NCBI GenBank assembly: GCA_016209635.1
Contig: JACQWC010000130.1
Span: forward strand, 1-60,030
Reading direction: 5' to 3'
DNA length: 60,030 nucleotides
From: Candidatus Rokuibacteriota bacterium
GTDB lineage: Bacteria; Methylomirabilota; Methylomirabilia; Rokubacteriales; CSP1-6
Both the position numbers and the translations under genes were made by a program. The notes under the pieces were generated by a model. That model did no database searches. It had not been told where the DNA came from and saw nothing but the letters and a program-made list of their open reading frames with translations. Shown here in pieces: positions 1-60,030 of this stretch (its first letter is position 1; every line of letters starts with the position of its first letter).

Positions 1-290
1 ACCAGGTAGCGGGCGGCCGCCTCCGGCCGGAGCGCCTCGCCGCAGGAGAAGATGTCGACGGCCGCGTACCGGTACTCCGGCCAGGTGTGGACCGAAAGGT
101 GGGATTCGGCGATCACCACCACTCCGCTGATGCCGAACGGGTTGAACTCATGGAAGACGACGTCGACGATCGTGGCCTGGGCCCGCTTCGCGGCTTCGAC
201 CAGGGCGCCCTTCACGGCTTCGAGGTTGTTGATGGCGTCGGGATCGCAATCGAACAACTCCAGAAGCAGATGTCGTCCCAGCGCGTTCAA
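1..290 (-). CDS. speD: S-adenosylmethionine decarboxylase proenzyme, C-terminally cut by window edge
   Basis: Pyruvoyl enzyme that decarboxylates S-adenosylmethionine to supply aminopropyl groups for spermidine. About 96 residues are visible; the 3' end lies beyond base 1. The self-cleavage region reads ESHLSVHTWPEY, with the Ser that becomes the pyruvoyl group and the family HTxPE motif, and it continues into AAVDIFSCG, another family hallmark. The start is TTG at 290: a GGAGG lies 9 nt upstream, and the nearby GTG is followed at once by a stop in its frame. The gene is divergent from the arginine decarboxylase and agmatinase genes, so the locus encodes most of an arginine-to-spermidine route. 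No spermidine synthase is visible in the window. Confidence 0.93.
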   Translation of the reverse strand, partial: MNALGRHLLLELFDCDPDAINNLEAVKGALVEAAKRAQATIVDVVFHEFNPFGISGVVVIAESHLSVHTWPEYRYAAVDIFSCGEALRPEAAARYL

Positions 291-576
291 TCCACTGGCC
301 CTCCTTTGTCCGTTCCGGCCATCTACCGCACCTCTCCTGCGACGCGTGTGCTCTGACGTCGCCGTTAACGGAGCGAAAAACTTCTCCGGCACGAAACTTG
401 ATTCACTGTAGGGGCCGGTGTGGGCGATTGCAAGAAAAAAACGCGGTTTGCGGCGAACTTCCCGCCGCCGCCGAGGCAAATTTTCGCTTGCATTCGCTCG
501 TCGGGCCGGTAGAGTGGCGGAAGAATTCCCGCCGGCGCGCGCCGGCACCGCGATGGGAGGCGAGAAGGAGGCGCGA
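291..576. promoter_or_regulatory. Divergent intergenic region between speD and pyruvoyl arginine decarboxylase
   Basis: No gene is visible here. A weak plus-strand promoter candidate is TTGCAT (488-493), 16 nt, TAGAGT (510-515). A perfect 16-bp palindrome, GCCGGCGCGCGCCGGC, occupies 531-546, about 20 nt upstream of the GGAGG (567-571) of the next gene; as RNA it could form a 6-bp stem with a GCGC loop. The stretch around 370-460 is relatively A/T-rich for this genome, as expected of a divergent promoter region. The promoter and operator assignments are inference from sequence shape only. Confidence 0.35.
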
Positions 577-1056
577 ATGACCAGGACGGTCACGATGGCG
601 GCGGCGACCGCCGGGCACGCCGAGGGCGGGACGCATCTCAACGCCTTCGACAACGCGCTGCTCGCGGCGGGCATCGGCAACGTCAACCTCATCAAGGTCT
701 CCAGCATCATCCCTCCCGAGGTGTCCGTGGTCGAGCTCCCCAAGATCAAGCCGGGCGCCCTCGTCCCCACGGCCTGGGCGGAGGCGACCAGCGACGTCCC
801 GGGCGAGACCATCGCCGCGGCGGTGGGCTATGCCCTGCCGGACGACCCCACGAAGCCCGGGGTCATCATGGAATTCCACGGCCGGTCGACGCGGGCGGAC
901 GCCGAGCGGGCGATCCGCGCCATGCTGGACGAGGCGTTCCGGGTGCGTGGTGAGGCGATCCGCGAGATGCGCGTCTTCGCCGCCGAGCACACCGTCGAGC
1001 GCATCGGGTGCGCCGTGGCGGCCGTCACCCTGCTCGCGGAAGAGGATCTGGTCTAG
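577..1056 (+). CDS. pdaD: Pyruvoyl-dependent arginine decarboxylase
   Basis: Converts arginine to agmatine. The 159-residue protein matches the small PvlArgDC family. The segment NLIKVSSIIPPEV contains the conserved Ser-Ser at which the proenzyme cleaves itself to make the beta chain and the pyruvoyl-bearing alpha chain. ALVPTAWAE and the C-terminal CAVAAVTLL strand are also typical. The reading frame is open upstream to 418, but ATG 577 is chosen because GGAGG sits about 5 nt before it and family homology begins just after it. The agmatinase gene follows in the same direction 27 nt later, which supports a two-step route arginine to agmatine to putrescine that bypasses ornithine. Confidence 0.92.
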   Translation: MTRTVTMAAATAGHAEGGTHLNAFDNALLAAGIGNVNLIKVSSIIPPEVSVVELPKIKPGALVPTAWAEATSDVPGETIAAAVGYALPDDPTKPGVIMEFHGRSTRADAERAIRAMLDEAFRVRGEAIREMRVFAAEHTVERIGCAVAAVTLLAEEDLV

Positions 1057-1083
1057 CCCGGGCAGCGACTCCGGGGGTCGGGC

Positions 1084-1950
1084 ATGCGGGAGGTTTCGCC
1101 CCGGTTCATCGCCTGCCACCGGCCTCTCTCCGACGCCCGGATCGTCCTCTACGGCGTCCCGTTCGAGGGGCGCGTCAATCTCCGGAAGGGCGCCGACGGC
1201 GGCCCCCGAGAGCTCCGGATCGCCTCCGACTCCATCGAGACCTACTCGCCGGCCCTCCGCCGGGACCTCGAAGACCTTCCCCTGGCCGACATCGGCGATT
1301 GCGTCCTGCCGGACGGCGTCCCGCCCCGGGAGCAGCTCGACGCCGCCCGCGACGAGATCCTGGCCTGGTGGCGCCCCGGGCTCCGCCCGTTCATGCTCGG
1401 CGGGGACCACACGGCGACGGTGGCCGTGATCGAGGCCCTGGCGCCCGCCTTCCCCGATCTCCGCATCCTCCAGCTCGACGCCCATCCCGACACGCGAGAG
1501 GAGTTCCTCGGCGAGCGCTACAGCTACGCCTCTGCCATGGCGCGGGTGATGGAGGTCGTGCCCGCCGGGCGCGTTTACCAGGTGGGGATGCGGACCGGCT
1601 CGCGCGAGGAGTGGGAGCGGGCCCGGCCGCACTTCCACCCGGCGCTCGCCGGCCACCCGCTCGACGTGGTCCGCCGACTCGTGCCGGAGCTCGGAGGCCA
1701 CCCGCTCTACGTGACCATCGACGTCGACGTCCTCGACCCGTCCGAAGCCCCGGGCACGGGCTCGCCCGAGCCCGGCGGCCTCCGGGTGCCCGAGCTGGTC
1801 GAGATCGTCCGGGCGCTCGCCCCGTGCCGGGTGATCGGCGGGGACCTGGTGGAAGTCGCCCAGGCGTGGGATCCGACGGGACGGACGGGGATCGCGGCCT
1901 CCTGGGTGATCCGCGAGGCGCTCCTCGCCTGGTGGGGTGACCTCCGGTGA
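1084..1950 (+). CDS. speB: Agmatinase (ureohydrolase family)
   Basis: Mn-dependent ureohydrolase, 288 residues, expected to hydrolyse agmatine to putrescine and urea. Metal-binding motifs of the arginase fold appear in order: GGDHT near residue 106, LDAHPDTREE near 137, and IDVDVLDPSEAPGTGSPEPG near 215. Length is normal. The gene follows the arginine decarboxylase, which favours agmatine over arginine or guanidinobutyrate as substrate, although ureohydrolases are hard to separate by sequence alone. Its stop overlaps the GTG start of the next methyltransferase gene by 4 bp, which implies translational coupling. Confidence 0.88.
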   Translation: MREVSPRFIACHRPLSDARIVLYGVPFEGRVNLRKGADGGPRELRIASDSIETYSPALRRDLEDLPLADIGDCVLPDGVPPREQLDAARDEILAWWRPGLRPFMLGGDHTATVAVIEALAPAFPDLRILQLDAHPDTREEFLGERYSYASAMARVMEVVPAGRVYQVGMRTGSREEWERARPHFHPALAGHPLDVVRRLVPELGGHPLYVTIDVDVLDPSEAPGTGSPEPGGLRVPELVEIVRALAPCRVIGGDLVEVAQAWDPTGRTGIAASWVIREALLAWWGDLR

Positions 1951-2714
1951 CGGCGCAGTACGGGGCGCCGCGGTTTTACGAGATCGCCTTCGACATGAAC
2001 CGGAAGGGCGAGGTCGATTTTCTCGTCCACTGCTTCCGCCGGTACGCGCGGCGCCCGGTCCGGCGTGTCCTCGACCTCGCGTGCGGGACCGGGCCACACC
2101 TCTGCCGGCTGGCGGAGCGCGGGTACGCGGTGACGGGCCTCGACCTCTCGCCCCGGAACATCACATTCCTCCGCGAGCGGCTCGCGGCGAAGGGGTACCG
2201 GGGCCGCCTCCTGGTGGGCGACATGACGGACTTCCGTCTGGGACGGCCGGTCGACGCGGCGATCTGCATGCAGGACTCCCAGGGGCACCTCCTCACGAAC
2301 GAGCAGCTCCTCGCCCACCTCCGGTGCGTCGCCCGCGCGCTCAAGCGGGGCGGCCTCTACGTCTTCGACCGGTACATGGCCTCCTCCTGGACCAACCCCG
2401 CGCGGAGCTGGTCCTGGTCGCGACGACGCGGCCGGCTGATCGTCCGCGCCTCCTTCTCGGCGCTGAACGACGTCGACCCGGTCACCCAGATCTTCCGGGA
2501 GCGGTTGACGCTCGAGGGGGTCGAGAACGGCGGTCGCCGCGTCTACCGCCAGAGCCATCTCTCTCGGATGGTCTTCCCCCAGGAGCTCCGGGCGCTCGTC
2601 GCGCTCGCCGGCGGGTTCGAGTTCGTCCAGTGGTTCTTCGGGTTCAAGCCGCATCAGGTGCTCGAGCGCTCCAGGCACCCGCTCCTCATGGTCGTGGTCC
2701 TGCGCAAGCGCTGA
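1947..2714 (+). CDS. Class I SAM-dependent methyltransferase
   Basis: 255-residue methyltransferase of unknown substrate. The SAM-binding motif I is VLDLACGTGPH near residue 42, followed by the acidic motif VTGLDLS and a motif-III region VGDMTDF. A 4-bp GTGA overlap with agmatinase fixes the start and places it in the polyamine operon. It is not spermidine synthase: it lacks the GGGDG signature of that family and resembles generic UbiE/Methyltransf_25 proteins. A role in polyamine metabolism is possible from position only. Confidence 0.8.
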   Translation: MTAQYGAPRFYEIAFDMNRKGEVDFLVHCFRRYARRPVRRVLDLACGTGPHLCRLAERGYAVTGLDLSPRNITFLRERLAAKGYRGRLLVGDMTDFRLGRPVDAAICMQDSQGHLLTNEQLLAHLRCVARALKRGGLYVFDRYMASSWTNPARSWSWSRRRGRLIVRASFSALNDVDPVTQIFRERLTLEGVENGGRRVYRQSHLSRMVFPQELRALVALAGGFEFVQWFFGFKPHQVLERSRHPLLMVVVLRKR

Positions 2715-2728
2715 GCACCACCGGGCCC

Positions 2729-3889
2729 GTGCTGAGGCTCAGGCGGGGACGCGAGTCACGGGCGCGCGTCCATCCCTGGATCTTCGAGGGCGATGTCGCC
2801 CAGGTGAGCGACGTCGAGCCCGGCGGCGCCGTGACGGTCGTCGACGCCGCGGGGCGCTTCGTCGGGCGCGGCTTCTACAATCCACGGCCGGCGCTCTGCT
2901 GCCGGATCGCGACCCGCGTGGACGAGCCCCTCGACGCGGGCTTCTTCCGCCGCCGGGTCGAGGCTGCCCTCGCCCGCCGGGCCCGCGGGGGCGAAGTGCC
3001 CGGGCTCGCCCGGCTGGTCTGGAGCGAGGCCGACGGACTCCCCGGCCTGGTCGTCGACCGGTACGGCGCGGTCCTCGTCGTCCAGTGCCTGACGCTCGGG
3101 ATGGCGCGCGCGCGGGCCGAGGTCGCCGGCGCCCTCCGGTCCTTCCTGGGGCCGCTCCCGGTCGCGAGCATGGACGAGGCGACGCCCGCGCGGCTCGAGG
3201 GATTCGAGCCCGCGCGCGGCTGGCTCGACGAGCCCGGGCCGGAGACGGTGATCGTCGAGGAAGGTGGGGTCAGGCTCGGGGTGCGCCCCGGCACCGGACA
3301 GAAGACCGGTCTCTACCTCGACCAGCGAGAGAACCGCGCGCGGGTGGGCGGACTCGCCCGCGGGCGTCAGGTGCTCGACGCGTTCTCCTATACCGCGGGC
3401 TTCGCCTGCCACGCGCTCCGGGCGGGCGCGGAGCGGGCGCTCTGCATCGAGTCGTCGTCCGAGGCCGTCGCCGGGGCCCGGGAGAACCTGGCGCTGAACG
3501 GCGTGGCCGAGCGCGCCCAGATCACCCAGGCGAACGCGTTCGACGAGCTCCGGCGCCTCGCGCGCAGCCGGGCTCGGTTCGGGCTCATCGTGCTCGACCC
3601 GCCCCCCTTCACCCGCGGACGCGGGGCGCGCGAGGCGGCCGCGCGGGGCTACAAGGAGATCAACCTCCGGGCGATGCGCCTCCTCGAGCCCCAGGGGATC
3701 CTCGCGACCTTCTCGTGCTCCCACCACGTCTCGGGGGAAGCCTTCGAGGAGATCTGCCGGGACGCCGCGGTCGACTCCGGCATGAGCCTCCGCGTCCTCG
3801 AGCATCTGACCCAGGCGAGCGACCACCCGGTGCTCCTCACCGTCCCCGAAACCCACTACCTCAAGGGATTGCTCCTCGAAGCCGTGTGA
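2729..3889 (+). CDS. rlmI: RlmI-like class I rRNA (cytosine-C5) methyltransferase
   Basis: 386-residue protein of the PUA-plus-methyltransferase family that in E. coli methylates 23S rRNA (m5C1962). The N-terminal PUA-like part includes RVHPWIFEGDV. The catalytic half has GTGQKTGLYLDQRENR, motif I LDAFSYTAGFACHALRAGA, the VLDPPPF motif, and the FSCSHHVS segment carrying the nucleophilic Cys. GTG 2729 is the first sensible start in frame, 14 nt after the preceding stop. The frame is open upstream to 1937, but that part is the shadow of the preceding gene and lacks homology. The rRNA target site is inferred from the family. Confidence 0.85.
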   Translation: MLRLRRGRESRARVHPWIFEGDVAQVSDVEPGGAVTVVDAAGRFVGRGFYNPRPALCCRIATRVDEPLDAGFFRRRVEAALARRARGGEVPGLARLVWSEADGLPGLVVDRYGAVLVVQCLTLGMARARAEVAGALRSFLGPLPVASMDEATPARLEGFEPARGWLDEPGPETVIVEEGGVRLGVRPGTGQKTGLYLDQRENRARVGGLARGRQVLDAFSYTAGFACHALRAGAERALCIESSSEAVAGARENLALNGVAERAQITQANAFDELRRLARSRARFGLIVLDPPPFTRGRGAREAAARGYKEINLRAMRLLEPQGILATFSCSHHVSGEAFEEICRDAAVDSGMSLRVLEHLTQASDHPVLLTVPETHYLKGLLLEAV

Positions 3890-3917
3890 CCGGAGCGGGT
3901 TTCGCGGCCGCCTGTGA

Positions 3918-3925
3918 AACATGTT
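3918..3925. promoter_or_regulatory. Short palindrome upstream of the toxin-antitoxin pair
   Basis: AACATGTT is a perfect 8-bp palindrome 11 nt before the antitoxin start. Phd-type antitoxins usually bind small palindromes overlapping their own promoter, so this is a candidate autoregulatory operator. It is short, and the assignment is tentative. Confidence 0.25.
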
Positions 3926-3936
3926 ACTCTTGCGCC

Positions 3937-4221
3937 GTGAAGACCATCACCGTGCGAGATTTGCGCCAGCGCTGGCCGAGAGCCGAGGCGTTGCTCGAGC
4001 GCGAGAAGGAGATCATCGTCACCCGCGACGGGAAGCCGGTCGCCAAGCTCGTGCGCGTCCGCGAGGTCGAGCCGGTCCGCAAGCGCTTCGACCCCCGAGG
4101 GCATGCCCGGTGGCAGGCCAGGGTGAGTGGGCGGCGAACCGTCCGCTGGGTGGAGGAGTTCCTCATCGCCGACCGCCAGGCTCGCGAGGTCGGCGCTTCG
4201 CGTGCTGTACATCGACAGTAG
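3937..4221 (+). CDS. Type II antitoxin, Phd/YefM-like
   Basis: 94-residue antitoxin. It opens with the classic Phd/YefM pattern KTITVRDLRQRW followed by EIIVTRDGKPVAKLV, the DNA-binding fold, and ends in a basic toxin-binding tail. GTG 3937 gives the canonical N-terminus. The 3' end overlaps the start of the PIN-domain gene by 20 bp, the usual arrangement for such pairs. It should neutralise the toxin and repress the shared promoter. Confidence 0.85.
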   Translation: MKTITVRDLRQRWPRAEALLEREKEIIVTRDGKPVAKLVRVREVEPVRKRFDPRGHARWQARVSGRRTVRWVEEFLIADRQAREVGASRAVHRQ

Positions 4222-4651
4222 CGCGCTGCTCAAGCTCCTCTGGCAAGAGCCGGAGAGCGCCGCGGTACGCGACCACGTGGCGAGCGAGGATCTCGTCATC
4301 GTCTCCTCGCTGGCGGAACTGGAGACCCACGTCCAGCTGACGGCGGCCTGGCTCGCGGGCCGATACGGGAAGGCCGGGCGGGAACGCTTTCGTGCCAAGC
4401 TCGCAGAGTTCCGGACCACCGACCCGTTTCGATTTCGCCCGCTCCCCGGCAGCGTGTTCGAGACGGCCTTGCGGCAACAGGCAGGCGCCGGCCGGACTCA
4501 CTGCCGCACGCTCGACCGGCTTCACCTGGCCGCCATGACCGAACTCGACGTTGCCCGCCTGATGACCCACGATGCCGTTCAAGCTCGGGCGGCGCGGGCT
4601 CTGGGGTTCGAGGTGGTGAGTCCGGGGCGCCGGGCCGGACCCCGGAATTGA
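4202..4651 (+). CDS. VapC-like PIN-domain toxin (predicted ribonuclease)
   Basis: 149-residue PIN domain, predicted Mg-dependent RNase. The acidic residues of the PIN active site are present: Asp in LYIDSSALLKL at the N-terminus, Glu in SLAELE near residue 40, Asp in DRLHLAAM near 113, and Asp in THDAVQARAARALG near 127. GTG 4202 lies inside the antitoxin gene and places the first beta strand at the N-terminus. The RNA target cannot be told from sequence. Confidence 0.87.
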   Translation: MLYIDSSALLKLLWQEPESAAVRDHVASEDLVIVSSLAELETHVQLTAAWLAGRYGKAGRERFRAKLAEFRTTDPFRFRPLPGSVFETALRQQAGAGRTHCRTLDRLHLAAMTELDVARLMTHDAVQARAARALGFEVVSPGRRAGPRN

Positions 4652-4660
4652 GGCTCCGAT

Positions 4661-4679
4661 CCCCCTAGCCTGGCGGGGG
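4661..4679. terminator. Weak hairpin between convergent genes
   Basis: CCCCC at 4661-4665 can pair with GGGGG at 4675-4679 across a 9-nt loop. It lies between the convergent toxin and lipoprotein genes. No U tract follows on either strand, so intrinsic termination is uncertain. Confidence 0.3.
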
Positions 4680-4686
4680 TTCTACG

Positions 4687-5739
4687 TCACCAGCGGCGCG
4701 TCTCGCCGTGCTTGAGGGTCCAGATACGGTCGGGGTCGAGGCCGAGCCGGCGCGCCCCGGCCTCGAGGCGTCGCGGCGGCTCGTCCACGGGCTCCTCGGC
4801 CAGATCGAAGGTCCCCCAGTGGATCCCGACGAACCGCTCCGCGCGGACGTCGGCGAAGACGCGCAGCGCCTCCTCGGGCGTGGTATGGGTCAGCCGCATG
4901 ATGGCGGCCGGCGCGTAGGCGCCGATCGAGATCGCCGCCAGGTCGAACGGTCCGAGGCGGGCCCCGATCTCCTTGAAGACCGGGTAGTAGCCCGTGTCGC
5001 CCGCGAAGAAGAGCCGCTTCCGGGCGCCGGCAACGGCCCACCCGCTCCAGAGCCGCCGGTTCGTCTCCCACGGCGTCCGGCCCGAGAAGTGCTGGGCGGG
5101 CACCGACGTCAGGGTGAGGCCCCGCGCCGACCGGCTCTCCCACCAGTCCAGCTCGACGACGTCGGTGATGCCCAGCTCGGCGAACCAGGCACGCAAGCCC
5201 AGGGGGACGAAGAACCGCGGCCGGTGCGTCTCGGCGAGCCGCCTCACGGTCGCGACGTCCAGGTGGTCGTAGTGGTCGTGGGAGATGAGGACGACGTGGA
5301 TCGGTGGCAGGTCCTCGAACGCGAGCCCCGGGGGCGTCACGCGGCGCGGGCCGGCGAAGAACAGCGGGCTGGCGCGGTTCGACCAGTGCGGGTCGGTGAG
5401 GAGGTTCACCCCGTCGAGCTGGACGAGGAGGGTCGCGTGGCCCACCCACGTCACGGTGGCCTCGCTCCGGTTCTCGCGGAGGGCCTGCCCGTCGTTCTGG
5501 ACGCGGGGAAGGTTCGCGACCTGCGGGCTCACCGTGGTCGACCAGACCCGCGCGACGAAGAATTTCGTCCGGGTCCACCAGTCCGGCCGGGCGAAATCGG
5601 GATTGGTGTTGGCGAACCCGCCCACGCGATGGTGGGCCGGCGCGCCGGGCTTCGGGGGACCGACGCCGGCGCACGCGGCGCAGAGGACGGCCGCGAGGAG
5701 GGCCGCCAGGCCCGCGCGAGGTCCCCGGGGAACGATCAA
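4687..5739 (-). CDS. Metallo-beta-lactamase-fold hydrolase, predicted lipoprotein
   Basis: 350 residues. The N-terminus has a hydrophobic signal ending in a lipobox (VLCAAC), so it should be lipidated and attached to a membrane. The hydrolase domain has the metal motif SHDHYDH near residue 161, then THRPRFFVPL, FFAGDTGYYPVF and a late HWGTFDLAEEP histidine region. This layout matches the UlaG/NAPE-PLD-like branch of the fold, whose members hydrolyse phosphodiesters or lactones. Start is TTG 5739, overlapping the histidine kinase stop as TTGA. The substrate is unknown; coupling to the sensory genes suggests co-expression only. Confidence 0.8.
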   Translation of the reverse strand: MIVPRGPRAGLAALLAAVLCAACAGVGPPKPGAPAHHRVGGFANTNPDFARPDWWTRTKFFVARVWSTTVSPQVANLPRVQNDGQALRENRSEATVTWVGHATLLVQLDGVNLLTDPHWSNRASPLFFAGPRRVTPPGLAFEDLPPIHVVLISHDHYDHLDVATVRRLAETHRPRFFVPLGLRAWFAELGITDVVELDWWESRSARGLTLTSVPAQHFSGRTPWETNRRLWSGWAVAGARKRLFFAGDTGYYPVFKEIGARLGPFDLAAISIGAYAPAAIMRLTHTTPEEALRVFADVRAERFVGIHWGTFDLAEEPVDEPPRRLEAGARRLGLDPDRIWTLKHGETRRW

Positions 5740-6998
5740 GCGGGGGGCTGTCCCAGCGGCAACTCGACGACGAACGCCGCCCCGCCCTCGGGCCGGTTCT
5801 CCGCGCGGAGACGGCCCCCGTGCTCGGCGATGATCCCGTAGGAGACCGAGAGGCCGAGCCCGCTCCCCTCCCCGGGCGGCTTCGTCGTGAAGAACGGATC
5901 GAACATGCGCGGAAGAACCTCGGGCGCGATCCCCGGCCCCGTGTCGAGGACCTCGATGCACGCGGCGCCGTCCGCCGCCCGGACGCGGACCGTCAGCACG
6001 CGCTCGCCCGGGTGGTTCGCCATCGCCTGGTGCGCGTTCTGAACGAGGTTCAGCAGGACCTGCTGGATCTGGTTCTCGTCGGCCCACACCGGGGGGCAGG
6101 CGCCGAACTCGGTGACCGCGCGCACCTTGTCCTGCTGGAGCTGGTAGCCCTTCAGCTCGAGCACCCGGCGGGCCTGGTCGGGGAGCGAGCAGAGCCGGCG
6201 CTCGGGCGGGTAACGCCGCGCGAACAGGAGCAGGTTCTGGACGATCCGCGCGGCGCGCGACGCCTCCTCGGCGACGAGCTGGAGGCGATCGTGGACGTTC
6301 GCCGCGAGGTCCGGGTAGGTCAGGAGGAGGTGGGCCTGGCCGAGAATCGTCGTGAGCGGGTTGTTGATCTCGTGCGCGACCCCCGACGCCAGCTCGCCAA
6401 CCGCCGAGAGCTTCTCCGCGTGGATGAGCTGCGCCTGGGCGAGCTTCAGCTCCTCGAGCTGCCGCCGCGTCTCGGAGTAGAGCCGCGCGTTGTCGAGCGC
6501 GATGCCGATCTGGTCGGCCGTCGCCTCCAGGAGGGCGATCTCGCGCTCGGAGAACCGCTGCTGGGTGCGCCGGCCGAGCGACAGCGTGCCGAGGATCCGG
6601 CCGCGGCTGTGGATCGGCACGCACACGAACCCGTGGATCCGCTCCCGCTGGACGACCGCCCGGGCCGGCGGGAAGAGGAAGGGCGACTCCGTCACCCGCG
6701 CGAGGTGGACCGTCTCGCCCGTGGCGGCGACCCGGCCGATGATCCCCTCGCCGACGGGCAGGACCATATTGACCTCGCGGAGCCGCGGCGAGAAGCCACG
6801 GTCACCCCGGAGGTGGAGCCGCGTGCCGTCGGGGGAGAGGAGATGGAGGCTCGAGATCTCGTGACCCGTGACGTGGGTGAGCGCTTCGACGGCGGTGCGC
6901 AGCACCTCGTCGACGTCGAGAGTGCGGCTCACGGCCTCGGCGACGGTGTGGAGGATCTGGAGGTGGGGCTCCATCCCCCGACCCTGGGAGTCGGTCAC
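5736..6998 (-). CDS. GAF-domain sensor histidine kinase
   Basis: 420 residues, no membrane segments. An N-terminal GAF domain (about 15-170) is followed by the HisKA helix with the phospho-accepting His in SGVAHEINNPLTT near residue 210, then the ATPase domain with N box (LLNLVQNAHQAM), G1 (LDTGPGIAP) and G2 (GSGLGLSVS). It should autophosphorylate in the cytoplasm in response to a small ligand or redox state. It overlaps the response-regulator gene upstream by 4 bp, so the two form a two-component pair. The signal is not apparent. Confidence 0.9.
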   Translation of the reverse strand: MTDSQGRGMEPHLQILHTVAEAVSRTLDVDEVLRTAVEALTHVTGHEISSLHLLSPDGTRLHLRGDRGFSPRLREVNMVLPVGEGIIGRVAATGETVHLARVTESPFLFPPARAVVQRERIHGFVCVPIHSRGRILGTLSLGRRTQQRFSEREIALLEATADQIGIALDNARLYSETRRQLEELKLAQAQLIHAEKLSAVGELASGVAHEINNPLTTILGQAHLLLTYPDLAANVHDRLQLVAEEASRAARIVQNLLLFARRYPPERRLCSLPDQARRVLELKGYQLQQDKVRAVTEFGACPPVWADENQIQQVLLNLVQNAHQAMANHPGERVLTVRVRAADGAACIEVLDTGPGIAPEVLPRMFDPFFTTKPPGEGSGLGLSVSYGIIAEHGGRLRAENRPEGGAAFVVELPLGQPPA

Positions 6999-7681
6999 CG
7001 GCCGCGCGCGAGCGTCCGGCGCGCGCCGCTGAGCGCCGCGTCGACGGCCTTGCGGCCGGCGCCGGCCAGATCACCGAGGTCCCCCGCGACGCTCGCCAGG
7101 AACTCGATCTCGGACAGGTGCTCGCCGGCCTGGGGCGCCCGTCCCGCGGCGGCGTCGCGCGCGGCGGCGAGGGCCGCCGACTCGAGCCGCGCGCCCGTCG
7201 AGGTCTTCCCCGGCTCGCCCATCGCGCGGGCGGCGCGAAAGACGGCGAGCACGAGGTCCTTCCACGGGTCCCCGCCCGTCGGCCCATCGGCGGGACCTTT
7301 GGCGGACGCGGCCGATTGCAGGAGCCCAGCGCTCACGGCGCGGTCGAGATACCCGAAGTCGAAAGGCTTCGGAACGTAGTCGAAGGCGCCGCTCTTCAGC
7401 GTTTCCCTGGCGAGGACGATGTCCTCGTTCGCCGTCACCATGATGACCGGAACGGTCGCGTCGATGGCGCGGATCCGCCGGAGCACCTCCATCCCGTCCA
7501 TGCCCGGCATCCGCATGTCGAGGAGCACCAGGTCGGGGCGCTGCCGCGCCACCACGGCGAGCGCGGCCGCGCCGTTCGGCGCGGTCTCCACCGCGTATCC
7601 CTGCGTGGTGAAGTACTCGCTCAGGATCTCGGCCACCGCGGCCTCGTCGTCGACGACGAGGATGCGTCCGAGCAGGGTCAC
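6995..7681 (-). CDS. Response regulator with receiver domain and uncharacterised helical C-terminus
   Basis: 228 residues. The receiver domain fills about 1-125: ILVVDDEAAVAEIL supplies the acidic pair, LVLLDMRMPGMDG the phosphorylated Asp, VTANED the Thr switch, and YVPKPFD the conserved Lys. The remaining 100 residues are Ala-rich and helical with no recognisable DNA-binding, GGDEF or HD motif, so the output is unknown. GTG 7681 is the start. A TAGAAT hexamer 34 nt upstream (7716-7721, minus strand) could be a -10 box. It is the partner of the following histidine kinase. Confidence 0.88.
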   Translation of the reverse strand: MTLLGRILVVDDEAAVAEILSEYFTTQGYAVETAPNGAAALAVVARQRPDLVLLDMRMPGMDGMEVLRRIRAIDATVPVIMVTANEDIVLARETLKSGAFDYVPKPFDFGYLDRAVSAGLLQSAASAKGPADGPTGGDPWKDLVLAVFRAARAMGEPGKTSTGARLESAALAAARDAAAGRAPQAGEHLSEIEFLASVAGDLGDLAGAGRKAVDAALSGARRTLARGR

Positions 7682-7768
7682 GAGCGTGCGTCCGGGGGGA
7701 ACTCCATGAGCCGGTATTCTAACAGACTCGCTCGGTCGCTTCGGCCACGGCCGGGCCGGACTGCCTCG

Positions 7769-8758
7769 TCACGCCTTTCCTTTCCGGACAGCGTCGTGCT
7801 CCAGGCCTCGAAGCACCTCGATGAACGCGGGGGTGATGCGCGGATCCCACGCGCCGGCGTCCGTCTCGCGCTTCAGGATCGAGACCGCCTCCGCGTGCGG
7901 GAGCGGACGCTTGTACGGGCGCTCCGTGTGGAGCGCATCGTAGACGTCGACGACCGCCATGATCCGCGCCCCCAGCGGGATCGCCTCGCCCTTGAGCCCG
8001 TCGGGGTAGCCCGAGCCGTCCCACCGCTCGTGGTGGTGGCGGATGATGGGGCGCACCTCGTCCAGCGACCGCATGCCCCGGATCAGGTCGGCGCCGACGA
8101 CGGGATGGCGCTTGATCCGCTCGCGCTCGGCGGGATCGAGGGGGCCGGGCTTCAAGAGGATCCCGTCGGGCACCGCGATCTTCCCGAGGTCGTGAAGGAA
8201 GCCACCGAAGCGGAGCGCTCTCAACACCGGCCCGTTCGCGCCGAGCGCCCCGGCGAGAGCCACCGTGTACCGGGCGAGGCGCTCGCAGTGACCCGCGGTA
8301 TAGGGGTCGCGGGCCTCGATGGTCGCGCCGAGCGCGGTGAGGACGCTCTCGGCGCTCTCGAGCTGGTCCACGAGGCTCTTCACGCGGAGCAGCGCCGCCA
8401 CCCGCGTGCGCAGCTCGAGCAGGTCGAAGGGCTTGGCGAAGAAGTCGTCGGCCCCCGCCGAGAGGCCGGCGACGCGGGCGTCGAGGTCGGACACCGCCGT
8501 CAGGATCACGACCGGGGTGAGCTGGAATCTCGGATCCCGCTTGACCCGCGCCGTCAGCTCGATCCCGCTCATGGCCCCCATGTGGACGTCGGTGAGGATC
8601 AGGTCGGGCGGCGTCGTCTCGAGGATTCCGAGCGCCGCCTCGGCCGAGGCCGCGGTCACGGTCCGGTAGCCGAGTGCGGACAGGCTCTCGGCGAGGAGGT
8701 CCCGGATGCCGTCCTCGTCCTCGACCACGAGAATCGTGGCGCCTGAGCCATCTTTCAT
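7769..8758 (-). CDS. Response regulator with HD-GYP domain (predicted cyclic-di-GMP phosphodiesterase)
   Basis: 329 residues. Receiver domain (about 8-125) has VVEDEDGIRDLL, phospho-Asp in LILTDVHMGAM and FAKPFD. A helical linker leads to the HD-GYP domain: HCERLARYTV, GFLHDLGKIAVPD, HPVVGADLI, and HHHERWDGSGYPDGL with the GYP triad. These residues suggest a metal-dependent phosphodiesterase for cyclic-di-GMP. ATG 8758 is chosen because the receiver begins right after it; the open frame upstream is the shadow of alaS. It lies 47 nt downstream of alaS. Confidence 0.92.
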   Translation of the reverse strand: MKDGSGATILVVEDEDGIRDLLAESLSALGYRTVTAASAEAALGILETTPPDLILTDVHMGAMSGIELTARVKRDPRFQLTPVVILTAVSDLDARVAGLSAGADDFFAKPFDLLELRTRVAALLRVKSLVDQLESAESVLTALGATIEARDPYTAGHCERLARYTVALAGALGANGPVLRALRFGGFLHDLGKIAVPDGILLKPGPLDPAERERIKRHPVVGADLIRGMRSLDEVRPIIRHHHERWDGSGYPDGLKGEAIPLGARIMAVVDVYDALHTERPYKRPLPHAEAVSILKRETDAGAWDPRITPAFIEVLRGLEHDAVRKGKA

Positions 8759-8805
8759 CGCGGCCTCGTCCTTCGAGCGCGGGGCCGGTCGACTCCCGCG
8801 CCCCG

Positions 8806-11490
8806 CTAGGTGCCGGCGCGTGCCACGAGATCGTAGACGAGCTCGAGGGCGGCGTCGAGCTTCGCCGGGTCCTTGCCGCCGGCCTGGGCCAGATCGGGCC
8901 GGCCGCCGCCGCCGCCGCCCACGGCGCGGGCGACCTCCTGCACGAGCGTGCCCGCGTGGAAGCGCCTGGTGAGGTCCTTCGTCACCGCGGCGACCAGGCT
9001 GACCTTGCCGTCCGCGACGCTGCCGACGCAGACGACCCCGGAGCCCAGGCGGTCGCGCAGCCGGTCCACGACGGCGCGGAGCCCGTCGGCGTCGAGCCCG
9101 TCCACCCGGGCCGCGACGACCGCCACGCCGTTGACCTGGCGCGCGGCCGCGACGAGGTCGTCCGCGCGCGAGCGCGCCAGCCTCGCCTCCAGCTCCCGGA
9201 GCCCGCGCTCGAGCGCGCGCTGCTCGTCCAGGAGCTTCTGGAGCCGCCGCGGCACCTCGAGCGGCGCGATCTTCAGCAATTCCGCCGCCTCGCGCAGCGC
9301 CGCGTCGCGCCGCGCGACGGTCTCGAGCGCCGCCGAGCCGGCGACCGCCTCGATCCGGCGCACGCCGGACGCGACCGCGCCCTCCGTCGCCACCTTCAGG
9401 AGGCCGAGCTGGCCGGTCTGGTCGAGGTGGGTGCCGCCGCACAGCTCGGTCGAGAAGTCGCCGATCCTGACGACGCGCACGCGCTGCCCGTACTTCTCGC
9501 CGAAGAGCGCCAGGGCCCCCAGCCTCAGCGCGGCGTCGAGATCCATCTCGACCGGGGTCACCGCGACATTCGCCTGGACCTGCTCGTTCACCAGCTCCTC
9601 GATCCGCTCGATCTCCCCGTCCTTCACCTGGGCGGGATGCGAGAAGTCGAACCGCAAGTGATCCGGCGCGACCAGCGAGCCGGCCTGGAGCACGTGCGTC
9701 CCGAGCACCTTCCGGAGCGCGGCGTGGAGGAGATGCGTGCCGGTGTGGTGCTGGCGCAGCCCCTGCCGCCGCGGCGACGCGATCGTGACCGCCACGTCCT
9801 CCCCCTCGTGGAAGCCGCCCTGGGCGACGCGCACGCGGTGGACGATCAGCTTCGAGCCGCGGTAGTAGGTGTCGACGATGTCCCCGCGGCCGCTCCGGCC
9901 CACGACCGTGCCCGTGTCTCCCATCTGGCCGCCGGACTCCGCGTACGCCGGCGTCCGGTCGAGGATCACTTCGACCTCGTCACCCGCCGCGGCCTCCCGG
10001 CGCCGTCGCGCGCCGCCCCCGGCGACGTCGACGAGCGCCACCACCCGCGCCGGCGAGGCGAGCGTCGTGTACCCGACGAACTCGATCGGCGGGATCTCGG
10101 CGGAGAGCTGCCGGTAGATCGCCACGGCCTCGGCGCCCTCGTCGCCCCCGAACGCCGCGCCCGCGCGCGCCCGCTCCCGCTGCGCCTCCATCTCTTGCTC
10201 CCACGCCGCGTCGGTCTCGGAGGCCGGCTGCCACCCCCGGTCGCGCAGGACCTCCTCGGCGAGGTCCCGGGGGAACCCGTACGTGTCGTAGAGCGTGAAC
10301 AGGAAGCGTCCGTCGATCGGACGCCCCCCGCCGGGCCCCTCCGCCTCGGCGTACTCGTCGATCCTGCGCATGCCGCTGTCGAGCGTCTCGGCGAACCGCT
10401 CCTCCTCGCCGCGAACGGCCTCCTCGATCCGCGCCTGGGCGGCCGCGATCTCCGGATAGGCGTCGCGCATCAGCTCGACCACCCAGCCGACCGTCGTCCA
10501 GAGGAATGGATCGCGGAGGCCGAGCCTGCGGCCGTGGCGCATTGCACGCCGCATGATCCGCCGGAGCACGTAGCCGCGCCACTCGTTCGACGGCGTGACG
10601 CCGTCGGCCAGGAGGAAGGTGGTCGCCCGCGCGTGGTCGGCGATGACGCGCATCGAGACGTCGTCGTCCGGGAGCGCGTGGTAGCGCTTGCGCGCGAGGT
10701 CCGAGATCCGCCCGATCAGCGGCCCGAGCAGGTCCGTCTCGAAGGTCGACGTGCGGCCCTGCATGACCGCCGTGACGCGCTCGAGCCCCATGCCCGTGTC
10801 GATGGAGGGGCGCGGGAGCGGGGTCAGGGCCCCCGTCCCGTCGCGGTTCCACTGCATGAACACGAGGTTCCAGATCTCGAGCCAGCGATCGCACTCGCAC
10901 GCCGGCCCGAGGCAGGTCCGGCCGGCCGCCGCCTCGGCGCAGGGAAGGTGGTCGCCCTGATGGAAGTGGACCTCCGAGCAGGGGCCGCAGGGCCCCGTGT
11001 CCCCCATCGCCCAGAAGTTGTCCTCCTCGCCCAGACGCAGGACGCGGTCCTCCCCGAGACCGGCAACCTTCTGCCAGAGCCCGAAGGCGTCGTCGTCGTC
11101 CCGGTAGACCGTGGCGCAGAGGCGGCGCCGGTCGAGCCCGAGGTCGCGCGTGAGGAACTCCCAGCAGAAGGCGATCGCCTCCGGCTTGAAGTAGTCGCCG
11201 AACGAGAAGTTCCCCAGCATCTCGAAGAACGTGTGGTGGCGCGCCGTCCGCCCCACGTTCTCGAGGTCGTTGTGCTTGCCGCCGGCGCGGACGCACTTCT
11301 GGCAGGTCGTCGCGCGCGCGTAGTCGCGCCGCTCCTCGCCGAGGAAGAGCGCCTTGAACTGGACCATCCCCGCGCTCGTGAAGAGGAGGGTCGGGTCCTC
11401 CCCGGGAACGAGCGGGGAGGAGCGCACGCGGGCGTGGCCATTCCGCTCGAAGTAGCGGAGGAACGCCTCGCGGAGCTCGTGGCCCTTCAT
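8806..11490 (-). CDS. alaS: Alanyl-tRNA synthetase
   Basis: Full-length class II synthetase, 894 residues, charging tRNA-Ala. The N-terminal catalytic core has RSSPLVPGEDPTLLFTSAGM (motif 1 region) and HHTFFEMLGNFSFGDYF (motif 2). The editing domain shows the zinc motif HHTGTHLLH near residue 580 and ELCGGTHLDQTG near 680. The C-terminal C-Ala region ends in the Gly-rich GGGGGGRPDLAQAGG. ATG 11490 opens with the family-typical KGHELREAFLRYFERNGH. A TACAAT hexamer lies 10 nt upstream on the minus strand. Confidence 0.97.
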   Translation of the reverse strand: MKGHELREAFLRYFERNGHARVRSSPLVPGEDPTLLFTSAGMVQFKALFLGEERRDYARATTCQKCVRAGGKHNDLENVGRTARHHTFFEMLGNFSFGDYFKPEAIAFCWEFLTRDLGLDRRRLCATVYRDDDDAFGLWQKVAGLGEDRVLRLGEEDNFWAMGDTGPCGPCSEVHFHQGDHLPCAEAAAGRTCLGPACECDRWLEIWNLVFMQWNRDGTGALTPLPRPSIDTGMGLERVTAVMQGRTSTFETDLLGPLIGRISDLARKRYHALPDDDVSMRVIADHARATTFLLADGVTPSNEWRGYVLRRIMRRAMRHGRRLGLRDPFLWTTVGWVVELMRDAYPEIAAAQARIEEAVRGEEERFAETLDSGMRRIDEYAEAEGPGGGRPIDGRFLFTLYDTYGFPRDLAEEVLRDRGWQPASETDAAWEQEMEAQRERARAGAAFGGDEGAEAVAIYRQLSAEIPPIEFVGYTTLASPARVVALVDVAGGGARRRREAAAGDEVEVILDRTPAYAESGGQMGDTGTVVGRSGRGDIVDTYYRGSKLIVHRVRVAQGGFHEGEDVAVTIASPRRQGLRQHHTGTHLLHAALRKVLGTHVLQAGSLVAPDHLRFDFSHPAQVKDGEIERIEELVNEQVQANVAVTPVEMDLDAALRLGALALFGEKYGQRVRVVRIGDFSTELCGGTHLDQTGQLGLLKVATEGAVASGVRRIEAVAGSAALETVARRDAALREAAELLKIAPLEVPRRLQKLLDEQRALERGLRELEARLARSRADDLVAAARQVNGVAVVAARVDGLDADGLRAVVDRLRDRLGSGVVCVGSVADGKVSLVAAVTKDLTRRFHAGTLVQEVARAVGGGGGGRPDLAQAGGKDPAKLDAALELVYDLVARAGT

Positions 11491-11500
11491 GGGAGGCTCA

Positions 11501-11506
11501 ATTGTA
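11501..11506 (-). promoter_or_regulatory. Candidate -10 box of alaS, near-leaderless
   Basis: TACAAT on the minus strand ends 10 nt before the alaS ATG, which would put the transcript start within about 4 nt of the start codon. No convincing -35 is seen. See the finding on leaderless transcription. Confidence 0.35.
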
Positions 11507-11578
11507 GCATCCGACTCCGGGCAGCGCCGGCGACCGCCGCCGGACCCTCAGAGTCCGTGAATCAATCGGGTGTCGAGA

Positions 11579-11645
11579 CGGGCCCGGGTTCATCCCGGGC
11601 CCGGCGAGCGGTGGGGGTATCGGGGGCCATGTCGGGGCCCCCGAT
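11579..11645 (-). terminator. Two tandem perfect hairpins downstream of the membrane-protein gene
   Basis: In minus-strand order after the stop at 11650: a 10-bp perfect stem (11636-11645 with 11619-11628, 7-nt loop), then a second 10-bp stem (11594-11603 with 11579-11588, loop TTCAT). Both are almost all G/C. Neither is followed by a U tract, but two strong stems directly behind a stop codon are a plausible terminator or mRNA 3'-end structure. They separate this gene from alaS on the same strand. The rest of 11491-11649 holds no gene. Confidence 0.5.
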
Positions 11646-11649
11646 GATC

Positions 11650-12609
11650 TTAGTCCTCGTGCCAGGCCGCGCTCACGCGGTGCGCCAGCCCGCGGTGGCC
11701 CTTCAGAAAGTAGCCGAGCATGGCGGCGGCCGCGAGGAGGTTCCCCAGGAAGATCGTCCAGCCGGCCAGCTCGTCGAGCACCCACTTCGCCGCCACCACG
11801 ACCGCGCCGAAGAAGAAGACCTCGAAGGCCGTGAAGAAGATGACGAGCGCGAAGACGAAGAGCGGCTGGCGCTCCGCGCCGGCGATGAGCAGCGCGACGA
11901 CGATGCCGAAGAGGGCGAAGGCGAGCCCGTGGACCAGGGTGTACAGGAAGATCGCGGGCAGGGCGCTCGGCTGGCGGAGGAGCGCCGTGCCGAGGAGGGC
12001 GGGCGTCCGGAGCGGCTCGCCCTGGACCCAGTCGATCACGAGGAACCAGAGCGCGACGACCGCGGCGCCGATGAGCCCGGCGATGATCCCCTCCGCGAGC
12101 ACGCCGCCCCAGGAGCCGACCAGCGAGCGGGGCAGGGCGCGGTGGGCGCGGAAGAAGTACCAGAGCATCGCCGCGGAGGCGAGGAGGTTCCCGATCAGGA
12201 TCGACCACCAGACGAGCGCCCCCATGAGCGACTTCCCGAGCACGCCGACGGCCCCGAAGAAGAACATCTCGAAGCACGCGAAGAGGATGACGAACGCGAT
12301 GAAGAGAGCGGGCTCCCGCTCGCTCGCCGCCATGAGGCTCGCGGCGAGCACACCGAACCCGACGAAGGCGAGCCCGTGGAGGATCGTGTAGCCCACGATC
12401 GGGCCGAAGGTGATCTCGAGGCCGATCGGGCTGCTGACGCCGTGGAAGACCGCGGCGCCGAGGAGCGCCGGCGTGAGGAGCGGCCGGCCGCGCGCGATGT
12501 CGAAGACGAGGAACCAGACGGCCACGACGGCCGCGCCGATCATACCCGCGACGATGCCTTCCCGCAGGACCGACGGTTGCGCGCGCGCCATGGATGGCTC
12601 CGGCGTCAT
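11650..12609 (-). CDS. Internally duplicated integral membrane protein of unknown function
   Basis: 319 residues made of two homologous halves (about 15-160 and 168-312). Each begins EGI(V/I)AG(M/L)IGAAVVA(V/L)WFLV, passes through TPALLG, a LHGLAF or VHGLAF segment and a FFFGAV segment, and ends (I/F)LGNLLA or similar before a basic tail. Each half has about four hydrophobic stretches, so about eight membrane spans in total. No known transporter motif was recognised. Start ATG 12609 follows a GGAGGGGGG tract; an in-frame start 27 nt upstream is less likely. It lies just downstream of the FGE-like gene and may share its transcript. Confidence 0.75.
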   Translation of the reverse strand: MTPEPSMARAQPSVLREGIVAGMIGAAVVAVWFLVFDIARGRPLLTPALLGAAVFHGVSSPIGLEITFGPIVGYTILHGLAFVGFGVLAASLMAASEREPALFIAFVILFACFEMFFFGAVGVLGKSLMGALVWWSILIGNLLASAAMLWYFFRAHRALPRSLVGSWGGVLAEGIIAGLIGAAVVALWFLVIDWVQGEPLRTPALLGTALLRQPSALPAIFLYTLVHGLAFALFGIVVALLIAGAERQPLFVFALVIFFTAFEVFFFGAVVVAAKWVLDELAGWTIFLGNLLAAAAMLGYFLKGHRGLAHRVSAAWHED

Positions 12610-12645
12610 CTTAGCGCCCCCCTCCACCCCGGGCAACCGCCGGGT

Positions 12646-13287
12646 TCAGGCCTCGCGCGCGAGTCGCGCGCCGTAGTCGGAGTAGCGGAGGTGCGGGGGG
12701 AGAGACGAGCGGTGGGCGACGGGGCTCCATGGGTCCGCGTGCCGCCAGGCGCCGCCGCGACTGACGCGGCGGGCGCCGCTCGGCGGGCCCGCGGGGTTCC
12801 GCCGCGGCGAGCCCGCGTAGTAGGCCGGGTCGAACCAGTCCGCGCACCACTCGTGGCAGACGCCGGAGAGATCGGTGAGGCCCCAGGGATTCGGGGGGGT
12901 TCCGCCGACCTCGGGCGGTCGATCGAAGAGTCCGTCGGGCCGCGCCTCTCCCCAGGGGTACCGGGCCGCCTCGAGGCCGCCGCGCGCCGCTCGCTCCCAC
13001 TCGGCTTCGGTCGGCAGGCGCGCGCCGAACCACGCCGCGACGGCGACTGCCTCGTCCCACGAGAGGCCGACGACCGGCTGGCGGGGGCTCGAGAAGCCGG
13101 GGCGGCCCCAGAAGCGCGGCGGTGGCACCCCGGTGGCCGCCAGATACTCGGCGAACTCGGCGTTCGTCACCGGGGTGCGGGCGATGCGGAAGGCGTCCAC
13201 CCACACGCGGTGGCGCGGCCGCTCGCCTGGATGGCCGGCGTCCCACCCCATGTCGAACTCCCCGGCCGCGATGCGTATCCAGTCCAC
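12646..13287 (-). CDS. Formylglycine-generating enzyme (SUMF1)-family protein
   Basis: 213-residue FGE-sulfatase domain. Family hallmarks: IAAGEFDMG at the N-terminus, TPVTNAEFAEYL, PVVGLSWDEAVAVAAWFGARLPTEAEWE, YPWG, and GGAWRH near the C-terminus. True FGE enzymes have active-site cysteines in the C-terminal CR(S/T)xxR...GFR region; here that segment reads HRSSLPPHLRYSDYGARLA, with His where the Cys is expected. Catalytic formylglycine formation is therefore doubtful, and the domain may be a binding or other SUMF-fold oxidase. GTG 13287 is the only suitable start. The gene is divergent from the aminotransferase. Confidence 0.8.
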   Translation of the reverse strand: MDWIRIAAGEFDMGWDAGHPGERPRHRVWVDAFRIARTPVTNAEFAEYLAATGVPPPRFWGRPGFSSPRQPVVGLSWDEAVAVAAWFGARLPTEAEWERAARGGLEAARYPWGEARPDGLFDRPPEVGGTPPNPWGLTDLSGVCHEWCADWFDPAYYAGSPRRNPAGPPSGARRVSRGGAWRHADPWSPVAHRSSLPPHLRYSDYGARLAREA

Positions 13288-13313
13288 GGCGCCTAGTCTA
13301 GCCTCCCGCCGTT

Positions 13314-13319
13314 TATAAT
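13314..13319 (+). promoter_or_regulatory. Consensus -10 hexamer of the aminotransferase gene
   Basis: TATAAT, a perfect sigma-70 -10 box, lies 63 nt before the aminotransferase ATG, which has its own GAGGAGGGG ribosome-binding site. The base run 16-18 nt upstream does not resemble TTGACA. Confidence 0.45.
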
Positions 13320-13382
13320 GCCGGGGCCGGCAGGGGCCTTCGCCGCCGATCGGCTCGCGGCCGGGAGATCGAGGAGGGGCCC

Positions 13383-14552
13383 ATGAACGTCGCTCCACGC
13401 ATGGCGCGGCTCGGCACCGAGTCCGCGTTCGAGGTGCTCGCGCGGGCCAGGGCGCTCGAGCGCCAGGGTCGGTGCATCATCCATCTCGAGATCGGCGAGC
13501 CCGACTTCGACACACCCCTGCACATCCGCGAGGCGGCGAAGCAGGCGCTCGACGCCGGCGCGACCCACTACGGTCCCTCGGCGGGCCTGCCCGAGCTCCG
13601 CGAGGCGATCGCCAAGCACATCGGCGAGACGCGCTCCATCGCGGTGTCCCCGGAGGAGGTCGTCGTCACGCCCGGGGCGAAGCCCATCATGTTCTTCACG
13701 ATCCTGGCGCTGGCCGGTGCCGGGGACGAGGTGATCTACCCGAACCCCGGGTTCCCGATCTATGAGTCGGTGATCAACTTCGCCGGCGGCGTTCCGGTGC
13801 CGATCCCGCTGCTCGAGGAGAGCGGGTTCGGCTTCGATCTCGACCGCTTCGAGCGCAGCGTCTCGCCCCGGACCCGGCTGATCATCATCAACTCGCCCCA
13901 GAATCCGACGGGGGGCGTGCTCGAGCGCGGCCAGCTCGAGCGCATCGCCGCGCTCGCCGCGTCCCACGGGATCCCGGTGCTGGCGGACGAGATTTATCGC
14001 CAGTTCCTCTACGAGGGGGAGTTCGTCTCGATCGTCGGGCTCCCCGGCATGCGCGAGCTCACGATCATCCTGGACGGCTTCTCGAAGTCCTATGCGATGA
14101 CCGGCTGGCGCCTCGGCTACGGCGTGATGCCGGTGGGCCTGGCCGAGCACGTGACGAGGCTCATGGTGAACTCCGCGTCGTGCACGGCCTCGTTCGTCCA
14201 GCTCGCGGGCATCGCGGCGCTCCAGGGGGACCAGACCCCGGTCGCCCGCATGGTCGGCGAGTTCAAGCGCCGCCGCGATCTGGTCGTGGACGGCCTCAAC
14301 CGGCTACCGGGCGTGTCGTGCAGGTCCCCGCGCGGCGCCTTCTACGTCTTCCCCAACATCACGCGGACGAAGCGGCCCTCGAGCGAGGTCGCGGAGCGGC
14401 TGCTGACCGAGGCCGGCGTGGCGGTGCTCTCGGGGACCGCCTTCGGCGCTCACGGCGAGGGGTACCTGCGCCTCTCGTACGCGAACTCGGAAGTGAACCT
14501 CAGGGAGGCGCTCGACCGGATGCGGCCCGTCTTCGAGAGCCTCCAGCGGTAG
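13383..14552 (+). CDS. Class I PLP-dependent aminotransferase (aspartate/aromatic type)
   Basis: 389 residues, fold type I. Visible motifs are HLEIGEPDFDTP near residue 35, THYGPSAGLPELREAIA, NSPQNPTGG near 170, LADEIYRQFLY, and the PLP lysine in DGFSKSYAMTGWRLGY near 235. The Arg that binds the substrate carboxylate is in GYLRLSYANS near the end. The family covers aspartate, alanine and aromatic aminotransferases; the exact substrate is not resolved. ATG 13383 has a strong GGAGGGG site. A dehydratase pair follows 5 nt later. Confidence 0.9.
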   Translation: MNVAPRMARLGTESAFEVLARARALERQGRCIIHLEIGEPDFDTPLHIREAAKQALDAGATHYGPSAGLPELREAIAKHIGETRSIAVSPEEVVVTPGAKPIMFFTILALAGAGDEVIYPNPGFPIYESVINFAGGVPVPIPLLEESGFGFDLDRFERSVSPRTRLIIINSPQNPTGGVLERGQLERIAALAASHGIPVLADEIYRQFLYEGEFVSIVGLPGMRELTIILDGFSKSYAMTGWRLGYGVMPVGLAEHVTRLMVNSASCTASFVQLAGIAALQGDQTPVARMVGEFKRRRDLVVDGLNRLPGVSCRSPRGAFYVFPNITRTKRPSSEVAERLLTEAGVAVLSGTAFGAHGEGYLRLSYANSEVNLREALDRMRPVFESLQR

Positions 14553-14557
14553 CGCGC

Positions 14558-15040
14558 GTGGCCGGCGACGCCTCCGCGGCGTGGAAGGAGTGGGAAGGCC
14601 GGGAGACCGAGCTCGCGTGGGGACGGTACCCCGTCGAGCACGATCCCATTCGCCGTCACTGCCACATGGTGGACGACCGGAATCCGCGCTTCCTCGAGCG
14701 CGGCGAGTGCCCGCCGGTCATGGTGGACTACTTCGCCTCGGCCGGTCCGTGGCCGCCGGCCGACCTCGACATCCTGGCGCTCGTGCGGAGGATCCCGACG
14801 CCGGGCGATCGCCTCGTGAACCTGAACCAGGAGCTGGAGTGGTTCCGGACCGTCAGGGTCGGCGAGCGGCTCGGCGCACGCCACCGGGTGCTGAGCATCG
14901 AGCAGCGCCCGACGCGGCTCGACGCCCGCTCCGTGTGGATCCGCACCGAGACGACCGTCGTCGACGCGACGGGCGCCCCCGTCGCCAGACGGCTGAACCA
15001 GATCATGGTCCACCGCGCCGCTGACGAGGTCCGGCCGTGA
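14558..15040 (+). CDS. MaoC-like/FAS1-type dehydratase N-terminal-domain protein
   Basis: 160 residues, hot-dog fold. The pattern VMVDYFASAGPWPP followed by LNQELEWFRTVRVGERL and a late ARRLNQIMVHR matches FAS1-like dehydratase half-proteins that pair with a MaoC half to hydrate enoyl-CoA thioesters. The start is taken as GTG 14558, 5 nt after the aminotransferase stop. The next MaoC gene overlaps its stop by 4 bp (GTGA), which supports a two-subunit hydratase. The substrate is unknown. Confidence 0.75.
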   Translation: MAGDASAAWKEWEGRETELAWGRYPVEHDPIRRHCHMVDDRNPRFLERGECPPVMVDYFASAGPWPPADLDILALVRRIPTPGDRLVNLNQELEWFRTVRVGERLGARHRVLSIEQRPTRLDARSVWIRTETTVVDATGAPVARRLNQIMVHRAADEVRP

Positions 15041-15486
15041 GGCCGATCGCCCAGCGGTACTGGGACGACGTCGCCGAGGGCGAGGGCCTCCCCGGGTTCT
15101 CGCTCGAGCTGACGATGACGCGCATGGTGCTCCAGGTGAGCGGGACGCAGGACTTCTATCCCGTCCACCACGACCGCGAGTTCGCCCGGTCGGGCGGCCA
15201 CCCGGACATCTTCATCAACACCGCGTTCATCCGCGCGGCGCTGGCGAGGCTCCTCACCGACTGGGCGGGCGACGAGGGCTTCGTGCGCCGGCTCGCGTTC
15301 CAGATGCGCCGGCCGCACCTTCTCGGCGACACGATCCGCGTTGCCGGGCGCGTGGCGCGGCGGTGGCTGGACGGGGAGCGGGCCGCCGTCGACCTCGACG
15401 TCTGGATCGAGAACCCGCGCGACGGCATCGCGACTCCCGGCAGCGCGACGGTCTACCTCCCGCGCCGTGGGGGTCGCGCCGGCTGA
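15037..15486 (+). CDS. MaoC-fold dehydratase
   Basis: 149 residues. The catalytic hydratase-2 region is seen as SGTQDFYPVHHDREFARSGG, with the Asp and His expected of (R)-specific enoyl-CoA hydratases, and the strand RPHLLGDTIRVAGRV follows. It is probably the second subunit of the hydratase formed with the previous gene. GTG 15037 overlaps the upstream stop. Confidence 0.82.
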   Translation: MRPIAQRYWDDVAEGEGLPGFSLELTMTRMVLQVSGTQDFYPVHHDREFARSGGHPDIFINTAFIRAALARLLTDWAGDEGFVRRLAFQMRRPHLLGDTIRVAGRVARRWLDGERAAVDLDVWIENPRDGIATPGSATVYLPRRGGRAG

Positions 15487-15508
15487 GCGATCCCGCGGGG
15501 ATGCCCCG

Positions 15509-17044
15509 ATGGTCCGCATGACCCTCGCCGATGTCGTCCTCGACGGGCTCGCGCGGGCCGGCACGTCCCGGATCTTCTGCGCGGCAGGCGAGGGCCTCGA
15601 TCCCCCTCTCCTCCGGTCGGCGCGGCGCCACGGCCTCGGCGTCGTCCCCGCCCGTGACCTGGCCGCCGCGTGCGTGATGGCGTCGGTCACCGGGGACTTG
15701 AACCGGAGCCCCGGCGCGGCCCTCACGAGGCTCGGACCCGGCCTGGCCACGGCCGGCCTGGCCCGCGCGCGCCTCGACGGCTCGCCGATGATCCTTCTGA
15801 CCGACGGCCGCCCGGACGAGCCGCCCGCGTCGAGACGCTCTCGACCGGCCGACGCGCGCCTGTTCCTCGGCGCCGTCGTGAAGGCGAGCATCGCCGTCGG
15901 GCCCGGCTCGGCGGCCGACGCGATCGTCCGCGCGTGCCGGCTCGCCCTCGGCGAACCACCGGGCCCCGTGCATCTCGACCTGGGGGCCGACGCTGCCGAG
16001 GAGCCGGCGGTCCCCGTGGCGACGGCCCTCCGTCCCGACGGGCTGCCCCCACCCGACCGAGGAGCGCTCGACCGAGCGGCGCGCATCCTCGCCGCGGCCA
16101 CCCGGCCGCTCCTGGTCGCGGGTGGCCAGTGCCGAACCGGTGAGGTCGCCGGCTGGCTCCGTGCGCTGGCCGAGGCGTTGCCCGCGCCGGTCCTGGTGAC
16201 GCCGAAGGCCAAGGGCGTCCTTCCCGATCCTCACCCCCTCCACCTCGGTCTCTTCCTGGGGAAGGCGATCGGGGCAGCGCCGCTCGCCCGCGCCGATCTG
16301 GTGGTGGCGATCGGCCTCGATCCGAGCGAGCTGGCCGATGGAGACTGGCTCGGGTCGGGGGCGGCGCCGCCGGTGCTCCGCCTCGCGCGATCGCCCGACG
16401 ACCGATATCGTCCGCTGGCAGAGGTCGTCGGCGAGATCGGCCTCGCCATCGAGGAGCTGGCGCCGCGCCTCCAGGGCCGCGACCGCGCCGACTGGGACGT
16501 GGCGGAGCTGGACCGCGCGAAGCGGGCCATCGGGGCCGAGCGCCCGATGCCGACGGGGGGCCTCGGAGCGGCCCGCGTGGTCCAGATCGCGCGCGAGCTC
16601 GCGCCGCCGGGGACGATCGTCAGCGTGGACGCCGGAGAGGTGCGAGGCGTGGTGACGGCGACGTGGCCCGCGCTGGCGCCGGGGGAGTACCTCGTCTCGA
16701 ACGACGCCCGCACGCCGGGCTTCGCGGTGCCCGCGGCGATCGCGGCCAGGCTCGCGCACCCGGATCGGTGCGTCCTCGGCTTCGCGGGTGAGGCCGGGCT
16801 CCCGTTGGCGGTCGCCGACCTCGAGACCGCCGCGCGGCTCGGCCTCTCTCTTGCCGTCATCGTCCTCCGCGGTGAAGGGGCCCCGGGGGTCCCGGTCCGG
16901 GACCTCCCCGCGCGCCCGGAGAGCGTCAGCATCTTCACCGCGGACGGGGAGGCCGGTCTCGGCGGAGCGCTCCGGCGGGCGCTCGACGCGAGGGGGCCCA
17001 CGCTGGTGGAGGCGCGCGTGGCGCGGTATCCTCAGAGTCGGTGA
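15509..17044 (+). CDS. Thiamine-diphosphate-enzyme-like protein with non-canonical cofactor motif
   Basis: 511 residues with the three-domain layout of acetolactate-synthase-like enzymes. N-terminal Pyr domain: FCAAGEGLDPPLL near residue 22 keeps the catalytic Gly-Glu. The middle domain is around RPLLVAGGQCRTGEV. In the C-terminal PP domain the usual GDG...N magnesium-diphosphate motif is replaced by GFAGEAGLPLAVADLETA, with Glu for Asp and no Asn pair where expected. It may be a divergent decarboxylase, or a family member that no longer binds ThDP normally. ATG 15509 is the first good start in frame. It lies downstream of the MaoC pair on the same strand. Confidence 0.72.
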   Translation: MVRMTLADVVLDGLARAGTSRIFCAAGEGLDPPLLRSARRHGLGVVPARDLAAACVMASVTGDLNRSPGAALTRLGPGLATAGLARARLDGSPMILLTDGRPDEPPASRRSRPADARLFLGAVVKASIAVGPGSAADAIVRACRLALGEPPGPVHLDLGADAAEEPAVPVATALRPDGLPPPDRGALDRAARILAAATRPLLVAGGQCRTGEVAGWLRALAEALPAPVLVTPKAKGVLPDPHPLHLGLFLGKAIGAAPLARADLVVAIGLDPSELADGDWLGSGAAPPVLRLARSPDDRYRPLAEVVGEIGLAIEELAPRLQGRDRADWDVAELDRAKRAIGAERPMPTGGLGAARVVQIARELAPPGTIVSVDAGEVRGVVTATWPALAPGEYLVSNDARTPGFAVPAAIAARLAHPDRCVLGFAGEAGLPLAVADLETAARLGLSLAVIVLRGEGAPGVPVRDLPARPESVSIFTADGEAGLGGALRRALDARGPTLVEARVARYPQSR

Positions 17045-17090
17045 CTCCGCTCACGGACGCGCACGATCCGCTCGCGATGGAGAGACGCCC

Positions 17091-17969
17091 ATGACGGCGA
17101 CCCGGCTCACACTGGCGCTCATCCTGCTCGCGGCATCCGTCACGCCGGCGGCCGCCCAGGCGTCGATCCTTGCCCCCGCCGAGTGGCTCGCCCAGCGGCT
17201 CGGCAGCCCCGATCTGAGAGTCGTCGACATGACCACCGAGCCCGAGGAGTACCAGAAGGGTCACATCCCGGGAGCGGTCTACCTGAACGTGAACGATGCG
17301 CGGATCAAGGTGCCGGCCGGCGGTTTTCGCCTCCCGACGCCCGGGGAGGGCGCGCGCCTGCTCGGCAGCCTCGGCATCGGCCCGAAGACCCACGTGGTGA
17401 TCTACGACGACTCCGGAGGGCTCCACGCCTCCCGCCTCTTCTTCACACTCGAGGTCCTGGGGCACGAGCGGGTGGCGATCCTCGACGGCGGCAGCCACCG
17501 GTGGCGGGCGCTCAACCTCCCGTGGACCACCGAGATCCTGCGCCCGGCGCCGACGACCTACGCGCCCCGTCTCCAACCGGAGCGCGTCGTCAGCGCCGAG
17601 TGGGTCCGGGACCACCTGGCGCAGCGGGACCTCGTGATCGTGGACGCGCGAACGCCGGCCGAGTACGCGGGCAAGGACGTGCGGGCCAAGCGGGGAGGTC
17701 ACATCCCCGGGGCGGTCAACATCGAGTGGAAGCAGAACCTCAAGCCCGACTGGTCGTTCAAGCCCGTCGACGACCTCCGGGCGATGTATGCGGCGCAGGG
17801 CGTGACGCCCGACAAGACGGTCGTCACATACTGCCAGACCCACCACCGGGCGTCGCACACGTACTTCGTCCTTCGCCTGCTCGGCTATCCGCGGGTGGCG
17901 GGCTACGACCGCTCGTGGATCGAGTGGGGCAACCGCGACGACCTGCCGATCGCGCACCCGTCGAACTGA
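17091..17969 (+). CDS. Secreted two-domain rhodanese (thiosulfate/3-mercaptopyruvate sulfurtransferase)
   Basis: 292 residues. A cleavable signal peptide ends about AAAQA near residue 23, so it acts in the cell envelope. Two rhodanese domains follow: an N-terminal one with PEEYQKGHIPGAVYLNV, and a C-terminal one with DARTPAEYAGK and the active-site loop YCQTHHRASH, in which the Cys carries the persulfide. The CQTHHRA loop resembles thiosulfate sulfurtransferases more than mercaptopyruvate enzymes. ATG 17091 gives the signal peptide. The gene is convergent with the KAS III-like gene, 12 bp away. Confidence 0.88.
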   Translation: MTATRLTLALILLAASVTPAAAQASILAPAEWLAQRLGSPDLRVVDMTTEPEEYQKGHIPGAVYLNVNDARIKVPAGGFRLPTPGEGARLLGSLGIGPKTHVVIYDDSGGLHASRLFFTLEVLGHERVAILDGGSHRWRALNLPWTTEILRPAPTTYAPRLQPERVVSAEWVRDHLAQRDLVIVDARTPAEYAGKDVRAKRGGHIPGAVNIEWKQNLKPDWSFKPVDDLRAMYAAQGVTPDKTVVTYCQTHHRASHTYFVLRLLGYPRVAGYDRSWIEWGNRDDLPIAHPSN

Positions 17970-17981
17970 GCGGGCGCCCGT

Positions 17982-19838
17982 CTACGCGACGATGGCCGGG
18001 TCGACGCGCATCACCACGTAGCCGCCCACGGCGCCGGCGCCGAACCCCGGCGCGAAGACGCGCAACGGCCGGTCGATCACGCCCTCGCGCACGGCATCGT
18101 GGATGGCGAGCGGGATGCTGGCCGACGAGGTGTTTCCCACCCGCTCGATGTTGAAGTAGAGCCGCTCGGGGGCGATTCCCGCGGCACGCGCCAGGTTGAC
18201 GACCATCGTCTTGTTGGCCTGGTGCGGCACGATCAGGTCGATCGCGTCCAGCAGCGAGCCCGCGCCCCCGTCGGGGTGGGGCAGCGCGCCGAGCTCGCCG
18301 ATCATCTGGGTCAGGTAACGCTTGACCAGCGCCCGCACCTCGGGACCGTACACGGTGATGTTGTTGTCGAAGTTCGGGTTGGGCCAGACGATCGAGTCGA
18401 CCTCGCTCATCGGGCCGCTCGCGTAGGTCTGGTACACCTCCACGTCCGGCGGCGCTCCCGCGGGCGCCACGCCCACGACGAGCGCCGCGGCCCCGTCGCC
18501 GAAGATCATCCGGGAGGTGCGCACGGTGCCGATCTTGTCCGAGAACTTCTCCCCGCACACGACGAGCACGGGTCGCTCGACCTCCTGGAGGAGTCGCACC
18601 GCCTCGGAGAGGCCGTAGGGTAGCCCGGCGCAGGCGGCCACGATGTCGCACGACGCGTGCGTCTGGAGCATCCCGAGCTGGCCCGAGAGCCAGGTCGCGA
18701 GGGACGGCATCATCTTGACGCTCGTGCACGAGCAGAAGAGGACCGCGCCGATCTCCTCCGGCCGCCGCCCCGACTTGTCCAGCGCCTTCTGGACGGCCAG
18801 GAGCGCGAGGTGGTCGAGGTCGAGCTCGGTGTACACGCGCTGCTCGATGCCCGTCTTCTTCCAAATTTCGTCCGCCGTCATCGGCGACCAGCAGTAGGCC
18901 GCGTTCCGGATGAGGTCGTCGTTGGTGCAGGCGCGCTCGCCCTTGTACACCGCCAGGGCCTCGAGGCGCGGCATGACCCTGAACCGCCGGCGGACCTCGA
19001 CCGGCGGGAAGGGCGCCACGGGCTGGCGCGACGCGCGCGGGGCCGGCGCCTGCGGCCGGACGCGACGGCTGCCCTTCACCCGGCGGATGAACTGGACCAC
19101 GGCGTCGTTCCGCGGATGAAAGACGACCACGAAGTCGTCGGCGTCGAGCTTCCCCACCTCGATGAGCCGCGTCTTCGCGCGGGCCCACCGGTACTGGTTG
19201 TGGAGGACCATCGCCTGCCGCTGCAGGGCCTCGAGCTCGGGCACCGCGTGCGTGCACTCGATGACCTCCTCGTAGCCGTAGCCGGGATAGTCCGGGTCGT
19301 AGGCGAGCAGGTGGTAGGTCAGGGTCTTCGGATTCGACAGGATCTCCGAGACGGTCGGCTTGATGGCCGGAATCTCCGCCCCGGCGCCCTTCTTGTGGCG
19401 GAAGACGTCGAGGAGGATCCGGAAGACCTTGTCCTCCACGCCCTCGTCCCAGGTCGGGGCGAGCTCCCGGTATCCCGCCTCGATCGCCGAGGTGAGCTCG
19501 GTCCCGTCCCACGGCTTGAAGACGGGCAGGAACACGTCGTCGCGGTTGCGCGGGACGTCCCGCCACCGGGTGGGACGCTTCTCGTACATGGTCATCGCGT
19601 AGCGGTTGACCCAGAAGAGGTTGAGCGCCAGGTCGCGGAGCAGCTCGTACCGCCCGGCATAGCCGCGCGACTCCACCCGGGCGACGATGTCCGTCTCGGT
19701 GGGGGCCTTTTCCTCGAAGTCCCGCTTGATCACCGCCGCGAACTGGTCGAGCGTCTCGAAGACCGAGAAGTCCAGCTCGGGGAAGAAGTTGAAGGGGAAG
19801 ACGATGCGGCCGAAGCGGTTGATCACGAACGGCTTCAT
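17982..19838 (-). CDS. KAS III (FabH-like) condensing enzyme fused to a large unknown N-terminal domain
   Basis: 618 residues, about twice the length of FabH. Residues about 285-610 are a beta-ketoacyl-ACP synthase III: the active-site Cys in SCDIVAACAGLPYGL, His in IVPHQANKT and Asn in ERVGNTSSASIPLA complete the Cys-His-Asn triad. Residues 1-270 (opening KPFVINRFGRIVFPFNFFPE) match no family I recognise and contain no transmembrane run; they are followed by a Pro/Arg-rich linker. It should condense an acyl-CoA or acyl-ACP with a second thioester, with the N-terminal part perhaps acting on substrate or product. ATG 19838 is the start. Confidence 0.82.
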   Translation of the reverse strand: MKPFVINRFGRIVFPFNFFPELDFSVFETLDQFAAVIKRDFEEKAPTETDIVARVESRGYAGRYELLRDLALNLFWVNRYAMTMYEKRPTRWRDVPRNRDDVFLPVFKPWDGTELTSAIEAGYRELAPTWDEGVEDKVFRILLDVFRHKKGAGAEIPAIKPTVSEILSNPKTLTYHLLAYDPDYPGYGYEEVIECTHAVPELEALQRQAMVLHNQYRWARAKTRLIEVGKLDADDFVVVFHPRNDAVVQFIRRVKGSRRVRPQAPAPRASRQPVAPFPPVEVRRRFRVMPRLEALAVYKGERACTNDDLIRNAAYCWSPMTADEIWKKTGIEQRVYTELDLDHLALLAVQKALDKSGRRPEEIGAVLFCSCTSVKMMPSLATWLSGQLGMLQTHASCDIVAACAGLPYGLSEAVRLLQEVERPVLVVCGEKFSDKIGTVRTSRMIFGDGAAALVVGVAPAGAPPDVEVYQTYASGPMSEVDSIVWPNPNFDNNITVYGPEVRALVKRYLTQMIGELGALPHPDGGAGSLLDAIDLIVPHQANKTMVVNLARAAGIAPERLYFNIERVGNTSSASIPLAIHDAVREGVIDRPLRVFAPGFGAGAVGGYVVMRVDPAIVA

Positions 19839-19948
19839 CGCCCTGCTCCATCGAGCGCCTGCGAGCGTCGCCGTGCCACGCCTGGACAGTACCCCGCGGG
19901 GGACGGGCCCGCAAGCCCGCCTCCGCCGCGGCCCGTCTCGGACGCACG

Positions 19949-19954
19949 TATAAT
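19949..19954 (+). promoter_or_regulatory. Consensus -10 box placed for a leaderless transcript
   Basis: TATAAT ends 6 nt before the ATG of the disulfide oxidoreductase, so transcription would start at or next to the start codon. No ribosome-binding site lies in between and no clear -35 is visible. Confidence 0.5.
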
Positions 19955-19960
19955 GGGCGC

Positions 19961-20614
19961 ATGGCGATCCTCGGCGAACGGGACAGGCAGGCGGTCCGGG
20001 AGGAGCTCGCGCGGCTCGGCGGGCCGGTCAAGCTCGTCGTCTTCTCCCAGCAGCTCGCGGCGGGCGACCTCTGCCTCCAGAACGAAGCGCTGGTGCGCGA
20101 GGTGGCGGGCCTCACCGACAAGGCGACGCTCGAGGTCCTGAACCTCGCCATCGATCGCGAGCGCGCGCAGGCGTACGGCGTCGACCAGGTACCCGCCACC
20201 GTGGTCGAAGGAGCGCGCGACTATGGTCTCAGGTTCTACGGGATCCCCTCGGGCTACGAGTTCGCGAACCTGATCGATTCGATGATCGTCGCGTCGACGG
20301 GCGAGCCGGAGCTGACCGCCGAGACCAAGGAGGCGCTCGGGGCGCTCGCGACGCCCATCGACATCAAAGTCTTCTCGACGCCCACGTGACCGTACTGCCC
20401 CCAGGCGGTCCGCCTGGCGCAGCACATGGCCGTCGCGTCCGAGCAGGTCCGCGCCACCGCGATCGCGGCGACGGAGTTTCCGGAGCTCGCTCGCGCCTAC
20501 CGGGTGATGGCGGTGCCGAAGGTGGTCATCAACGACCGCGTGCAGTTCGAGGGAGCGCTGCCCGAGCGGGAGTTCCTCCAGGCGGTGCTGCGCGCGGCGA
20601 ACGGCGCCGTCTGA
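19961..20614 (+). CDS. Predicted selenoprotein: two-domain thioredoxin-fold disulfide oxidoreductase with U-P-Y-C motif
   Basis: 217 residues if TGA 20387-20389 is read as selenocysteine (residue 143). Homologues of the archaeal PDO/glutaredoxin-like family have TPTCPYC in the second thioredoxin fold; here the DNA encodes TPT-TGA-PYC, so the stop codon sits exactly on the first redox Cys. The frame stays open and family-like for 75 more codons, including the cis-Pro loop VPKVVIND. The first fold (VVFSQQLAAGDLC, cis-Pro VPATVV) has lost its CxxC. A hairpin fitting the bacterial SECIS rules lies just downstream. The alternative is a pseudogene or a sequencing error. Expected role: thiol-disulfide exchange. 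ATG 19961 is probably leaderless. Confidence 0.8.
20387..20417 (+). promoter_or_regulatory. In-frame UGA with bacterial SECIS-like hairpin
   Basis: UGA (20387-20389) is followed 18 nt later by the loop of a perfect 7-bp hairpin: CCAGGCG (20401-20407), loop GTC (20408-20410), CGCCTGG (20411-20417). Published bacterial SECIS rules ask for a small apical loop with G in its first two positions, an upper stem of at least 4 bp, and about 16-37 nt from UGA to loop; all are met. The stem also encodes Pro-Gln-Ala-Val-Arg-Leu, normal for this family, so part of the pairing could be chance. Confidence 0.65.
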
Positions 20615-20640
20615 CGACCCGCTCCCCGCGGCCCGCGGCC

Positions 20641-21015
20641 GTGGCCACCCGCGCTGACCTCCTGTTCGTGTACGGCACGCTGATGCGCGGGTACGCGCTC
20701 AATCGCCTCCTCGTCGGCCGCGCGACCTTCCTCGGCGAAGCGCGCGCCGGGGGCCGGCTGCTCGACCTCGGGCGGTATCCCGGCGTGGTCCCGGGCGCGG
20801 GCACGGTGCACGGCGAGGTCTATCGGCTCGCCGATCCCGAACTTCTCCGGACGATCGACCGCGAGGAGGGGTACAATTTTGAGCGCCGTCGCACCACCGT
20901 GATGCTCGCCGAGGGCCGTCGCGCGCGGGCGTGGATCTACCGATACCGCGGGTCATGGGAGCGCGCGATCCCCATTCCCGACGGCGACTATCGCCGGGCG
21001 CGCCCGATCGACTGA
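20641..21015 (+). CDS. Gamma-glutamylcyclotransferase-like (AIG2/GGCT) family protein
   Basis: 124 residues. The N-terminal LLFVYGTLMRG is the substrate-binding YGTL motif, and REEGYNFERR supplies the acidic catalytic residue of the fold. Members release 5-oxoproline from gamma-glutamyl compounds or remove similar adducts from amines. GTG 20641 is the only start that keeps the YGTL strand near the N-terminus. It lies 26 nt after the selenoprotein gene and may be cotranscribed, which would suit a glutathione/thiol theme, but this is inference. Confidence 0.82.
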   Translation: MATRADLLFVYGTLMRGYALNRLLVGRATFLGEARAGGRLLDLGRYPGVVPGAGTVHGEVYRLADPELLRTIDREEGYNFERRRTTVMLAEGRRARAWIYRYRGSWERAIPIPDGDYRRARPID

Positions 21016-21034
21016 TGCGACAGGGGAGGATTCG

Positions 21035-22417
21035 ATGGCGCTGACAGCCGCCGAGCTGGTGAAGGCCGACCAGGACCACCTGATTCATCCGCTGCACCAT
21101 CCCGTCGACAACGCGGAGCCCATCATCTACGTGCGCGGGCGCGGGGCGACGCTCACCGACATCGGGGGCCGCGAGTACATCGACGGGCTCGCCGGCTTGT
21201 GGAACGTGAACGTGGGGCACGGGCGCGCCGAGCTGGCCGAGGCCGCGGCGCAGCAGATGCGGGAGCTGGCGTACTTCTCGGGCTACGTCGGATCCTCCAA
21301 TGTCCCGGCGATCCGGCTGGCCGAGCGCCTCCTCGAGCTGGCCTACGACAACATGCAGGCCGTGTTCTTCACCTCGGGCGGCGCCGAGTCGAACGAGTCC
21401 GCGTTCAAGACGGCCCGCTTCTACTGGAAGGCCGTGGGCAGGCCGGGCAAGGTCAAGGTCATTGCGCGGCAGAACGCCTACCACGGCGTCACCCTCCAGG
21501 CGATGAGCGCCACCGGCATGGCGGCGTACTGGAAGATGTTCGAGCCCCGGGTGCCCGGGTTCGTCCACATCCCGACCTGCTATCCCTACCGGTACCAGGG
21601 GGCCCGGCCGGGCGAGACCGTCGGTCAGGCCGCGGCGCGCGAGCTGGAAGAGGCGATCCTCCGCGAGGGGCCCGACACGGTGGCGGCGTTCATCGCCGAG
21701 CCCATCCACGGCGGGGGCGGCGTGCTCTATCCAACGGACGACTACTTCTCGCTCGTGCGGGACGCGTGCACGCGTCACGACGTGCTGTTCATCGCCGACG
21801 AGGTGATCACCGGCTTCTGCCGCACCGGTCGGTGGTTCGCCCTCTCGCACTGGGACGTGAAGCCGGACATCCTCTCGTTCGCGAAGGGCGTCACGTCGGG
21901 CTACCTGCCGCTCGGCGGCATCATGGTGAGCAAGGCGATCAAGGACGCGATGGACGCGGTGAAGCCCGAGGACCGCTGGATGCACGCGTACACCTACTCG
22001 GGTCACCCGACCTGCTGCGCCGTGGCGCTGAAGAATCTCGAGATCATGGAGCGCGAGCGGCTCTGGGAGAACGCGGCCCGGATGGGCACGCGCCTCCACG
22101 AGGGGCTCCGCACCGCGTTCGGCGACCATCCGAACGCGGGCGAGGTCCGGGGCGGCAAGGGGCTGCTGGCGGCGCTCGAGCTGGTCGCGGACCGTGGAAC
22201 GAAGGCGAACTTCCCCGCCGGGGAGAAGGTGGCGCCGCGGATGCAAGCGGAGATGTTCAAGCGCGGGCTGGTGACGCGCGTCCGGCCCACCTCGGGGTCC
22301 CACCCGGCGAACGGCGACCAGGTCTTCTTCGCCCCGCCGCTCGTCGTCACCGAGGCCGAGGTGGATCGCATCGTGAGCATCACGCGCGACGCGGTCAAGG
22401 CCGTCCTCGGCGCGTAA
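21035..22417 (+). CDS. Class III PLP-dependent aminotransferase (omega-amino acid/diamine:pyruvate type)
   Basis: 460 residues. Motifs: DGLAGLWNVNVGHGR, FFTSGGAESNESAFK for the phosphate cup, AFIAEPIHGGGG, FIADEVITGFCRTG with the PLP-contacting Asp, and LSFAKGVTSGYLPLGG with the Schiff-base Lys. The sequence resembles taurine, beta-alanine or putrescine:pyruvate aminotransferases. The polyamine genes at the start of the window are about 18 kb away, so a role in putrescine use is possible but not shown. An AGGGGAGGA site precedes ATG 21035. Confidence 0.9.
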   Translation: MALTAAELVKADQDHLIHPLHHPVDNAEPIIYVRGRGATLTDIGGREYIDGLAGLWNVNVGHGRAELAEAAAQQMRELAYFSGYVGSSNVPAIRLAERLLELAYDNMQAVFFTSGGAESNESAFKTARFYWKAVGRPGKVKVIARQNAYHGVTLQAMSATGMAAYWKMFEPRVPGFVHIPTCYPYRYQGARPGETVGQAAARELEEAILREGPDTVAAFIAEPIHGGGGVLYPTDDYFSLVRDACTRHDVLFIADEVITGFCRTGRWFALSHWDVKPDILSFAKGVTSGYLPLGGIMVSKAIKDAMDAVKPEDRWMHAYTYSGHPTCCAVALKNLEIMERERLWENAARMGTRLHEGLRTAFGDHPNAGEVRGGKGLLAALELVADRGTKANFPAGEKVAPRMQAEMFKRGLVTRVRPTSGSHPANGDQVFFAPPLVVTEAEVDRIVSITRDAVKAVLGA

Positions 22418-22431
22418 CCGGACGGCGCCGC

Positions 22432-22629
22432 GTGCGGCTGATCACCGCGCACCGCATCCTCATCGGGGCGGCGATCGTGTTCTTCCTCTTCTACGCCCTC
22501 CTCCGGCTGAGTCACTACCTCAAGGACGGCGGCGGCGCGGACCTCGCCCACTTCCTCGTCTCCGGGGCGATCGCAGTGGGCCTGATGCTCTACTACCGGA
22601 CGCTCGCTCGATGGGGCCGGCCGTCCTGA
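22432..22629 (+). CDS. Small membrane protein, two predicted helices
   Basis: 65 residues, opening RLITAHRILIGAAIVFFLFYALLRL, then a short Gly-rich turn and a second helix FLVSGAIAVGLMLYYRTL. GTG 22432 lies 14 nt after the aminotransferase stop and its 3' end overlaps the next gene by 19 bp. No family recognised; the tight packing suggests it is real. Confidence 0.6.
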   Translation: MRLITAHRILIGAAIVFFLFYALLRLSHYLKDGGGADLAHFLVSGAIAVGLMLYYRTLARWGRPS

Positions 22630-22982
22630 TCTACGACGGCGAGTGCGCCGTCTGCCGGGCGAGCGCGCTCTGGATCATGCGCCGCGCGCTCTCCGGCGGC
22701 GCGCTCGAGATCCTGCCCTGCCGGTCGAGCGTCCGCCGGGCGAGGTTCCCGCAGATCTCGGACGAGGCGTGCCTCACGGCGATGCAGCTGGTCCTCCCGG
22801 ATGGCCGCGTCCTCAGCGGCGCCGACGCCGTGCCCGAGATCCTGCGCCGCGTCCGCGGCTGGGGCTGGCTCGCGCGGGTCTTCGCCCTGCCCGGCGCGCG
22901 CCCGGCGGCCCGCAGGCTCTACGCCTGGCTCGCGGAGAACCGCATGCGCCTGCACTGCCGGACCTCGGGGCGCGCCGGCTGA
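22611..22982 (+). CDS. DCC-family thiol-disulfide oxidoreductase (DUF393)
   Basis: 123 residues. The N-terminal LIYDGECAVCRAS is the DGxCxxC signature that names the DCC family, a thioredoxin-like group with a redox CxxC. The rest follows the family: ILPCRS, then a late segment around VFALPGARPAARRLYAWLAENR. ATG 22611 puts the signature at residues 8-15. It overlaps the genes on both sides and so sits in an operon with them. Confidence 0.85.
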   Translation: MGPAVLIYDGECAVCRASALWIMRRALSGGALEILPCRSSVRRARFPQISDEACLTAMQLVLPDGRVLSGADAVPEILRRVRGWGWLARVFALPGARPAARRLYAWLAENRMRLHCRTSGRAG

Positions 22983-23422
22983 CCGGGCCCGCCCGGCCCG
23001 GGACCGCGTGGGATGACCTGGACGCCCTCTACTTCGCCGGATACGCGCTCTGGAACTACCTGACGGCGCCCTTCCTCCTCACCGGCCCGGGCTTCGAGGC
23101 GCGCGAGATCGAGCCCTGGGAGGAGAACGGCGACCGGTGGCGACGCCTCCACGTCGTATTCCCGCGCGACGCGCCGACCCACTGTCGTGAGCAGGTCTTC
23201 TACTTCGACGGGACGGGACTGCTCCGGCGTCTCGACTACACGGCCGAAGTTTTCGGGGGCTGGGCGAAGGCGGCCCACTACTGCGCGGGGCATCGGGAGT
23301 TCGCGGGGCTCATCGTCCCGACCCGTCGCCGCGTCTTTCCCCGGTCGCCGACGGGCCGTCCTCGACGGTTCGCGACGCTCGTCTGGATCGACGTCGAGAG
23401 CGTGACCGTCGTCGAGGCGTGA
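22979..23422 (+). pseudogene. Conserved hypothetical protein lacking its N-terminal part
   Basis: The frame encodes AWDDLDALYFAGYALWNYL, then EIEPWEENGDRWRRLHVVFP, FYFDGTGLLRRLDYTAEVFGG and a final RRRVFPR...WIDVE. This looks like the C-terminal half of a conserved bacterial hypothetical family whose full members are longer at the N-terminus. No ATG, GTG or TTG lies in frame after the preceding stop; only CTG 22979, overlapping the DCC stop, could initiate. It is either a 5'-truncated remnant or a short version started at CTG. Function unknown. Confidence 0.5.
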
Positions 23423-23469
23423 GCGCCGACGGCGGCGTCCGCATCCGGCGCGTCGGGCGCCGCGGCGAG

Positions 23470-23772
23470 CTAAGGCGACGCGGAGTTCCTGATCTCGGCG
23501 ATCTTGCGGTCGCGCTCGCTGGCCAGCCGTTCGTCGTCGCGCCGAAGATTCTCGTTCAACTGGTCGATCTCCTCGCGGGTCGTGGCCTTGCGCAGTGCCG
23601 CCTGGTGGAGGATCTCGAGCTCGGCGCTCTTGGCCTTGTAGAACTGGCGGATCTCCGCGATGGCGGACTTCTGCGCGTTGGTGAGGGGACGCTCGCCGGC
23701 GGCCTCCTGATCCTTCTTCCGGAGGCGCTCCATCGCCAGCTCGTATGACTTCTTCGGGGCGTCGTCGGACAT
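23470..23772 (-). CDS. Small coiled-coil hypothetical protein
   Basis: 100 residues, highly charged and predicted almost entirely helical. The stretches KSYELAMERLRKKDQEA, SAIAEIRQFYKAKSAELE and EIDQLNENLRRDDERLASE have coiled-coil character. ATG 23772 has GGAGG at a 7-nt distance. No enzymatic motif; function unknown. It lies behind the lowest-GC spacer in the window, which probably carries its promoter. Confidence 0.7.
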   Translation of the reverse strand: MSDDAPKKSYELAMERLRKKDQEAAGERPLTNAQKSAIAEIRQFYKAKSAELEILHQAALRKATTREEIDQLNENLRRDDERLASERDRKIAEIRNSASP

Positions 23773-23915
23773 GGGAAGAACCTCCGTCCCGCTACAGCTT
23801 CAGCAACGACTCTAGATTTCCCAAGAGGATCCTGCTTCATTTACTCGATCTGAAGTTAAGGGAATCTGGTCGCTGCATTTATATCGATCCCCCCATCTTT
23901 CGTGAATAATCCAGG
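23773..23915. other. A/T-rich intergenic spacer with no gene
   Basis: This 143-bp spacer has far lower GC than its surroundings. It holds the ribosome-binding site of the coiled-coil gene and A/T-rich runs on the minus strand that could serve as a promoter. It also holds the 12-mer CCTGCTTCATTT (23831-23842), found again at 58066-58077. Confidence 0.4.
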
Positions 23916-24443
23916 CTAGAAGCTCCACTCCGAGAAGAGCTTCTGCTTGAAGACCGCCAGCTCCTCGACCGGAGCCGCGCCCTCCCGCCGCGCCAGCAGC
24001 TCGAGGACCTTGTCGTCCATGCGCTGGAGCCGGCGCGCGAGCACCTCGGCGACCGTCGCGATCAGCTTGTAGGCGGCGACGCTCTCGCCGCCCAGCAGGC
24101 GGTGGAACTGCGTCTTGGTGAGCAGGTGGAAGCGACAGTCGGTGCGCGCGCGGACGGTGGCCGAGTGCGGCTGGTCGGTGACGAGGCTCATCTCGCCGAG
24201 CACGGTGGGCGCGTCGATCGTCGCGATCGTCCGCTCGGCGCCATCGGGCCCGCGCCTCGCGATCTCCACGGTGCCCTCGACGAGGATGAGGAGGCCCATC
24301 GGCGCGTCCCCCTCGCGGAAGACGGGCGTGCCGGCCCGGGTCTCCAGGGGGACCGTCGTCCTGACGAGCTGGTCCGCCTGCTCGGCCGTCAGCCCCCGGC
24401 AGAGGACCGAGCGTACGACCTCGCGCAGCTCGGCGGCCGCCAC
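23916..24443 (-). CDS. Cyclic-nucleotide-binding domain protein without DNA-binding domain
   Basis: 175 residues. A Crp/Fnr-type cNMP-binding fold is clear: PVFREGDAPMGLLILVEGTVEI, then the phosphate-binding-cassette region GEMSLVTDQPHSATVRA. A helical tail follows with no helix-turn-helix, so it is not a Crp-type transcription factor; it may regulate a partner protein. GTG 24443 begins 2 nt after the glutamate dehydrogenase stop, so the two genes are almost certainly cotranscribed. Confidence 0.83.
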   Translation of the reverse strand: MAAAELREVVRSVLCRGLTAEQADQLVRTTVPLETRAGTPVFREGDAPMGLLILVEGTVEIARRGPDGAERTIATIDAPTVLGEMSLVTDQPHSATVRARTDCRFHLLTKTQFHRLLGGESVAAYKLIATVAEVLARRLQRMDDKVLELLARREGAAPVEELAVFKQKLFSEWSF

Positions 24444-24445
24444 CG

Positions 24446-25678
24446 TCAGACCCCCCGGAGCACGGTCGCGCGTCCGACGCGCCCGATCGCCACGATGAAC
24501 GCCGCGGTGCGGAACGAGACCTTGCGCTCCCGCACGACGCGCGCGAGCGTCGCGTACGCCTCGCGCATGTGGCGCTGGAGCTCCGCGCCGATCTGCTCCT
24601 CCTCCCACCTGAACTGTTGGATGTTCTGCACCCATTCGAAGTAGGAGACCGTGACCCCGCCGGCATTCACGAAGATGTCCGGCAGCACGGCCACCCCGCG
24701 CTCGCCCAGGATCTCGTCCGCCCGCGGGGTCGTCGGGGCGTTCGCGGCCTCGAGCACGACGCGCGCGCGGATCTCCTTCGCGTTCGCCTCGGTGATCACG
24801 CCGCCGAGCGCGGCGGGCACGAGCACGTCGACGTTGGAGACCAGCAGCTCCTCGTTGGTGATCGCGTCGCTGCCCGGGAAGCCGACGACGGACTTCGTCT
24901 TCTGGACGTGCTCGCCGAGCCGCGGGATGTCGAGGCCCTCCGGGTTGCGGATGGCGCCGCGGGCGTCGCCGACGGCCACGACCCGCGCGCCGCGCTCGTG
25001 GAGGAAGCGCGCGGCCCAGGAACCGACGTTGCCGAACCCCTGGACGGCGAAGGTCTTCCCGCGGATCTCGCCCGCACCGGCGTCCTTGAGGTATTCCTCG
25101 AGGGCCGCGACCACGCCTCGACCGGTCGCCTCCTCGCGCCCCCGCGAACCGAACAGGTCGACGGGCTTGCCCGTGACCACGGCCGGCGAGAAGCCGTGGA
25201 GCTTCGAGTACTCGTCCATGATCCACGCCATGACCTGGGCGTTCGTGTTGACGTCGGGCGCGGGGATGTCGGTGTGCGGGCCGATGATGTCGTGGATCTG
25301 CTGCACGAACCGGCGCGTGAGCCGCTCGACCTCGCGGGCCGAGAGCGTGCTCGGATCGACGGCGATCCCGCCCTTCGCCCCCCCGTAGGGGAGGTTCACC
25401 ACCGCGGTCTTCCAGGTCATGAGCGAGGCGAGGCCGAGGGCCTCGTCCATGTCCACGGTCGGGTGGTACCGGAGCCCGCCCTTCATCGGCCCGCGGCTCT
25501 TGTCGTGCTGGACCCGGTAGCCGATGAACGTGCCCAGCTCGCCGTTGTCGAGCGTGATCGAGACGTCGACCTTGACCTCGCGGAACGGCGTGACGAGCAT
25601 CTTCTCCACGCGCGCCGAGAGGTCCATCACCCGCGCCGCCTTGCGAAAGTAGTAGTTGACCTCTTCGAAGCCCGGCAT
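24446..25678 (-). CDS. Glu/Leu/Phe/Val dehydrogenase (glutamate dehydrogenase type)
   Basis: 410 residues, hexameric NAD(P)-dependent amino acid dehydrogenase. The substrate half has [12 protein letters not shown] and PYGGAKGGI with the catalytic Lys, then the PAPDVNTN segment. The nucleotide half has [10 protein letters not shown]-like [15 protein letters not shown] and EAANAPTTP. Length fits glutamate dehydrogenase. ATG 25678 is the start; TACAAT lies 12 nt upstream on the minus strand. It links carbon and nitrogen metabolism, and the adjacent cyclic-nucleotide domain may modulate it. Confidence 0.9.
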
Positions 25679-25690
25679 GGTTCGAGGGCG

Positions 25691-25696
25691 ATTGTA
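25691..25696 (-). promoter_or_regulatory. Candidate -10 box of the glutamate dehydrogenase gene
   Basis: TACAAT on the minus strand lies 12 nt before the ATG. No clear -35 is present. The expected transcript leader would be about 5 nt. Confidence 0.35.
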
Positions 25697-25771
25697 TGAT
25701 AGCCGCGGCCCGGGGCGCCCATTCCTACCGCCGCGCGCCACTGCCTCCGAATCGGGCAGATCCCGGCCGCT

Positions 25772-25790
25772 GCCTGCTCGGAGAGCAGGC
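25772..25790. promoter_or_regulatory. Inverted repeat in the divergent dehydrogenase/porin spacer
   Basis: GCCTGCTC (25772-25779), loop GGA, GAGCAGGC (25783-25790): an 8-bp perfect stem that extends to about 12 bp with one wobble. It sits in the 228-bp divergent spacer, which holds no gene, and could be a regulator site or a leader hairpin of the porin transcript. Confidence 0.3.
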
Positions 25791-25906
25791 GGCGCCCTCG
25801 CCGGGCGCTCTAAGGTCCTGACAAACTTGACCCGACGCCCGTGGGGCGACCGGCACAGGCCTTGCTCCACCCGAGGCGACGCCGTCCAACGATCGGGAGA
25901 GACCCC

Positions 25907-27091
25907 ATGACGCGATTCGGGACATGGATGACGGTCCTCGCACTGCTCGCCGCCACCACGACGACGGCCTACGGCCAGGCCCAGCCCGCGGAGAAGCCGA
26001 AGACCCTCCTCGAGGAGATCGCGCTCTTCGCCTACCTCGAGAACAGCTACGTCTGGAACCTCGGCCACACCGGGCGGGGCGACGTGAACGAGCTCCGCTT
26101 CTACGACTTCGACGCCGGCTGGAGCTTCAACATGGCCGAGTTCAGCGTGAAGAAGGAGCCGTCGGAGCGCTATCCCTTCGGGTTCGGGCTCGTCCTGACG
26201 GCCGGTCTGGACGCGCAGAAGAATCACGCGCTCGGCATCTTCCGCGACGACGACGACGCATTTCCGTTCCGGAACACGGCGAAGGTCGACCTCCAGGAAG
26301 CGTACGGGTCCTACAAGATCCCGGTGGGCAGCGGCCTCACCGTGAAGGCCGGAAAGTTCGTCACGCTCCTCGGCTACGAGGTGATCGAGTCGCCGCTCAA
26401 CCTGAACTTCTCCCGGTCCTTCCTGTTCGGGTTCGCGATCCCGCTGACCCACGTCGGGGCGCTCGCCTCGTACGCGTTCACGGACTGGCTCACCGTGACC
26501 GCCGGCCCGGTCGTCGGCTGGGACGTGGCCGACGACAACAACGACACCCTGTCGGTGACGGGCCAGTTCGCGCTGACGCCGCTCAAGGACCTGACGACGA
26601 ACCTCAACTGGATCGTCGGGCCCGAGCAGTTCGACAACAAGACCCACCAGCGGTTCGTGCTCGATTTCGTCGTCAACTACACCGGGATCAAGAACCTCAC
26701 GCTCGGCCTGAACCTCGACATCGGCCACGAGGAGGACGAGCCGTCGCTCGCAGCCTCGGGGACGCGCGCCGGCACGGACGCGAGCTGGTGGGGGTGGGCC
26801 GCGTACGCCGCGTACGACTGGACGGAGAAGCTGCGGACCTCGGCGCGCCTCGAGTACTTCCAGGACCCGGAGGGCGTGCGGACGCTGGCCCTCGGCGCGG
26901 GCTCGAAGGTCTCGCTCTGGGAGGTGACGGCGACGACGCAGTACAAGATCTGGAAGGGCCTCGTCGGGCGGCTCGAGTACCGTCACGACGACGCCGACGA
27001 GAAGGTGTTCAAGGTCCGGGCGCCCGGCCTCGTGCCCACCTCGAAGAGCCAGGACACGCTGACGCTCGCCCTCTACTACTCGTTCTTCTGA
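25907..27091 (+). CDS. Outer-membrane beta-barrel porin-like protein
   Basis: 394 residues. A signal peptide ([19 protein letters not shown]) directs export. The body alternates short amphipathic strands rich in Tyr, Trp and Gly with Asp/Asn-rich turns, for example [20 protein letters not shown], and ends in LALYYSFF with the terminal aromatic expected of an outer-membrane barrel. It resembles the putative porin BBP2-type family. ATG 25907 gives the signal sequence. It implies a diderm envelope; the solute is unknown. Confidence 0.85.
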
Positions 27092-27152
27092 TCGGCTTCG
27101 TCCGACCGGGGGCGTCTTGATCCCGCCGGGAGAATCCTGTATGTGAGAGGCT

Positions 27153-27557
27153 GTGACGCCAATCCGCGTGCTCATCGCCAAGGTCGGCCTCGACGGCCAC
27201 GATCGCGGCGCGAAGGTCGTCGCCCGGGTCCTCCGGGACGCGGGAATGGACGTGATCTACACGGGGCTCCACCGGACGCCCGACGAGGTCGTCGCGGCCG
27301 CCGTCCAGGAAGACGTCGACGTGCTCGGCCTCAGTCTCCTCTCCGGCGCGCACATGACGCTCGTGCCGCGCGTCCTCGACCTGCTCCGGCAGGCCCGCGC
27401 CGAGGACGTTCTTCTGATGGTCGGGGGCGTGATCCCCGACGAGGACGTGCCCGTTCTCCGTCGCATGGGCGTGAGCGAGGTCGTGCTGCAAGACACGCCG
27501 CCCGAGACCATCGTCAATCGCGTCCGCGATCTCGTCGCGACCCGCGAGCGGCGGTAG
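27153..27557 (+). CDS. B12-binding small subunit of an acyl-CoA mutase (2-hydroxyisobutyryl-CoA mutase-type)
   Basis: 134 residues, the free-standing cobalamin-binding domain. The base-off/His-on motif is [10 protein letters not shown] near residue 10, with the cobalt-coordinating His, followed by [11 protein letters not shown] and [13 protein letters not shown] 27153 is the start. The size equals that of HcmB, the small subunit of 2-hydroxyisobutyryl-CoA mutase. The large subunit is encoded 1.5 kb downstream behind a CoA ligase gene on the same strand, so the three genes probably form one operon. Confidence 0.85.
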
Positions 27558-27562
27558 CGCCG

Positions 27563-29014
27563 GTGGCCGCCATCGACCTCGCGGCCCTCGCGCGCTCGCG
27601 GGGCGTCGATCTCACCGTCTGGCCGCCGCGGTACGATCCTGCCTACCGTCCCGACCCCGGGGCCGAGTGGTGGCTGCCCGAGGTCGAGTGCGCGCCGCCC
27701 GCCGCGCGCGACGAGCTCGTCCTCGCGAAGCTCCAGGCGCAGCTCGGCTGGGCGTGGGAGCGGAGCCCGTTCTACCGCCGGAAGTGGCAGCAGGCGGGCG
27801 TCTCGCCCGCGGCGCTGAAGACCCTCGCCGATCTCGCGCGGTTTCCCGTGGTCCAGAAGGCCGAGCTGCGCGACGCCCAGGCCGCGCATGCGCCGTTCGG
27901 CGACTACCTCTGTGTCGAGCCGGGCGAGGTCGCGCGGATCCACGGCACCAGCGGGACGACCGGGCGACCCACCGTTTTCGGCGTGGGACGCGACGACTGG
28001 GAGCGGATCGGCGAGGCCCACGCGCGCATCCTCTGGGGCGCCGGCATCCGCCCGGACGACCGGGTGATGATCTGCTCGTTCTTCAGCCTCTACATGGGCT
28101 CGTGGGGCGCCCTCAAGGGCGGCGAGCGGCTGGGCGCGACGGTCTTCCCCTTCGGCGCCGGGGTCGCCGGCCAGACGGCCATGGCCGTGCACTGGGCGCA
28201 GGACCTGAGCCCGTCGGCGTTCTACGGCACGCCCTCCTACGCCCTCCACTTCGCGGCCGCGGCGCGGCGGGAGGGCTTCGACCCGCGGAGCTTCGGCTTC
28301 CGGGTCCTCTTCTTCTCCGGGGAGCCCGGCGCCGGCATCCCCGCCACGCGACGGCTGATCGAGGAGACCTTCGGCGGCATCTGCGTCGACATGGGCAGCA
28401 TGGCGGAGATGAGCCCGTGGATGACGAACGCGGAGTGCCGGCACCGCACCGGCATGCACCTCTGGCAGGACCTCGTGTACACGGAGGTCTGCGATCCCGA
28501 GACCTTCCAGCCGGTGGAGTTCGGCCGCGAGGGGACGCCCGTCTACACGCACCTCGAGCGGACGTCGCAGCCGATGATCCGTCTCGTGTCGGGCGACCTC
28601 GCGCGCTGGATCGGGGACCCCTGCCCCTGTGGCCGCACCTATCCGCGGCTGCCCGACGGTCTCTACGGCCGCATCGACGACATGTTCATCGTCCGCGGGG
28701 AGAACATCTACCCGAGCGCCATCGAGGACACGCTGCGCGCGATCGACGGCTTCGGCGGCGAGTTCCGCGTCATCATCTCGCGCCGCGAGGCGATGGACGA
28801 GCTGCTCGTCCGCGCCGAGTACGCGGCCACCCACGCCGATCCGGGAGCCCGGGAGGCGCTCCGGGCGACGATGGGCGAGCGGCTGCGCCTGCGCCTCGGC
28901 GTCCGCCCGGTGCTGGACCTCGTTCCCGCGGGGACGCTTCCGGGGACGGAGTTCAAGGCGCGCCGGGTGGTCGACGACCGCGACCTCTACCGCCGGACCC
29001 TCGGCTCCGCCTGA
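27563..29014 (+). CDS. PaaK-type CoA ligase (phenylacetate-CoA ligase family)
   Basis: 483-residue AMP-forming acyl-CoA synthetase of the PaaK branch. The P-loop-like motif is IHGTSGTTGRPTVFGV near residue 131; other hallmarks are VFPFGAGVAGQTAM, FFSGEPGAG, CPCGRTYPRL with two Cys, and DDMFIVRGENIYPSAIED, the hinge. GTG 27563 lies 5 nt after the B12-subunit stop. Its place between the two mutase subunits suggests it activates the acid that the mutase then isomerises, perhaps 2-hydroxyisobutyrate, though the family mostly handles aryl acids. Confidence 0.82.
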   Translation: MAAIDLAALARSRGVDLTVWPPRYDPAYRPDPGAEWWLPEVECAPPAARDELVLAKLQAQLGWAWERSPFYRRKWQQAGVSPAALKTLADLARFPVVQKAELRDAQAAHAPFGDYLCVEPGEVARIHGTSGTTGRPTVFGVGRDDWERIGEAHARILWGAGIRPDDRVMICSFFSLYMGSWGALKGGERLGATVFPFGAGVAGQTAMAVHWAQDLSPSAFYGTPSYALHFAAAARREGFDPRSFGFRVLFFSGEPGAGIPATRRLIEETFGGICVDMGSMAEMSPWMTNAECRHRTGMHLWQDLVYTEVCDPETFQPVEFGREGTPVYTHLERTSQPMIRLVSGDLARWIGDPCPCGRTYPRLPDGLYGRIDDMFIVRGENIYPSAIEDTLRAIDGFGGEFRVIISRREAMDELLVRAEYAATHADPGAREALRATMGERLRLRLGVRPVLDLVPAGTLPGTEFKARRVVDDRDLYRRTLGSA

Positions 29015-29100
29015 GACGGGGAGCCGGCGTATGATCGAGGCGACCGAGCCTCGGGCCCGCGCGCGCCCGACCCGCGCCGCCGGCCCAGGAGGGACATCAC

Positions 29101-30783
29101 ATGTTTGACCGGGAGGCGATCGAGCGGATCGCGGCGCTCCGGCGCCAGTGGGAGGCGAACGAGCTCCACGAGTTCCTCGAGCGCCAGCCGGAGGCCCGGG
29201 GCGAGTACCGGACGGGATCCGGGCTGCCGGTCCAGCGCGTCTACACGCCCGAAGACATCGCGTCCACCCCGTTCGAGGAGATCGGCCTGCCGGGACGCTA
29301 TCCCTTCACGCGCGGGCCCTATCCCACGATGTACCGCGGCCGACTCTGGACCATGCGACAGATCGCCGGCTTCGGCACGGGCAGCGACACCAACCGGCGC
29401 TTCCGCTACCTGATCGAGCACGGGCAGACGGGCCTCTCCGTGGACTTCGACATGCCGACGCTGATGGGGCTCGACTCCGACGACCCACGCTCGCTCGGCG
29501 AGGTCGGCCGCGAGGGGGTCGCGGTCGACACGCTCGACGACGTGGAGGCCCTCTTCGAGGCCATCGATCTCGAGCGGATCTCCGTGTCGATGACGATCAA
29601 CCCGACCGCCTTCATCCTCCTGGCGATGTACGTCGCGCTCGCCCAGGGACGCGGCAACGACCTGAACAAGCTGTCCGGCACGGTCCAGGCGGACATCCTG
29701 AAGGAGTACGTGGCGCAGAAGGAGTGGATTTTCCCGATCCGGCCGTCACTCCGACTCGTCCGCGACATGATCGTCTTCTCCGCCGAGAACCTGGCGCGGT
29801 ACAACCCCATCAACATCAGCGGCTATCACATCTCGGAGGCGGGCGCGACGTCCGTCCAGGAGCTGGCCTTCACGATGGCGAACGCCGTCGCCTACGTCGA
29901 GGAGGTGGCGCGGACCGGCGTGCCGGTCGACCGCTTCGCGCCGCGGCTCGCCTTCTACTTCGTCGCGCAGGCCGACTTCTTCGAGGAGATCGCGAAGTTC
30001 CGCGCCGCGCGGCGGATCTGGGCGAAGCTCATGCGGGAGCGGTTCGGCGCCACGAAGCCCGAGTCGATGCGCCTTCGCTTCCACTGCCAGACGGCCGCCA
30101 TCACGCTGACCAAGGCGCAGCCGCTCAACAACATCGTGCGCACCGCGATCCAGGCGCTCTCGGCAATCCTCGGCGGTGCTCAGTCGCTCCACACCAACGG
30201 GCTCGACGAGGCCTACGCCATCCCGTCGGAGGAGGCGATGAAGGTCGCGTTGCGGACGCAGCAGATCCTCGCGGAGGAGACGCGGGTGACCGGCGTCGTC
30301 GATCCACTCGGCGGCTCCTACTACGTCGAGGCGCTGACGAACCGCGTCGAGGCGGAGGTCTTCGACATCCTCCGGAAGGTGGACGCGATGGGCGGGACCA
30401 TCCGGGCCATCGAGGAGGGCTACTTCCAGCGGGAGATCGCCGACTCGGCGTACGACTTCGCCCGCCGCAAGGCGTCCGGCGCCGAGACCGTGATCGGGGT
30501 GAACAAGTTCGTCGAGCCCGCGGAGCCCGCGCCGCTCGAGATTCACCGCGTCCCGCTGGAGGTCGAGGCGCGCCAGGTGGCGCGGCTGGCAGAGGTCCGC
30601 CGGCGGCGGGACGGGACCCGGGTGGCGACGCTGCTGGACCGGCTCGAGTCCCTGGCCCGCGACCCCGCGGCCAACCTGATGCCGGTGACGGTCGAGCTGG
30701 TCAGGGCGCGCGCGACGCTCGGGGAGATCGTCGCCCGGCTCCGGCAGGTCTGGGGGGCTTACGCGGAGACGCCCGCGTTCTGA
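29101..30783 (+). CDS. hcmA: Acyl-CoA mutase large subunit with 2-hydroxyisobutyryl-CoA mutase signature
   Basis: 560-residue TIM-barrel subunit of a B12-dependent acyl-CoA mutase, lacking its own cobalamin domain, like HcmA (about 562) and unlike one-piece methylmalonyl-CoA mutase. Three substrate-pocket positions differ from methylmalonyl-CoA mutase: Ile88 in [10 protein letters not shown] (Tyr89 in the Propionibacterium enzyme), Asp115 in [10 protein letters not shown] (Ala116), and Gln206 in [11 protein letters not shown] (Arg207). These match Ile90, Asp117 and Gln208 of Aquincola HcmA, which interconverts 2-hydroxyisobutyryl-CoA and 3-hydroxybutyryl-CoA. GGAGGG precedes ATG 29101. The GTPase chaperone usually linked to such mutases is not seen nearby. 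Confidence 0.85.
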
Positions 30784-30808
30784 GGGCGGCCAGCGGCCAC
30801 CGACGAGC

Positions 30809-31125
30809 GGCCGGATCGACATCCTCGTGAACAACGCCGCGCGCTTCGCCACCCTGCGGCCCCGGCCCTTCGACGCGATCCCGGAGGCGGAGCGGGACCG
30901 CGTGATGGCCGTGAACGTGAAGGGCATCTGGCGGTGATCGGGCTGACGCGCGCGCTCGCCCGCGAGCTCGGGGAGCCACGGGATCGAGGTGAACGCGGTC
31001 GCGCCGGGCCTGACGCTGAGCGACACCCTCCGCCGGAACCCCGCGATGGCGGGCTTCCAGGCCAGGGCGGTCCTCGAGTCGCACGCCTTCAAGCGCGACG
31101 CCGTGCCCGAGGACGTGGGGGGACG
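30809..31125 (+). pseudogene. Short-chain dehydrogenase/reductase remnant
   Basis: Pieces of one SDR gene lie in different frames: GRIDILVNNAARFATL to VMAVNVKGIWR (ending at a TGA about 30937), then VIGLTRALARELG, then GIEVNAVAPGLTLSDTL to KRDAVPEDVGG. The N-terminal nucleotide-binding part and the stretch with the catalytic YxxxK are missing, and at least one frameshift occurs near 30980. It is a dead gene fragment downstream of the mutase. Confidence 0.8.
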
Positions 31126-31129
31126 ATTC

Positions 31130-31426
31130 CATCCTTGCCCTCCTCGGCGTGCCCTCGTCCTCGGCACCTTCATGGACGGCTTCTCGATGATGGTGACGAC
31201 GATCCCGGTGATCCTGCCCATCCTCAAGACCCAGAACGTCGATCTCGTGTGGTTCGGGGTGATCGCCACGATCCTGACTGAGACGGCGCTGATCTCGCCG
31301 CCCGAAGGCCTGAACGTCTACGTGAGCGTGATACCATTCTTCGTCATGATGATCGTCGCCAGCGTCATCCTGATGGTCTTCCCGCAGATCGCGCTCTTGC
31401 TCCCCACCACGATGAAGGGGAACTGA
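31130..31426 (+). pseudogene. TRAP transporter large permease (DctM) C-terminal remnant
   Basis: The frame encodes LGTFMDGFSMMVTTIPVILPI, then WFGVIATILTETALISPPEGLNVYV, and ends VASVILMVFPQIALLLP before the stop at 31426. This is the last part of a TRAP DctM subunit; the first 300 or so residues are absent, and the usual stretch between LNVYV and the last helix is shortened. It is joined directly to the SDR remnant, so a deletion probably fused the two. Confidence 0.8.
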
Positions 31427-31447
31427 GGCGACCGCGGCGCGAAGCCC

Positions 31448-32581
31448 GTGGTGACCGGCACCGGGCTGACGGGCACGGTGCGGGCGGCGGTCCTGGTCCG
31501 GCCGCGGACGATCGAAATCCGCGAGCTCCCCCTGCCCCCGCTCGGCCCCGACGACGGGCTGCTGCGCGTCGAGGCCTGCGGGATCTGCGGCACCGACTAC
31601 GAGCAGTACGAGGGCGACGTGCCGCCCCACGACTACTACACGCCCTTCCCCGTGATCCCCGGTCACGAGCCGCTCGGCGTGATCGCCGCCATCGGCGCGC
31701 GGGCGCGCGAGCGCTGGGGCGTGGACGTCGGCGACCGGGTGGCCGTACGCTCGGGCTACGGCTGCGGGCGCTGCGAGGCGTGCGCACGCTCCGAGCCCCG
31801 GTCGTGCCGGGTGCGCGGCGGGACCTACGGCTTCACCGACGTGGGTAAGCCGCCGTCGCTCTGGGGCGGCTACGCCGACTATATGTACCTCGCGCCGCTC
31901 TCCGTCGTGCGCCGAATCGACCGGGCGCTGCCGGCGGAAGTGGCCGTGATGTTCAACCCCCTCGCCGCCGGGATCTCTTGGGCGGCCTCGGTGCCCCGCA
32001 CCCGCCCCGGCGACCGCGTCGCCATCCTGGGACCGGGTCAGCGCGGCCTCTGCGCCGTGGTCGCGGCGCGCGAGGCCGGCGCGGCCCAGGTCATCGTCAC
32101 CGGGCTCGGCCGCGACGCCCACAAGCTCCGGCTGGCGCGTGACCTTGGCGCCGACCTCGCCATCGACGTGGAGCGCGAGGACGTGGTGGCGCGCGTGCGC
32201 GAAACGACCGGCGGCGGCGCCGACGTCGTGGTCGACACCACGCCGCTAGCGCCCGAGTCCGTCGCGCAGGCGGTGGCGATGGCGGCGCGGCGCGCGCGCA
32301 TCGTGCTCGCCGGGCTCAAGGGACGCCGCGCCACGCCGGGCTTCTTTTCCGACGACGTCGTCTACAAGGAGCTGAGCCTGCAGGGCGTGCTCGGCATGCC
32401 CTACGAGGACTTCGAGCGGGCGGTGGAAATCCTCGAGTCGCGCCGGTACCCGTTCGAGAAGCTCCACACGCACTCGTTCCCCGTCGAGCAGGCCGAGCAG
32501 GCGATCCGCACGCTGGCGAGCGGCGCCGGGGGCGCCATCCACGTCGCGATTGTCCCCGGCGCGCCGCCGCAGGCGGCCTGA
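31448..32581 (+). CDS. Zinc-dependent medium-chain alcohol dehydrogenase
   Basis: 377 residues, MDR superfamily. Catalytic zinc ligands are in GICGTDYEQYEG and VIPGHEPLG; the four structural-zinc Cys are in YGCGRCEACARSEPRSC. The NAD(P) fold shows AILGPGQRGLCAVVAA. It resembles threonine or sorbitol dehydrogenase-like members; the substrate is not identified. GTG 31448 follows the TRAP remnant by 21 nt. The C-terminal region is complete. Confidence 0.87.
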   Translation: MVTGTGLTGTVRAAVLVRPRTIEIRELPLPPLGPDDGLLRVEACGICGTDYEQYEGDVPPHDYYTPFPVIPGHEPLGVIAAIGARARERWGVDVGDRVAVRSGYGCGRCEACARSEPRSCRVRGGTYGFTDVGKPPSLWGGYADYMYLAPLSVVRRIDRALPAEVAVMFNPLAAGISWAASVPRTRPGDRVAILGPGQRGLCAVVAAREAGAAQVIVTGLGRDAHKLRLARDLGADLAIDVEREDVVARVRETTGGGADVVVDTTPLAPESVAQAVAMAARRARIVLAGLKGRRATPGFFSDDVVYKELSLQGVLGMPYEDFERAVEILESRRYPFEKLHTHSFPVEQAEQAIRTLASGAGGAIHVAIVPGAPPQAA

Positions 32582-32623
32582 GCCGCGCCGCGAGACCGTC
32601 GGCGCCCTGATCGCCTCGCCACT

Positions 32624-33061
32624 TCAGCTCGCGCGACCCGGTCCAGGCTCCCCGCGCGCGCGCCGGAAGCGCGGCAGCGTGACCTCCGGCGTGACGTCGT
32701 CGAAGACGACCTCGACGGGCAACCCGACGCGGATCTTTTCGTTCGGGACGTCCACCAGATTCGCGGTGAGCCGGGGCCCTTCCTCGAGCTCGACCTGGAC
32801 GACGTGGTAGGGAATTTCGTCGGCGAACGACGGGAAGTACGGCTTGTGGAAGACCACCCACGTCGTGACCGTGCCCCGCCCGCTGACCGGCGTCCACGCG
32901 AAGCGGTCGGACAGGCAGTCGGGGCAGACGGGGCTCGGCGGGTAGCGGAACCGCCCGCACGCCGCACAGCGCTGCAGGGAGAGCTCGTGGCGGCGCACCG
33001 CTTCCCAGAAGTCCTGGTTATCGGGCGTGATCCTCGGCAGCGGCTTCGCGTATCCGCTCAT
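32624..33061 (-). CDS. DUF35 zinc-ribbon/OB-fold protein, thiolase partner
   Basis: 145 residues. The N-terminal rubredoxin-like zinc ribbon RCAACGRFRYPPSPVCPDC has two CxxC pairs, and the OB fold follows (GTVTTWVVFHKPYFPSF). Such proteins form complexes with thiolases or SCP2-type aldolases and may bind acyl-CoA. ATG 33061 starts 22 nt downstream of the thiolase gene, so the two are one unit. Confidence 0.87.
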   Translation of the reverse strand: MSGYAKPLPRITPDNQDFWEAVRRHELSLQRCAACGRFRYPPSPVCPDCLSDRFAWTPVSGRGTVTTWVVFHKPYFPSFADEIPYHVVQVELEEGPRLTANLVDVPNEKIRVGLPVEVVFDDVTPEVTLPRFRRARGEPGPGRAS

Positions 33062-33083
33062 CGTCGGCGCCCTTGGGGTCCTT

Positions 33084-34271
33084 TCACCGCCGGAACACCA
33101 CCGAGTCGCCCCAGGCGGTGGCCCACTGCATGACACGCGCGCCCTCGACCTGGCGCGCCCCGCACTCGCCGCGCAGCTGGCGGACGATCTCCACGATCGA
33201 GTTCCAGCCCGACACGTGGGCCTCCGACAGGAGGCCGCCCGAGGTGTTCATGGGGAGCGCGCCGCCCAGCCCGATGCGTCCGTCCTGCACCCAGACGGCG
33301 GCCTCGCCGAGCCCGCAGAATCCGAAGCGCTCCAGCACGAAGAGCACGAGCGGCGAGAAGGCGTCGTAGGTGTAGAGCCCATCGACGTCCTGCTGCGTGA
33401 CACCAGCCATCCGGTAGACGAGCAGCTCGTCGTCGGTCGGCGTGTAAGGGAAGCGCCGCTGCTTGCCGATGCCGAGCCCGGGCAGCCCGAACAGGAACTC
33501 GTCGCGCCCGGCGCGCATGCCCTGCATTCCTGCCAGGAGCACCGGCGGCCGGGCGCCGTCACGCGCACGCTCGGCGGTGGTGACGAGCACGCAGGCGGCG
33601 CCGTCGGAGACCACGCAGCAGTCGTAAAGGTGGAGTGGCTCGACGATCCAGCGCGAGCGCTGGTGCGCCTCCAGCGTGAGCGGCTTCTGCATGAGCGCTT
33701 GTGGATTCAGGAGCGCGTGGCGGCGGAACGTGATCGGCACGGCCGCGAGCTGGGCGCTGGTGGCGCCGTAGAGGGCCATGTAGCGCCGGAACGACAGCGC
33801 GGCCCCGGCCGCGGGCGCGGTGAGGCCGTAGACCGGGTTCTCCTCGTGGGTGCCGCCCTCCTCGCGCGTGCCCTCGAAGTCCCCGGGGCCGCCGAGCAGC
33901 CCGCGCTGCTGGGTGAAGCTCACCGCGCACATGCAGGCCACGCACGTGGCGAGCCCCGAGGCGACGGCCATGGCCGCGTGCTGGAGGCTCGGCCCCACGA
34001 AGCGCCCGTGCGTCCAGGTCTGGTCGGCGAAGCGGAGGCGCAGACCGACGACCTCGGCGAAGCGGTCGTAGTCGACGCCGAGCGGCCAGCCGATGTTGAT
34101 GGCGACGCCGTCCACCACGTCCCGGTCGAGGCCGGCGTCGGCGAGCGCCGCCTTGAAGGCCTGGACGGCGAGCTCCATCGGGCTCGACTCGGCCCTGAGG
34201 CTGAAGCGGCTCACCCCGACGCCGGCGATGGCCGTCCGGTCCCGGATGGTCCGCGTGGCGGCGTCGGTCAT
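33084..34271 (-). CDS. SCP2/lipid-transfer-type thiolase or aldolase
   Basis: 395 residues of the non-specific lipid-transfer thiolase group. Visible features: AIAGVGVSRFS, VSDGAACVLVTTAERA, DGLYTYDAFSPLVLFVLERFGFCG and GGLLSEAHVSGWNSIVEIVRQLRGE. The usual C-terminal thiolase motif (CxGG) is not seen, as in Ltp-type enzymes that cleave or form C-C bonds of CoA esters by retro-aldol chemistry. Pairing with DUF35 fits either function. ATG 34271 is the start. It lies between the CoA ligase and DUF35 genes. Confidence 0.82.
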   Translation of the reverse strand: MTDAATRTIRDRTAIAGVGVSRFSLRAESSPMELAVQAFKAALADAGLDRDVVDGVAINIGWPLGVDYDRFAEVVGLRLRFADQTWTHGRFVGPSLQHAAMAVASGLATCVACMCAVSFTQQRGLLGGPGDFEGTREEGGTHEENPVYGLTAPAAGAALSFRRYMALYGATSAQLAAVPITFRRHALLNPQALMQKPLTLEAHQRSRWIVEPLHLYDCCVVSDGAACVLVTTAERARDGARPPVLLAGMQGMRAGRDEFLFGLPGLGIGKQRRFPYTPTDDELLVYRMAGVTQQDVDGLYTYDAFSPLVLFVLERFGFCGLGEAAVWVQDGRIGLGGALPMNTSGGLLSEAHVSGWNSIVEIVRQLRGECGARQVEGARVMQWATAWGDSVVFRR

Positions 34272-34320
34272 GCCACCGTCTCTCCCAGCGGGGCGAGCCT
34301 CCGCGGCGCCACCACCGCTC

Positions 34321-35943
34321 TCACCGCGGATCTTGCGCGAGCTCGGCGGCCAGCGTCTCGCGCAGCCGGTGCTTCTGCACCTTGCCCGACGCGGTCAGCG
34401 GCAGCTCGGCGCGGGTCACGAACCGGAAGTGCTGCGGCACCTTGAAGGCAGCCAGCGCCTTCCGGCAGAAGGCGCGGAGGTCGTCGGCCGACACGCGCTG
34501 CTCCTCCTTGAGCACGATCACCGCGGCGACCGCCTCCTCCTTGCGCGGGTCCGGCACGCCGACCACGTACGCCTGCTCGACGTCGGGATGGGTGAGGAGG
34601 ACTTCCTCCACCTCGAGCGGGGCGACGTTGATCCCGCCCGTCTTGACCATCTCCTTGATCCGCCCGCGGAACGAGAGCCGTCCGTCGGCGTCGATCAGGC
34701 CGAAGTCGCCAGTGAGAAACCAGCCGTCGGCGTCGAACGCCGCCGCGTTCTTCTCGGGGTCCTTGTAGTAACCCGGCATCAGGTAGCCGCGGATGCCGAT
34801 CTCGCCAACCTCGCCTGGCGGCAGTGGCCGGTGCGTCCGGGGGTCGGCGATCCTGATCTCCGTGCCCGGCAGCGGGCGGCCGACGGTGTGCAGGCGCACC
34901 TCGACCGGGTCGCGCGCGTCCGTCAGCGCGCAGTTGCCGTAACACTCGGTGAGTCCGTAAACGTTGCAGATCTCGGCGGCGCCGATGTCCATCACCATCT
35001 GCATGGCGGGGGGCGGACCGATGGCGGCGCCGGTGCGGAGCGAGCGGAGGTCTCGGCGGCGGCGCTCGGGGTGCTCCCAGAGCGCGAGGGCGATGTTCGG
35101 CGTGCCGTAGTAGACGCTGCAGCGCTCGCGCGCGATCAGCGCGAGCGCCTCCCCGGGCTCGAAGTGGTCCTGGAGGACCACCGCGCCACCGTGGGTCATC
35201 ACGGCGAGGAGCGCGTTCTCGCAACCGAAGCCCCAGAAGAGCGACACGCCGAGCCAGAGGCGATCCGCCTCGGTGAGGTGCTGACGCTCGCCGATGTTGA
35301 ACATGTTCTCGATGAGGCCGAAGTGCTGGAGCGGCACGCCCTTCGGCGTCGACGTCGTCCCCGAGGTGTAGAGGATGTAGGCGACGTCGCGCGGCTCGAC
35401 CGCGCGCTGGCGCGCCCAGAGGTCGGCGTCGCTGATCCCAGCGCCCAGCGCCTCGAGGTCAGAAAAAGGTGTGAGGCCCCGGTACCGCTCGGCGCCCAGG
35501 CAGATTACGTGACGCAGCTCGGGGCCGCCCGGCGCCTGACCGCGGCCTGCCGTCGGCGCCGCTCCGGCCTCCGCCAGCACGGCGAGGAAGTCCCGGCCGC
35601 GGAAGCGGTCGACGGTGATCAGCGTCGCCGCGTCGGAGTGCCGGAGCACGTAGGCCAGCTCGCGCCCCGTCGACCACGTGCTGACGGGCACCAGCGTCGC
35701 TCCGAGCATCGTGACGGCGAAGTCGGCCAGGAGCCATTCCGTGCGGTTCTCCATGAGGAGCGCGACCTTGTCGCCGCGCTCGACGCCGAGCGCGAGAAGC
35801 CCCTTCGCGAGCTGCCGCACCCGCGCGCGGTAGTCTCGGTAGACCAGTCGCTCCTTGCCCCACACCACCGCCTCTCGGTCGGGATAGCGCGCGGCCATCT
35901 CGTCGAGGAGGTCGGGGAGGGTACGGCTCTGCGGTATGTCCAC
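34321..35943 (-). CDS. AMP-dependent acyl-CoA synthetase
   Basis: 540 residues, ANL superfamily. Motifs in order: ILYTSGTTSTPKGVPL (P-loop), ICNVYGLTECYGN (adenine binding), GWFLTGDFGLIDADGRL, RIKEMVKTGGINVAP (hinge) and LPLTASGKVQKHRLR with the catalytic Lys. It activates an unknown carboxylate for the thiolase-DUF35 pair downstream. GTG 35943 is the start; the upstream HyuB remnant ends 18 nt before it. Confidence 0.88.
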   Translation of the reverse strand: MDIPQSRTLPDLLDEMAARYPDREAVVWGKERLVYRDYRARVRQLAKGLLALGVERGDKVALLMENRTEWLLADFAVTMLGATLVPVSTWSTGRELAYVLRHSDAATLITVDRFRGRDFLAVLAEAGAAPTAGRGQAPGGPELRHVICLGAERYRGLTPFSDLEALGAGISDADLWARQRAVEPRDVAYILYTSGTTSTPKGVPLQHFGLIENMFNIGERQHLTEADRLWLGVSLFWGFGCENALLAVMTHGGAVVLQDHFEPGEALALIARERCSVYYGTPNIALALWEHPERRRRDLRSLRTGAAIGPPPAMQMVMDIGAAEICNVYGLTECYGNCALTDARDPVEVRLHTVGRPLPGTEIRIADPRTHRPLPPGEVGEIGIRGYLMPGYYKDPEKNAAAFDADGWFLTGDFGLIDADGRLSFRGRIKEMVKTGGINVAPLEVEEVLLTHPDVEQAYVVGVPDPRKEEAVAAVIVLKEEQRVSADDLRAFCRKALAAFKVPQHFRFVTRAELPLTASGKVQKHRLRETLAAELAQDPR

Positions 35944-35960
35944 CGGATCCCTCGCTCACC

Positions 35961-36179
35961 TCACCCCTGTGCCCCGGCTGCCGGGAGGTCGACGCCGCAC
36001 ACGCCCCGCGCCACCTCGGTCGAGATCTTCTTTTCCCGGAGATCGCGCGCTACCAGCGTGCCGTCCCGCTCGCCGGATGGGCCGTAGCCGCCCGCCCCCG
36101 GTGTGATGATCGTCACCGCGTCGCCCTCGACACCGAGCCTCGCCTTCAGTTCGGGATCCCTCTCGGTCTTGCGGGTCAC
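35961..36179 (-). pseudogene. Hydantoinase B (HyuB) C-terminal remnant
   Basis: 72 codons encode DPELKARLGVEGDAVTIITP, then GAGGYGPSGERDGTLVARDL and a tail close to the C-terminus of HyuB/5-oxoprolinase beta proteins (GGGGYGxPxxRD). The remaining 500 or so residues are missing. A GTG at 36179 overlaps the stop of the preceding MmgE/PrpD gene, so it could be translated, but it would not make a functional enzyme. A complete HyuB domain exists in the fusion gene at 39.9-43.7 kb. Confidence 0.75.
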
Positions 36180-37555
36180 GACTTCGCGAGGAACCGCGTG
36201 AACTCGGCGACGCCCGACAGACCGTCGAACCCCAGTCCCTGCTCCCACAGCGCCTCGAGGGCCTCGCGCGGCAGCGTCCGGGCCGCGTTGGACTCGAACT
36301 TCTCGTGGAGCTCGGCCTCGGTCATCGGATGCTCACGGGAGCCCCGCGAGACATCCATGCGCGCTTCGATCTCCGAGCCATCCCGGAGGCGAAGCCGCAC
36401 CCAGCCGGGGAAGTGCTCGGGGAAGGGCAGCGTGTTGTCGATCTGGTAGGTGGTGCGCGCGGTCAGGGCGAGGATGCGTGGATCGCGGATGCGGGCCTCG
36501 GAGAAATCGTCGATGCCGGCCTGACCTTCGGCGAGAACCACCGCCACCGCATAGGGCAGGCTGAAGCGCGCCGCGTAGGCGTTCGCCGGCCGGCGCTTGT
36601 CGGCCAGCGGCTCGCAGAGGATCGGGACCGCGGGACCCGGCACGCGGAGCTCGATCGCCTCGACGTCCTCCGGAGTCAGCTGGTGCTTTGCCCGGAGCGA
36701 TCGCGCACAGTCCATGTACGGGTGGCTCAAGTGGCCACAGGGATAGGGCTTGAAATCGGTGTTCAGAACTTCCCATTCCTGGCCGAGGCCGGACGTGAGC
36801 CGAGTGAGATCCGGACGCGCCGGAGTGGCATAGGCGTTGAACAGGCCGAAGCGTCCCTCCAGCGCCGCGGCCGGTCCCGTGTACCCCCGGGCCGCCAGGA
36901 GTGCGGCGACGATGCCGGCATGGGCCGCCCAGCCGGGGTGCAGCCGCTTCGTCCACGCCCCGTCCGCGAGGAACTCCAGCGAGCCCGCGGCTTGGCTGCC
37001 CGCGATGCCGATGGCGTGCGCCAGATGACTGGCGTCGAGTCGCAACAGACGGCCGGCGGTGACGGCCGCGGCAAACGTCCCGCACACGCCGGTGGCGTGG
37101 AAGCCCCGCGCATGGAAGCCGCTAGGCACCGCCATTCCGATACGCAGACCCACCTCATAGCCGGCGACCGCCGCGGTCACCGCCTCTCGGCCGGTCGCAC
37201 CGGTCCGCTCGGCCACCGCCAGCGCCGTGGGGATGACGACGCCGCTCGGATGCACGAGCGCGACGCTATGGGTGTCGTCGAAATCGTTGCCATGGGCCAG
37301 GGCCCCGTTGTACAGGGCTGCCCACGTCGCCGGTAGCCGGTCCGGCTGACAGAAGAGCGTGGCCTCCGGACGCCCGCCCTGGCTGCGGACCACATCGGCG
37401 ATCGCCGACGCGTATTCCGTCCCAACGCTGGCCAGGCATACGCCGACCGTGTCCAGCAGGCGGAGGCGCACGTTCTCGACCACCTCCGACGGAAGCTTCG
37501 CGTACTCGAGCTCGGCGGCAAAGCGCGCCAGCTCCATCGAGCACGTCTCTGTCAT
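36176..37555 (-). CDS. MmgE/PrpD family protein (2-methylcitrate dehydratase-like), copy 1
   Basis: 459 residues. Family features include LLDTVGVCLASVGTEYA, HGNDFDDTHSVALVHPSGVVIPTALAVAE with the acidic/His cluster, GYEVGLRIGMAV, and KPYPCGHLSHPYMDC. The family includes 2-methylcitrate dehydratase, iminodisuccinate epimerase and cis-aconitate decarboxylase, so the reaction here is not set. ATG 37555 overlaps the stop of the upstream dehydrogenase (ATGA). A paralogue lies two genes upstream. Confidence 0.85.
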   Translation of the reverse strand: MTETCSMELARFAAELEYAKLPSEVVENVRLRLLDTVGVCLASVGTEYASAIADVVRSQGGRPEATLFCQPDRLPATWAALYNGALAHGNDFDDTHSVALVHPSGVVIPTALAVAERTGATGREAVTAAVAGYEVGLRIGMAVPSGFHARGFHATGVCGTFAAAVTAGRLLRLDASHLAHAIGIAGSQAAGSLEFLADGAWTKRLHPGWAAHAGIVAALLAARGYTGPAAALEGRFGLFNAYATPARPDLTRLTSGLGQEWEVLNTDFKPYPCGHLSHPYMDCARSLRAKHQLTPEDVEAIELRVPGPAVPILCEPLADKRRPANAYAARFSLPYAVAVVLAEGQAGIDDFSEARIRDPRILALTARTTYQIDNTLPFPEHFPGWVRLRLRDGSEIEARMDVSRGSREHPMTEAELHEKFESNAARTLPREALEALWEQGLGFDGLSGVAEFTRFLAKS

Positions 37556-38451
37556 GGACTCCCCCCGATCTTCACCCCCGCCCACTCCTCCAGGACCCTG
37601 ACGAGGTTGGTGAAGTCCTCGGGCCCGAGACCGCGGCTGGCGGCCAGGCGCCACATCTCGATCACTTCCCGGCAGATGAACGTCGGAACCTGGAGGCCCG
37701 CAGCGAGCTCGCCGAACAGGCTCACGTCCTTGAGCATGTGATCCACGGCAAAGCCGTAGTCGAAGGTCCGCGTGAGCACCGCCCGGGGAAACTTGTCCTG
37801 GGTGGCGCCGCTCCGGCCGCTGCTCACGTTGAGGACATCGAGCGCCAGAGCCGGGTCCAGGCCCGCCTTGACTGCCACGACCATCGCCTCGGCCGTCGCG
37901 GCCAGGGTCGTCGCGGAGAGCATATTGTTGACGAGCTTCATGGCCTGGCCCAGCCCCGGCTCGGCTCCGATGTAAAACACGTTCTTGCCGAGGATCGACA
38001 GCAGCGGCCGCAGCGACTCGAAGACCGCCTTGTCGCCGGCTGCCATGATGCTCAGCGTGCCCGCCTCCGCCCCCCGCACTCCTCCGCTCACCGGAGCGTC
38101 GAGGTAGCGAACTCCCCGGGCTTGGAGCTCCGCCGCCACCGCGCGCGCTGCGCGCACGCCCGAGGTCGAGAGATCCACGACGACATGGACCTGGCCCAGC
38201 CCGCGGCCGTCAGGACCGAGCGTGACCTGTTCGAGCGCGGCGGGGCTCGGCAGGCTCAGGAAAATCGTGCCGGCCCGCTCGAGTACCTCTGTCACCGAAC
38301 TGCACACGCTCGCCCCGCGAATCGCCCGGAAGGGCTCCCGGGCCGCCGGGACGACGTCGAACACGTGGACGCGAAGGCCATGATCCAGGAGCCTCCGGGC
38401 CATCGGGCTCCCGATCTTTCCCACTCCGAGGAACCCGACCTGTTCTGTCAT
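37552..38451 (-). CDS. NAD(P)-dependent beta-hydroxyacid dehydrogenase (3-hydroxyisobutyrate dehydrogenase-like)
   Basis: 299 residues. Rossmann motif GFLGVGKIGSPMARRLL, substrate motif DAPVSGGVRGAEAGTLSIM, and catalytic Lys in AMKLVNNMLSAT define the 3-hydroxyisobutyrate/tartronate-semialdehyde reductase family. It probably oxidises a 3-hydroxyacid or reduces its aldehyde. ATG 38451 is the start; its 3' end overlaps the first MmgE/PrpD gene by 4 bp. Location in a HyuAB/PrpD cluster suggests breakdown of a cyclic or branched nitrogen compound, by inference. Confidence 0.87.
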   Translation of the reverse strand: MTEQVGFLGVGKIGSPMARRLLDHGLRVHVFDVVPAAREPFRAIRGASVCSSVTEVLERAGTIFLSLPSPAALEQVTLGPDGRGLGQVHVVVDLSTSGVRAARAVAAELQARGVRYLDAPVSGGVRGAEAGTLSIMAAGDKAVFESLRPLLSILGKNVFYIGAEPGLGQAMKLVNNMLSATTLAATAEAMVVAVKAGLDPALALDVLNVSSGRSGATQDKFPRAVLTRTFDYGFAVDHMLKDVSLFGELAAGLQVPTFICREVIEMWRLAASRGLGPEDFTNLVRVLEEWAGVKIGGSP

Positions 38452-38479
38452 TTGCAAGTCTCCGGCACGGTTCAGCGCG

Positions 38480-39838
38480 CTATCGACGCAGCAGTCGGCC
38501 GAGGGTCGCCGCATCGCTCACCAAGTCGAGGCCAAGGATCGCCTCAAAGAGACGGTCCGCGTGTGCCCCGTCGAATACCCGGCGGGCGTAGGCGTGGAAC
38601 TTCCGCTCGACGTCGTACTGTGTTGGATACGCGAGGTCCGCCAGCCACTCTTCCTCGACCCGCCCGCCCTTCAGCGTCACCCTCACGCCCCCCGCTTTGC
38701 GTCCGGGAAAGACGCGTGTTGCCTCGGCGTCGACGACCACTTGGACCCGTCGCGCCAGGCGCGCGATCGACTCCGTCGAGCATGCGAGCAGGTGGTCCAG
38801 CGTGAGCTCGCCGTCCAGGAGTACGGCCGCCACCACGAACTGGTTGCTCATCTGAGCTTGGATGATCTCCTCGAACGGACCCGGGTTGTCCACGCCGGGG
38901 CACGTCTTGCCGAGGGGGAACGTCCGGACCGTCACCGTCTCGATCTCGTCGGGTGGCAGCGACGTTCGGCGCCGCAGGCGCTGGGCGGCCTGGATCACGC
39001 TCTGGAGGTAGGCGCAGGCAGGCGCCGGCTTGTGGTAGACGTTGAAGATCTCCCAGTGCCGCCCGAGGTCCGCCAGCACGCGATCGACGTCGACCGGACC
39101 GCCGGCGAACGCGCTGCCGAACCCCGCCGGTCCCTCGATCGCTTCCGGCGCGGTTCGCAACCCCTTCCCGGCGAGGTGGGCAGCCACCAGGCCGTTGCGT
39201 GCGGCAAACGCGTTCTGGAAGTAGAAGTCCGTGGTCCCGGCGTTCGCCCATTCGTTGAGGCCGAGGCCGAGATTGGCCGCCATCCCCAGCGCGTTGGCCA
39301 TCGCGTCCGCCGAGAGCCCGAGCAGCTTTCCGGTGGCGGCCGCGCTGGCGAGCGCGCCGAACGTGCTGCTTGGGCGGTATCCGGAGCTGTTGAAGTGGTC
39401 TCCGACAATGCACTTGCCGATCCGTCCGCCGACCTCATAGCCGGCCAGGATCGCCGTCAGGAGGTCCCGGCCGGTGCCCCCAGTGGCTTCCACTTGGGCC
39501 AGTGCGGCCGGGATCACCATCGTCCCGAAGTGGGACTGGCTCTCCATGTGCATGTCTTCGTAGAGGAGGCTGTGCGCCGCCACCGTGTTCGCGAACGCCG
39601 CCTCTCCCGGCGTCGACGTGTCCGCCGTCGCCCACAATGTCGACGTCCCACGTCCGCCCACGGCCAGCGCCGTCCCGCGCGCCAGCACGGTCCACGGCCA
39701 GTCGTGCCCGCCGAGGGCGTTGGCCACGCCATCCAAGACGCAGAGCTGGGTCTTGGCGCGGACCTCGGCGGGCAGGGCGTCGTAGGTGAGATCTGCGACG
39801 AAGGCACCGAGTCTCTGGGTCGCCGTCAATCGTCCCAT
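38480..39838 (-). CDS. MmgE/PrpD family protein, copy 2
   Basis: 452 residues, same fold as the neighbour but clearly divergent. Matching elements: CVLDGVANALGGHDWPW, LLYEDMHMESQSHFGTMVIPAALA in place of the HGNDFDD region, GYEVGGRIG, and VYHKPAPACAYLQ in place of KPYPCG. The acidic Asp pair of copy 1 becomes Glu-Asp here, which hints at a different substrate. ATG 38480-39838 is full length; the start is at 39838. Confidence 0.83.
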   Translation of the reverse strand: MGRLTATQRLGAFVADLTYDALPAEVRAKTQLCVLDGVANALGGHDWPWTVLARGTALAVGGRGTSTLWATADTSTPGEAAFANTVAAHSLLYEDMHMESQSHFGTMVIPAALAQVEATGGTGRDLLTAILAGYEVGGRIGKCIVGDHFNSSGYRPSSTFGALASAAATGKLLGLSADAMANALGMAANLGLGLNEWANAGTTDFYFQNAFAARNGLVAAHLAGKGLRTAPEAIEGPAGFGSAFAGGPVDVDRVLADLGRHWEIFNVYHKPAPACAYLQSVIQAAQRLRRRTSLPPDEIETVTVRTFPLGKTCPGVDNPGPFEEIIQAQMSNQFVVAAVLLDGELTLDHLLACSTESIARLARRVQVVVDAEATRVFPGRKAGGVRVTLKGGRVEEEWLADLAYPTQYDVERKFHAYARRVFDGAHADRLFEAILGLDLVSDAATLGRLLRR

Positions 39839-39867
39839 GTGTCCCCCCTCGTCGGTGGTTCCTGGAC

Positions 39868-42800
39868 TCAGTGTCGACCGAGGCCGTACACCCAGGCAGC
39901 TGCCCGACGACTGACCTTCTCGTCGGTCAGGTCCTGCGCGATCGCCGCGCGATCACGCGTCGACGGATCGCCCCATCCCCCTCCGCCGGCCGTCCGGTGA
40001 CTCCACATGTCCCCGCCCGCGATATCCACCACCACCTTGGACGGCAGGCGGCGCCATCGCCCCCCGCGCCCGCCTGCGGAGAGGCGGTTCTCGGAGGGCG
40101 CGCCCGGCGCGCCCCCGGCGAGTCCCCACGGGCTCAGCCGCGAACGGTCGGAGCGGATCTGCAGGACGGCGCGACGCCCCAGGAACCGGACGTCGCGCTG
40201 GATCGCCATCCCGCCCCGATGGCGCCCTGGGCCGCCGGTGTCGGGCACGAAGCCGTAGCGCTCCACCCGCAAGGGGAAGTTCGCCTCGATGAGCTCGCAG
40301 CTCGTGTTCTGCGTGTTCGCGATGGGCGAGGCCACCCCTTCGAGCCCGTCGCCGGCCGGCCGGCCGCCGAAGGCCCCCGAGATGACTTCCATGAAGACGA
40401 ACGGCACGCCCAGCTCGTCTTCGCCGCCGACACTGATCACCGCCGGCCCGCCATCGCCCGCTGCGGGGACGCGATCGGGCAGGGCCTGGGCAAAGGCGCC
40501 GAAAAGCGCATCAGTGACCCGGTACGCGGTGACCGCCCGCGCGGCGCAGGCGGCCGGGAAGGCCATGTGGACCACGGTGCCCTCCGGCGCCACCACCGTC
40601 AGCACGCGCTGGAAACCGGCGTTGTTGGGGATCTCCTGCCCGACGATGGCCTTGACGACGAAGAACACCGCGGAACGGGTGATCGAGAGCGGCGCGTTGA
40701 TGGCGCCGCGGACCTGCGGCGCCGTCCCCGCGAAGTCGACGGTGATGGCGTCACCCCCGACCTCGAGGGCCACCTCGATCCGGACGGGCGCGCCGCCGAG
40801 CCCGTCGTCGTCCATGTGATCGACGAACGTGTAGCGTCCCGGGCGCAGCTCGCGGAGCGCCGCGCGAGCCATGCGCTCTCCGTACTCGATGAGCTCGGCC
40901 ATGTACCGCCGTAGCGTCGCCGGTCCCAGCCGGCCGGCGAGCCGGACGAGCTGCATCTGCGCCGTGTTGCACGCGGCCACCTCGGCGAGGAGATCGCCGA
41001 TCACCGTCGCCGATTGCCGCACGTTGGCGCCGAGGAGCGTCACCCACGTCCGGTCGAGCTCACCGCGCGCATAGAGCCTCAGCGGCGGGATGCGGATCCC
41101 TTCCTGGTAGATCTCGGTGGAGTCGGCGGCGTTTCCGCCTGGCACTCGACCGCCGATATCGGCCATGTGGGCCACGACGGCCGCGAACCCCAGCAGCTCG
41201 CCGGCGACGTGGATCGGCTTGAAGAGGAACATGTCGGGCAGGTGCATTCCACCCGAATAGGGATCATTCATCATGACGACGTCGCCCGGATCGAGCCCGC
41301 CCGGGAACGCCGCCAGCACCGCCTCCATCGCCGCCGGAATCGCGCCGAGGTGCACCGCGAGGCCGACGCCTCCGGTGACCAACTCCCCGCGCGCGTTGCA
41401 CAGTGCTACCGAGAAGTCGCGCGCATCCTTCACGCCGAGCGACCGCGCCGTGCGGGCGAGGGTCACACACATCTCGTCGGTGATCGAGCTCAGGCTGTTC
41501 TTGACAAGCTCGAGCGTGATTGGGTCGACCCGGGCGGCATCGGCCGCTGGCCCATCCCCGTCCTCGCCAGTCGGCAGGACCATCACGACGTTGCCGAAGG
41601 CATCGAGGCGGGCCACGCAGCCGACGGGAACGAGGACGGTGGTGTCCAGCTCCTCCACGATGGCCGGCCCCGGCAGCCCGTCGGCGGGAATCTCGCCCCG
41701 TGTCACCACCGGGGCGGCCCGCCAGCCAACGGCCGGACCGAAATAGGCGTTCCGGATGTGCCCGGGGCCGAACCCGGCACCGGGTGTCATGGTCTGCCGT
41801 CCGATCTCAGCGTAGGATGGCTTCGCGGTGAGGCCGCGCGCCCGGAGTCGTGCGGCCACGAGTTGCACGCGGGAGACGTCCTCGCGGTACCCGTAGACGC
41901 GCTCGTGCTCGGCGCAGAAGATCGTGGCGAGCTGCTCCAGGGTCGTGACATCTACCGTCCCCCGGGGGGCTTCGACCACGAGCTCGTAAGACTGCCCGAG
42001 GTAATGCATCGTGACGGACCGATCCAGCGCCACCTGCTCGGACCCGAAACCCTCTGAGGCGAGGTCGGTCAGGGCCTGCCCCTCGAACTCGGCGAAGACG
42101 TGGTTCAAGCGCCCGACGTCCGCGCCGTCCATTTCGCGCACCGTCCTGAGGACGGTGCGGGAATAGACGTGCTGAACGTCCGCCATCAGCAGGCCGAGCG
42201 CGCTGAAGAGGCCGGGCGAGACCGGCACGATGACGCGGCGCAGGCCCATGGCCCGGGCGATCTCGGCGGCGTGCAGGGGGCCCGCGCCGCCGAACGCCAC
42301 CAGCGCGTAGTCCCGGGCCTCCCGCCCCCGCTCCACCGTGACCGCCCGGACCGCGCGGATCATGTTCGATGTCGCGACCGAGTAGATCCCGTAGGCGGCT
42401 TCGTCGACGCCGAGCCCCGAAGGGCGAGCGATCATGGCGGCGACCGCCTCCCGGGCGCGATCGACGAAGATCTGTCGCGCCCCGCCCGCGATCGCCTCCG
42501 GGCTGATGTAGCCGAGGATGGCGTAGGCGTCGGTGACCGTCGGCTCGGTCCCGCCAAGCCCGTAGCACGCCGGCCCTGGCGCCGCACCCGCACTCCGGGG
42601 ACCGACGCGCAGCGCACCGCCCGCGTCGAGCCACGCGACGCTCCCCCCGCCCGCGCCCACCTCGGCGATCTCGATCGAGGGAACGCGGATCACGTGGCCG
42701 CCGCCGGCGGCGGCGCCGGCCGCGCGATTCATGCCGCCGCCGACGTGGTACTCCGAGGCCTGGAACGGCCGGTTCCCCTCGATCAGCGAGGCCTTCGCCG

Positions 42801-43683
42801 TGGTGCCCCCCATGTCGAAGGCGATGAGATTGGGCTCGTCCGTCTGGCGCGCGAGATAGCAGCAGGCGAGCACCCCGGCCGCCGGGCCCGACTCGACGAT
42901 GTGCACGGGCTGGCGCCGGGCAAGCTCGGCGGTGATCACCCCGCCGTTCGACTGCATCACCAGCAAGCGGCCCTCGTAGCCGACGGAGGCGAGCGCCTCG
43001 CGCAGCTTGTCCAGGTAGCGGTCGACGACCGGCATCAGGTACGCGTTGATGGCGGTCGTGCTCGTCCGCTCGAACTCCTGGATCTCAGCGAGCACCTCGT
43101 GCGACACGCACATCGTGAGCTCGGGACAAGCGGCCGCCGCCCACTCCTTGATCAGCCGCTCGTGGCTCGGGTTGGCGTAGGAGTTCAGGAGACAGACGGC
43201 GACACTTCCGATCCCGGCCGCCCGGAGCCGTGTGAGCGCCCGGACGACCTGGTCCCGGTCGGGCGCCTCCAAGGCCTCGCCCCGCGCCGACATCCGCTCG
43301 CCCACCTCGAGCCGCAAGCCGCGCGGGATCAACGGCCGCGGCTTCCGCCAGCCGAGGTCGTAGATGTCGGGGCCCCACCGGCACCGCCCGATCTCCAACA
43401 CGTCCCGGAACCCGCGCGTCGTCAGGAGCCCAACCGGCGGACCGCTACTCTCCATGACGGCATTGGTGGCCACGGTCGTGCCGTGGATGAAGCCGTCGAG
43501 GTCGGCGCCGTCGAGGCCCTCCTCGGCCAGGACCTCGCGCAGCCCGTCCTGCACCCCGCGGGAGTAATCGTCGGGGGTCGAGAGGATCTTCTTGCGGGCG
43601 ATGCTATTGTCCGCGCGAAGGACTAGCAGGTCGGTGAAGGTGCCACCGATGTCGACCCCGACGCGAAAGCGCCTGATGCCCAC
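39868..43683 (-). CDS. Fused hydantoinase/oxoprolinase HyuA-HyuB
   Basis: 1271 residues, one chain carrying both subunits. The HyuA part (about 1-700) has the ATPase motif VGVDIGGTFTDLLVL, FDMGGTTAKASLIE and the GGGS and GPGPACYG-like AAPGPACYGLGG region. The HyuB part (from about 718) begins DPITLELVKNSLSSITDEM and has MMNDPYSGGMHLPDM and GGMAIQRDVRF. The arrangement is that of 5-oxoprolinase and N-methylhydantoinase, which open a lactam or hydantoin ring with ATP. ATG 43683 is the start. The substrate is unknown. Confidence 0.9.
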   Translation of the reverse strand: MGIRRFRVGVDIGGTFTDLLVLRADNSIARKKILSTPDDYSRGVQDGLREVLAEEGLDGADLDGFIHGTTVATNAVMESSGPPVGLLTTRGFRDVLEIGRCRWGPDIYDLGWRKPRPLIPRGLRLEVGERMSARGEALEAPDRDQVVRALTRLRAAGIGSVAVCLLNSYANPSHERLIKEWAAAACPELTMCVSHEVLAEIQEFERTSTTAINAYLMPVVDRYLDKLREALASVGYEGRLLVMQSNGGVITAELARRQPVHIVESGPAAGVLACCYLARQTDEPNLIAFDMGGTTAKASLIEGNRPFQASEYHVGGGMNRAAGAAAGGGHVIRVPSIEIAEVGAGGGSVAWLDAGGALRVGPRSAGAAPGPACYGLGGTEPTVTDAYAILGYISPEAIAGGARQIFVDRAREAVAAMIARPSGLGVDEAAYGIYSVATSNMIRAVRAVTVERGREARDYALVAFGGAGPLHAAEIARAMGLRRVIVPVSPGLFSALGLLMADVQHVYSRTVLRTVREMDGADVGRLNHVFAEFEGQALTDLASEGFGSEQVALDRSVTMHYLGQSYELVVEAPRGTVDVTTLEQLATIFCAEHERVYGYREDVSRVQLVAARLRARGLTAKPSYAEIGRQTMTPGAGFGPGHIRNAYFGPAVGWRAAPVVTRGEIPADGLPGPAIVEELDTTVLVPVGCVARLDAFGNVVMVLPTGEDGDGPAADAARVDPITLELVKNSLSSITDEMCVTLARTARSLGVKDARDFSVALCNARGELVTGGVGLAVHLGAIPAAMEAVLAAFPGGLDPGDVVMMNDPYSGGMHLPDMFLFKPIHVAGELLGFAAVVAHMADIGGRVPGGNAADSTEIYQEGIRIPPLRLYARGELDRTWVTLLGANVRQSATVIGDLLAEVAACNTAQMQLVRLAGRLGPATLRRYMAELIEYGERMARAALRELRPGRYTFVDHMDDDGLGGAPVRIEVALEVGGDAITVDFAGTAPQVRGAINAPLSITRSAVFFVVKAIVGQEIPNNAGFQRVLTVVAPEGTVVHMAFPAACAARAVTAYRVTDALFGAFAQALPDRVPAAGDGGPAVISVGGEDELGVPFVFMEVISGAFGGRPAGDGLEGVASPIANTQNTSCELIEANFPLRVERYGFVPDTGGPGRHRGGMAIQRDVRFLGRRAVLQIRSDRSRLSPWGLAGGAPGAPSENRLSAGGRGGRWRRLPSKVVVDIAGGDMWSHRTAGGGGWGDPSTRDRAAIAQDLTDEKVSRRAAAWVYGLGRH

Positions 43684-43734
43684 GTCCTCGATTGGCTTCG
43701 GGAGACGTCGCTGCGTAAACGGTAGCGCCGCGCC

Positions 43735-44481
43735 TCAGGTGCGGAACGACGGATCGAGGCGATCCAGGCGCCGGAGCAGCCCGGGCCAGATCAGGCCTCC
43801 CCGGCTGCCGCGCGGGCTGGATGCGGCCATGACCTGGGCGTAGGCCGTCTCCATGATCTCCTTGGGCACCGGAATCAGTTCCCCGCCGCCCGATTGCGCG
43901 CGCACCTGGATCGCGCAGGACGTTTCCAGGTAATACATCGCGACGAACGCCTCGGCGACCGTCTCGCCCACGGTCAGCAGCCCGTGGTTGCGCAGGATCA
44001 GCGAGGTCTTGTCGCCGAGGTCCGCGACGAGACGCGGCTTCTCGTCGTCGCGCAGCGCCGGGCCTTCGAAGTCGTGGTAGCCCAGGCGCGCGAGCACGGA
44101 GATCGAATGCTGCGAGATGGGAAGCAATCCCGCCCGCTGCGTCGAGACGGCCACGCCGTTCAGGGTGTGGGTGTGGAGCACGCACTTGGCATCGTGCCGT
44201 GCGGCGTGGATGGCGCTATGAATCACGAAGCCGGCCGGGTTCACCGGGAACGGCGAGTCCTCGATCTTGTTGCCCTGAAGATCGATCTTGACCAGGCTGG
44301 AGGCCGTGATTTCGTCGAAGAACATGCCGTAAGGATTGATGAGGAACTGGTCCTCCGTGCCCGGCACCCGCGCCGTGATGTGCGTGAAGACGAGGTCCTC
44401 CCAGCCGTAGCGCGCCACGAGCCGATAACACGCGGCGAGATCCACCCGCACTGCCCATTCTTCTGGCGCGACCTTGTTCAT
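43735..44481 (-). CDS. Class II aldolase/adducin family protein
   Basis: 248 residues. Zinc-binding His pair in VLHTHTLNGVAV and a later His in LRNHGLLTVG, with FTHITARVPG and INPYGMFFDEIT earlier, identify the fuculose-phosphate-aldolase/adducin fold. Members cleave or epimerise sugar phosphates or decarboxylate; the substrate is unknown. ATG 44481 is the start. It lies 51 nt upstream of the HyuAB gene on the same strand. Confidence 0.85.
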   Translation of the reverse strand: MNKVAPEEWAVRVDLAACYRLVARYGWEDLVFTHITARVPGTEDQFLINPYGMFFDEITASSLVKIDLQGNKIEDSPFPVNPAGFVIHSAIHAARHDAKCVLHTHTLNGVAVSTQRAGLLPISQHSISVLARLGYHDFEGPALRDDEKPRLVADLGDKTSLILRNHGLLTVGETVAEAFVAMYYLETSCAIQVRAQSGGGELIPVPKEIMETAYAQVMAASSPRGSRGGLIWPGLLRRLDRLDPSFRT

Positions 44482-44758
44482 ACGGAGTCCCCTCTTAGCG
44501 GACCTTGTAACTCAGAACTCCAGCCGGGGCAATACCCGAGTTGTTGTACGGCCACTTCGACGAGCGCGACCCCTTCGACCCCGGCAGGAAGGAGCGGACG
44601 ATGCCCTATGATCTGGTGATCAAGCACGGCACGGTGATCGACGGCTCGGGCCTGCCCCGGTACCGGGCCGACGTCGGCGTGCGGCACGGAGCGTAGGCGG
44701 TCCATAGCCCCTTCTGCCGGAGCGGCACGTCGAGCCGTGAGCGCGCGGGCGGAGCCCC
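44482..44758. other. Spacer holding only remnants
   Basis: Apart from the D-aminoacylase fragment at 44601-44696, no gene is seen between the class II aldolase and the amidohydrolase remnant. The region looks like a deletion scar. Confidence 0.45.
44601..44696 (+). pseudogene. N-terminal fragment of a D-aminoacylase-type amidohydrolase
   Basis: 31 codons, PYDLVIKHGTVIDGSGLPRY and a few more, ending in TAG. This is the beginning of an N-acyl-D-amino-acid deacylase (GTxxDGSGxPxxxADVGxxxG). A GGAAGGAG ribosome-binding site is kept, but nothing of the TIM-barrel body follows. Confidence 0.7.
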
Positions 44759-45235
44759 TCAGGAGTGCCGGGACGCGGCCACGAGCATCGAGAACCTCGG
44801 TCCCGGCGCGAGGTGGCGCTCGAGGATCCCGCCGGCGAGGAAGCTGTAGAAGTGGAGCATCGTCTCGCCCACGGTCCCGAAGAGACCGACGACGGTGGCG
44901 CCGAGCTGGCGCGCGCGGTGCAGCTCCTCGATCGCCAGCCTGGGGTCACGGAGCGGCACGATCGCGGCCCACTTCAGGCGGTCGGGGCGCCGCGCGCCGG
45001 TCTTCCCCATCCACGTGTTGTAGCTGCGCATGAGCGCCGCCTCGAAGAGGATGTCCTCGCTCATCGGCTGGAGGAACACGGTGGGGAAGATCACCTGCAG
45101 GTCGATGCCGGCTCCGTCCATGTCCTGGAGCTGCGCGTCCACGTCCGTCATCGACTGGGAGCCGATGGAGAAGTGCTTCTCGCGCGCGAAGCGCATCCCC
45201 GTCGGCGTGCCATAGACGAGCGTGCCCCGTCCCAT
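44759..45235 (-). pseudogene. Amidohydrolase remnant with internal deletion
   Basis: About 158 codons resemble ACMSD-type amidohydrolases: MDGAGIDLQVIFPTVFLQPM, RSYNTWMGKTGARRPDRLKW, AAIVPLRDP and GTVGETMLH. The sequence then jumps to FYSFLAGGILERHLAPGPRF, which in intact relatives lies about 100 residues further on, so the metal-binding middle is lost. The N-terminal HxH motif is also absent. It ends at a TGA at 44759. Confidence 0.75.
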
Positions 45236-45293
45236 CGGCTTCGGGAAGACCGCGCCCTCGCGCGCGCCGGCCGGGAAGGTCCGCGGCGGCCGG

Positions 45294-46475
45294 CTAGCGC
45301 GAGATCGTGAGCCGTTCGGCGCCGTAATTGGTGGGATCGTGCCAGGGGCGGCCCTCGGCGAAGCGCGTCGACCTGAACGGCCCGAGATCAGCGGTCCGCG
45401 GGCGGCCGTGGACGATCCATTCGGCCAGGCACTTGCCGATGGCCGGCGAGGTCTTGAACGACGTCCCCGAGTCTCCGAGCATGGCGTAGAGGCCGCGGAC
45501 GGACGGGATCTCGTCGATGATGGGCCGGCCGTCCGGGCTCATCATGATCATTCCGGCCCAGCCGCCGCGCATCGTCGCCTCGCCAAACGCGGGGAAGCGC
45601 GTCGCGAGCGTCTTGCGGCACAGGGCGACGTACGCGGCGTCCACCCCCTCGTCGTAGGCGTCCGGGTCGGCATGTCCCGCGCCCAGCTCCACGCCGATCA
45701 GCGTCGCCGCCTCCCCCTCCGGGCGGAGCCACGAGTGGTGGACGGCGTCGATGACGGCCGGGTGGCGGAGGGTGAAGCCGTGGGGCCAGCGGAAGACCGC
45801 GACCTGGATGCGGTGCGGGCGCAGCCCGAAGTCGAGCCCGAGCGGCGCGAGGAGGCTCCCGGCCCACGCGCCGGGCGCCAGGACGACGACGGGCGCGTCG
45901 ACGCGCCCCCGGGCGGTCTCCACGCCCCCGACCCGTCCGCCCCGCGCGAGGACCCGCGTGACCTCGCAGCCCGTCTCGATCGCCACGCCCAGCCGCCGCG
46001 CCGCGTCGGCGAAGGCGAAGGTGGTCGCGTTCGGGTCCGCGAAGCCGGAGTCGGGTTCCCACGCGGCGCCGCCGACGTCGCCGAGGTCGCAGTCGGGGAG
46101 CAGCTCGGCCAGCTCGTTCTTCGAGACCACCCGCGTCTCGATGCCGATCCGCCGCTGCGTCTCGACGTTCTGGCTCAGCGCGTGCTCGTACCCGCGGGGG
46201 ACCAGCTGGACGAAGCCCACCGGCTCGAAGCCGCAGTCGCCGCCCACCACGGTGGCGAAGTCGCGGAAGGTCTTGAGGCTCTCGAAGGCGAGCCGGGACT
46301 CCGCCTCGTTGGTGTAGTGCATGCGGACGAGCGCCCCCGACTTGCCGGTGGCGCCCGCGCCGAGGTGGCGTCGCTCGAGCAGCCGAACGTTTCGGACGCC
46401 GAGGACGGCCAGGTGAAAGGCCACGCTCGCACCGTTGGCGCCTCCGCCCACGATCACGACGTCCGCGCTCGCCAC
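45294..46475 (-). CDS. FAD-dependent oxidoreductase (DAO family)
   Basis: 393 residues, D-amino-acid/sarcosine oxidase fold. The FAD motif is VVIVGGGANGASVAFHLA at the N-terminus, then RHLGAGATGKSGALVRMHY and a C-terminal GLYAMLGDSGTSFKTSPAIG that binds FAD. It probably oxidises an amine such as sarcosine, glycine or a D-amino acid. ATG 46475 is the start. A strong inverted repeat lies about 20 nt upstream. Confidence 0.87.
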   Translation of the reverse strand: MASADVVIVGGGANGASVAFHLAVLGVRNVRLLERRHLGAGATGKSGALVRMHYTNEAESRLAFESLKTFRDFATVVGGDCGFEPVGFVQLVPRGYEHALSQNVETQRRIGIETRVVSKNELAELLPDCDLGDVGGAAWEPDSGFADPNATTFAFADAARRLGVAIETGCEVTRVLARGGRVGGVETARGRVDAPVVVLAPGAWAGSLLAPLGLDFGLRPHRIQVAVFRWPHGFTLRHPAVIDAVHHSWLRPEGEAATLIGVELGAGHADPDAYDEGVDAAYVALCRKTLATRFPAFGEATMRGGWAGMIMMSPDGRPIIDEIPSVRGLYAMLGDSGTSFKTSPAIGKCLAEWIVHGRPRTADLGPFRSTRFAEGRPWHDPTNYGAERLTISR

Positions 46476-46496
46476 GTCCCGTCTCCTCTCCGAGCG

Positions 46497-46530
46497 GCTC
46501 GAGCCGTGCCGATTGTGGCACGGTTCGGGC
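46497..46530 (+). promoter_or_regulatory. 14-bp RNA hairpin in the divergent spacer before gspE
   Basis: Bases 46497-46510 pair with 46517-46530 around the loop GATTGT: 14 bp with two G-U wobbles when read as plus-strand RNA. On the minus strand these two positions would be mismatches, so the structure favours plus-strand RNA. It may be a leader hairpin of the GspE transcript or a protein-binding dyad. The core CCGTGCC...GGCACGG is a perfect 7-bp repeat. Confidence 0.45.
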
Positions 46531-46630
46531 GTGGCTCGCCAGGGTCGGGAGCGGACCGCCGCCGGGGCGGCGGCTCAACCCGCTGGTGGCCCACGGCCGC
46601 CGACCCCCGCCCGTCGTGGACGGGAGAGAG

Positions 46631-46680
46631 CCTGAAGATGGTCGAGGATTCTGCCGCCTGAAGATCGTGGAGGATTCTGC
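46631..46680. repeat. Tandem direct repeat upstream of gspE
   Basis: Two 24-bp copies (46631-46654 and 46657-46680) share CCTGAAGAT(G/C)GT(C/G)GAGGATTCTGC with two mismatches and a 26-bp period. A third partial CTGAAG starts at 46685. The repeat ends about 40 nt before the gspE start, in the 242-bp spacer that otherwise holds no gene. Confidence 0.7.
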
Positions 46681-46717
46681 TAGACTGAAGTACCGGGTCG
46701 AGCCCTGGAGGGATCGC

Positions 46718-49012
46718 TTGGCTCAAACAGACGCCGTCCACGCGCTGCAAGAACGCCTCGCATTCGAGCAGAAGCTCGTCCAGCTCGTCGATCGCATCCA
46801 CTCCGCGAAGAGCCTCGACGCCATCTTCACCGAGCTGCACGGCGAGATCCTCGCGCTCTTCGACGCGGACCGGATGACCCTCTACGCCGTCGACCACGAC
46901 AAGAAGGAGCTCTACTCGAGGTACCTCCAGCTCGACACGGTCCGGGAGATCCGCCTGCCCATCACCGAGAAGAGCATCACCGGCTCCGTCGCCACCTGGC
47001 GGCAGATCGTGAACATCGCCGACGCCTACGACAAGGCGGAGCTGGCCCGCATCTCGCCGAACCTCGGGTTCGACAGCTCGTGGGACCAGAAGACGGGGTT
47101 CAGGACCACCCAGGTGCTGGCCGTGCCGATCGTCCACGAGGGCAAGACGACGCTGGGCGTGCTCCAGCTCCTGAACAAGAAGCACGGCCCGCGGTTCACC
47201 AAGGAGGACGAGACCAGCGCCGCCCGCATCGCCAAGACCCTGGGCATCGCCTTCAACAACCAGGCGCAGCTCGGCCAGCGCCGCGGCGGCAAGTTCGATT
47301 ACCTCCTGACGCAGCAGCTCATCACCCAGGAGGAGCTGAACGCGGCGACCGGCGAGGCGCGGCGGCGACAGGTGGACCTCGAGGCGGTCCTGACGGAGCA
47401 GTACAAGATCCAGCGGGGCGACATCGGCGCCGCCCTCAGCCAGTTCTACAAGGTTCCCTTCGTCGAGTTCAGCGACAAGATCATCCCGCCTCCCGACCTC
47501 ATGAAGGAACTGAAGCTCGAGTTCCTCAAGCGGAACCTCTGGCTGCCCCTGAGGCGGGAGGACAAGGCCGTCACCGTCCTGATCGACAACCCCCAGGACC
47601 TCCAGAAGGTCGACAGCGTCAACCACCTGCTGTCGGGCTACAAGATCCAGCTCGCCGTCGGGCTCAAGAAGGACATCCTCCAGTACCTGGGCGTCGCGGG
47701 CGGCGAGCAGGCCGGCGGGTCGAAGGAGTCCATCTCCAACATCCTCGGCGAGCTCCAGGCCGAGGACGCGCCCGGGGCGAGCGACGACGCCTCGGGCTAC
47801 GACGTCGACGAGAACGACAGCAGCATCATCCGCCTGACGAACCAGATGATCATCGACGCGTACAAGGCGCGCGCGTCGGACATCCACGTCGAGCCCTACG
47901 GCCCCCAGAAGGACGTGCTCGTCCGGTTCCGCATCGACGGAAGCTGCCGGGAGTACCAGAAGGTTCCCGGCACCTTCCGCCGGGCGATGGCGGCGCGCCT
48001 CAAGATCATGGCGATGCTCGACATCGCCGAGCGGCGCAAGCCTCAGGACGGCAAGATCAAGTTCAGGATGCAGGACCGGGAGATCGAGCTCCGCGTGGCG
48101 ACCATCCCGACCGCGGGCGGCAACGAGGACGTGGTGATGCGCATCCTCGCGGCGAGCGAGCCGATCCCCATCGACAAGCTCGGGATGACGGAGCGCAACC
48201 TCGGGGAGATCAAGAAGATCGCCGAGAAGCCGTACGGGCTGATCCTGGTCGTCGGGCCGACCGGCTCGGGCAAGACCACCACGCTCCACTCGGTCCTCGG
48301 CTACATCAACAAGCCCGAGCGCAAGATCTGGACCGCGGAGGACCCCGTCGAGATCACGCAGTACGGCCTCCGGCAGGTGCAGGTCCAGCCCAAGATCGGC
48401 TTCACCTTCGCAGGAGCGATGCGCGCGTTCCTCCGCGCCGACCCGGACGTGATCATGGTCGGCGAGATGCGCGACGAGGAGACGGCGTCGACGGGCATCG
48501 AGGCCTCCCTGACCGGGCACCTCGTGTTCAGCACCCTCCACACGAACAGCGCCGTCGAGACCGTGATCCGTCTGCTTGACATGGGCCTCGACCCGTTCAA
48601 CTTCGCCGACGCGCTGCTGGGCGTCCTCGCGCAGCGCCTCGTCAAGCGGCTCTGCCCGGAGTGCAAGGAGGAGTACCACCCGGAGCGCGACGAGTACGAC
48701 GAGCTGGCAGCCGCGTGGGGCAAGGAGGACTTCGAGAAGCTCGAGATCACCTACGATGACGACTTCTCGCTCTACCGGGGCAAGGGCTGCGGCAACTGCA
48801 ACAACAGCGGCTACCGCGGCCGCGCCGGCATCCACGAGCTCCTCATCGCGACGGACGAGATCAAGCGGCTCATCCAGACGAAGGCCCGCGTGTCCGAGAT
48901 GCTCGTGCGCGCGAGGGTGGAGGGGATGACCACCCTCGTCCAGGACGGTATTCTCAAATCGTTGAGCGGCGTGACCGACTTCCGTCAGGTCAAGGCCGTC
49001 GCGATCAAGTAG
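46718..49012 (+). CDS. GspE/PilB-type secretion ATPase with N-terminal GAF domain
   Basis: 764 residues. A GAF domain (about 20-180: LFDADRMTLYAVD to AVPIVHEGKTTLGVLQLLNKK) precedes the GspE N-terminal domain (about 190-350) and the ATPase. Walker A is VVGPTGSGKTTTL, Asp box and Walker B lie in IWTAEDPVEI and VGEMRDEET, and the zinc tetracysteine is CPEC...CGNC. It should power type II secretion or type IV pilus assembly at the inner membrane. TTG 46718 is chosen because GGAGG (46707-46711) is 6 nt away. No pilin or other Gsp gene is adjacent. Confidence 0.88.
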   Translation: MAQTDAVHALQERLAFEQKLVQLVDRIHSAKSLDAIFTELHGEILALFDADRMTLYAVDHDKKELYSRYLQLDTVREIRLPITEKSITGSVATWRQIVNIADAYDKAELARISPNLGFDSSWDQKTGFRTTQVLAVPIVHEGKTTLGVLQLLNKKHGPRFTKEDETSAARIAKTLGIAFNNQAQLGQRRGGKFDYLLTQQLITQEELNAATGEARRRQVDLEAVLTEQYKIQRGDIGAALSQFYKVPFVEFSDKIIPPPDLMKELKLEFLKRNLWLPLRREDKAVTVLIDNPQDLQKVDSVNHLLSGYKIQLAVGLKKDILQYLGVAGGEQAGGSKESISNILGELQAEDAPGASDDASGYDVDENDSSIIRLTNQMIIDAYKARASDIHVEPYGPQKDVLVRFRIDGSCREYQKVPGTFRRAMAARLKIMAMLDIAERRKPQDGKIKFRMQDREIELRVATIPTAGGNEDVVMRILAASEPIPIDKLGMTERNLGEIKKIAEKPYGLILVVGPTGSGKTTTLHSVLGYINKPERKIWTAEDPVEITQYGLRQVQVQPKIGFTFAGAMRAFLRADPDVIMVGEMRDEETASTGIEASLTGHLVFSTLHTNSAVETVIRLLDMGLDPFNFADALLGVLAQRLVKRLCPECKEEYHPERDEYDELAAAWGKEDFEKLEITYDDDFSLYRGKGCGNCNNSGYRGRAGIHELLIATDEIKRLIQTKARVSEMLVRARVEGMTTLVQDGILKSLSGVTDFRQVKAVAIK

Positions 49013-50177
49013 CCGCGCCTTCTCCCTCGGACCGTAGCGCCACCCGCCGGAAGCTCGCGTACAGCAGGACATCGTAGACGATCTTCAGCGTGCCGCCGAG
49101 CGCGAACGGCGCAGACAGCGCGATCGCCTGCATCACCCACCCCGTCAGCGCGGGCGTCAGCGCCTGGGCGACCGTCCGCGCGAGGGTCGTCGTGGTCGCC
49201 GCCGCCTCTCGCTCGTGGTCGTCGACGACCGCCATGACGTAGGCCTGGCGCGTCGGGACGTCCATCTGGGACAGGAGGTGGCGGAGGAAGAGGAGCCCGA
49301 CCGCCGACCCCGCGGTCGGGGCCACCGCGATCGCGATCAGCACGACGTTCGACGCGAGGTGGGAGACGACCATCGTGTTCAGGAGCCCGAAGCGCCGGGC
49401 CAGGGGCGCGGCCAGCCCGAGCGATGCCGCCGTCAGGAGCTGCGAGACGAAGAAGACGAGGCCGAGCGCGTCGAGGCCGAGACCGTAGCGCGCGTGGAGG
49501 AAGTACGCCACGAGCGACTGTACAACGAATCCCCCCGCGAAGGAGTCCAGCGCGAAGAGCGCGGCCATGCGCCGGATGAGCGGCGCCGAGGGCAGCGTGC
49601 CGCCGGGCTTCCGGACGACCGCGGGCCCCCCCTTGAGGCGCAGATAGGCGAGAGACTGCACGCCCGCGCCGCCGAGGAACACGAGGAAGAGCGGGCCGTA
49701 GGCCGGGAGGACGCCGACGACGGCCGCACCGAACGCCGCGGCCCCGTAGCCCAGGAGGTTGTAGACGCTCAGGAAGGCGGTCCGGCGGGGGGCGGGGACC
49801 GCGCGGGCGATCAGGACCTGCTCGACCGTGAGGAACGGTCCCGTTTCGCCCGCGCCGACGGCGACGTTGCCGAGCATCGCCGCCGCGACCACGAGCCACG
49901 GGTTCGAGGAGCGAAGGAGGATCAGGGCGGCGACGCCCGACAGGGCCGCGAGGCCGAGGAGCGCAGCGCGCCCGCCGTACCGCTCGGCCGGACGCCGGAT
50001 GGCCCACGTCAAGGCGCCGCTTGCCGCGAGGGTGAGCGTCACGGCAACGCCCACCCCCACCGCGCTCATTCCGAGGGCGGCGAGGTACACGGGCAGGACG
50101 ATGCCGAGGAAGCCGTAGCAGAAGGTCCGCGCGGTCTTGGCGACGAAGACCGCGGCGACCTCACGGGGGAGCGCCAT
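49005..50177 (-). CDS. Major facilitator superfamily transporter
   Basis: 390 residues with about twelve hydrophobic segments. Typical features: YGFLGIVLPVYLAALGMSAV at TM1, a loop AIRRPAERYGGRA, and SQMDVPTRQAYVMAVVDDHE between later helices. The 3' end overlaps the convergent gspE end by 8 bp, and its ATG 50177 overlaps the upstream ChrB-domain gene by 17 bp. Pairing with a ChrB-domain protein suggests export of a toxic oxyanion, but no specific substrate motif is seen. Confidence 0.85.
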   Translation of the reverse strand: MALPREVAAVFVAKTARTFCYGFLGIVLPVYLAALGMSAVGVGVAVTLTLAASGALTWAIRRPAERYGGRAALLGLAALSGVAALILLRSSNPWLVVAAAMLGNVAVGAGETGPFLTVEQVLIARAVPAPRRTAFLSVYNLLGYGAAAFGAAVVGVLPAYGPLFLVFLGGAGVQSLAYLRLKGGPAVVRKPGGTLPSAPLIRRMAALFALDSFAGGFVVQSLVAYFLHARYGLGLDALGLVFFVSQLLTAASLGLAAPLARRFGLLNTMVVSHLASNVVLIAIAVAPTAGSAVGLLFLRHLLSQMDVPTRQAYVMAVVDDHEREAAATTTTLARTVAQALTPALTGWVMQAIALSAPFALGGTLKIVYDVLLYASFRRVALRSEGEGAAT

Positions 50178-50598
50178 GGACTCGCGCGCGGCAGTAGGCG
50201 TAGAGCGCGTCGTACACGTGGAACTGTCGCGTCATGTTGTCATGGTCGTCGCGGGCGATCGCGCGGAAGCCGGAGGCGACCGCGTAGAGTCCCCACGACT
50301 CGGGGGTCAGTTCGCGGGCCTCCGTGTCCGCCCCCCGGACGATCGGCGCCAGCACGCGGAGCGCGGGGTCGTCGAGCCGGTACTTGGCGAGGAACGCGTC
50401 GAACGAGCACAGCTCGCCGTGATGGCCCAGCTCGACCCCCGGCACGTCGAAGGGGATCGCGCGCTCCCCCTCCGCGACCTGCATCACCTCGTCCGCAGGC
50501 ACGAAGCGGAAGACCGGCTCGGGATCGATGAATCGAGCGATGAGCCAGGGGCAAGCGATCCGATCGACCCGGGCCTTCTCGCGCGTCACCCACCTCAT
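50161..50598 (-). CDS. ChrB-domain (chromate resistance-type) protein
   Basis: 145 residues. The sequence DRIACPWLIARFIDPEPVFRF followed by AIPFDVPGVELGHHGELCSFD is the C-terminal ChrB/chromate-resistance domain seen in chromate-sensing proteins. The N-terminal ChrB regulatory half is absent, so it is a stand-alone domain. ATG 50598 has a GGAGGG site. It is translationally coupled to the MFS gene. Binding of an oxyanion or a redox role is inferred. Confidence 0.82.
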   Translation of the reverse strand: MRWVTREKARVDRIACPWLIARFIDPEPVFRFVPADEVMQVAEGERAIPFDVPGVELGHHGELCSFDAFLAKYRLDDPALRVLAPIVRGADTEARELTPESWGLYAVASGFRAIARDDHDNMTRQFHVYDALYAYCRARVHGAPP

Positions 50599-50689
50599 CG
50601 CAGCCCTCCTCGTCTCGCCGCCGCTCGCGGCGGCGCACCGGTCAGTTCGGCGTACCACCCTACCTCAGACCGGCCGTAGAGCTCGGGGG

Positions 50690-50718
50690 TTGACAGTGGC
50701 TCAACTCGTGTTTAGTAT
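50690..50718 (+). promoter_or_regulatory. Near-consensus sigma-70 promoter
   Basis: TTGACA (50690-50695, perfect -35), 17-nt spacer, TAGTAT (50713-50718, 4 of 6 to TATAAT). The start site would be about 50725. It is the best promoter in the window and drives the 96-residue hypothetical gene. GGAGG (50732-50736) follows. Confidence 0.75.
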
Positions 50719-50745
50719 ATGGACGACTGACGGAGGTCAACGGCG

Positions 50746-51036
50746 ATGAACCCGGTTGAGCGTGTCCTGCAGGACGAGCTGACCCACCTGATCGATCGCC
50801 TGGCCGCGTCCCTCCCGGACGGCAGCCTCGAGGCGATCAGCTCCACGACCCCCACCCTCCGCGCCCGCCTCGACGAGGTCGAAGCGCAGCTCGCCGGAAC
50901 CCGGGCGACGCTCCTCGAGGGCTACGGCCGGTGGCGCCGGGCGCTCGAGGACCTCGAGAACCTCTGGGCACTCGGCGCCTGGCGGTCAGCCGCGGCGCAG
51001 GAGCCGGCCGAGCACACCTCGACGCTCGCCGCCTGA
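50746..51036 (+). CDS. Small hypothetical protein behind a strong promoter
   Basis: 96 residues, helical and charged: ERVLQDELTHLIDRLAASLP, then TPTLRARLDEVEAQLAGTRA and a Trp-rich end WRRALEDLENLWALGAW. It resembles no family I recognise; the pattern suggests a coiled-coil or four-helix protein. ATG 50746 has GGAGG 9 nt upstream. The last 51 bp overlap the convergent gene on the minus strand. Confidence 0.75.
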   Translation: MNPVERVLQDELTHLIDRLAASLPDGSLEAISSTTPTLRARLDEVEAQLAGTRATLLEGYGRWRRALEDLENLWALGAWRSAAAQEPAEHTSTLAA

Positions 51037-51456
51037 GCGGGCGCGCGCCGCGACGTACGCGGCGCGGATCGCGTCGAAGCGCTGCCAGTAGTCCGGGAGC
51101 TCCCTGGCGAGCACCGCCTGGCGCGCGAGCAGCGCCTCCACGCTTGCGTCGGGCGGCGGGACCGGACCTGGCCGCGTCCCGAGGGACGCTGCCTCGCCCG
51201 GGCCGGTCACGAAGTCCCGCTGCAGGCGCTCGAGGAACTCGCGCACGATCGCGGTGAACTCCTCGCGATCGCGATCCCTGTCGGCGGCGGGCAGGGGCAG
51301 GCCGCGGGCGCGCCGCGCCTGAACCATCGCGTCCAGGCAGGCGAAGTCGACCGCTTCCTCGAGCCGCTCGCGGAGCTCTCCGTCGAGGCGGTCGCGCAGG
51401 GTTCCGGACTCGCCGGGGTCGCGACGGAAGGAGGTGCCGAAGGGGGACGGGCTCAC
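50986..51456 (-). CDS. Hypothetical protein
   Basis: 156 residues, Arg-rich and helical, without known motifs: RLEEAVDFACLDAMVQARRA, then RDREEFTAIVREFLERLQRD and a basic end RRGVLGRLLRRG. GTG 51456 overlaps the stop of the upstream epimerase gene by 4 bp (GTGA), which supports it as a real, coupled gene. Its 3' end overlaps the convergent 96-residue gene. Confidence 0.65.
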   Translation of the reverse strand: MSPSPFGTSFRRDPGESGTLRDRLDGELRERLEEAVDFACLDAMVQARRARGLPLPAADRDRDREEFTAIVREFLERLQRDFVTGPGEAASLGTRPGPVPPPDASVEALLARQAVLARELPDYWQRFDAIRAAYVAARARSGGERRGVLGRLLRRG

Positions 51457-52352
51457 GGGGCCAGCATTCGGCGCAGGCCGATCGCGAGCGCGGTCGGCGT
51501 CATACCGAACGCGGAGAAGAACGGCGTCGGGTCGCAGGTGTTCTCCTCCTCGAGCATCAGGAGCTGGTCCGGGGTCAGCGGGAAGTAGGGCAGGGGATGG
51601 AGGACGCGCGTCGTCCGGCGTACGAGCCCGAGCGGGACGTGGAGCTTCAGCACCCGCCGTCGCCCCACGATCTCGCCGATCAGATCCAGAAGGTCACCCA
51701 GCGCCACCGCGTCCGGACCGCCCACCTCGTACGCCTGCTTGACGGTTCCCGGGAGCGCGAGCGCGCGGGAGAAGCCTTCGGCGACCTGCTCGACCGCGAC
51801 CGGCTGGAGGCGCTGGCTCCCGTCTCCGATAACGGGCACCACGGGAAGGCGCCGCACCATCCGGGCGAGCATCGACACGAAGCCATCGCCCCGGCCGTAG
51901 ATCACGGACGGACGGAAGATCGTCCACGAGAGAGAGCTCGCCCGGATCGCCTCTTCGGCGGCCCACTTCGTCCGGTGATAACGCGAGCGGGCGTCCCCCC
52001 GGGTCCCGAGCGCGCTCATGTGGAGGTACCGGCGCACGCCGGCCTCGACCGCAGCCTCGAGAACATTGAGCGTGCCACGCGTGTGGACGTTCTCGAAGGT
52101 GATGCCGAGAGCGAGGTGCTCGCGGATGATGCCGACGAGGTGGATGACCGCCTCGCAGCCGGCGATGTCCTCGGCGAGGCCGCGGCGGATGAGAACGTCC
52201 CCCTCGACCCGCTCGATCGCGCCGAGCCCGTGCAGGTCGCGCTCGGAACCACGCCGGACGAGGCAGCGCACGATGTAGCCATCGGCCCTGAGGGCGTGGA
52301 CGACGGCCCGTCCGACGAAGCCGGTCGCGCCGGTCACGAAGACCCTCTGCAT
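51453..52352 (-). CDS. NAD(P)-binding epimerase-like protein (complex I NDUFA9-like SDR)
   Basis: 299 residues, extended/atypical SDR. NAD motif VFVTGATGFVGRAVVHAL, then AVIHLVGIIREHL and TFENVHTRGTLNVLEAA, and YHRTKWAAEEAIRAS with the YxxxK catalytic pair. FRPSVIYGRGDGFVSML matches the subfamily of complex I NDUFA9 and ubiquinone-biosynthesis-linked proteins. ATG 52352 lies 7 nt after TAGGAT on the minus strand. Confidence 0.87.
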   Translation of the reverse strand: MQRVFVTGATGFVGRAVVHALRADGYIVRCLVRRGSERDLHGLGAIERVEGDVLIRRGLAEDIAGCEAVIHLVGIIREHLALGITFENVHTRGTLNVLEAAVEAGVRRYLHMSALGTRGDARSRYHRTKWAAEEAIRASSLSWTIFRPSVIYGRGDGFVSMLARMVRRLPVVPVIGDGSQRLQPVAVEQVAEGFSRALALPGTVKQAYEVGGPDAVALGDLLDLIGEIVGRRRVLKLHVPLGLVRRTTRVLHPLPYFPLTPDQLLMLEEENTCDPTPFFSAFGMTPTALAIGLRRMLAP

Positions 52353-52359
52353 CGGCCGA

Positions 52360-52388
52360 ATCCTATCAGGAAAGATCGCCGGTGGTAA
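52360..52388 (-). promoter_or_regulatory. Minus-strand promoter of the epimerase gene, leaderless spacing
   Basis: TTACCA (52383-52388 on the minus strand; 4 of 6 to the -35 consensus), 17-nt spacer, TAGGAT (52360-52365). The -10 ends 7 nt before the ATG, so the mRNA would begin at the start codon. Confidence 0.5.
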
Positions 52389-52391
52389 GAT
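52386..52391 (+). promoter_or_regulatory. Candidate -10 box of the serine hydrolase-NamZ fusion, leaderless spacing
   Basis: TAAGAT ends 6 nt before GTG 52398 on the plus strand. It overlaps the -35 of the divergent epimerase promoter, so the two may compete. No -35 was recognised. Confidence 0.4.
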
Positions 52392-52397
52392 CGCGAG

Positions 52398-54740
52398 GTG
52401 GCTCCCCGTCGCCGCCTCGGCCCGGCGCTCGCCGCGATGCTGCTCGCGGCACCCGGTAGCTGCGCCGCCGCGCTCGACTTCTCGCCCGTCGACGAGGCGG
52501 CGCGCGACGCGGTCGGCTCAGGGGAGATGCCGGGCGCGGTCGTTCTCGTCGGCCGCGGGGAGGAGATCCTCTACGAGCAGGCCTTCGGATGGCGGGCGCT
52601 CATTCCCGACCGCCGGCCGATGACAACGGACACGGTCTTCGACATCGCCTCCCTGACGAAGCCCCTCGGGACGACGCTCGCGATCATGGCGCTCGTCGAC
52701 CACGGCGCCCTCGGCCTGGACGCGCCGCTCGGCCGCTCCCTGCGCGAGTTCGGTGGGCCCGCCTTCGCGGGCGTGACGATCCGGAGGATGCTGACCCACA
52801 GCGCCGGGTTCGCCGCGATCCCGCCGAACGGCGGCCTCGACGGCGGATTCCCGGGCGCCGCGGCCGCGCTCGCCCGGGCGGGCCTCGAGTACACGCCCGG
52901 GACGGCGGTCCAGTACAGCGACACGGGCTTCATCCTCCTGGGCGAGATCGTCCGCCGTGTGAGCGGGGAGCCTCTCGACCGCTATCTGGCGCGGATCCTC
53001 TTCCGACCGCTCGGGCTCGCCGACACGACGTTCCGTCCCGGCGCGCGCCTGCGCGAGCGCGTGGCGCCGACGGCGTTCGCCCAGGGGCGGCTCCTCCAGG
53101 GCGAGGTCCACGACCCGCGCGCCCGGCTGCTCGGAGGCGTGGCGGGGCACGCGGGCATGTTCTCGACGGCGCGGGACCTCGCCAGCATCTGCCGGATGCT
53201 CCTCGCCGACGGGGCGCTCGATGAGCGCCGCGTGCTCAGCGCGGCGACGGTCCGCGCGATGTTCGCCCCCGACGCCGAGAACGACGGCGCCCGCGCGCTC
53301 GGCTGGGACGCCGCCTCCGTGTTCTCGCGGACGATGGCGCCGTTCTTCCCGGCCGGCTCCGTCGGCCACACCGGCTTCACGGGCACCGCGGTCTGGCTGG
53401 ACCCGCCGAGCCGCACGTACCTGATCCTCCTGACCAACCGCGTCCATCCGAACGGCGGAGGCGCCGAGCGCATCCGCGAGCTACGGATGCGGGTCGCGGC
53501 GGCGGTGGGCGCGGCGCTCTTTCAGCCGCCGTTCCCGGGGCCGCCGCCGGCCGACCCCGCGCCGGCGCCGCGCGCGGACGGAGCCGGAGCGGCGGGCCGG
53601 GCGCGGGCGGGCGCGGTGCGCTCGGGTCTCGACGTCCTCGCGGACCAGGGCTTCGCGACGCTCGCGGGCCATAGGGTCGGCCTCGTCACCAACCAGACGG
53701 GCGTCGATCGGGCGGGCCGCCGCGGGATCGACCTGCTCGCGGCCGCGCCGCGCGTGCGCCTCCAGGCGATCTTCTCGCCCGAGCACGGAATCACCGGCGA
53801 GGCGAGCGCGGAGGTCCCGCATGGCCGCGACGCCGCCACCGGTCGCCCCGTCTTCAGCCTCTACGGCGCCTCCCGCCGTCCGACGGCGGCGATGCTGAAG
53901 GACGTGAGCATCCTCGTCTTCGACATCCAGGACGTCGGTGTGCGCTACTACACCTACCTCACGACGCTCGTCTACGTGATGGAGGAGGCGGCGCGCCGCG
54001 GGCTTCCCGTCGTCGTTCTCGACCGCCCGAACCCGATCGGGGGGCGGGTCGTCGAGGGGCCGTCGATGGATGCCGACCTCCGCTCCTTCACCGGCCCGCA
54101 CGCGGTCCCCGTCCGGACCGGCCTGACGATCGGCGAGTTCGCCCGGCTCGTGGCGTCCGAGCGCAGGATCCCCGTCTCGCTGACAGTCGTCCCGCTGTCG
54201 GGCTGGGAGCGCGACCGCTGGTACGACGAGACGGGGCTGCCGTGGGTGAACCCGTCGCCGAACATCCGGTCGGTGACGCAGGCGCTGCTCTACGCGGGGG
54301 TGGGCCTCCTCGAGCCGACGAACCTCTCGGTCGGCCGGGGAACGCCTGCGCCGTTCGAGGTGATCGGCGCGCCGTGGATCGAGCCCCAGGGGCTCGCCGA
54401 GGCGCTGAACGGCCAGCGACTTCGCGGCGTCAGGTTCGAGCCGATCGAATTCACGCCGACCACCGACAAGTACGCGGGCGTGCCCTGCCGGGGCGTGAGA
54501 CTCATCCTCACGGACCGGGAGGCGATCCGCCCCGTGACCGTGGGGCTCGCGCTCGCGAGCGCCCTACGCGCGCGTCATCGCGACCAGTGGAGGGCGGAGA
54601 GCATCCAGAATCTCCTCGTGAGCCGCACGACGATGTGGGCCTTCCTCAGAGGCGAGCCGCTGGACCGGCTGGCCGCCTGGGCCGAGACGGATCGGAGCAG
54701 CTTCCTGAACCGGCGGGCGTCGTATCTCATCTACCGATGA
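52398..54740 (+). CDS. Serine hydrolase (class C beta-lactamase-like) fused to NamZ-type muramidase (DUF1343)
   Basis: 780 residues with a signal sequence (LAAMLLAAPGSCAA). Residues about 28-370 are a penicillin-binding-protein-like serine hydrolase: SxxK in IASLTKPL, YSD in VQYSDTGFIL, and HTG in VGHTGFTGTA. After a Pro/Ala-rich linker, residues about 410-780 are DUF1343/NamZ: LVTNQTGVDRAGR, IFSPEHGITGE, DIQDVGVRYYTYLTT and LDRPNPIGG. NamZ removes terminal N-acetylmuramic acid from peptidoglycan fragments. The fusion probably acts on cell-wall turnover products in the envelope. GTG 52398 is the start. Confidence 0.9.
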   Translation: MAPRRRLGPALAAMLLAAPGSCAAALDFSPVDEAARDAVGSGEMPGAVVLVGRGEEILYEQAFGWRALIPDRRPMTTDTVFDIASLTKPLGTTLAIMALVDHGALGLDAPLGRSLREFGGPAFAGVTIRRMLTHSAGFAAIPPNGGLDGGFPGAAAALARAGLEYTPGTAVQYSDTGFILLGEIVRRVSGEPLDRYLARILFRPLGLADTTFRPGARLRERVAPTAFAQGRLLQGEVHDPRARLLGGVAGHAGMFSTARDLASICRMLLADGALDERRVLSAATVRAMFAPDAENDGARALGWDAASVFSRTMAPFFPAGSVGHTGFTGTAVWLDPPSRTYLILLTNRVHPNGGGAERIRELRMRVAAAVGAALFQPPFPGPPPADPAPAPRADGAGAAGRARAGAVRSGLDVLADQGFATLAGHRVGLVTNQTGVDRAGRRGIDLLAAAPRVRLQAIFSPEHGITGEASAEVPHGRDAATGRPVFSLYGASRRPTAAMLKDVSILVFDIQDVGVRYYTYLTTLVYVMEEAARRGLPVVVLDRPNPIGGRVVEGPSMDADLRSFTGPHAVPVRTGLTIGEFARLVASERRIPVSLTVVPLSGWERDRWYDETGLPWVNPSPNIRSVTQALLYAGVGLLEPTNLSVGRGTPAPFEVIGAPWIEPQGLAEALNGQRLRGVRFEPIEFTPTTDKYAGVPCRGVRLILTDREAIRPVTVGLALASALRARHRDQWRAESIQNLLVSRTTMWAFLRGEPLDRLAAWAETDRSSFLNRRASYLIYR

Positions 54741-54774
54741 CCCTCCGTGAGCGGCGCTGGGGGACGGGCGCGCG

Positions 54775-55725
54775 CTAGCGTTCGATCACCCGCAGATCGC
54801 CCGGCAGCGCGGTCCTCAAGTCGCGGCGCCCCGCCCTCGGGATCGTGATCACGGTCGGATCGCCGTCGCTCAGGAATCGCTCCTCCGGGCGTCGCTCGAA
54901 GTGGGCGAGCCAGGACTGGAGCTCGCGCTCGGTGGCCTGGATGCGGGGGAGCCGCGTCGGGTCGAACGCGCGGGAGAACGGCGAGGGCGCGGCGCCACCG
55001 GCGACCATCAGGAGGGCGTCGTGGCGATACGTGACCCCCTTCGCGGTGCCCTGGAGCGCCCAGCTCACCTCCCGCGGGTAGACCCCGTGGGGAAGCGCCA
55101 GGGTCCGGATCGGGTAACGGGGGAGGTGCCGCTGGATCCACTGCTGCGCGAGGGAGATCTGCTCCCGCACGGTCGCCTCCTCGTACTTGCCGAGGTTCGC
55201 GTGCCACAGCGTGTGGTTGCCGATCTCGTATCCGCGGCCCGCGAGGAACCGCAGCTTCCGGCCCTCGTGCTCGGGCTGGTCGAAGAGGCGGTTCGGCCGC
55301 GCGGCGCCCGGCAGGACGAAGAAGGTCGCCGCCCGGCCGAAATCGGGGTGCTCGCGGCTGAAGGCCTCGAGGATCCCGACCGCGCACTTCGGGTCGATCT
55401 CGAGCCGACCGTCGACCTCAAGGTACCGGAACTGGCCGGGCGAGGAGTCGTCGAAGGTGAGCACCACGGGCGTCCGCCCCGCCTCGAGCGCGATGCGCCC
55501 GTCGAGGAGGTCGTTGAGCGCGACGAGGCGGTACCCCCCCGCCCAGAGCGTCTCGAGATCGCGCCGGAAGTTCTCGGGCGTGCGCGTCCAGCGCTCCTCG
55601 GGGTAGTCGATGCGGTGGTACTCGAGGATCATCACCCGGCCCAGCTCGTTCGGGGGGCGCGTCTCCGCCGAGGCCGGCGGAGCCAGGAGGAGCGCCAGGA
55701 CCAGGGCGAGGAAGCGGCCGGTCAC
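54775..55725 (-). CDS. Secreted polysaccharide deacetylase (NodB/CE4 family)
   Basis: 316 residues. Signal peptide (FLALVLALLLAPPASAE) then the NodB domain: VVLTFDDSSPGQFRY supplies the catalytic and metal Asp pair, EIGNHTLWHANLGK the HxxxH metal ligands, and ALPHGVYPRE a later motif. It deacetylates an N-acetylated sugar polymer in the envelope. GTG 55725 overlaps the upstream DUF4015 stop by 4 bp, so the two act together, likely on the same polymer. Confidence 0.87.
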   Translation of the reverse strand: MTGRFLALVLALLLAPPASAETRPPNELGRVMILEYHRIDYPEERWTRTPENFRRDLETLWAGGYRLVALNDLLDGRIALEAGRTPVVLTFDDSSPGQFRYLEVDGRLEIDPKCAVGILEAFSREHPDFGRAATFFVLPGAARPNRLFDQPEHEGRKLRFLAGRGYEIGNHTLWHANLGKYEEATVREQISLAQQWIQRHLPRYPIRTLALPHGVYPREVSWALQGTAKGVTYRHDALLMVAGGAAPSPFSRAFDPTRLPRIQATERELQSWLAHFERRPEERFLSDGDPTVITIPRAGRRDLRTALPGDLRVIER

Positions 55726-57152
55726 CGTGCCGCGAAGGCTCCCTCGGGGCGGAGCGCGGTGACCGTGTACTCGTTTCTGGGATTCCAGAGCATCCACCCG
55801 GCCCCGCCCGCGTCGTCCGCCCCCCGGATCTGCGCGCGGATCTCCGCCTCGGCGAAGACCCGCCGGTCGAACGCGTAGTCGCGGAAGTCCTGGATCCACG
55901 GTCGCACGCGGACCTGCGCCGCGCCCGAGCGCTTGCGGATCAGCCGGACGCTCTCGCGCACCACCTGGTAGGGGTGCTCGACGGGGTTCCGGTAGCCCGG
56001 GATGCCGCGGTGGTATCCGGAGGGATAGACCATCGGGCAGATGTAATCGAGGTGCGGGACGAGCTGCTCGATGCGCTGACCGATGTCCGTGTCGTTCTCG
56101 TTGAACGCGGTGTAGCCGAAGACGTCGGCGGCGACGAACGCGCCCATCGGGCCCAGCTCGCGGCGGGCGCGCGCGAGGAAGCCGGCGATCGCCGGCAGCC
56201 GGGTCTCCCGGTTGTTCGGCTTCGCGTACTGCGCGGCGCCGAGACGGCCGTCGGTGGGGAAGCGCACGTAGTCGAACTGCACCTCGTCGAACCCCTTCCG
56301 GACGGCCTCCCGGGCGAGCCCGATGTTGTAGTCCCAGACCTCCTCGCGGAAGGGGTCGACCCACGCGAGCCGCTCGTTGTCGATCCACGGCTGGCCCGTC
56401 CGCGCGTCGCGGACCGCCCAGTCCGGACGGTGGGAGGCGAGGACGTTGTCCTTGAAGACGACGATGCGGGCGATCGTGTAGATGCCCCGCGCCTTGAGGC
56501 CGGCGAGGAGCCCCTCGACGTCCCGGAGGACCGCGGGCCCCTGGGCCCCCGCCTCGACCGCGAGCGGCACCTCCGTGCGATAGAGGATCCAGCCCCGGTC
56601 CCCCTTGACGTCGATCACGACGGCGTTCAGCTCGGTGCGGTCGACCGCGTCGAGGACGCGACCGCGGATCGCCCGGTCCGTGACGCCGTAGTACGTGAGG
56701 TACGCCGCCTTCACCACGTGCGGGCTGAGGATGACCTCGAGGTCGCCCCGCGTGGGCTCCACGGTCACCTTCGCGTAGCCCGGCATCTTGACGAGGAGCG
56801 GCATCCTGGGCCCCACCTCGTCCAGGACGAACGTCCCGTCCTCCGAGGTGGTGACCTCGGCGCCGTTGGCGACGACCGAAGCGCCGGCGAGCGGCTTCCG
56901 GTCGGCGTCGACCACCCGGCCCCTGACGTCGGCGGGCCAGGTCTCGCCCGAGCCCGCCCGCACGGATTCCGGGCCGGGGAGCGCACCGGTCCCGTTCGCA
57001 GCCTGCCGAGCCGAGGCGAGGGTGATCGCGCGGAGCGGGTAGGGGACCAGGAGCCCGTAGCCCGTGAGGATCGCCAGCAGCAGGAGGCACACCGCAAAGC
57101 CCCCGTCGACGAGAAAGCGTCGCCCGGCAGCCTCCGCTGGTCGATCCGGCAT
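55722..57152 (-). CDS. Predicted glycoside hydrolase (DUF4015) with regulatory-like beta domain
   Basis: 476 residues. An N-terminal membrane anchor (GFAVCLLLLAILTGYGLLV) leads to a carboxypeptidase-regulatory-like fold (about 75-145: VRGRVVDADRKPLAGASVVA). The C-terminal domain (about 150-465) is DUF4015: VVIDVKGDRGWILY, WVDPFREEVWDYNIGLARE, FDEVQFDYVRFPTDG, YICPMVYPSGYHRG. This TIM-barrel family is predicted to cleave glycans. ATG 57152 is used; ATG 57206, 18 codons upstream in frame, is an alternative. It is coupled to the polysaccharide deacetylase gene. Confidence 0.82.
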   Translation of the reverse strand: MPDRPAEAAGRRFLVDGGFAVCLLLLAILTGYGLLVPYPLRAITLASARQAANGTGALPGPESVRAGSGETWPADVRGRVVDADRKPLAGASVVANGAEVTTSEDGTFVLDEVGPRMPLLVKMPGYAKVTVEPTRGDLEVILSPHVVKAAYLTYYGVTDRAIRGRVLDAVDRTELNAVVIDVKGDRGWILYRTEVPLAVEAGAQGPAVLRDVEGLLAGLKARGIYTIARIVVFKDNVLASHRPDWAVRDARTGQPWIDNERLAWVDPFREEVWDYNIGLAREAVRKGFDEVQFDYVRFPTDGRLGAAQYAKPNNRETRLPAIAGFLARARRELGPMGAFVAADVFGYTAFNENDTDIGQRIEQLVPHLDYICPMVYPSGYHRGIPGYRNPVEHPYQVVRESVRLIRKRSGAAQVRVRPWIQDFRDYAFDRRVFAEAEIRAQIRGADDAGGAGWMLWNPRNEYTVTALRPEGAFAAR

Positions 57153-57208
57153 GGTGAGGTTGACGATACCGGACCGCGCGCGGCGAGCCAAAGGGTTTTT
57201 TCGCATCG

Positions 57209-57214
57209 TACAAT
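57209..57214 (+). promoter_or_regulatory. Candidate -10 box of the alpha/beta hydrolase gene, near-leaderless
   Basis: TACAAT lies 8 nt before ATG 57223. A T6 run is just upstream. No -35 was recognised. Confidence 0.35.
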
Positions 57215-57222
57215 CCGTGCCG

Positions 57223-58065
57223 ATGGATTTCGCTCGATTCGGCTGTGAGGGGGCGAGGAGCCGCATCATCCGGGCGAACGGTCTCGGGCTACACCTCCTC
57301 GAGTCGGGGCAGCCGGGCCGGCCCGGCCTCTGCTTCCTCCACGGCGGCTCGGCCCACGCCCACTGGTTCGACCTGGTAACGCCGGCCCTGAGCGACCGGC
57401 TTCACGTGGTCTCCGTCGACCAGCGCGGCCACGGCGAGAGCGAGTGGCCGACGGATCCCGCCTACGCCACCGAGGACTTCGCCGCCGACCTCGTCGGCGT
57501 GCTGGACGGGCTCGGGTGGGATCGCGCAGTGCTGGTGGGGCACTCGATGGGGGGCCACAACGCGATGTGCTTCGCCGCGTGGCACCCGGAGCGGGTGCGG
57601 GGGCTGGTGATCGTCGACTCGAGACCCTCCATTCCCCCCGAGCGGCTCGAGCGCCTGCGGGAGCGCGGTCACCGTCTGCGGCGCGGCCACCCGACGCTCG
57701 AGTCGGCGGTCCGGGCCTTCCGCCTGCTCCCGCGGGAGACCGTCGCCGACAGGCACCTTCTCGCCCACCTGGCCCGGGCGGGCCTGGTGCAGCGGAACGG
57801 CGCCTGGAGCTACCGGTTCGACCCGCGGTGCAACAGCTCCCGCCGGCCCGCGGACGCCTGCCGCCTGCTCGACCGCATTGAGGCGCCGGCGCTCATCGTG
57901 CGCGCCGAGTTGAGCCCGATCCTCCCGGTGGAGCTGGCCGCGCGCATGCGCGACGCGATCCGGGGGGCGTCGCTCGTGGAGATCCCCGGGGCGTACCACC
58001 ACGTCGTGCTGGACGCGCCCCAGGCCTTCACGGGCGTGCTCGAGGAGTTCCTCGCGCGTCTCTAG
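57223..58065 (+). CDS. Alpha/beta hydrolase
   Basis: 280 residues. The nucleophile elbow is VGHSMGGHNA with Ser, the oxyanion region is FLHGGSAHAHWF, and the His of the triad is in PGAYHHVVLDAP near the end; the Asp is less clear. It resembles esterases or C-C hydrolases; the substrate is unknown. ATG 57223 is chosen because it gives a natural N-terminus; the frame is open further upstream in antisense to the DUF4015 gene. Confidence 0.85.
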   Translation: MDFARFGCEGARSRIIRANGLGLHLLESGQPGRPGLCFLHGGSAHAHWFDLVTPALSDRLHVVSVDQRGHGESEWPTDPAYATEDFAADLVGVLDGLGWDRAVLVGHSMGGHNAMCFAAWHPERVRGLVIVDSRPSIPPERLERLRERGHRLRRGHPTLESAVRAFRLLPRETVADRHLLAHLARAGLVQRNGAWSYRFDPRCNSSRRPADACRLLDRIEAPALIVRAELSPILPVELAARMRDAIRGASLVEIPGAYHHVVLDAPQAFTGVLEEFLARL

Positions 58066-58262
58066 CCTGCTTCATTTGACAGAGCATCCCCGGCGCGCGA
58101 CGTCCGACCCTGGCGCCGAACAGCCGCTCGCCCACCGGCTCAGCCTCCCGCCTTCACCTGGACGCCAGCGAGCCTGCTCGAGGGATTCGCCGTTAGGTTC
58201 GTGCGCGTGCGAGGCCAGGTCGACGTCCAGGGAGGGCCTTTGAAGGTCCTACGCTCTCGGGC
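58066..58262. other. Intergenic spacer with no gene
   Basis: The 197-bp spacer between the convergent hydrolase and barrel-protein genes contains the 12-mer CCTGCTTCATTT (58066-58077), also at 23831-23842, and no recognisable terminator or gene. Confidence 0.4.
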
Positions 58263-58928
58263 TCAGCGCGGGAACGTCTTGACGTAGACGCTGGGAGAGC
58301 CGGGGGCGTGACGCATGTGCGGGCGGATGCGCGCCGTCACCGGAGACGCGTCCCGCTGGGCGAGCCAGGCGGCGCCCTCCGACACCTTCGGATGCTCGAA
58401 CTCGTAGAGCGTGAGATAGGTCGGCGTGCCAGTCACGGCGCGATAGCGCCGTCCGCGGATCACACCGGGGACCTTCTCGTAGTTGGGGACGTAGATCGTG
58501 TTGTACCAGATGTTGAACTCCGCATCGACCTCGGGCGGCACGTCCATGCGGCCGATCTGGAGGGCCGGCGCCATGTCGCTGGCGGCGATCTCGGGCGTGA
58601 GCGCCGCCGGATGGATCATCGTGTAGACATTGCGGATGTACGTGGTGGCGATGGTCGTGGGGCCCGAACGCTTCGTCCGTTCCGTGGGATTGGCCTGGAC
58701 GCGCCGGTAGGCCTCGCTCTCGAGCACTGCGGCGCCCTCGAGCTCGTAGCAGGCTAGATGCTTGGGCCCGCCTTTCACCGCTTCGTATCGAGCTCCGCTG
58801 AGGAAGCCGGGCACGGAGAGCCGCTCGGCCAGGTGCTCCTCGTTGTACCAGCGGTTGAACTCCTCCTCCTGCTCCGGAGGAACGTCGGCCCAGACCATCA
58901 GCAGCGCCGTGCCCTTCTTCGCCCCCAT
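58263..58928 (-). CDS. Tandem dimeric alpha-beta barrel (EthD/DUF4286-like) protein
   Basis: 221 residues. Two similar halves: VPPEQEEEFNRWYNEEHLAERLSVPGFLSGARY and VPPEVDAEFNIWYNTIYVPNYEKVPGVIRGRRY (first ten residues of each are alignable). Each half has the ferredoxin-like barrel with a WYN-containing loop. Such proteins often bind small hydrophobic substrates. ATG 58928 is the start. It lies in the same strand and order as another barrel protein and an amidohydrolase. Confidence 0.8.
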   Translation of the reverse strand: MGAKKGTALLMVWADVPPEQEEEFNRWYNEEHLAERLSVPGFLSGARYEAVKGGPKHLACYELEGAAVLESEAYRRVQANPTERTKRSGPTTIATTYIRNVYTMIHPAALTPEIAASDMAPALQIGRMDVPPEVDAEFNIWYNTIYVPNYEKVPGVIRGRRYRAVTGTPTYLTLYEFEHPKVSEGAAWLAQRDASPVTARIRPHMRHAPGSPSVYVKTFPR

Positions 58929-59069
58929 GTGACGCTCCTTTCATCCCGGCCCCGCCGGTCGGGGCGCGGACGGCCTTGACCGAATCCTCCTTCCCCGCGA
59001 GGCATTCGGCGTCGCCGTGTGGCTCCTGCCCGCGCTGACACGGAAGGAGCACCGATTAACGGACGGCGT

Positions 59070-59645
59070 TCACTTCGCCCGAGCGCGATCCGTGATCGAC
59101 CGGTAGATGGTTTCGCGGATGCCGGCCGCCAGCTCGCGCGGCAGGGGCGGCGGCTGGCTGCGCTCGGCACTGGTCCGGACGCCGATGATCGGGACCGATC
59201 GGTCAAGGCCGACCACGGGCATCCAGATGATATCCTCACGCGTCGCCTCGAGGGCCCGCCTGCGCGATTCCACGGCCGGGGCTGGGACGCCGTCGAATGC
59301 CGCGAAGTAGAGCGCCCCGCCGGGCGGCACATCCAACAGGGCCGAGACGTCGCCGTCCGGACCGCGATAGAGATTGCGGCTCCAATCCGTGATGTGGGGC
59401 GCCCATTCGGCAAACCCCCAGTTCTTCTTGTACACCGGGGTCGTGAAGGCCTCGGGCGTCTCGACAACCCAGAGGGTCAGGTACGTGATCGTCTGATCGA
59501 GCCCTGCCGCGCGGTAGCGCTGCCCCGACAGGAAGAATGGCTGGGTCAGCATCTCGGCGAGCTTTGGTCCGCTGTACCAGGCATTCCAGCCGTCCTCGAG
59601 ATCCGGCCGGGAGAAGTTACATCGCACGGCGTAGACGAAGCTCAC
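59070..59645 (-). CDS. Dimeric alpha-beta barrel (EthD/DUF4286-like) protein
   Basis: 191 residues. The N-terminal half reads FSRPDLEDGWNAWYSGPKLAEM then FFLSGQRYRAAG, akin to one repeat of the neighbour, and the C-terminal half is more divergent. ATG 59645 is the start. It lies 45 nt downstream of the amidohydrolase gene, so both likely belong to one degradative operon. Function unknown. Confidence 0.75.
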   Translation of the reverse strand: MSFVYAVRCNFSRPDLEDGWNAWYSGPKLAEMLTQPFFLSGQRYRAAGLDQTITYLTLWVVETPEAFTTPVYKKNWGFAEWAPHITDWSRNLYRGPDGDVSALLDVPPGGALYFAAFDGVPAPAVESRRRALEATREDIIWMPVVGLDRSVPIIGVRTSAERSQPPPLPRELAAGIRETIYRSITDRARAK

Positions 59646-59690
59646 GAGGTCTCGAGCCCCTGGCGCACTGTCGCCTCCCCGCTCCTGCGG

Positions 59691-60030
59691 TCAGCGCGCC
59701 AGGGCCCGGGCCCCGTAGCGGCGGTAGCAGCGCACGGCATTGTCCCAGAAGAGCTTGCGCTTGACCGCCTCCGAGAGCGAGGTCCAGCCCAGGACAGTCT
59801 CGACGGACTTGGGGAACCAGCTCTCCGAGTGCGGGTAGTCGGTCGCGAACATCAGGGTGTCCTCGCCCAGGACCTCGATGGCTTGGCGCAGCGTGAGAGC
59901 ACCCTCGTAGAGCTTGATGCTCTGGAAGTTCTGCGGTCCGCGCACGTACTCGCTGGGCTTCAGCTTGAGCGGCGGCAGCGCGTGCCGGCACATCTCGGCC
60001 AGCTCGTCGAGACGCGCCGCCCACGACGGG
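59691..60030 (-). CDS. Amidohydrolase family protein, N-terminally cut by window edge
   Basis: At least 112 residues; the 5' part lies beyond base 60030. The visible C-terminal part has LMFATDYPHSESWFPKSVE with the metal-binding Asp of the ACMSD-like amidohydrolase family, and ends LFWDNAVRCYRRYG, the usual final helix. The open frame continues to the edge (residues SWAARLDELAEMCRHALPPL). It probably decarboxylates or hydrolyses an aromatic or unsaturated acid. Confidence 0.82.
   Translation of the reverse strand, partial: PSWAARLDELAEMCRHALPPLKLKPSEYVRGPQNFQSIKLYEGALTLRQAIEVLGEDTLMFATDYPHSESWFPKSVETVLGWTSLSEAVKRKLFWDNAVRCYRRYGARALAR

Follow-up and report, generated by a model that had tools for sequence, protein, structure and literature searches.

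A predicted selenocysteine-containing protein disulfide oxidoreductase with a conserved SECIS hairpin in Candidatus Rokuibacteriota

Introduction

Lists of selenoprotein families have included the protein disulfide oxidoreductase (PDO) family since the mid-2000s. Selenocysteine (Sec) forms of PDO are also known in Asgard archaea (PMC11227280), and the PDO of Sulfolobus takes electrons from thioredoxin reductase and reactivates peroxiredoxin (PMC7278568). In the published model of the bacterial SECIS element, a stem of 4–16 bp carries a loop of 3–9 nt with a G in the first two loop positions, lies 16–37 nt from the UGA and has a minimum free energy of −7.5 kcal/mol or lower (PMC13188914). A Methylomirabilota metagenome-assembled genome (MAG) with 63 selenoprotein genes has been reported (Deng et al. 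2026, cited in PMC13188914).

Here we have analysed a PDO gene with an in-frame TGA from a MAG of Candidatus Rokuibacteriota (4.16 Mb, 92.6 % complete, 7.9 % contaminated). The gene lies on contig C99, which is the 60,030 nt stretch of DNA examined as a whole and referred to below as the window. From comparison of the gene with its homologues we conclude that the UGA at 20387–20389 is very probably decoded as Sec, so that the gene would encode a Sec-containing PDO of two thioredoxin folds.

Results

Reading frame and fold of the protein

The features of the locus are collected in Table 1. The in-frame TGA stands in the context TPT-TGA-PYC, where it replaces the first Cys of a CPYC motif. Standard ORF calling stops at 20389, as the initial annotation had anticipated, and yields a product of 142 aa. 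Beyond this point the frame remains open and encodes the cis-Pro loop VPKVVIND; both observations had been made in that annotation, but its count of 75 open codons includes the stop, there being 74 sense codons between the in-frame TGA and the terminal TGA. Seven residues downstream of the TGA (C146, P147, F173, P174, P186, N191 and G198) are invariant in an alignment of 33 sequences.

Table 1. Coordinates of the features of the PDO locus within the window
Feature	Position	Strand	Basis or remarks
Complete selenoprotein CDS (predicted)	19961..20614	+	217 residues, Sec at residue 143; translation with TGA as U; PDO family TIGR02187
Start codon ATG	19961	+	
Terminal TGA	20612–20614	+	Same frame (19961–20614)
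In-frame TGA, predicted Sec codon (Sec143 of U-P-Y-C)	20387..20389	+	Codon-level alignment; TGA in 51/52 strong phylum homologues
Cys146 codon, putative resolving cysteine of UPYC	20396..20398	+	Invariant in 33-sequence alignment
Cys38 codon, remnant of lost CxxC, first thioredoxin fold	20072..20074	+	Alignment with P. furiosus PDO CQYC
Predicted bacterial SECIS hairpin, 7 bp stem, loop GUC, 18 nt after UGA	20401..20417	+	Folding; strongest synonymous constraint of the gene; published rules
5′ stem arm CCAGGCG	20401–20407	+	
Loop GTC	20408–20410	+	
3′ stem arm CGCCTGG	20411–20417	+	
TATAAT −10 box, 6 nt before ATG	19949..19954	+	Probable promoter of leaderless mRNA
Gamma-glutamyl cyclotransferase (AIG2-like), downstream neighbour	20641..21015	+	PF06094; order conserved in Rokubacterial loci

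The translated protein matched NCBIfam TIGR02187 (PDO_seleno_TRX, protein disulfide oxidoreductase) with 248.6 bits against a cut-off of 185, and the match was full length, spanning residues 6–211 and positions 2–208 of the 209 in the profile; glutaredoxin profile models also match it. An AlphaFold2 model built from 33 homologues (pLDDT 95.4, pTM 0.92) aligned in Foldseek with the PDO structures 2ayt and 1a8l at TM 0.93–0.94 and rmsd 1.2–1.5. As modelled, the protein is made up of two fused thioredoxin folds, the C/U-x-x-C of the second being present as UPYC (residues 143–146). Among solved structures, the Pyrococcus and Aquifex PDOs are closest to it, and its best PDB relatives are free-standing PDOs. 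The window protein stops at residue 217, beyond the second fold, and carries no fused flavoprotein (TrxB-like) domain of the AhpF type.

In the first fold, GDLC takes the place of the CQYC of the P. furiosus PDO, so that the second CxxC of a classical two-site PDO of the P. furiosus type is missing there. Since the first fold has lost its CxxC, and since the only cysteines besides Sec143 are C38 and C146, the proposal in the initial annotation that U143-P-Y-C146 would be the sole redox centre is supported by the sequence; Sec143 stands at the nucleophile position of this site. The proposal also holds beyond this protein, as the first CxxC is missing in 50 of the 51 aligned Sec forms of the phylum. 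Outside the phylum, 42 of 52 Sec forms retain the first CxxC and 6 of 42 Cys forms are without it, and the phylogenetic tree needs several changes of each state. A general tie between Sec use and absence of this motif was therefore rejected, and its loss is regarded as lineage-specific.

Conservation of the in-frame TGA

Close homologues in named assemblies come from Candidatus Rokuibacteriota or Rokubacteria, a lineage of the phylum Methylomirabilota. Among 52 strong TIGR02187 genes from 95 genomes of Methylomirabilota/Rokubacteria, a single in-frame TGA is present in 51 and absent from the remaining one; the figure for the window's own family is 48/49. All aligned carriers have the TGA at the identical codon, and no Cys form (TGC or TGT at this codon) was found among the phylum homologues. 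The sole exception in the phylum, L050 of genome G023, has AGA, which is one base from TGA and is not a Cys codon. This gene is 93 % identical to its nearest sister and its SECIS codons are intact; the draft genome G023 gave no selA match, and the same is true of five genomes that carry the TGA. A sequencing error at the TGA is implausible, because the codon is conserved in dozens of assemblies made independently.

Both forms occur in Chloroflexota and a few further genomes (the aligned sequences comprise 52 Sec and 42 Cys forms), with Cys at the Sec codon position in part of the Chloroflexota. In a phylogeny built from 117 proteins, the order to which the window belongs has its Sec proteins in one supported group (100/99), and many changes between Sec and Cys are needed across the family as a whole. 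One further TIGR02187 gene, L142 of genome G500, has both an in-frame TGA and a TAG and is possibly decaying; an intact Cys paralogue is present in the same genome.

The SECIS hairpin

The initial annotation had described a perfect stem and its loop downstream of the TGA, and these were found as described. The hairpin has an energy of −11.2 kcal/mol and, as had been claimed, agrees with the published bacterial model on every point (PMC13188914). Folding energy alone is weak evidence, as it gave z=−1.69 and 12 of 200 shuffled sequences folded as well; the hairpin is not separated from shuffles in this way, and the case therefore rests on conservation. Synonymous entropy in the stem codons averaged 0.14 bits against 1.03 bits for 52 other conserved codons, and none of 100,000 permutations was as low. 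The near-invariant stem codons of the phylum are CCC CGG GCC GTG CGC CTG, and the same amino acids vary freely in codon elsewhere in the gene. A rule-conforming hairpin of −7.5 kcal/mol or lower occurs in 94 % of phylum Sec genes, 29 % of other Sec genes and 10 % of Cys homologues, with median energies of −8.9, −6.2 and −2.4 kcal/mol, respectively. Chloroflexota hairpins attain equivalent pairing with different sequence (GCGAGC/GCUCGC as against CCGGGC/GCCUGG). The synonymous constraint, the hairpin shares of Sec and Cys genes and the equivalent pairing in Chloroflexota together indicate that the hairpin is under selection, and it is predicted to bind SelB and to direct Sec insertion.

The hairpin of the window departs from the phylum consensus at several bases (CAG GCG GTC in place of CGG GCC GTG), yet it conforms to the rules and is more stable. 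The version CAG GCG GTC CGC CTG is an outlier, GCG GTC being common only to this gene and L038. Synonymous constraint also appears outside the stem at codon 142 (20384–20386), the Thr codon before the UGA: of 49 phylum genes (L072 is left out of this count), 48 use ACC and the window gene alone uses ACG. Outside Methylomirabilota (for example in the Chloroflexota loci L123, L133 and L137) a second SECIS type prevails, which is GGCCAGGUUGGCC-like and lies 22 nt from the UGA; its stem does not reach the published energy threshold. An Rfam scan of the 60 kb window at the gathering threshold gave no match.

Selenocysteine machinery and other candidate selenoproteins

The components of the Sec machinery (tRNA-Sec, selA, selB and selD) were all found in the same genome. 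The tRNA-Sec gene lies on contig C168 (69.7 bits; called SeC, anticodon tca, by ARAGORN), with selA (PF03841, E 8e-152) and selB near it, all on one strand. The selD gene is on contig C160, and SelD is itself a selenoprotein (CAGU). Two further candidate selenoproteins are DsbA-like (L001 on C142 and L002 on C32) with the motifs UPYC and UPWC. The genome also encodes a thioredoxin reductase, TrxB, with CATC. Of 57 genomes in the window's family, 51 yielded selA. In Chloroflexota selA was present in 37 of 40 TGA carriers and 33 of 40 Cys carriers, which is no sharp separation. In L047 (8918–13593) the genes selC, selA and selB form a group with a single orientation, and the ORFs of selA and selB overlap.

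Promoter and gene neighbourhood

In 46 of 49 phylum homologues the ATG is preceded, at a distance of 5–9 nt, by a TATAAT-like box (at most one mismatch). The window contains just two copies of TATAAT itself, and Shine–Dalgarno cores are rare ahead of the PDO gene. Because of the position and conservation of this −10 box, the scarcity of the hexamer and the rarity of Shine–Dalgarno cores, the PDO mRNA is probably leaderless. In the deep relatives L020 and L073 the box is 31–33 nt upstream and a GGAGG-like stretch lies in between. Most Rokubacterial loci share the gene order seen from 17985 to 22979, namely a KASIII-like gene (− strand), PDO, gamma-glutamyl cyclotransferase, a class III aminotransferase and a DCC1-like thiol-disulfide oxidoreductase. 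This order points to no redox partner, with the possible exception of the DCC1-like oxidoreductase, which lies three genes further on.

Discussion

The suggestion in the initial annotation of a probable selenoprotein with a bacterial SECIS is borne out by the in-frame TGA shared with 51 of the 52 phylum homologues, by the hairpin and by the Sec machinery of the genome, and none of the findings that the annotation had listed as grounds for refutation was made. Were the TGA instead a real stop, as standard ORF calling has it, the gene would be a pseudogene or would encode a 142-residue protein that breaks off within the second thioredoxin fold. However, such a product would have no CxxC at all, the TGA is fixed in nearly every phylum gene, and the protein sequence encoded beyond the TGA is conserved throughout the phylum, invariant residues included; we regard this explanation as highly improbable. 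An open and conserved frame past the TGA would also be expected if TGA had been reassigned genome-wide, to Trp (code 4) or Gly (code 25), or were read through by a suppressor. This seems scarcely credible, as the read-through TGAs seen fall at redox Cys sites (UPYC of PDO, UPYC/UPWC of the DsbA-like proteins and CAGU of SelD), the PDO gene's own terminator is TGA, the genome has the full Sec machinery, and Cys stands at the Sec codon in homologues elsewhere.

Sequence comparison supports decoding of the UGA as Sec by means of the downstream hairpin and the genome's own SelA, SelB, SelC and SelD. Our current working model is that the Sec143 selenolate attacks a disulfide in a client protein, that Cys146 resolves the resulting mixed selenenylsulfide and that TrxB reduces the U143-C146 selenenylsulfide to regenerate the enzyme, electrons being passed on to peroxiredoxins or other oxidised cytoplasmic proteins as the main clients. 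The assignment of TrxB and peroxiredoxin as partners is made by analogy and seems to us slightly better than an even guess. A selenoprotein with a different partner, acting in glutathione-dependent deglutathionylation or in disulfide formation, is a less likely but serious possibility. It would fit the conserved downstream gamma-glutamyl cyclotransferase-like gene, the nearby DCC1-like oxidoreductase and the match to glutaredoxin models; however, AIG2-like cyclotransferases need not act on glutathione, the conserved gene order spans several unrelated genes, and the PDOs of Pyrococcus and Sulfolobus are reduced by thioredoxin reductase (PMC7278568).

Selenoproteins of this kind are known. What appears to be new is the lineage, from which we recovered no Cys form, together with the absence of the first CxxC and a −10 box whose conserved position implies a leaderless mRNA; in the literature searched we found no description for Rokubacteria of fixation of Sec in PDO, of loss of the first active site or of a leaderless start. 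We suggest tentatively, as somewhat short of an even chance, that the Rokubacterial PDO is an obligate selenoenzyme, with Sec fixed, the second active site gone and a leaderless mRNA. If so, then it would be a core selenium-dependent hub that works as the AhpF N-terminal domain does, but as a free-standing protein, and it would exemplify Sec insertion proceeding efficiently on a leaderless mRNA, a combination that is open to direct testing. With the predicted protein, an uncultivated phylum (the source being a soil and groundwater bacterium) gains a selenoprotein that is almost invariant throughout the lineage. Standard annotation would truncate the enzyme just ahead of the active site, and the sharp synonymous constraint offers a clean natural SECIS data set.

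Compared by family and motif alone, the known Sec member of TIGR02187 (ABB15282.1) belongs to the same profile family and has a UxxC redox motif; the Rokubacterial PDO differs in coming from another phylum, in the fixation of Sec, in having lost the first CxxC in almost every member and in an apparently leaderless mRNA. The archaeal and Aquifex PDOs (1a8l, 1j08, 2ayt and 2ywm) have the same two-thioredoxin fold, with TM 0.92–0.94 normalised to the query and 33–38 % identity, and the motif TPTxPYCP is common to the Pyrococcus PDOs and the window protein. However, the P. furiosus PDO has Cys at both CPYC positions and a second site, CQYC, in the first fold, whereas in the window protein the first of the CPYC positions would be Sec and the first-fold motif is missing. 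The fold is shared as well by the AhpF N-terminal domain (1zyn, 1hyu and 5h29; TM 0.80–0.88 normalised to the query), which has the same layout, with a vestigial first fold and a single active CxxC in the second. Unlike AhpF, the window protein is separate rather than fused to a flavoprotein reductase, would use Sec in place of Cys and is less similar in sequence to this domain than to PDO.
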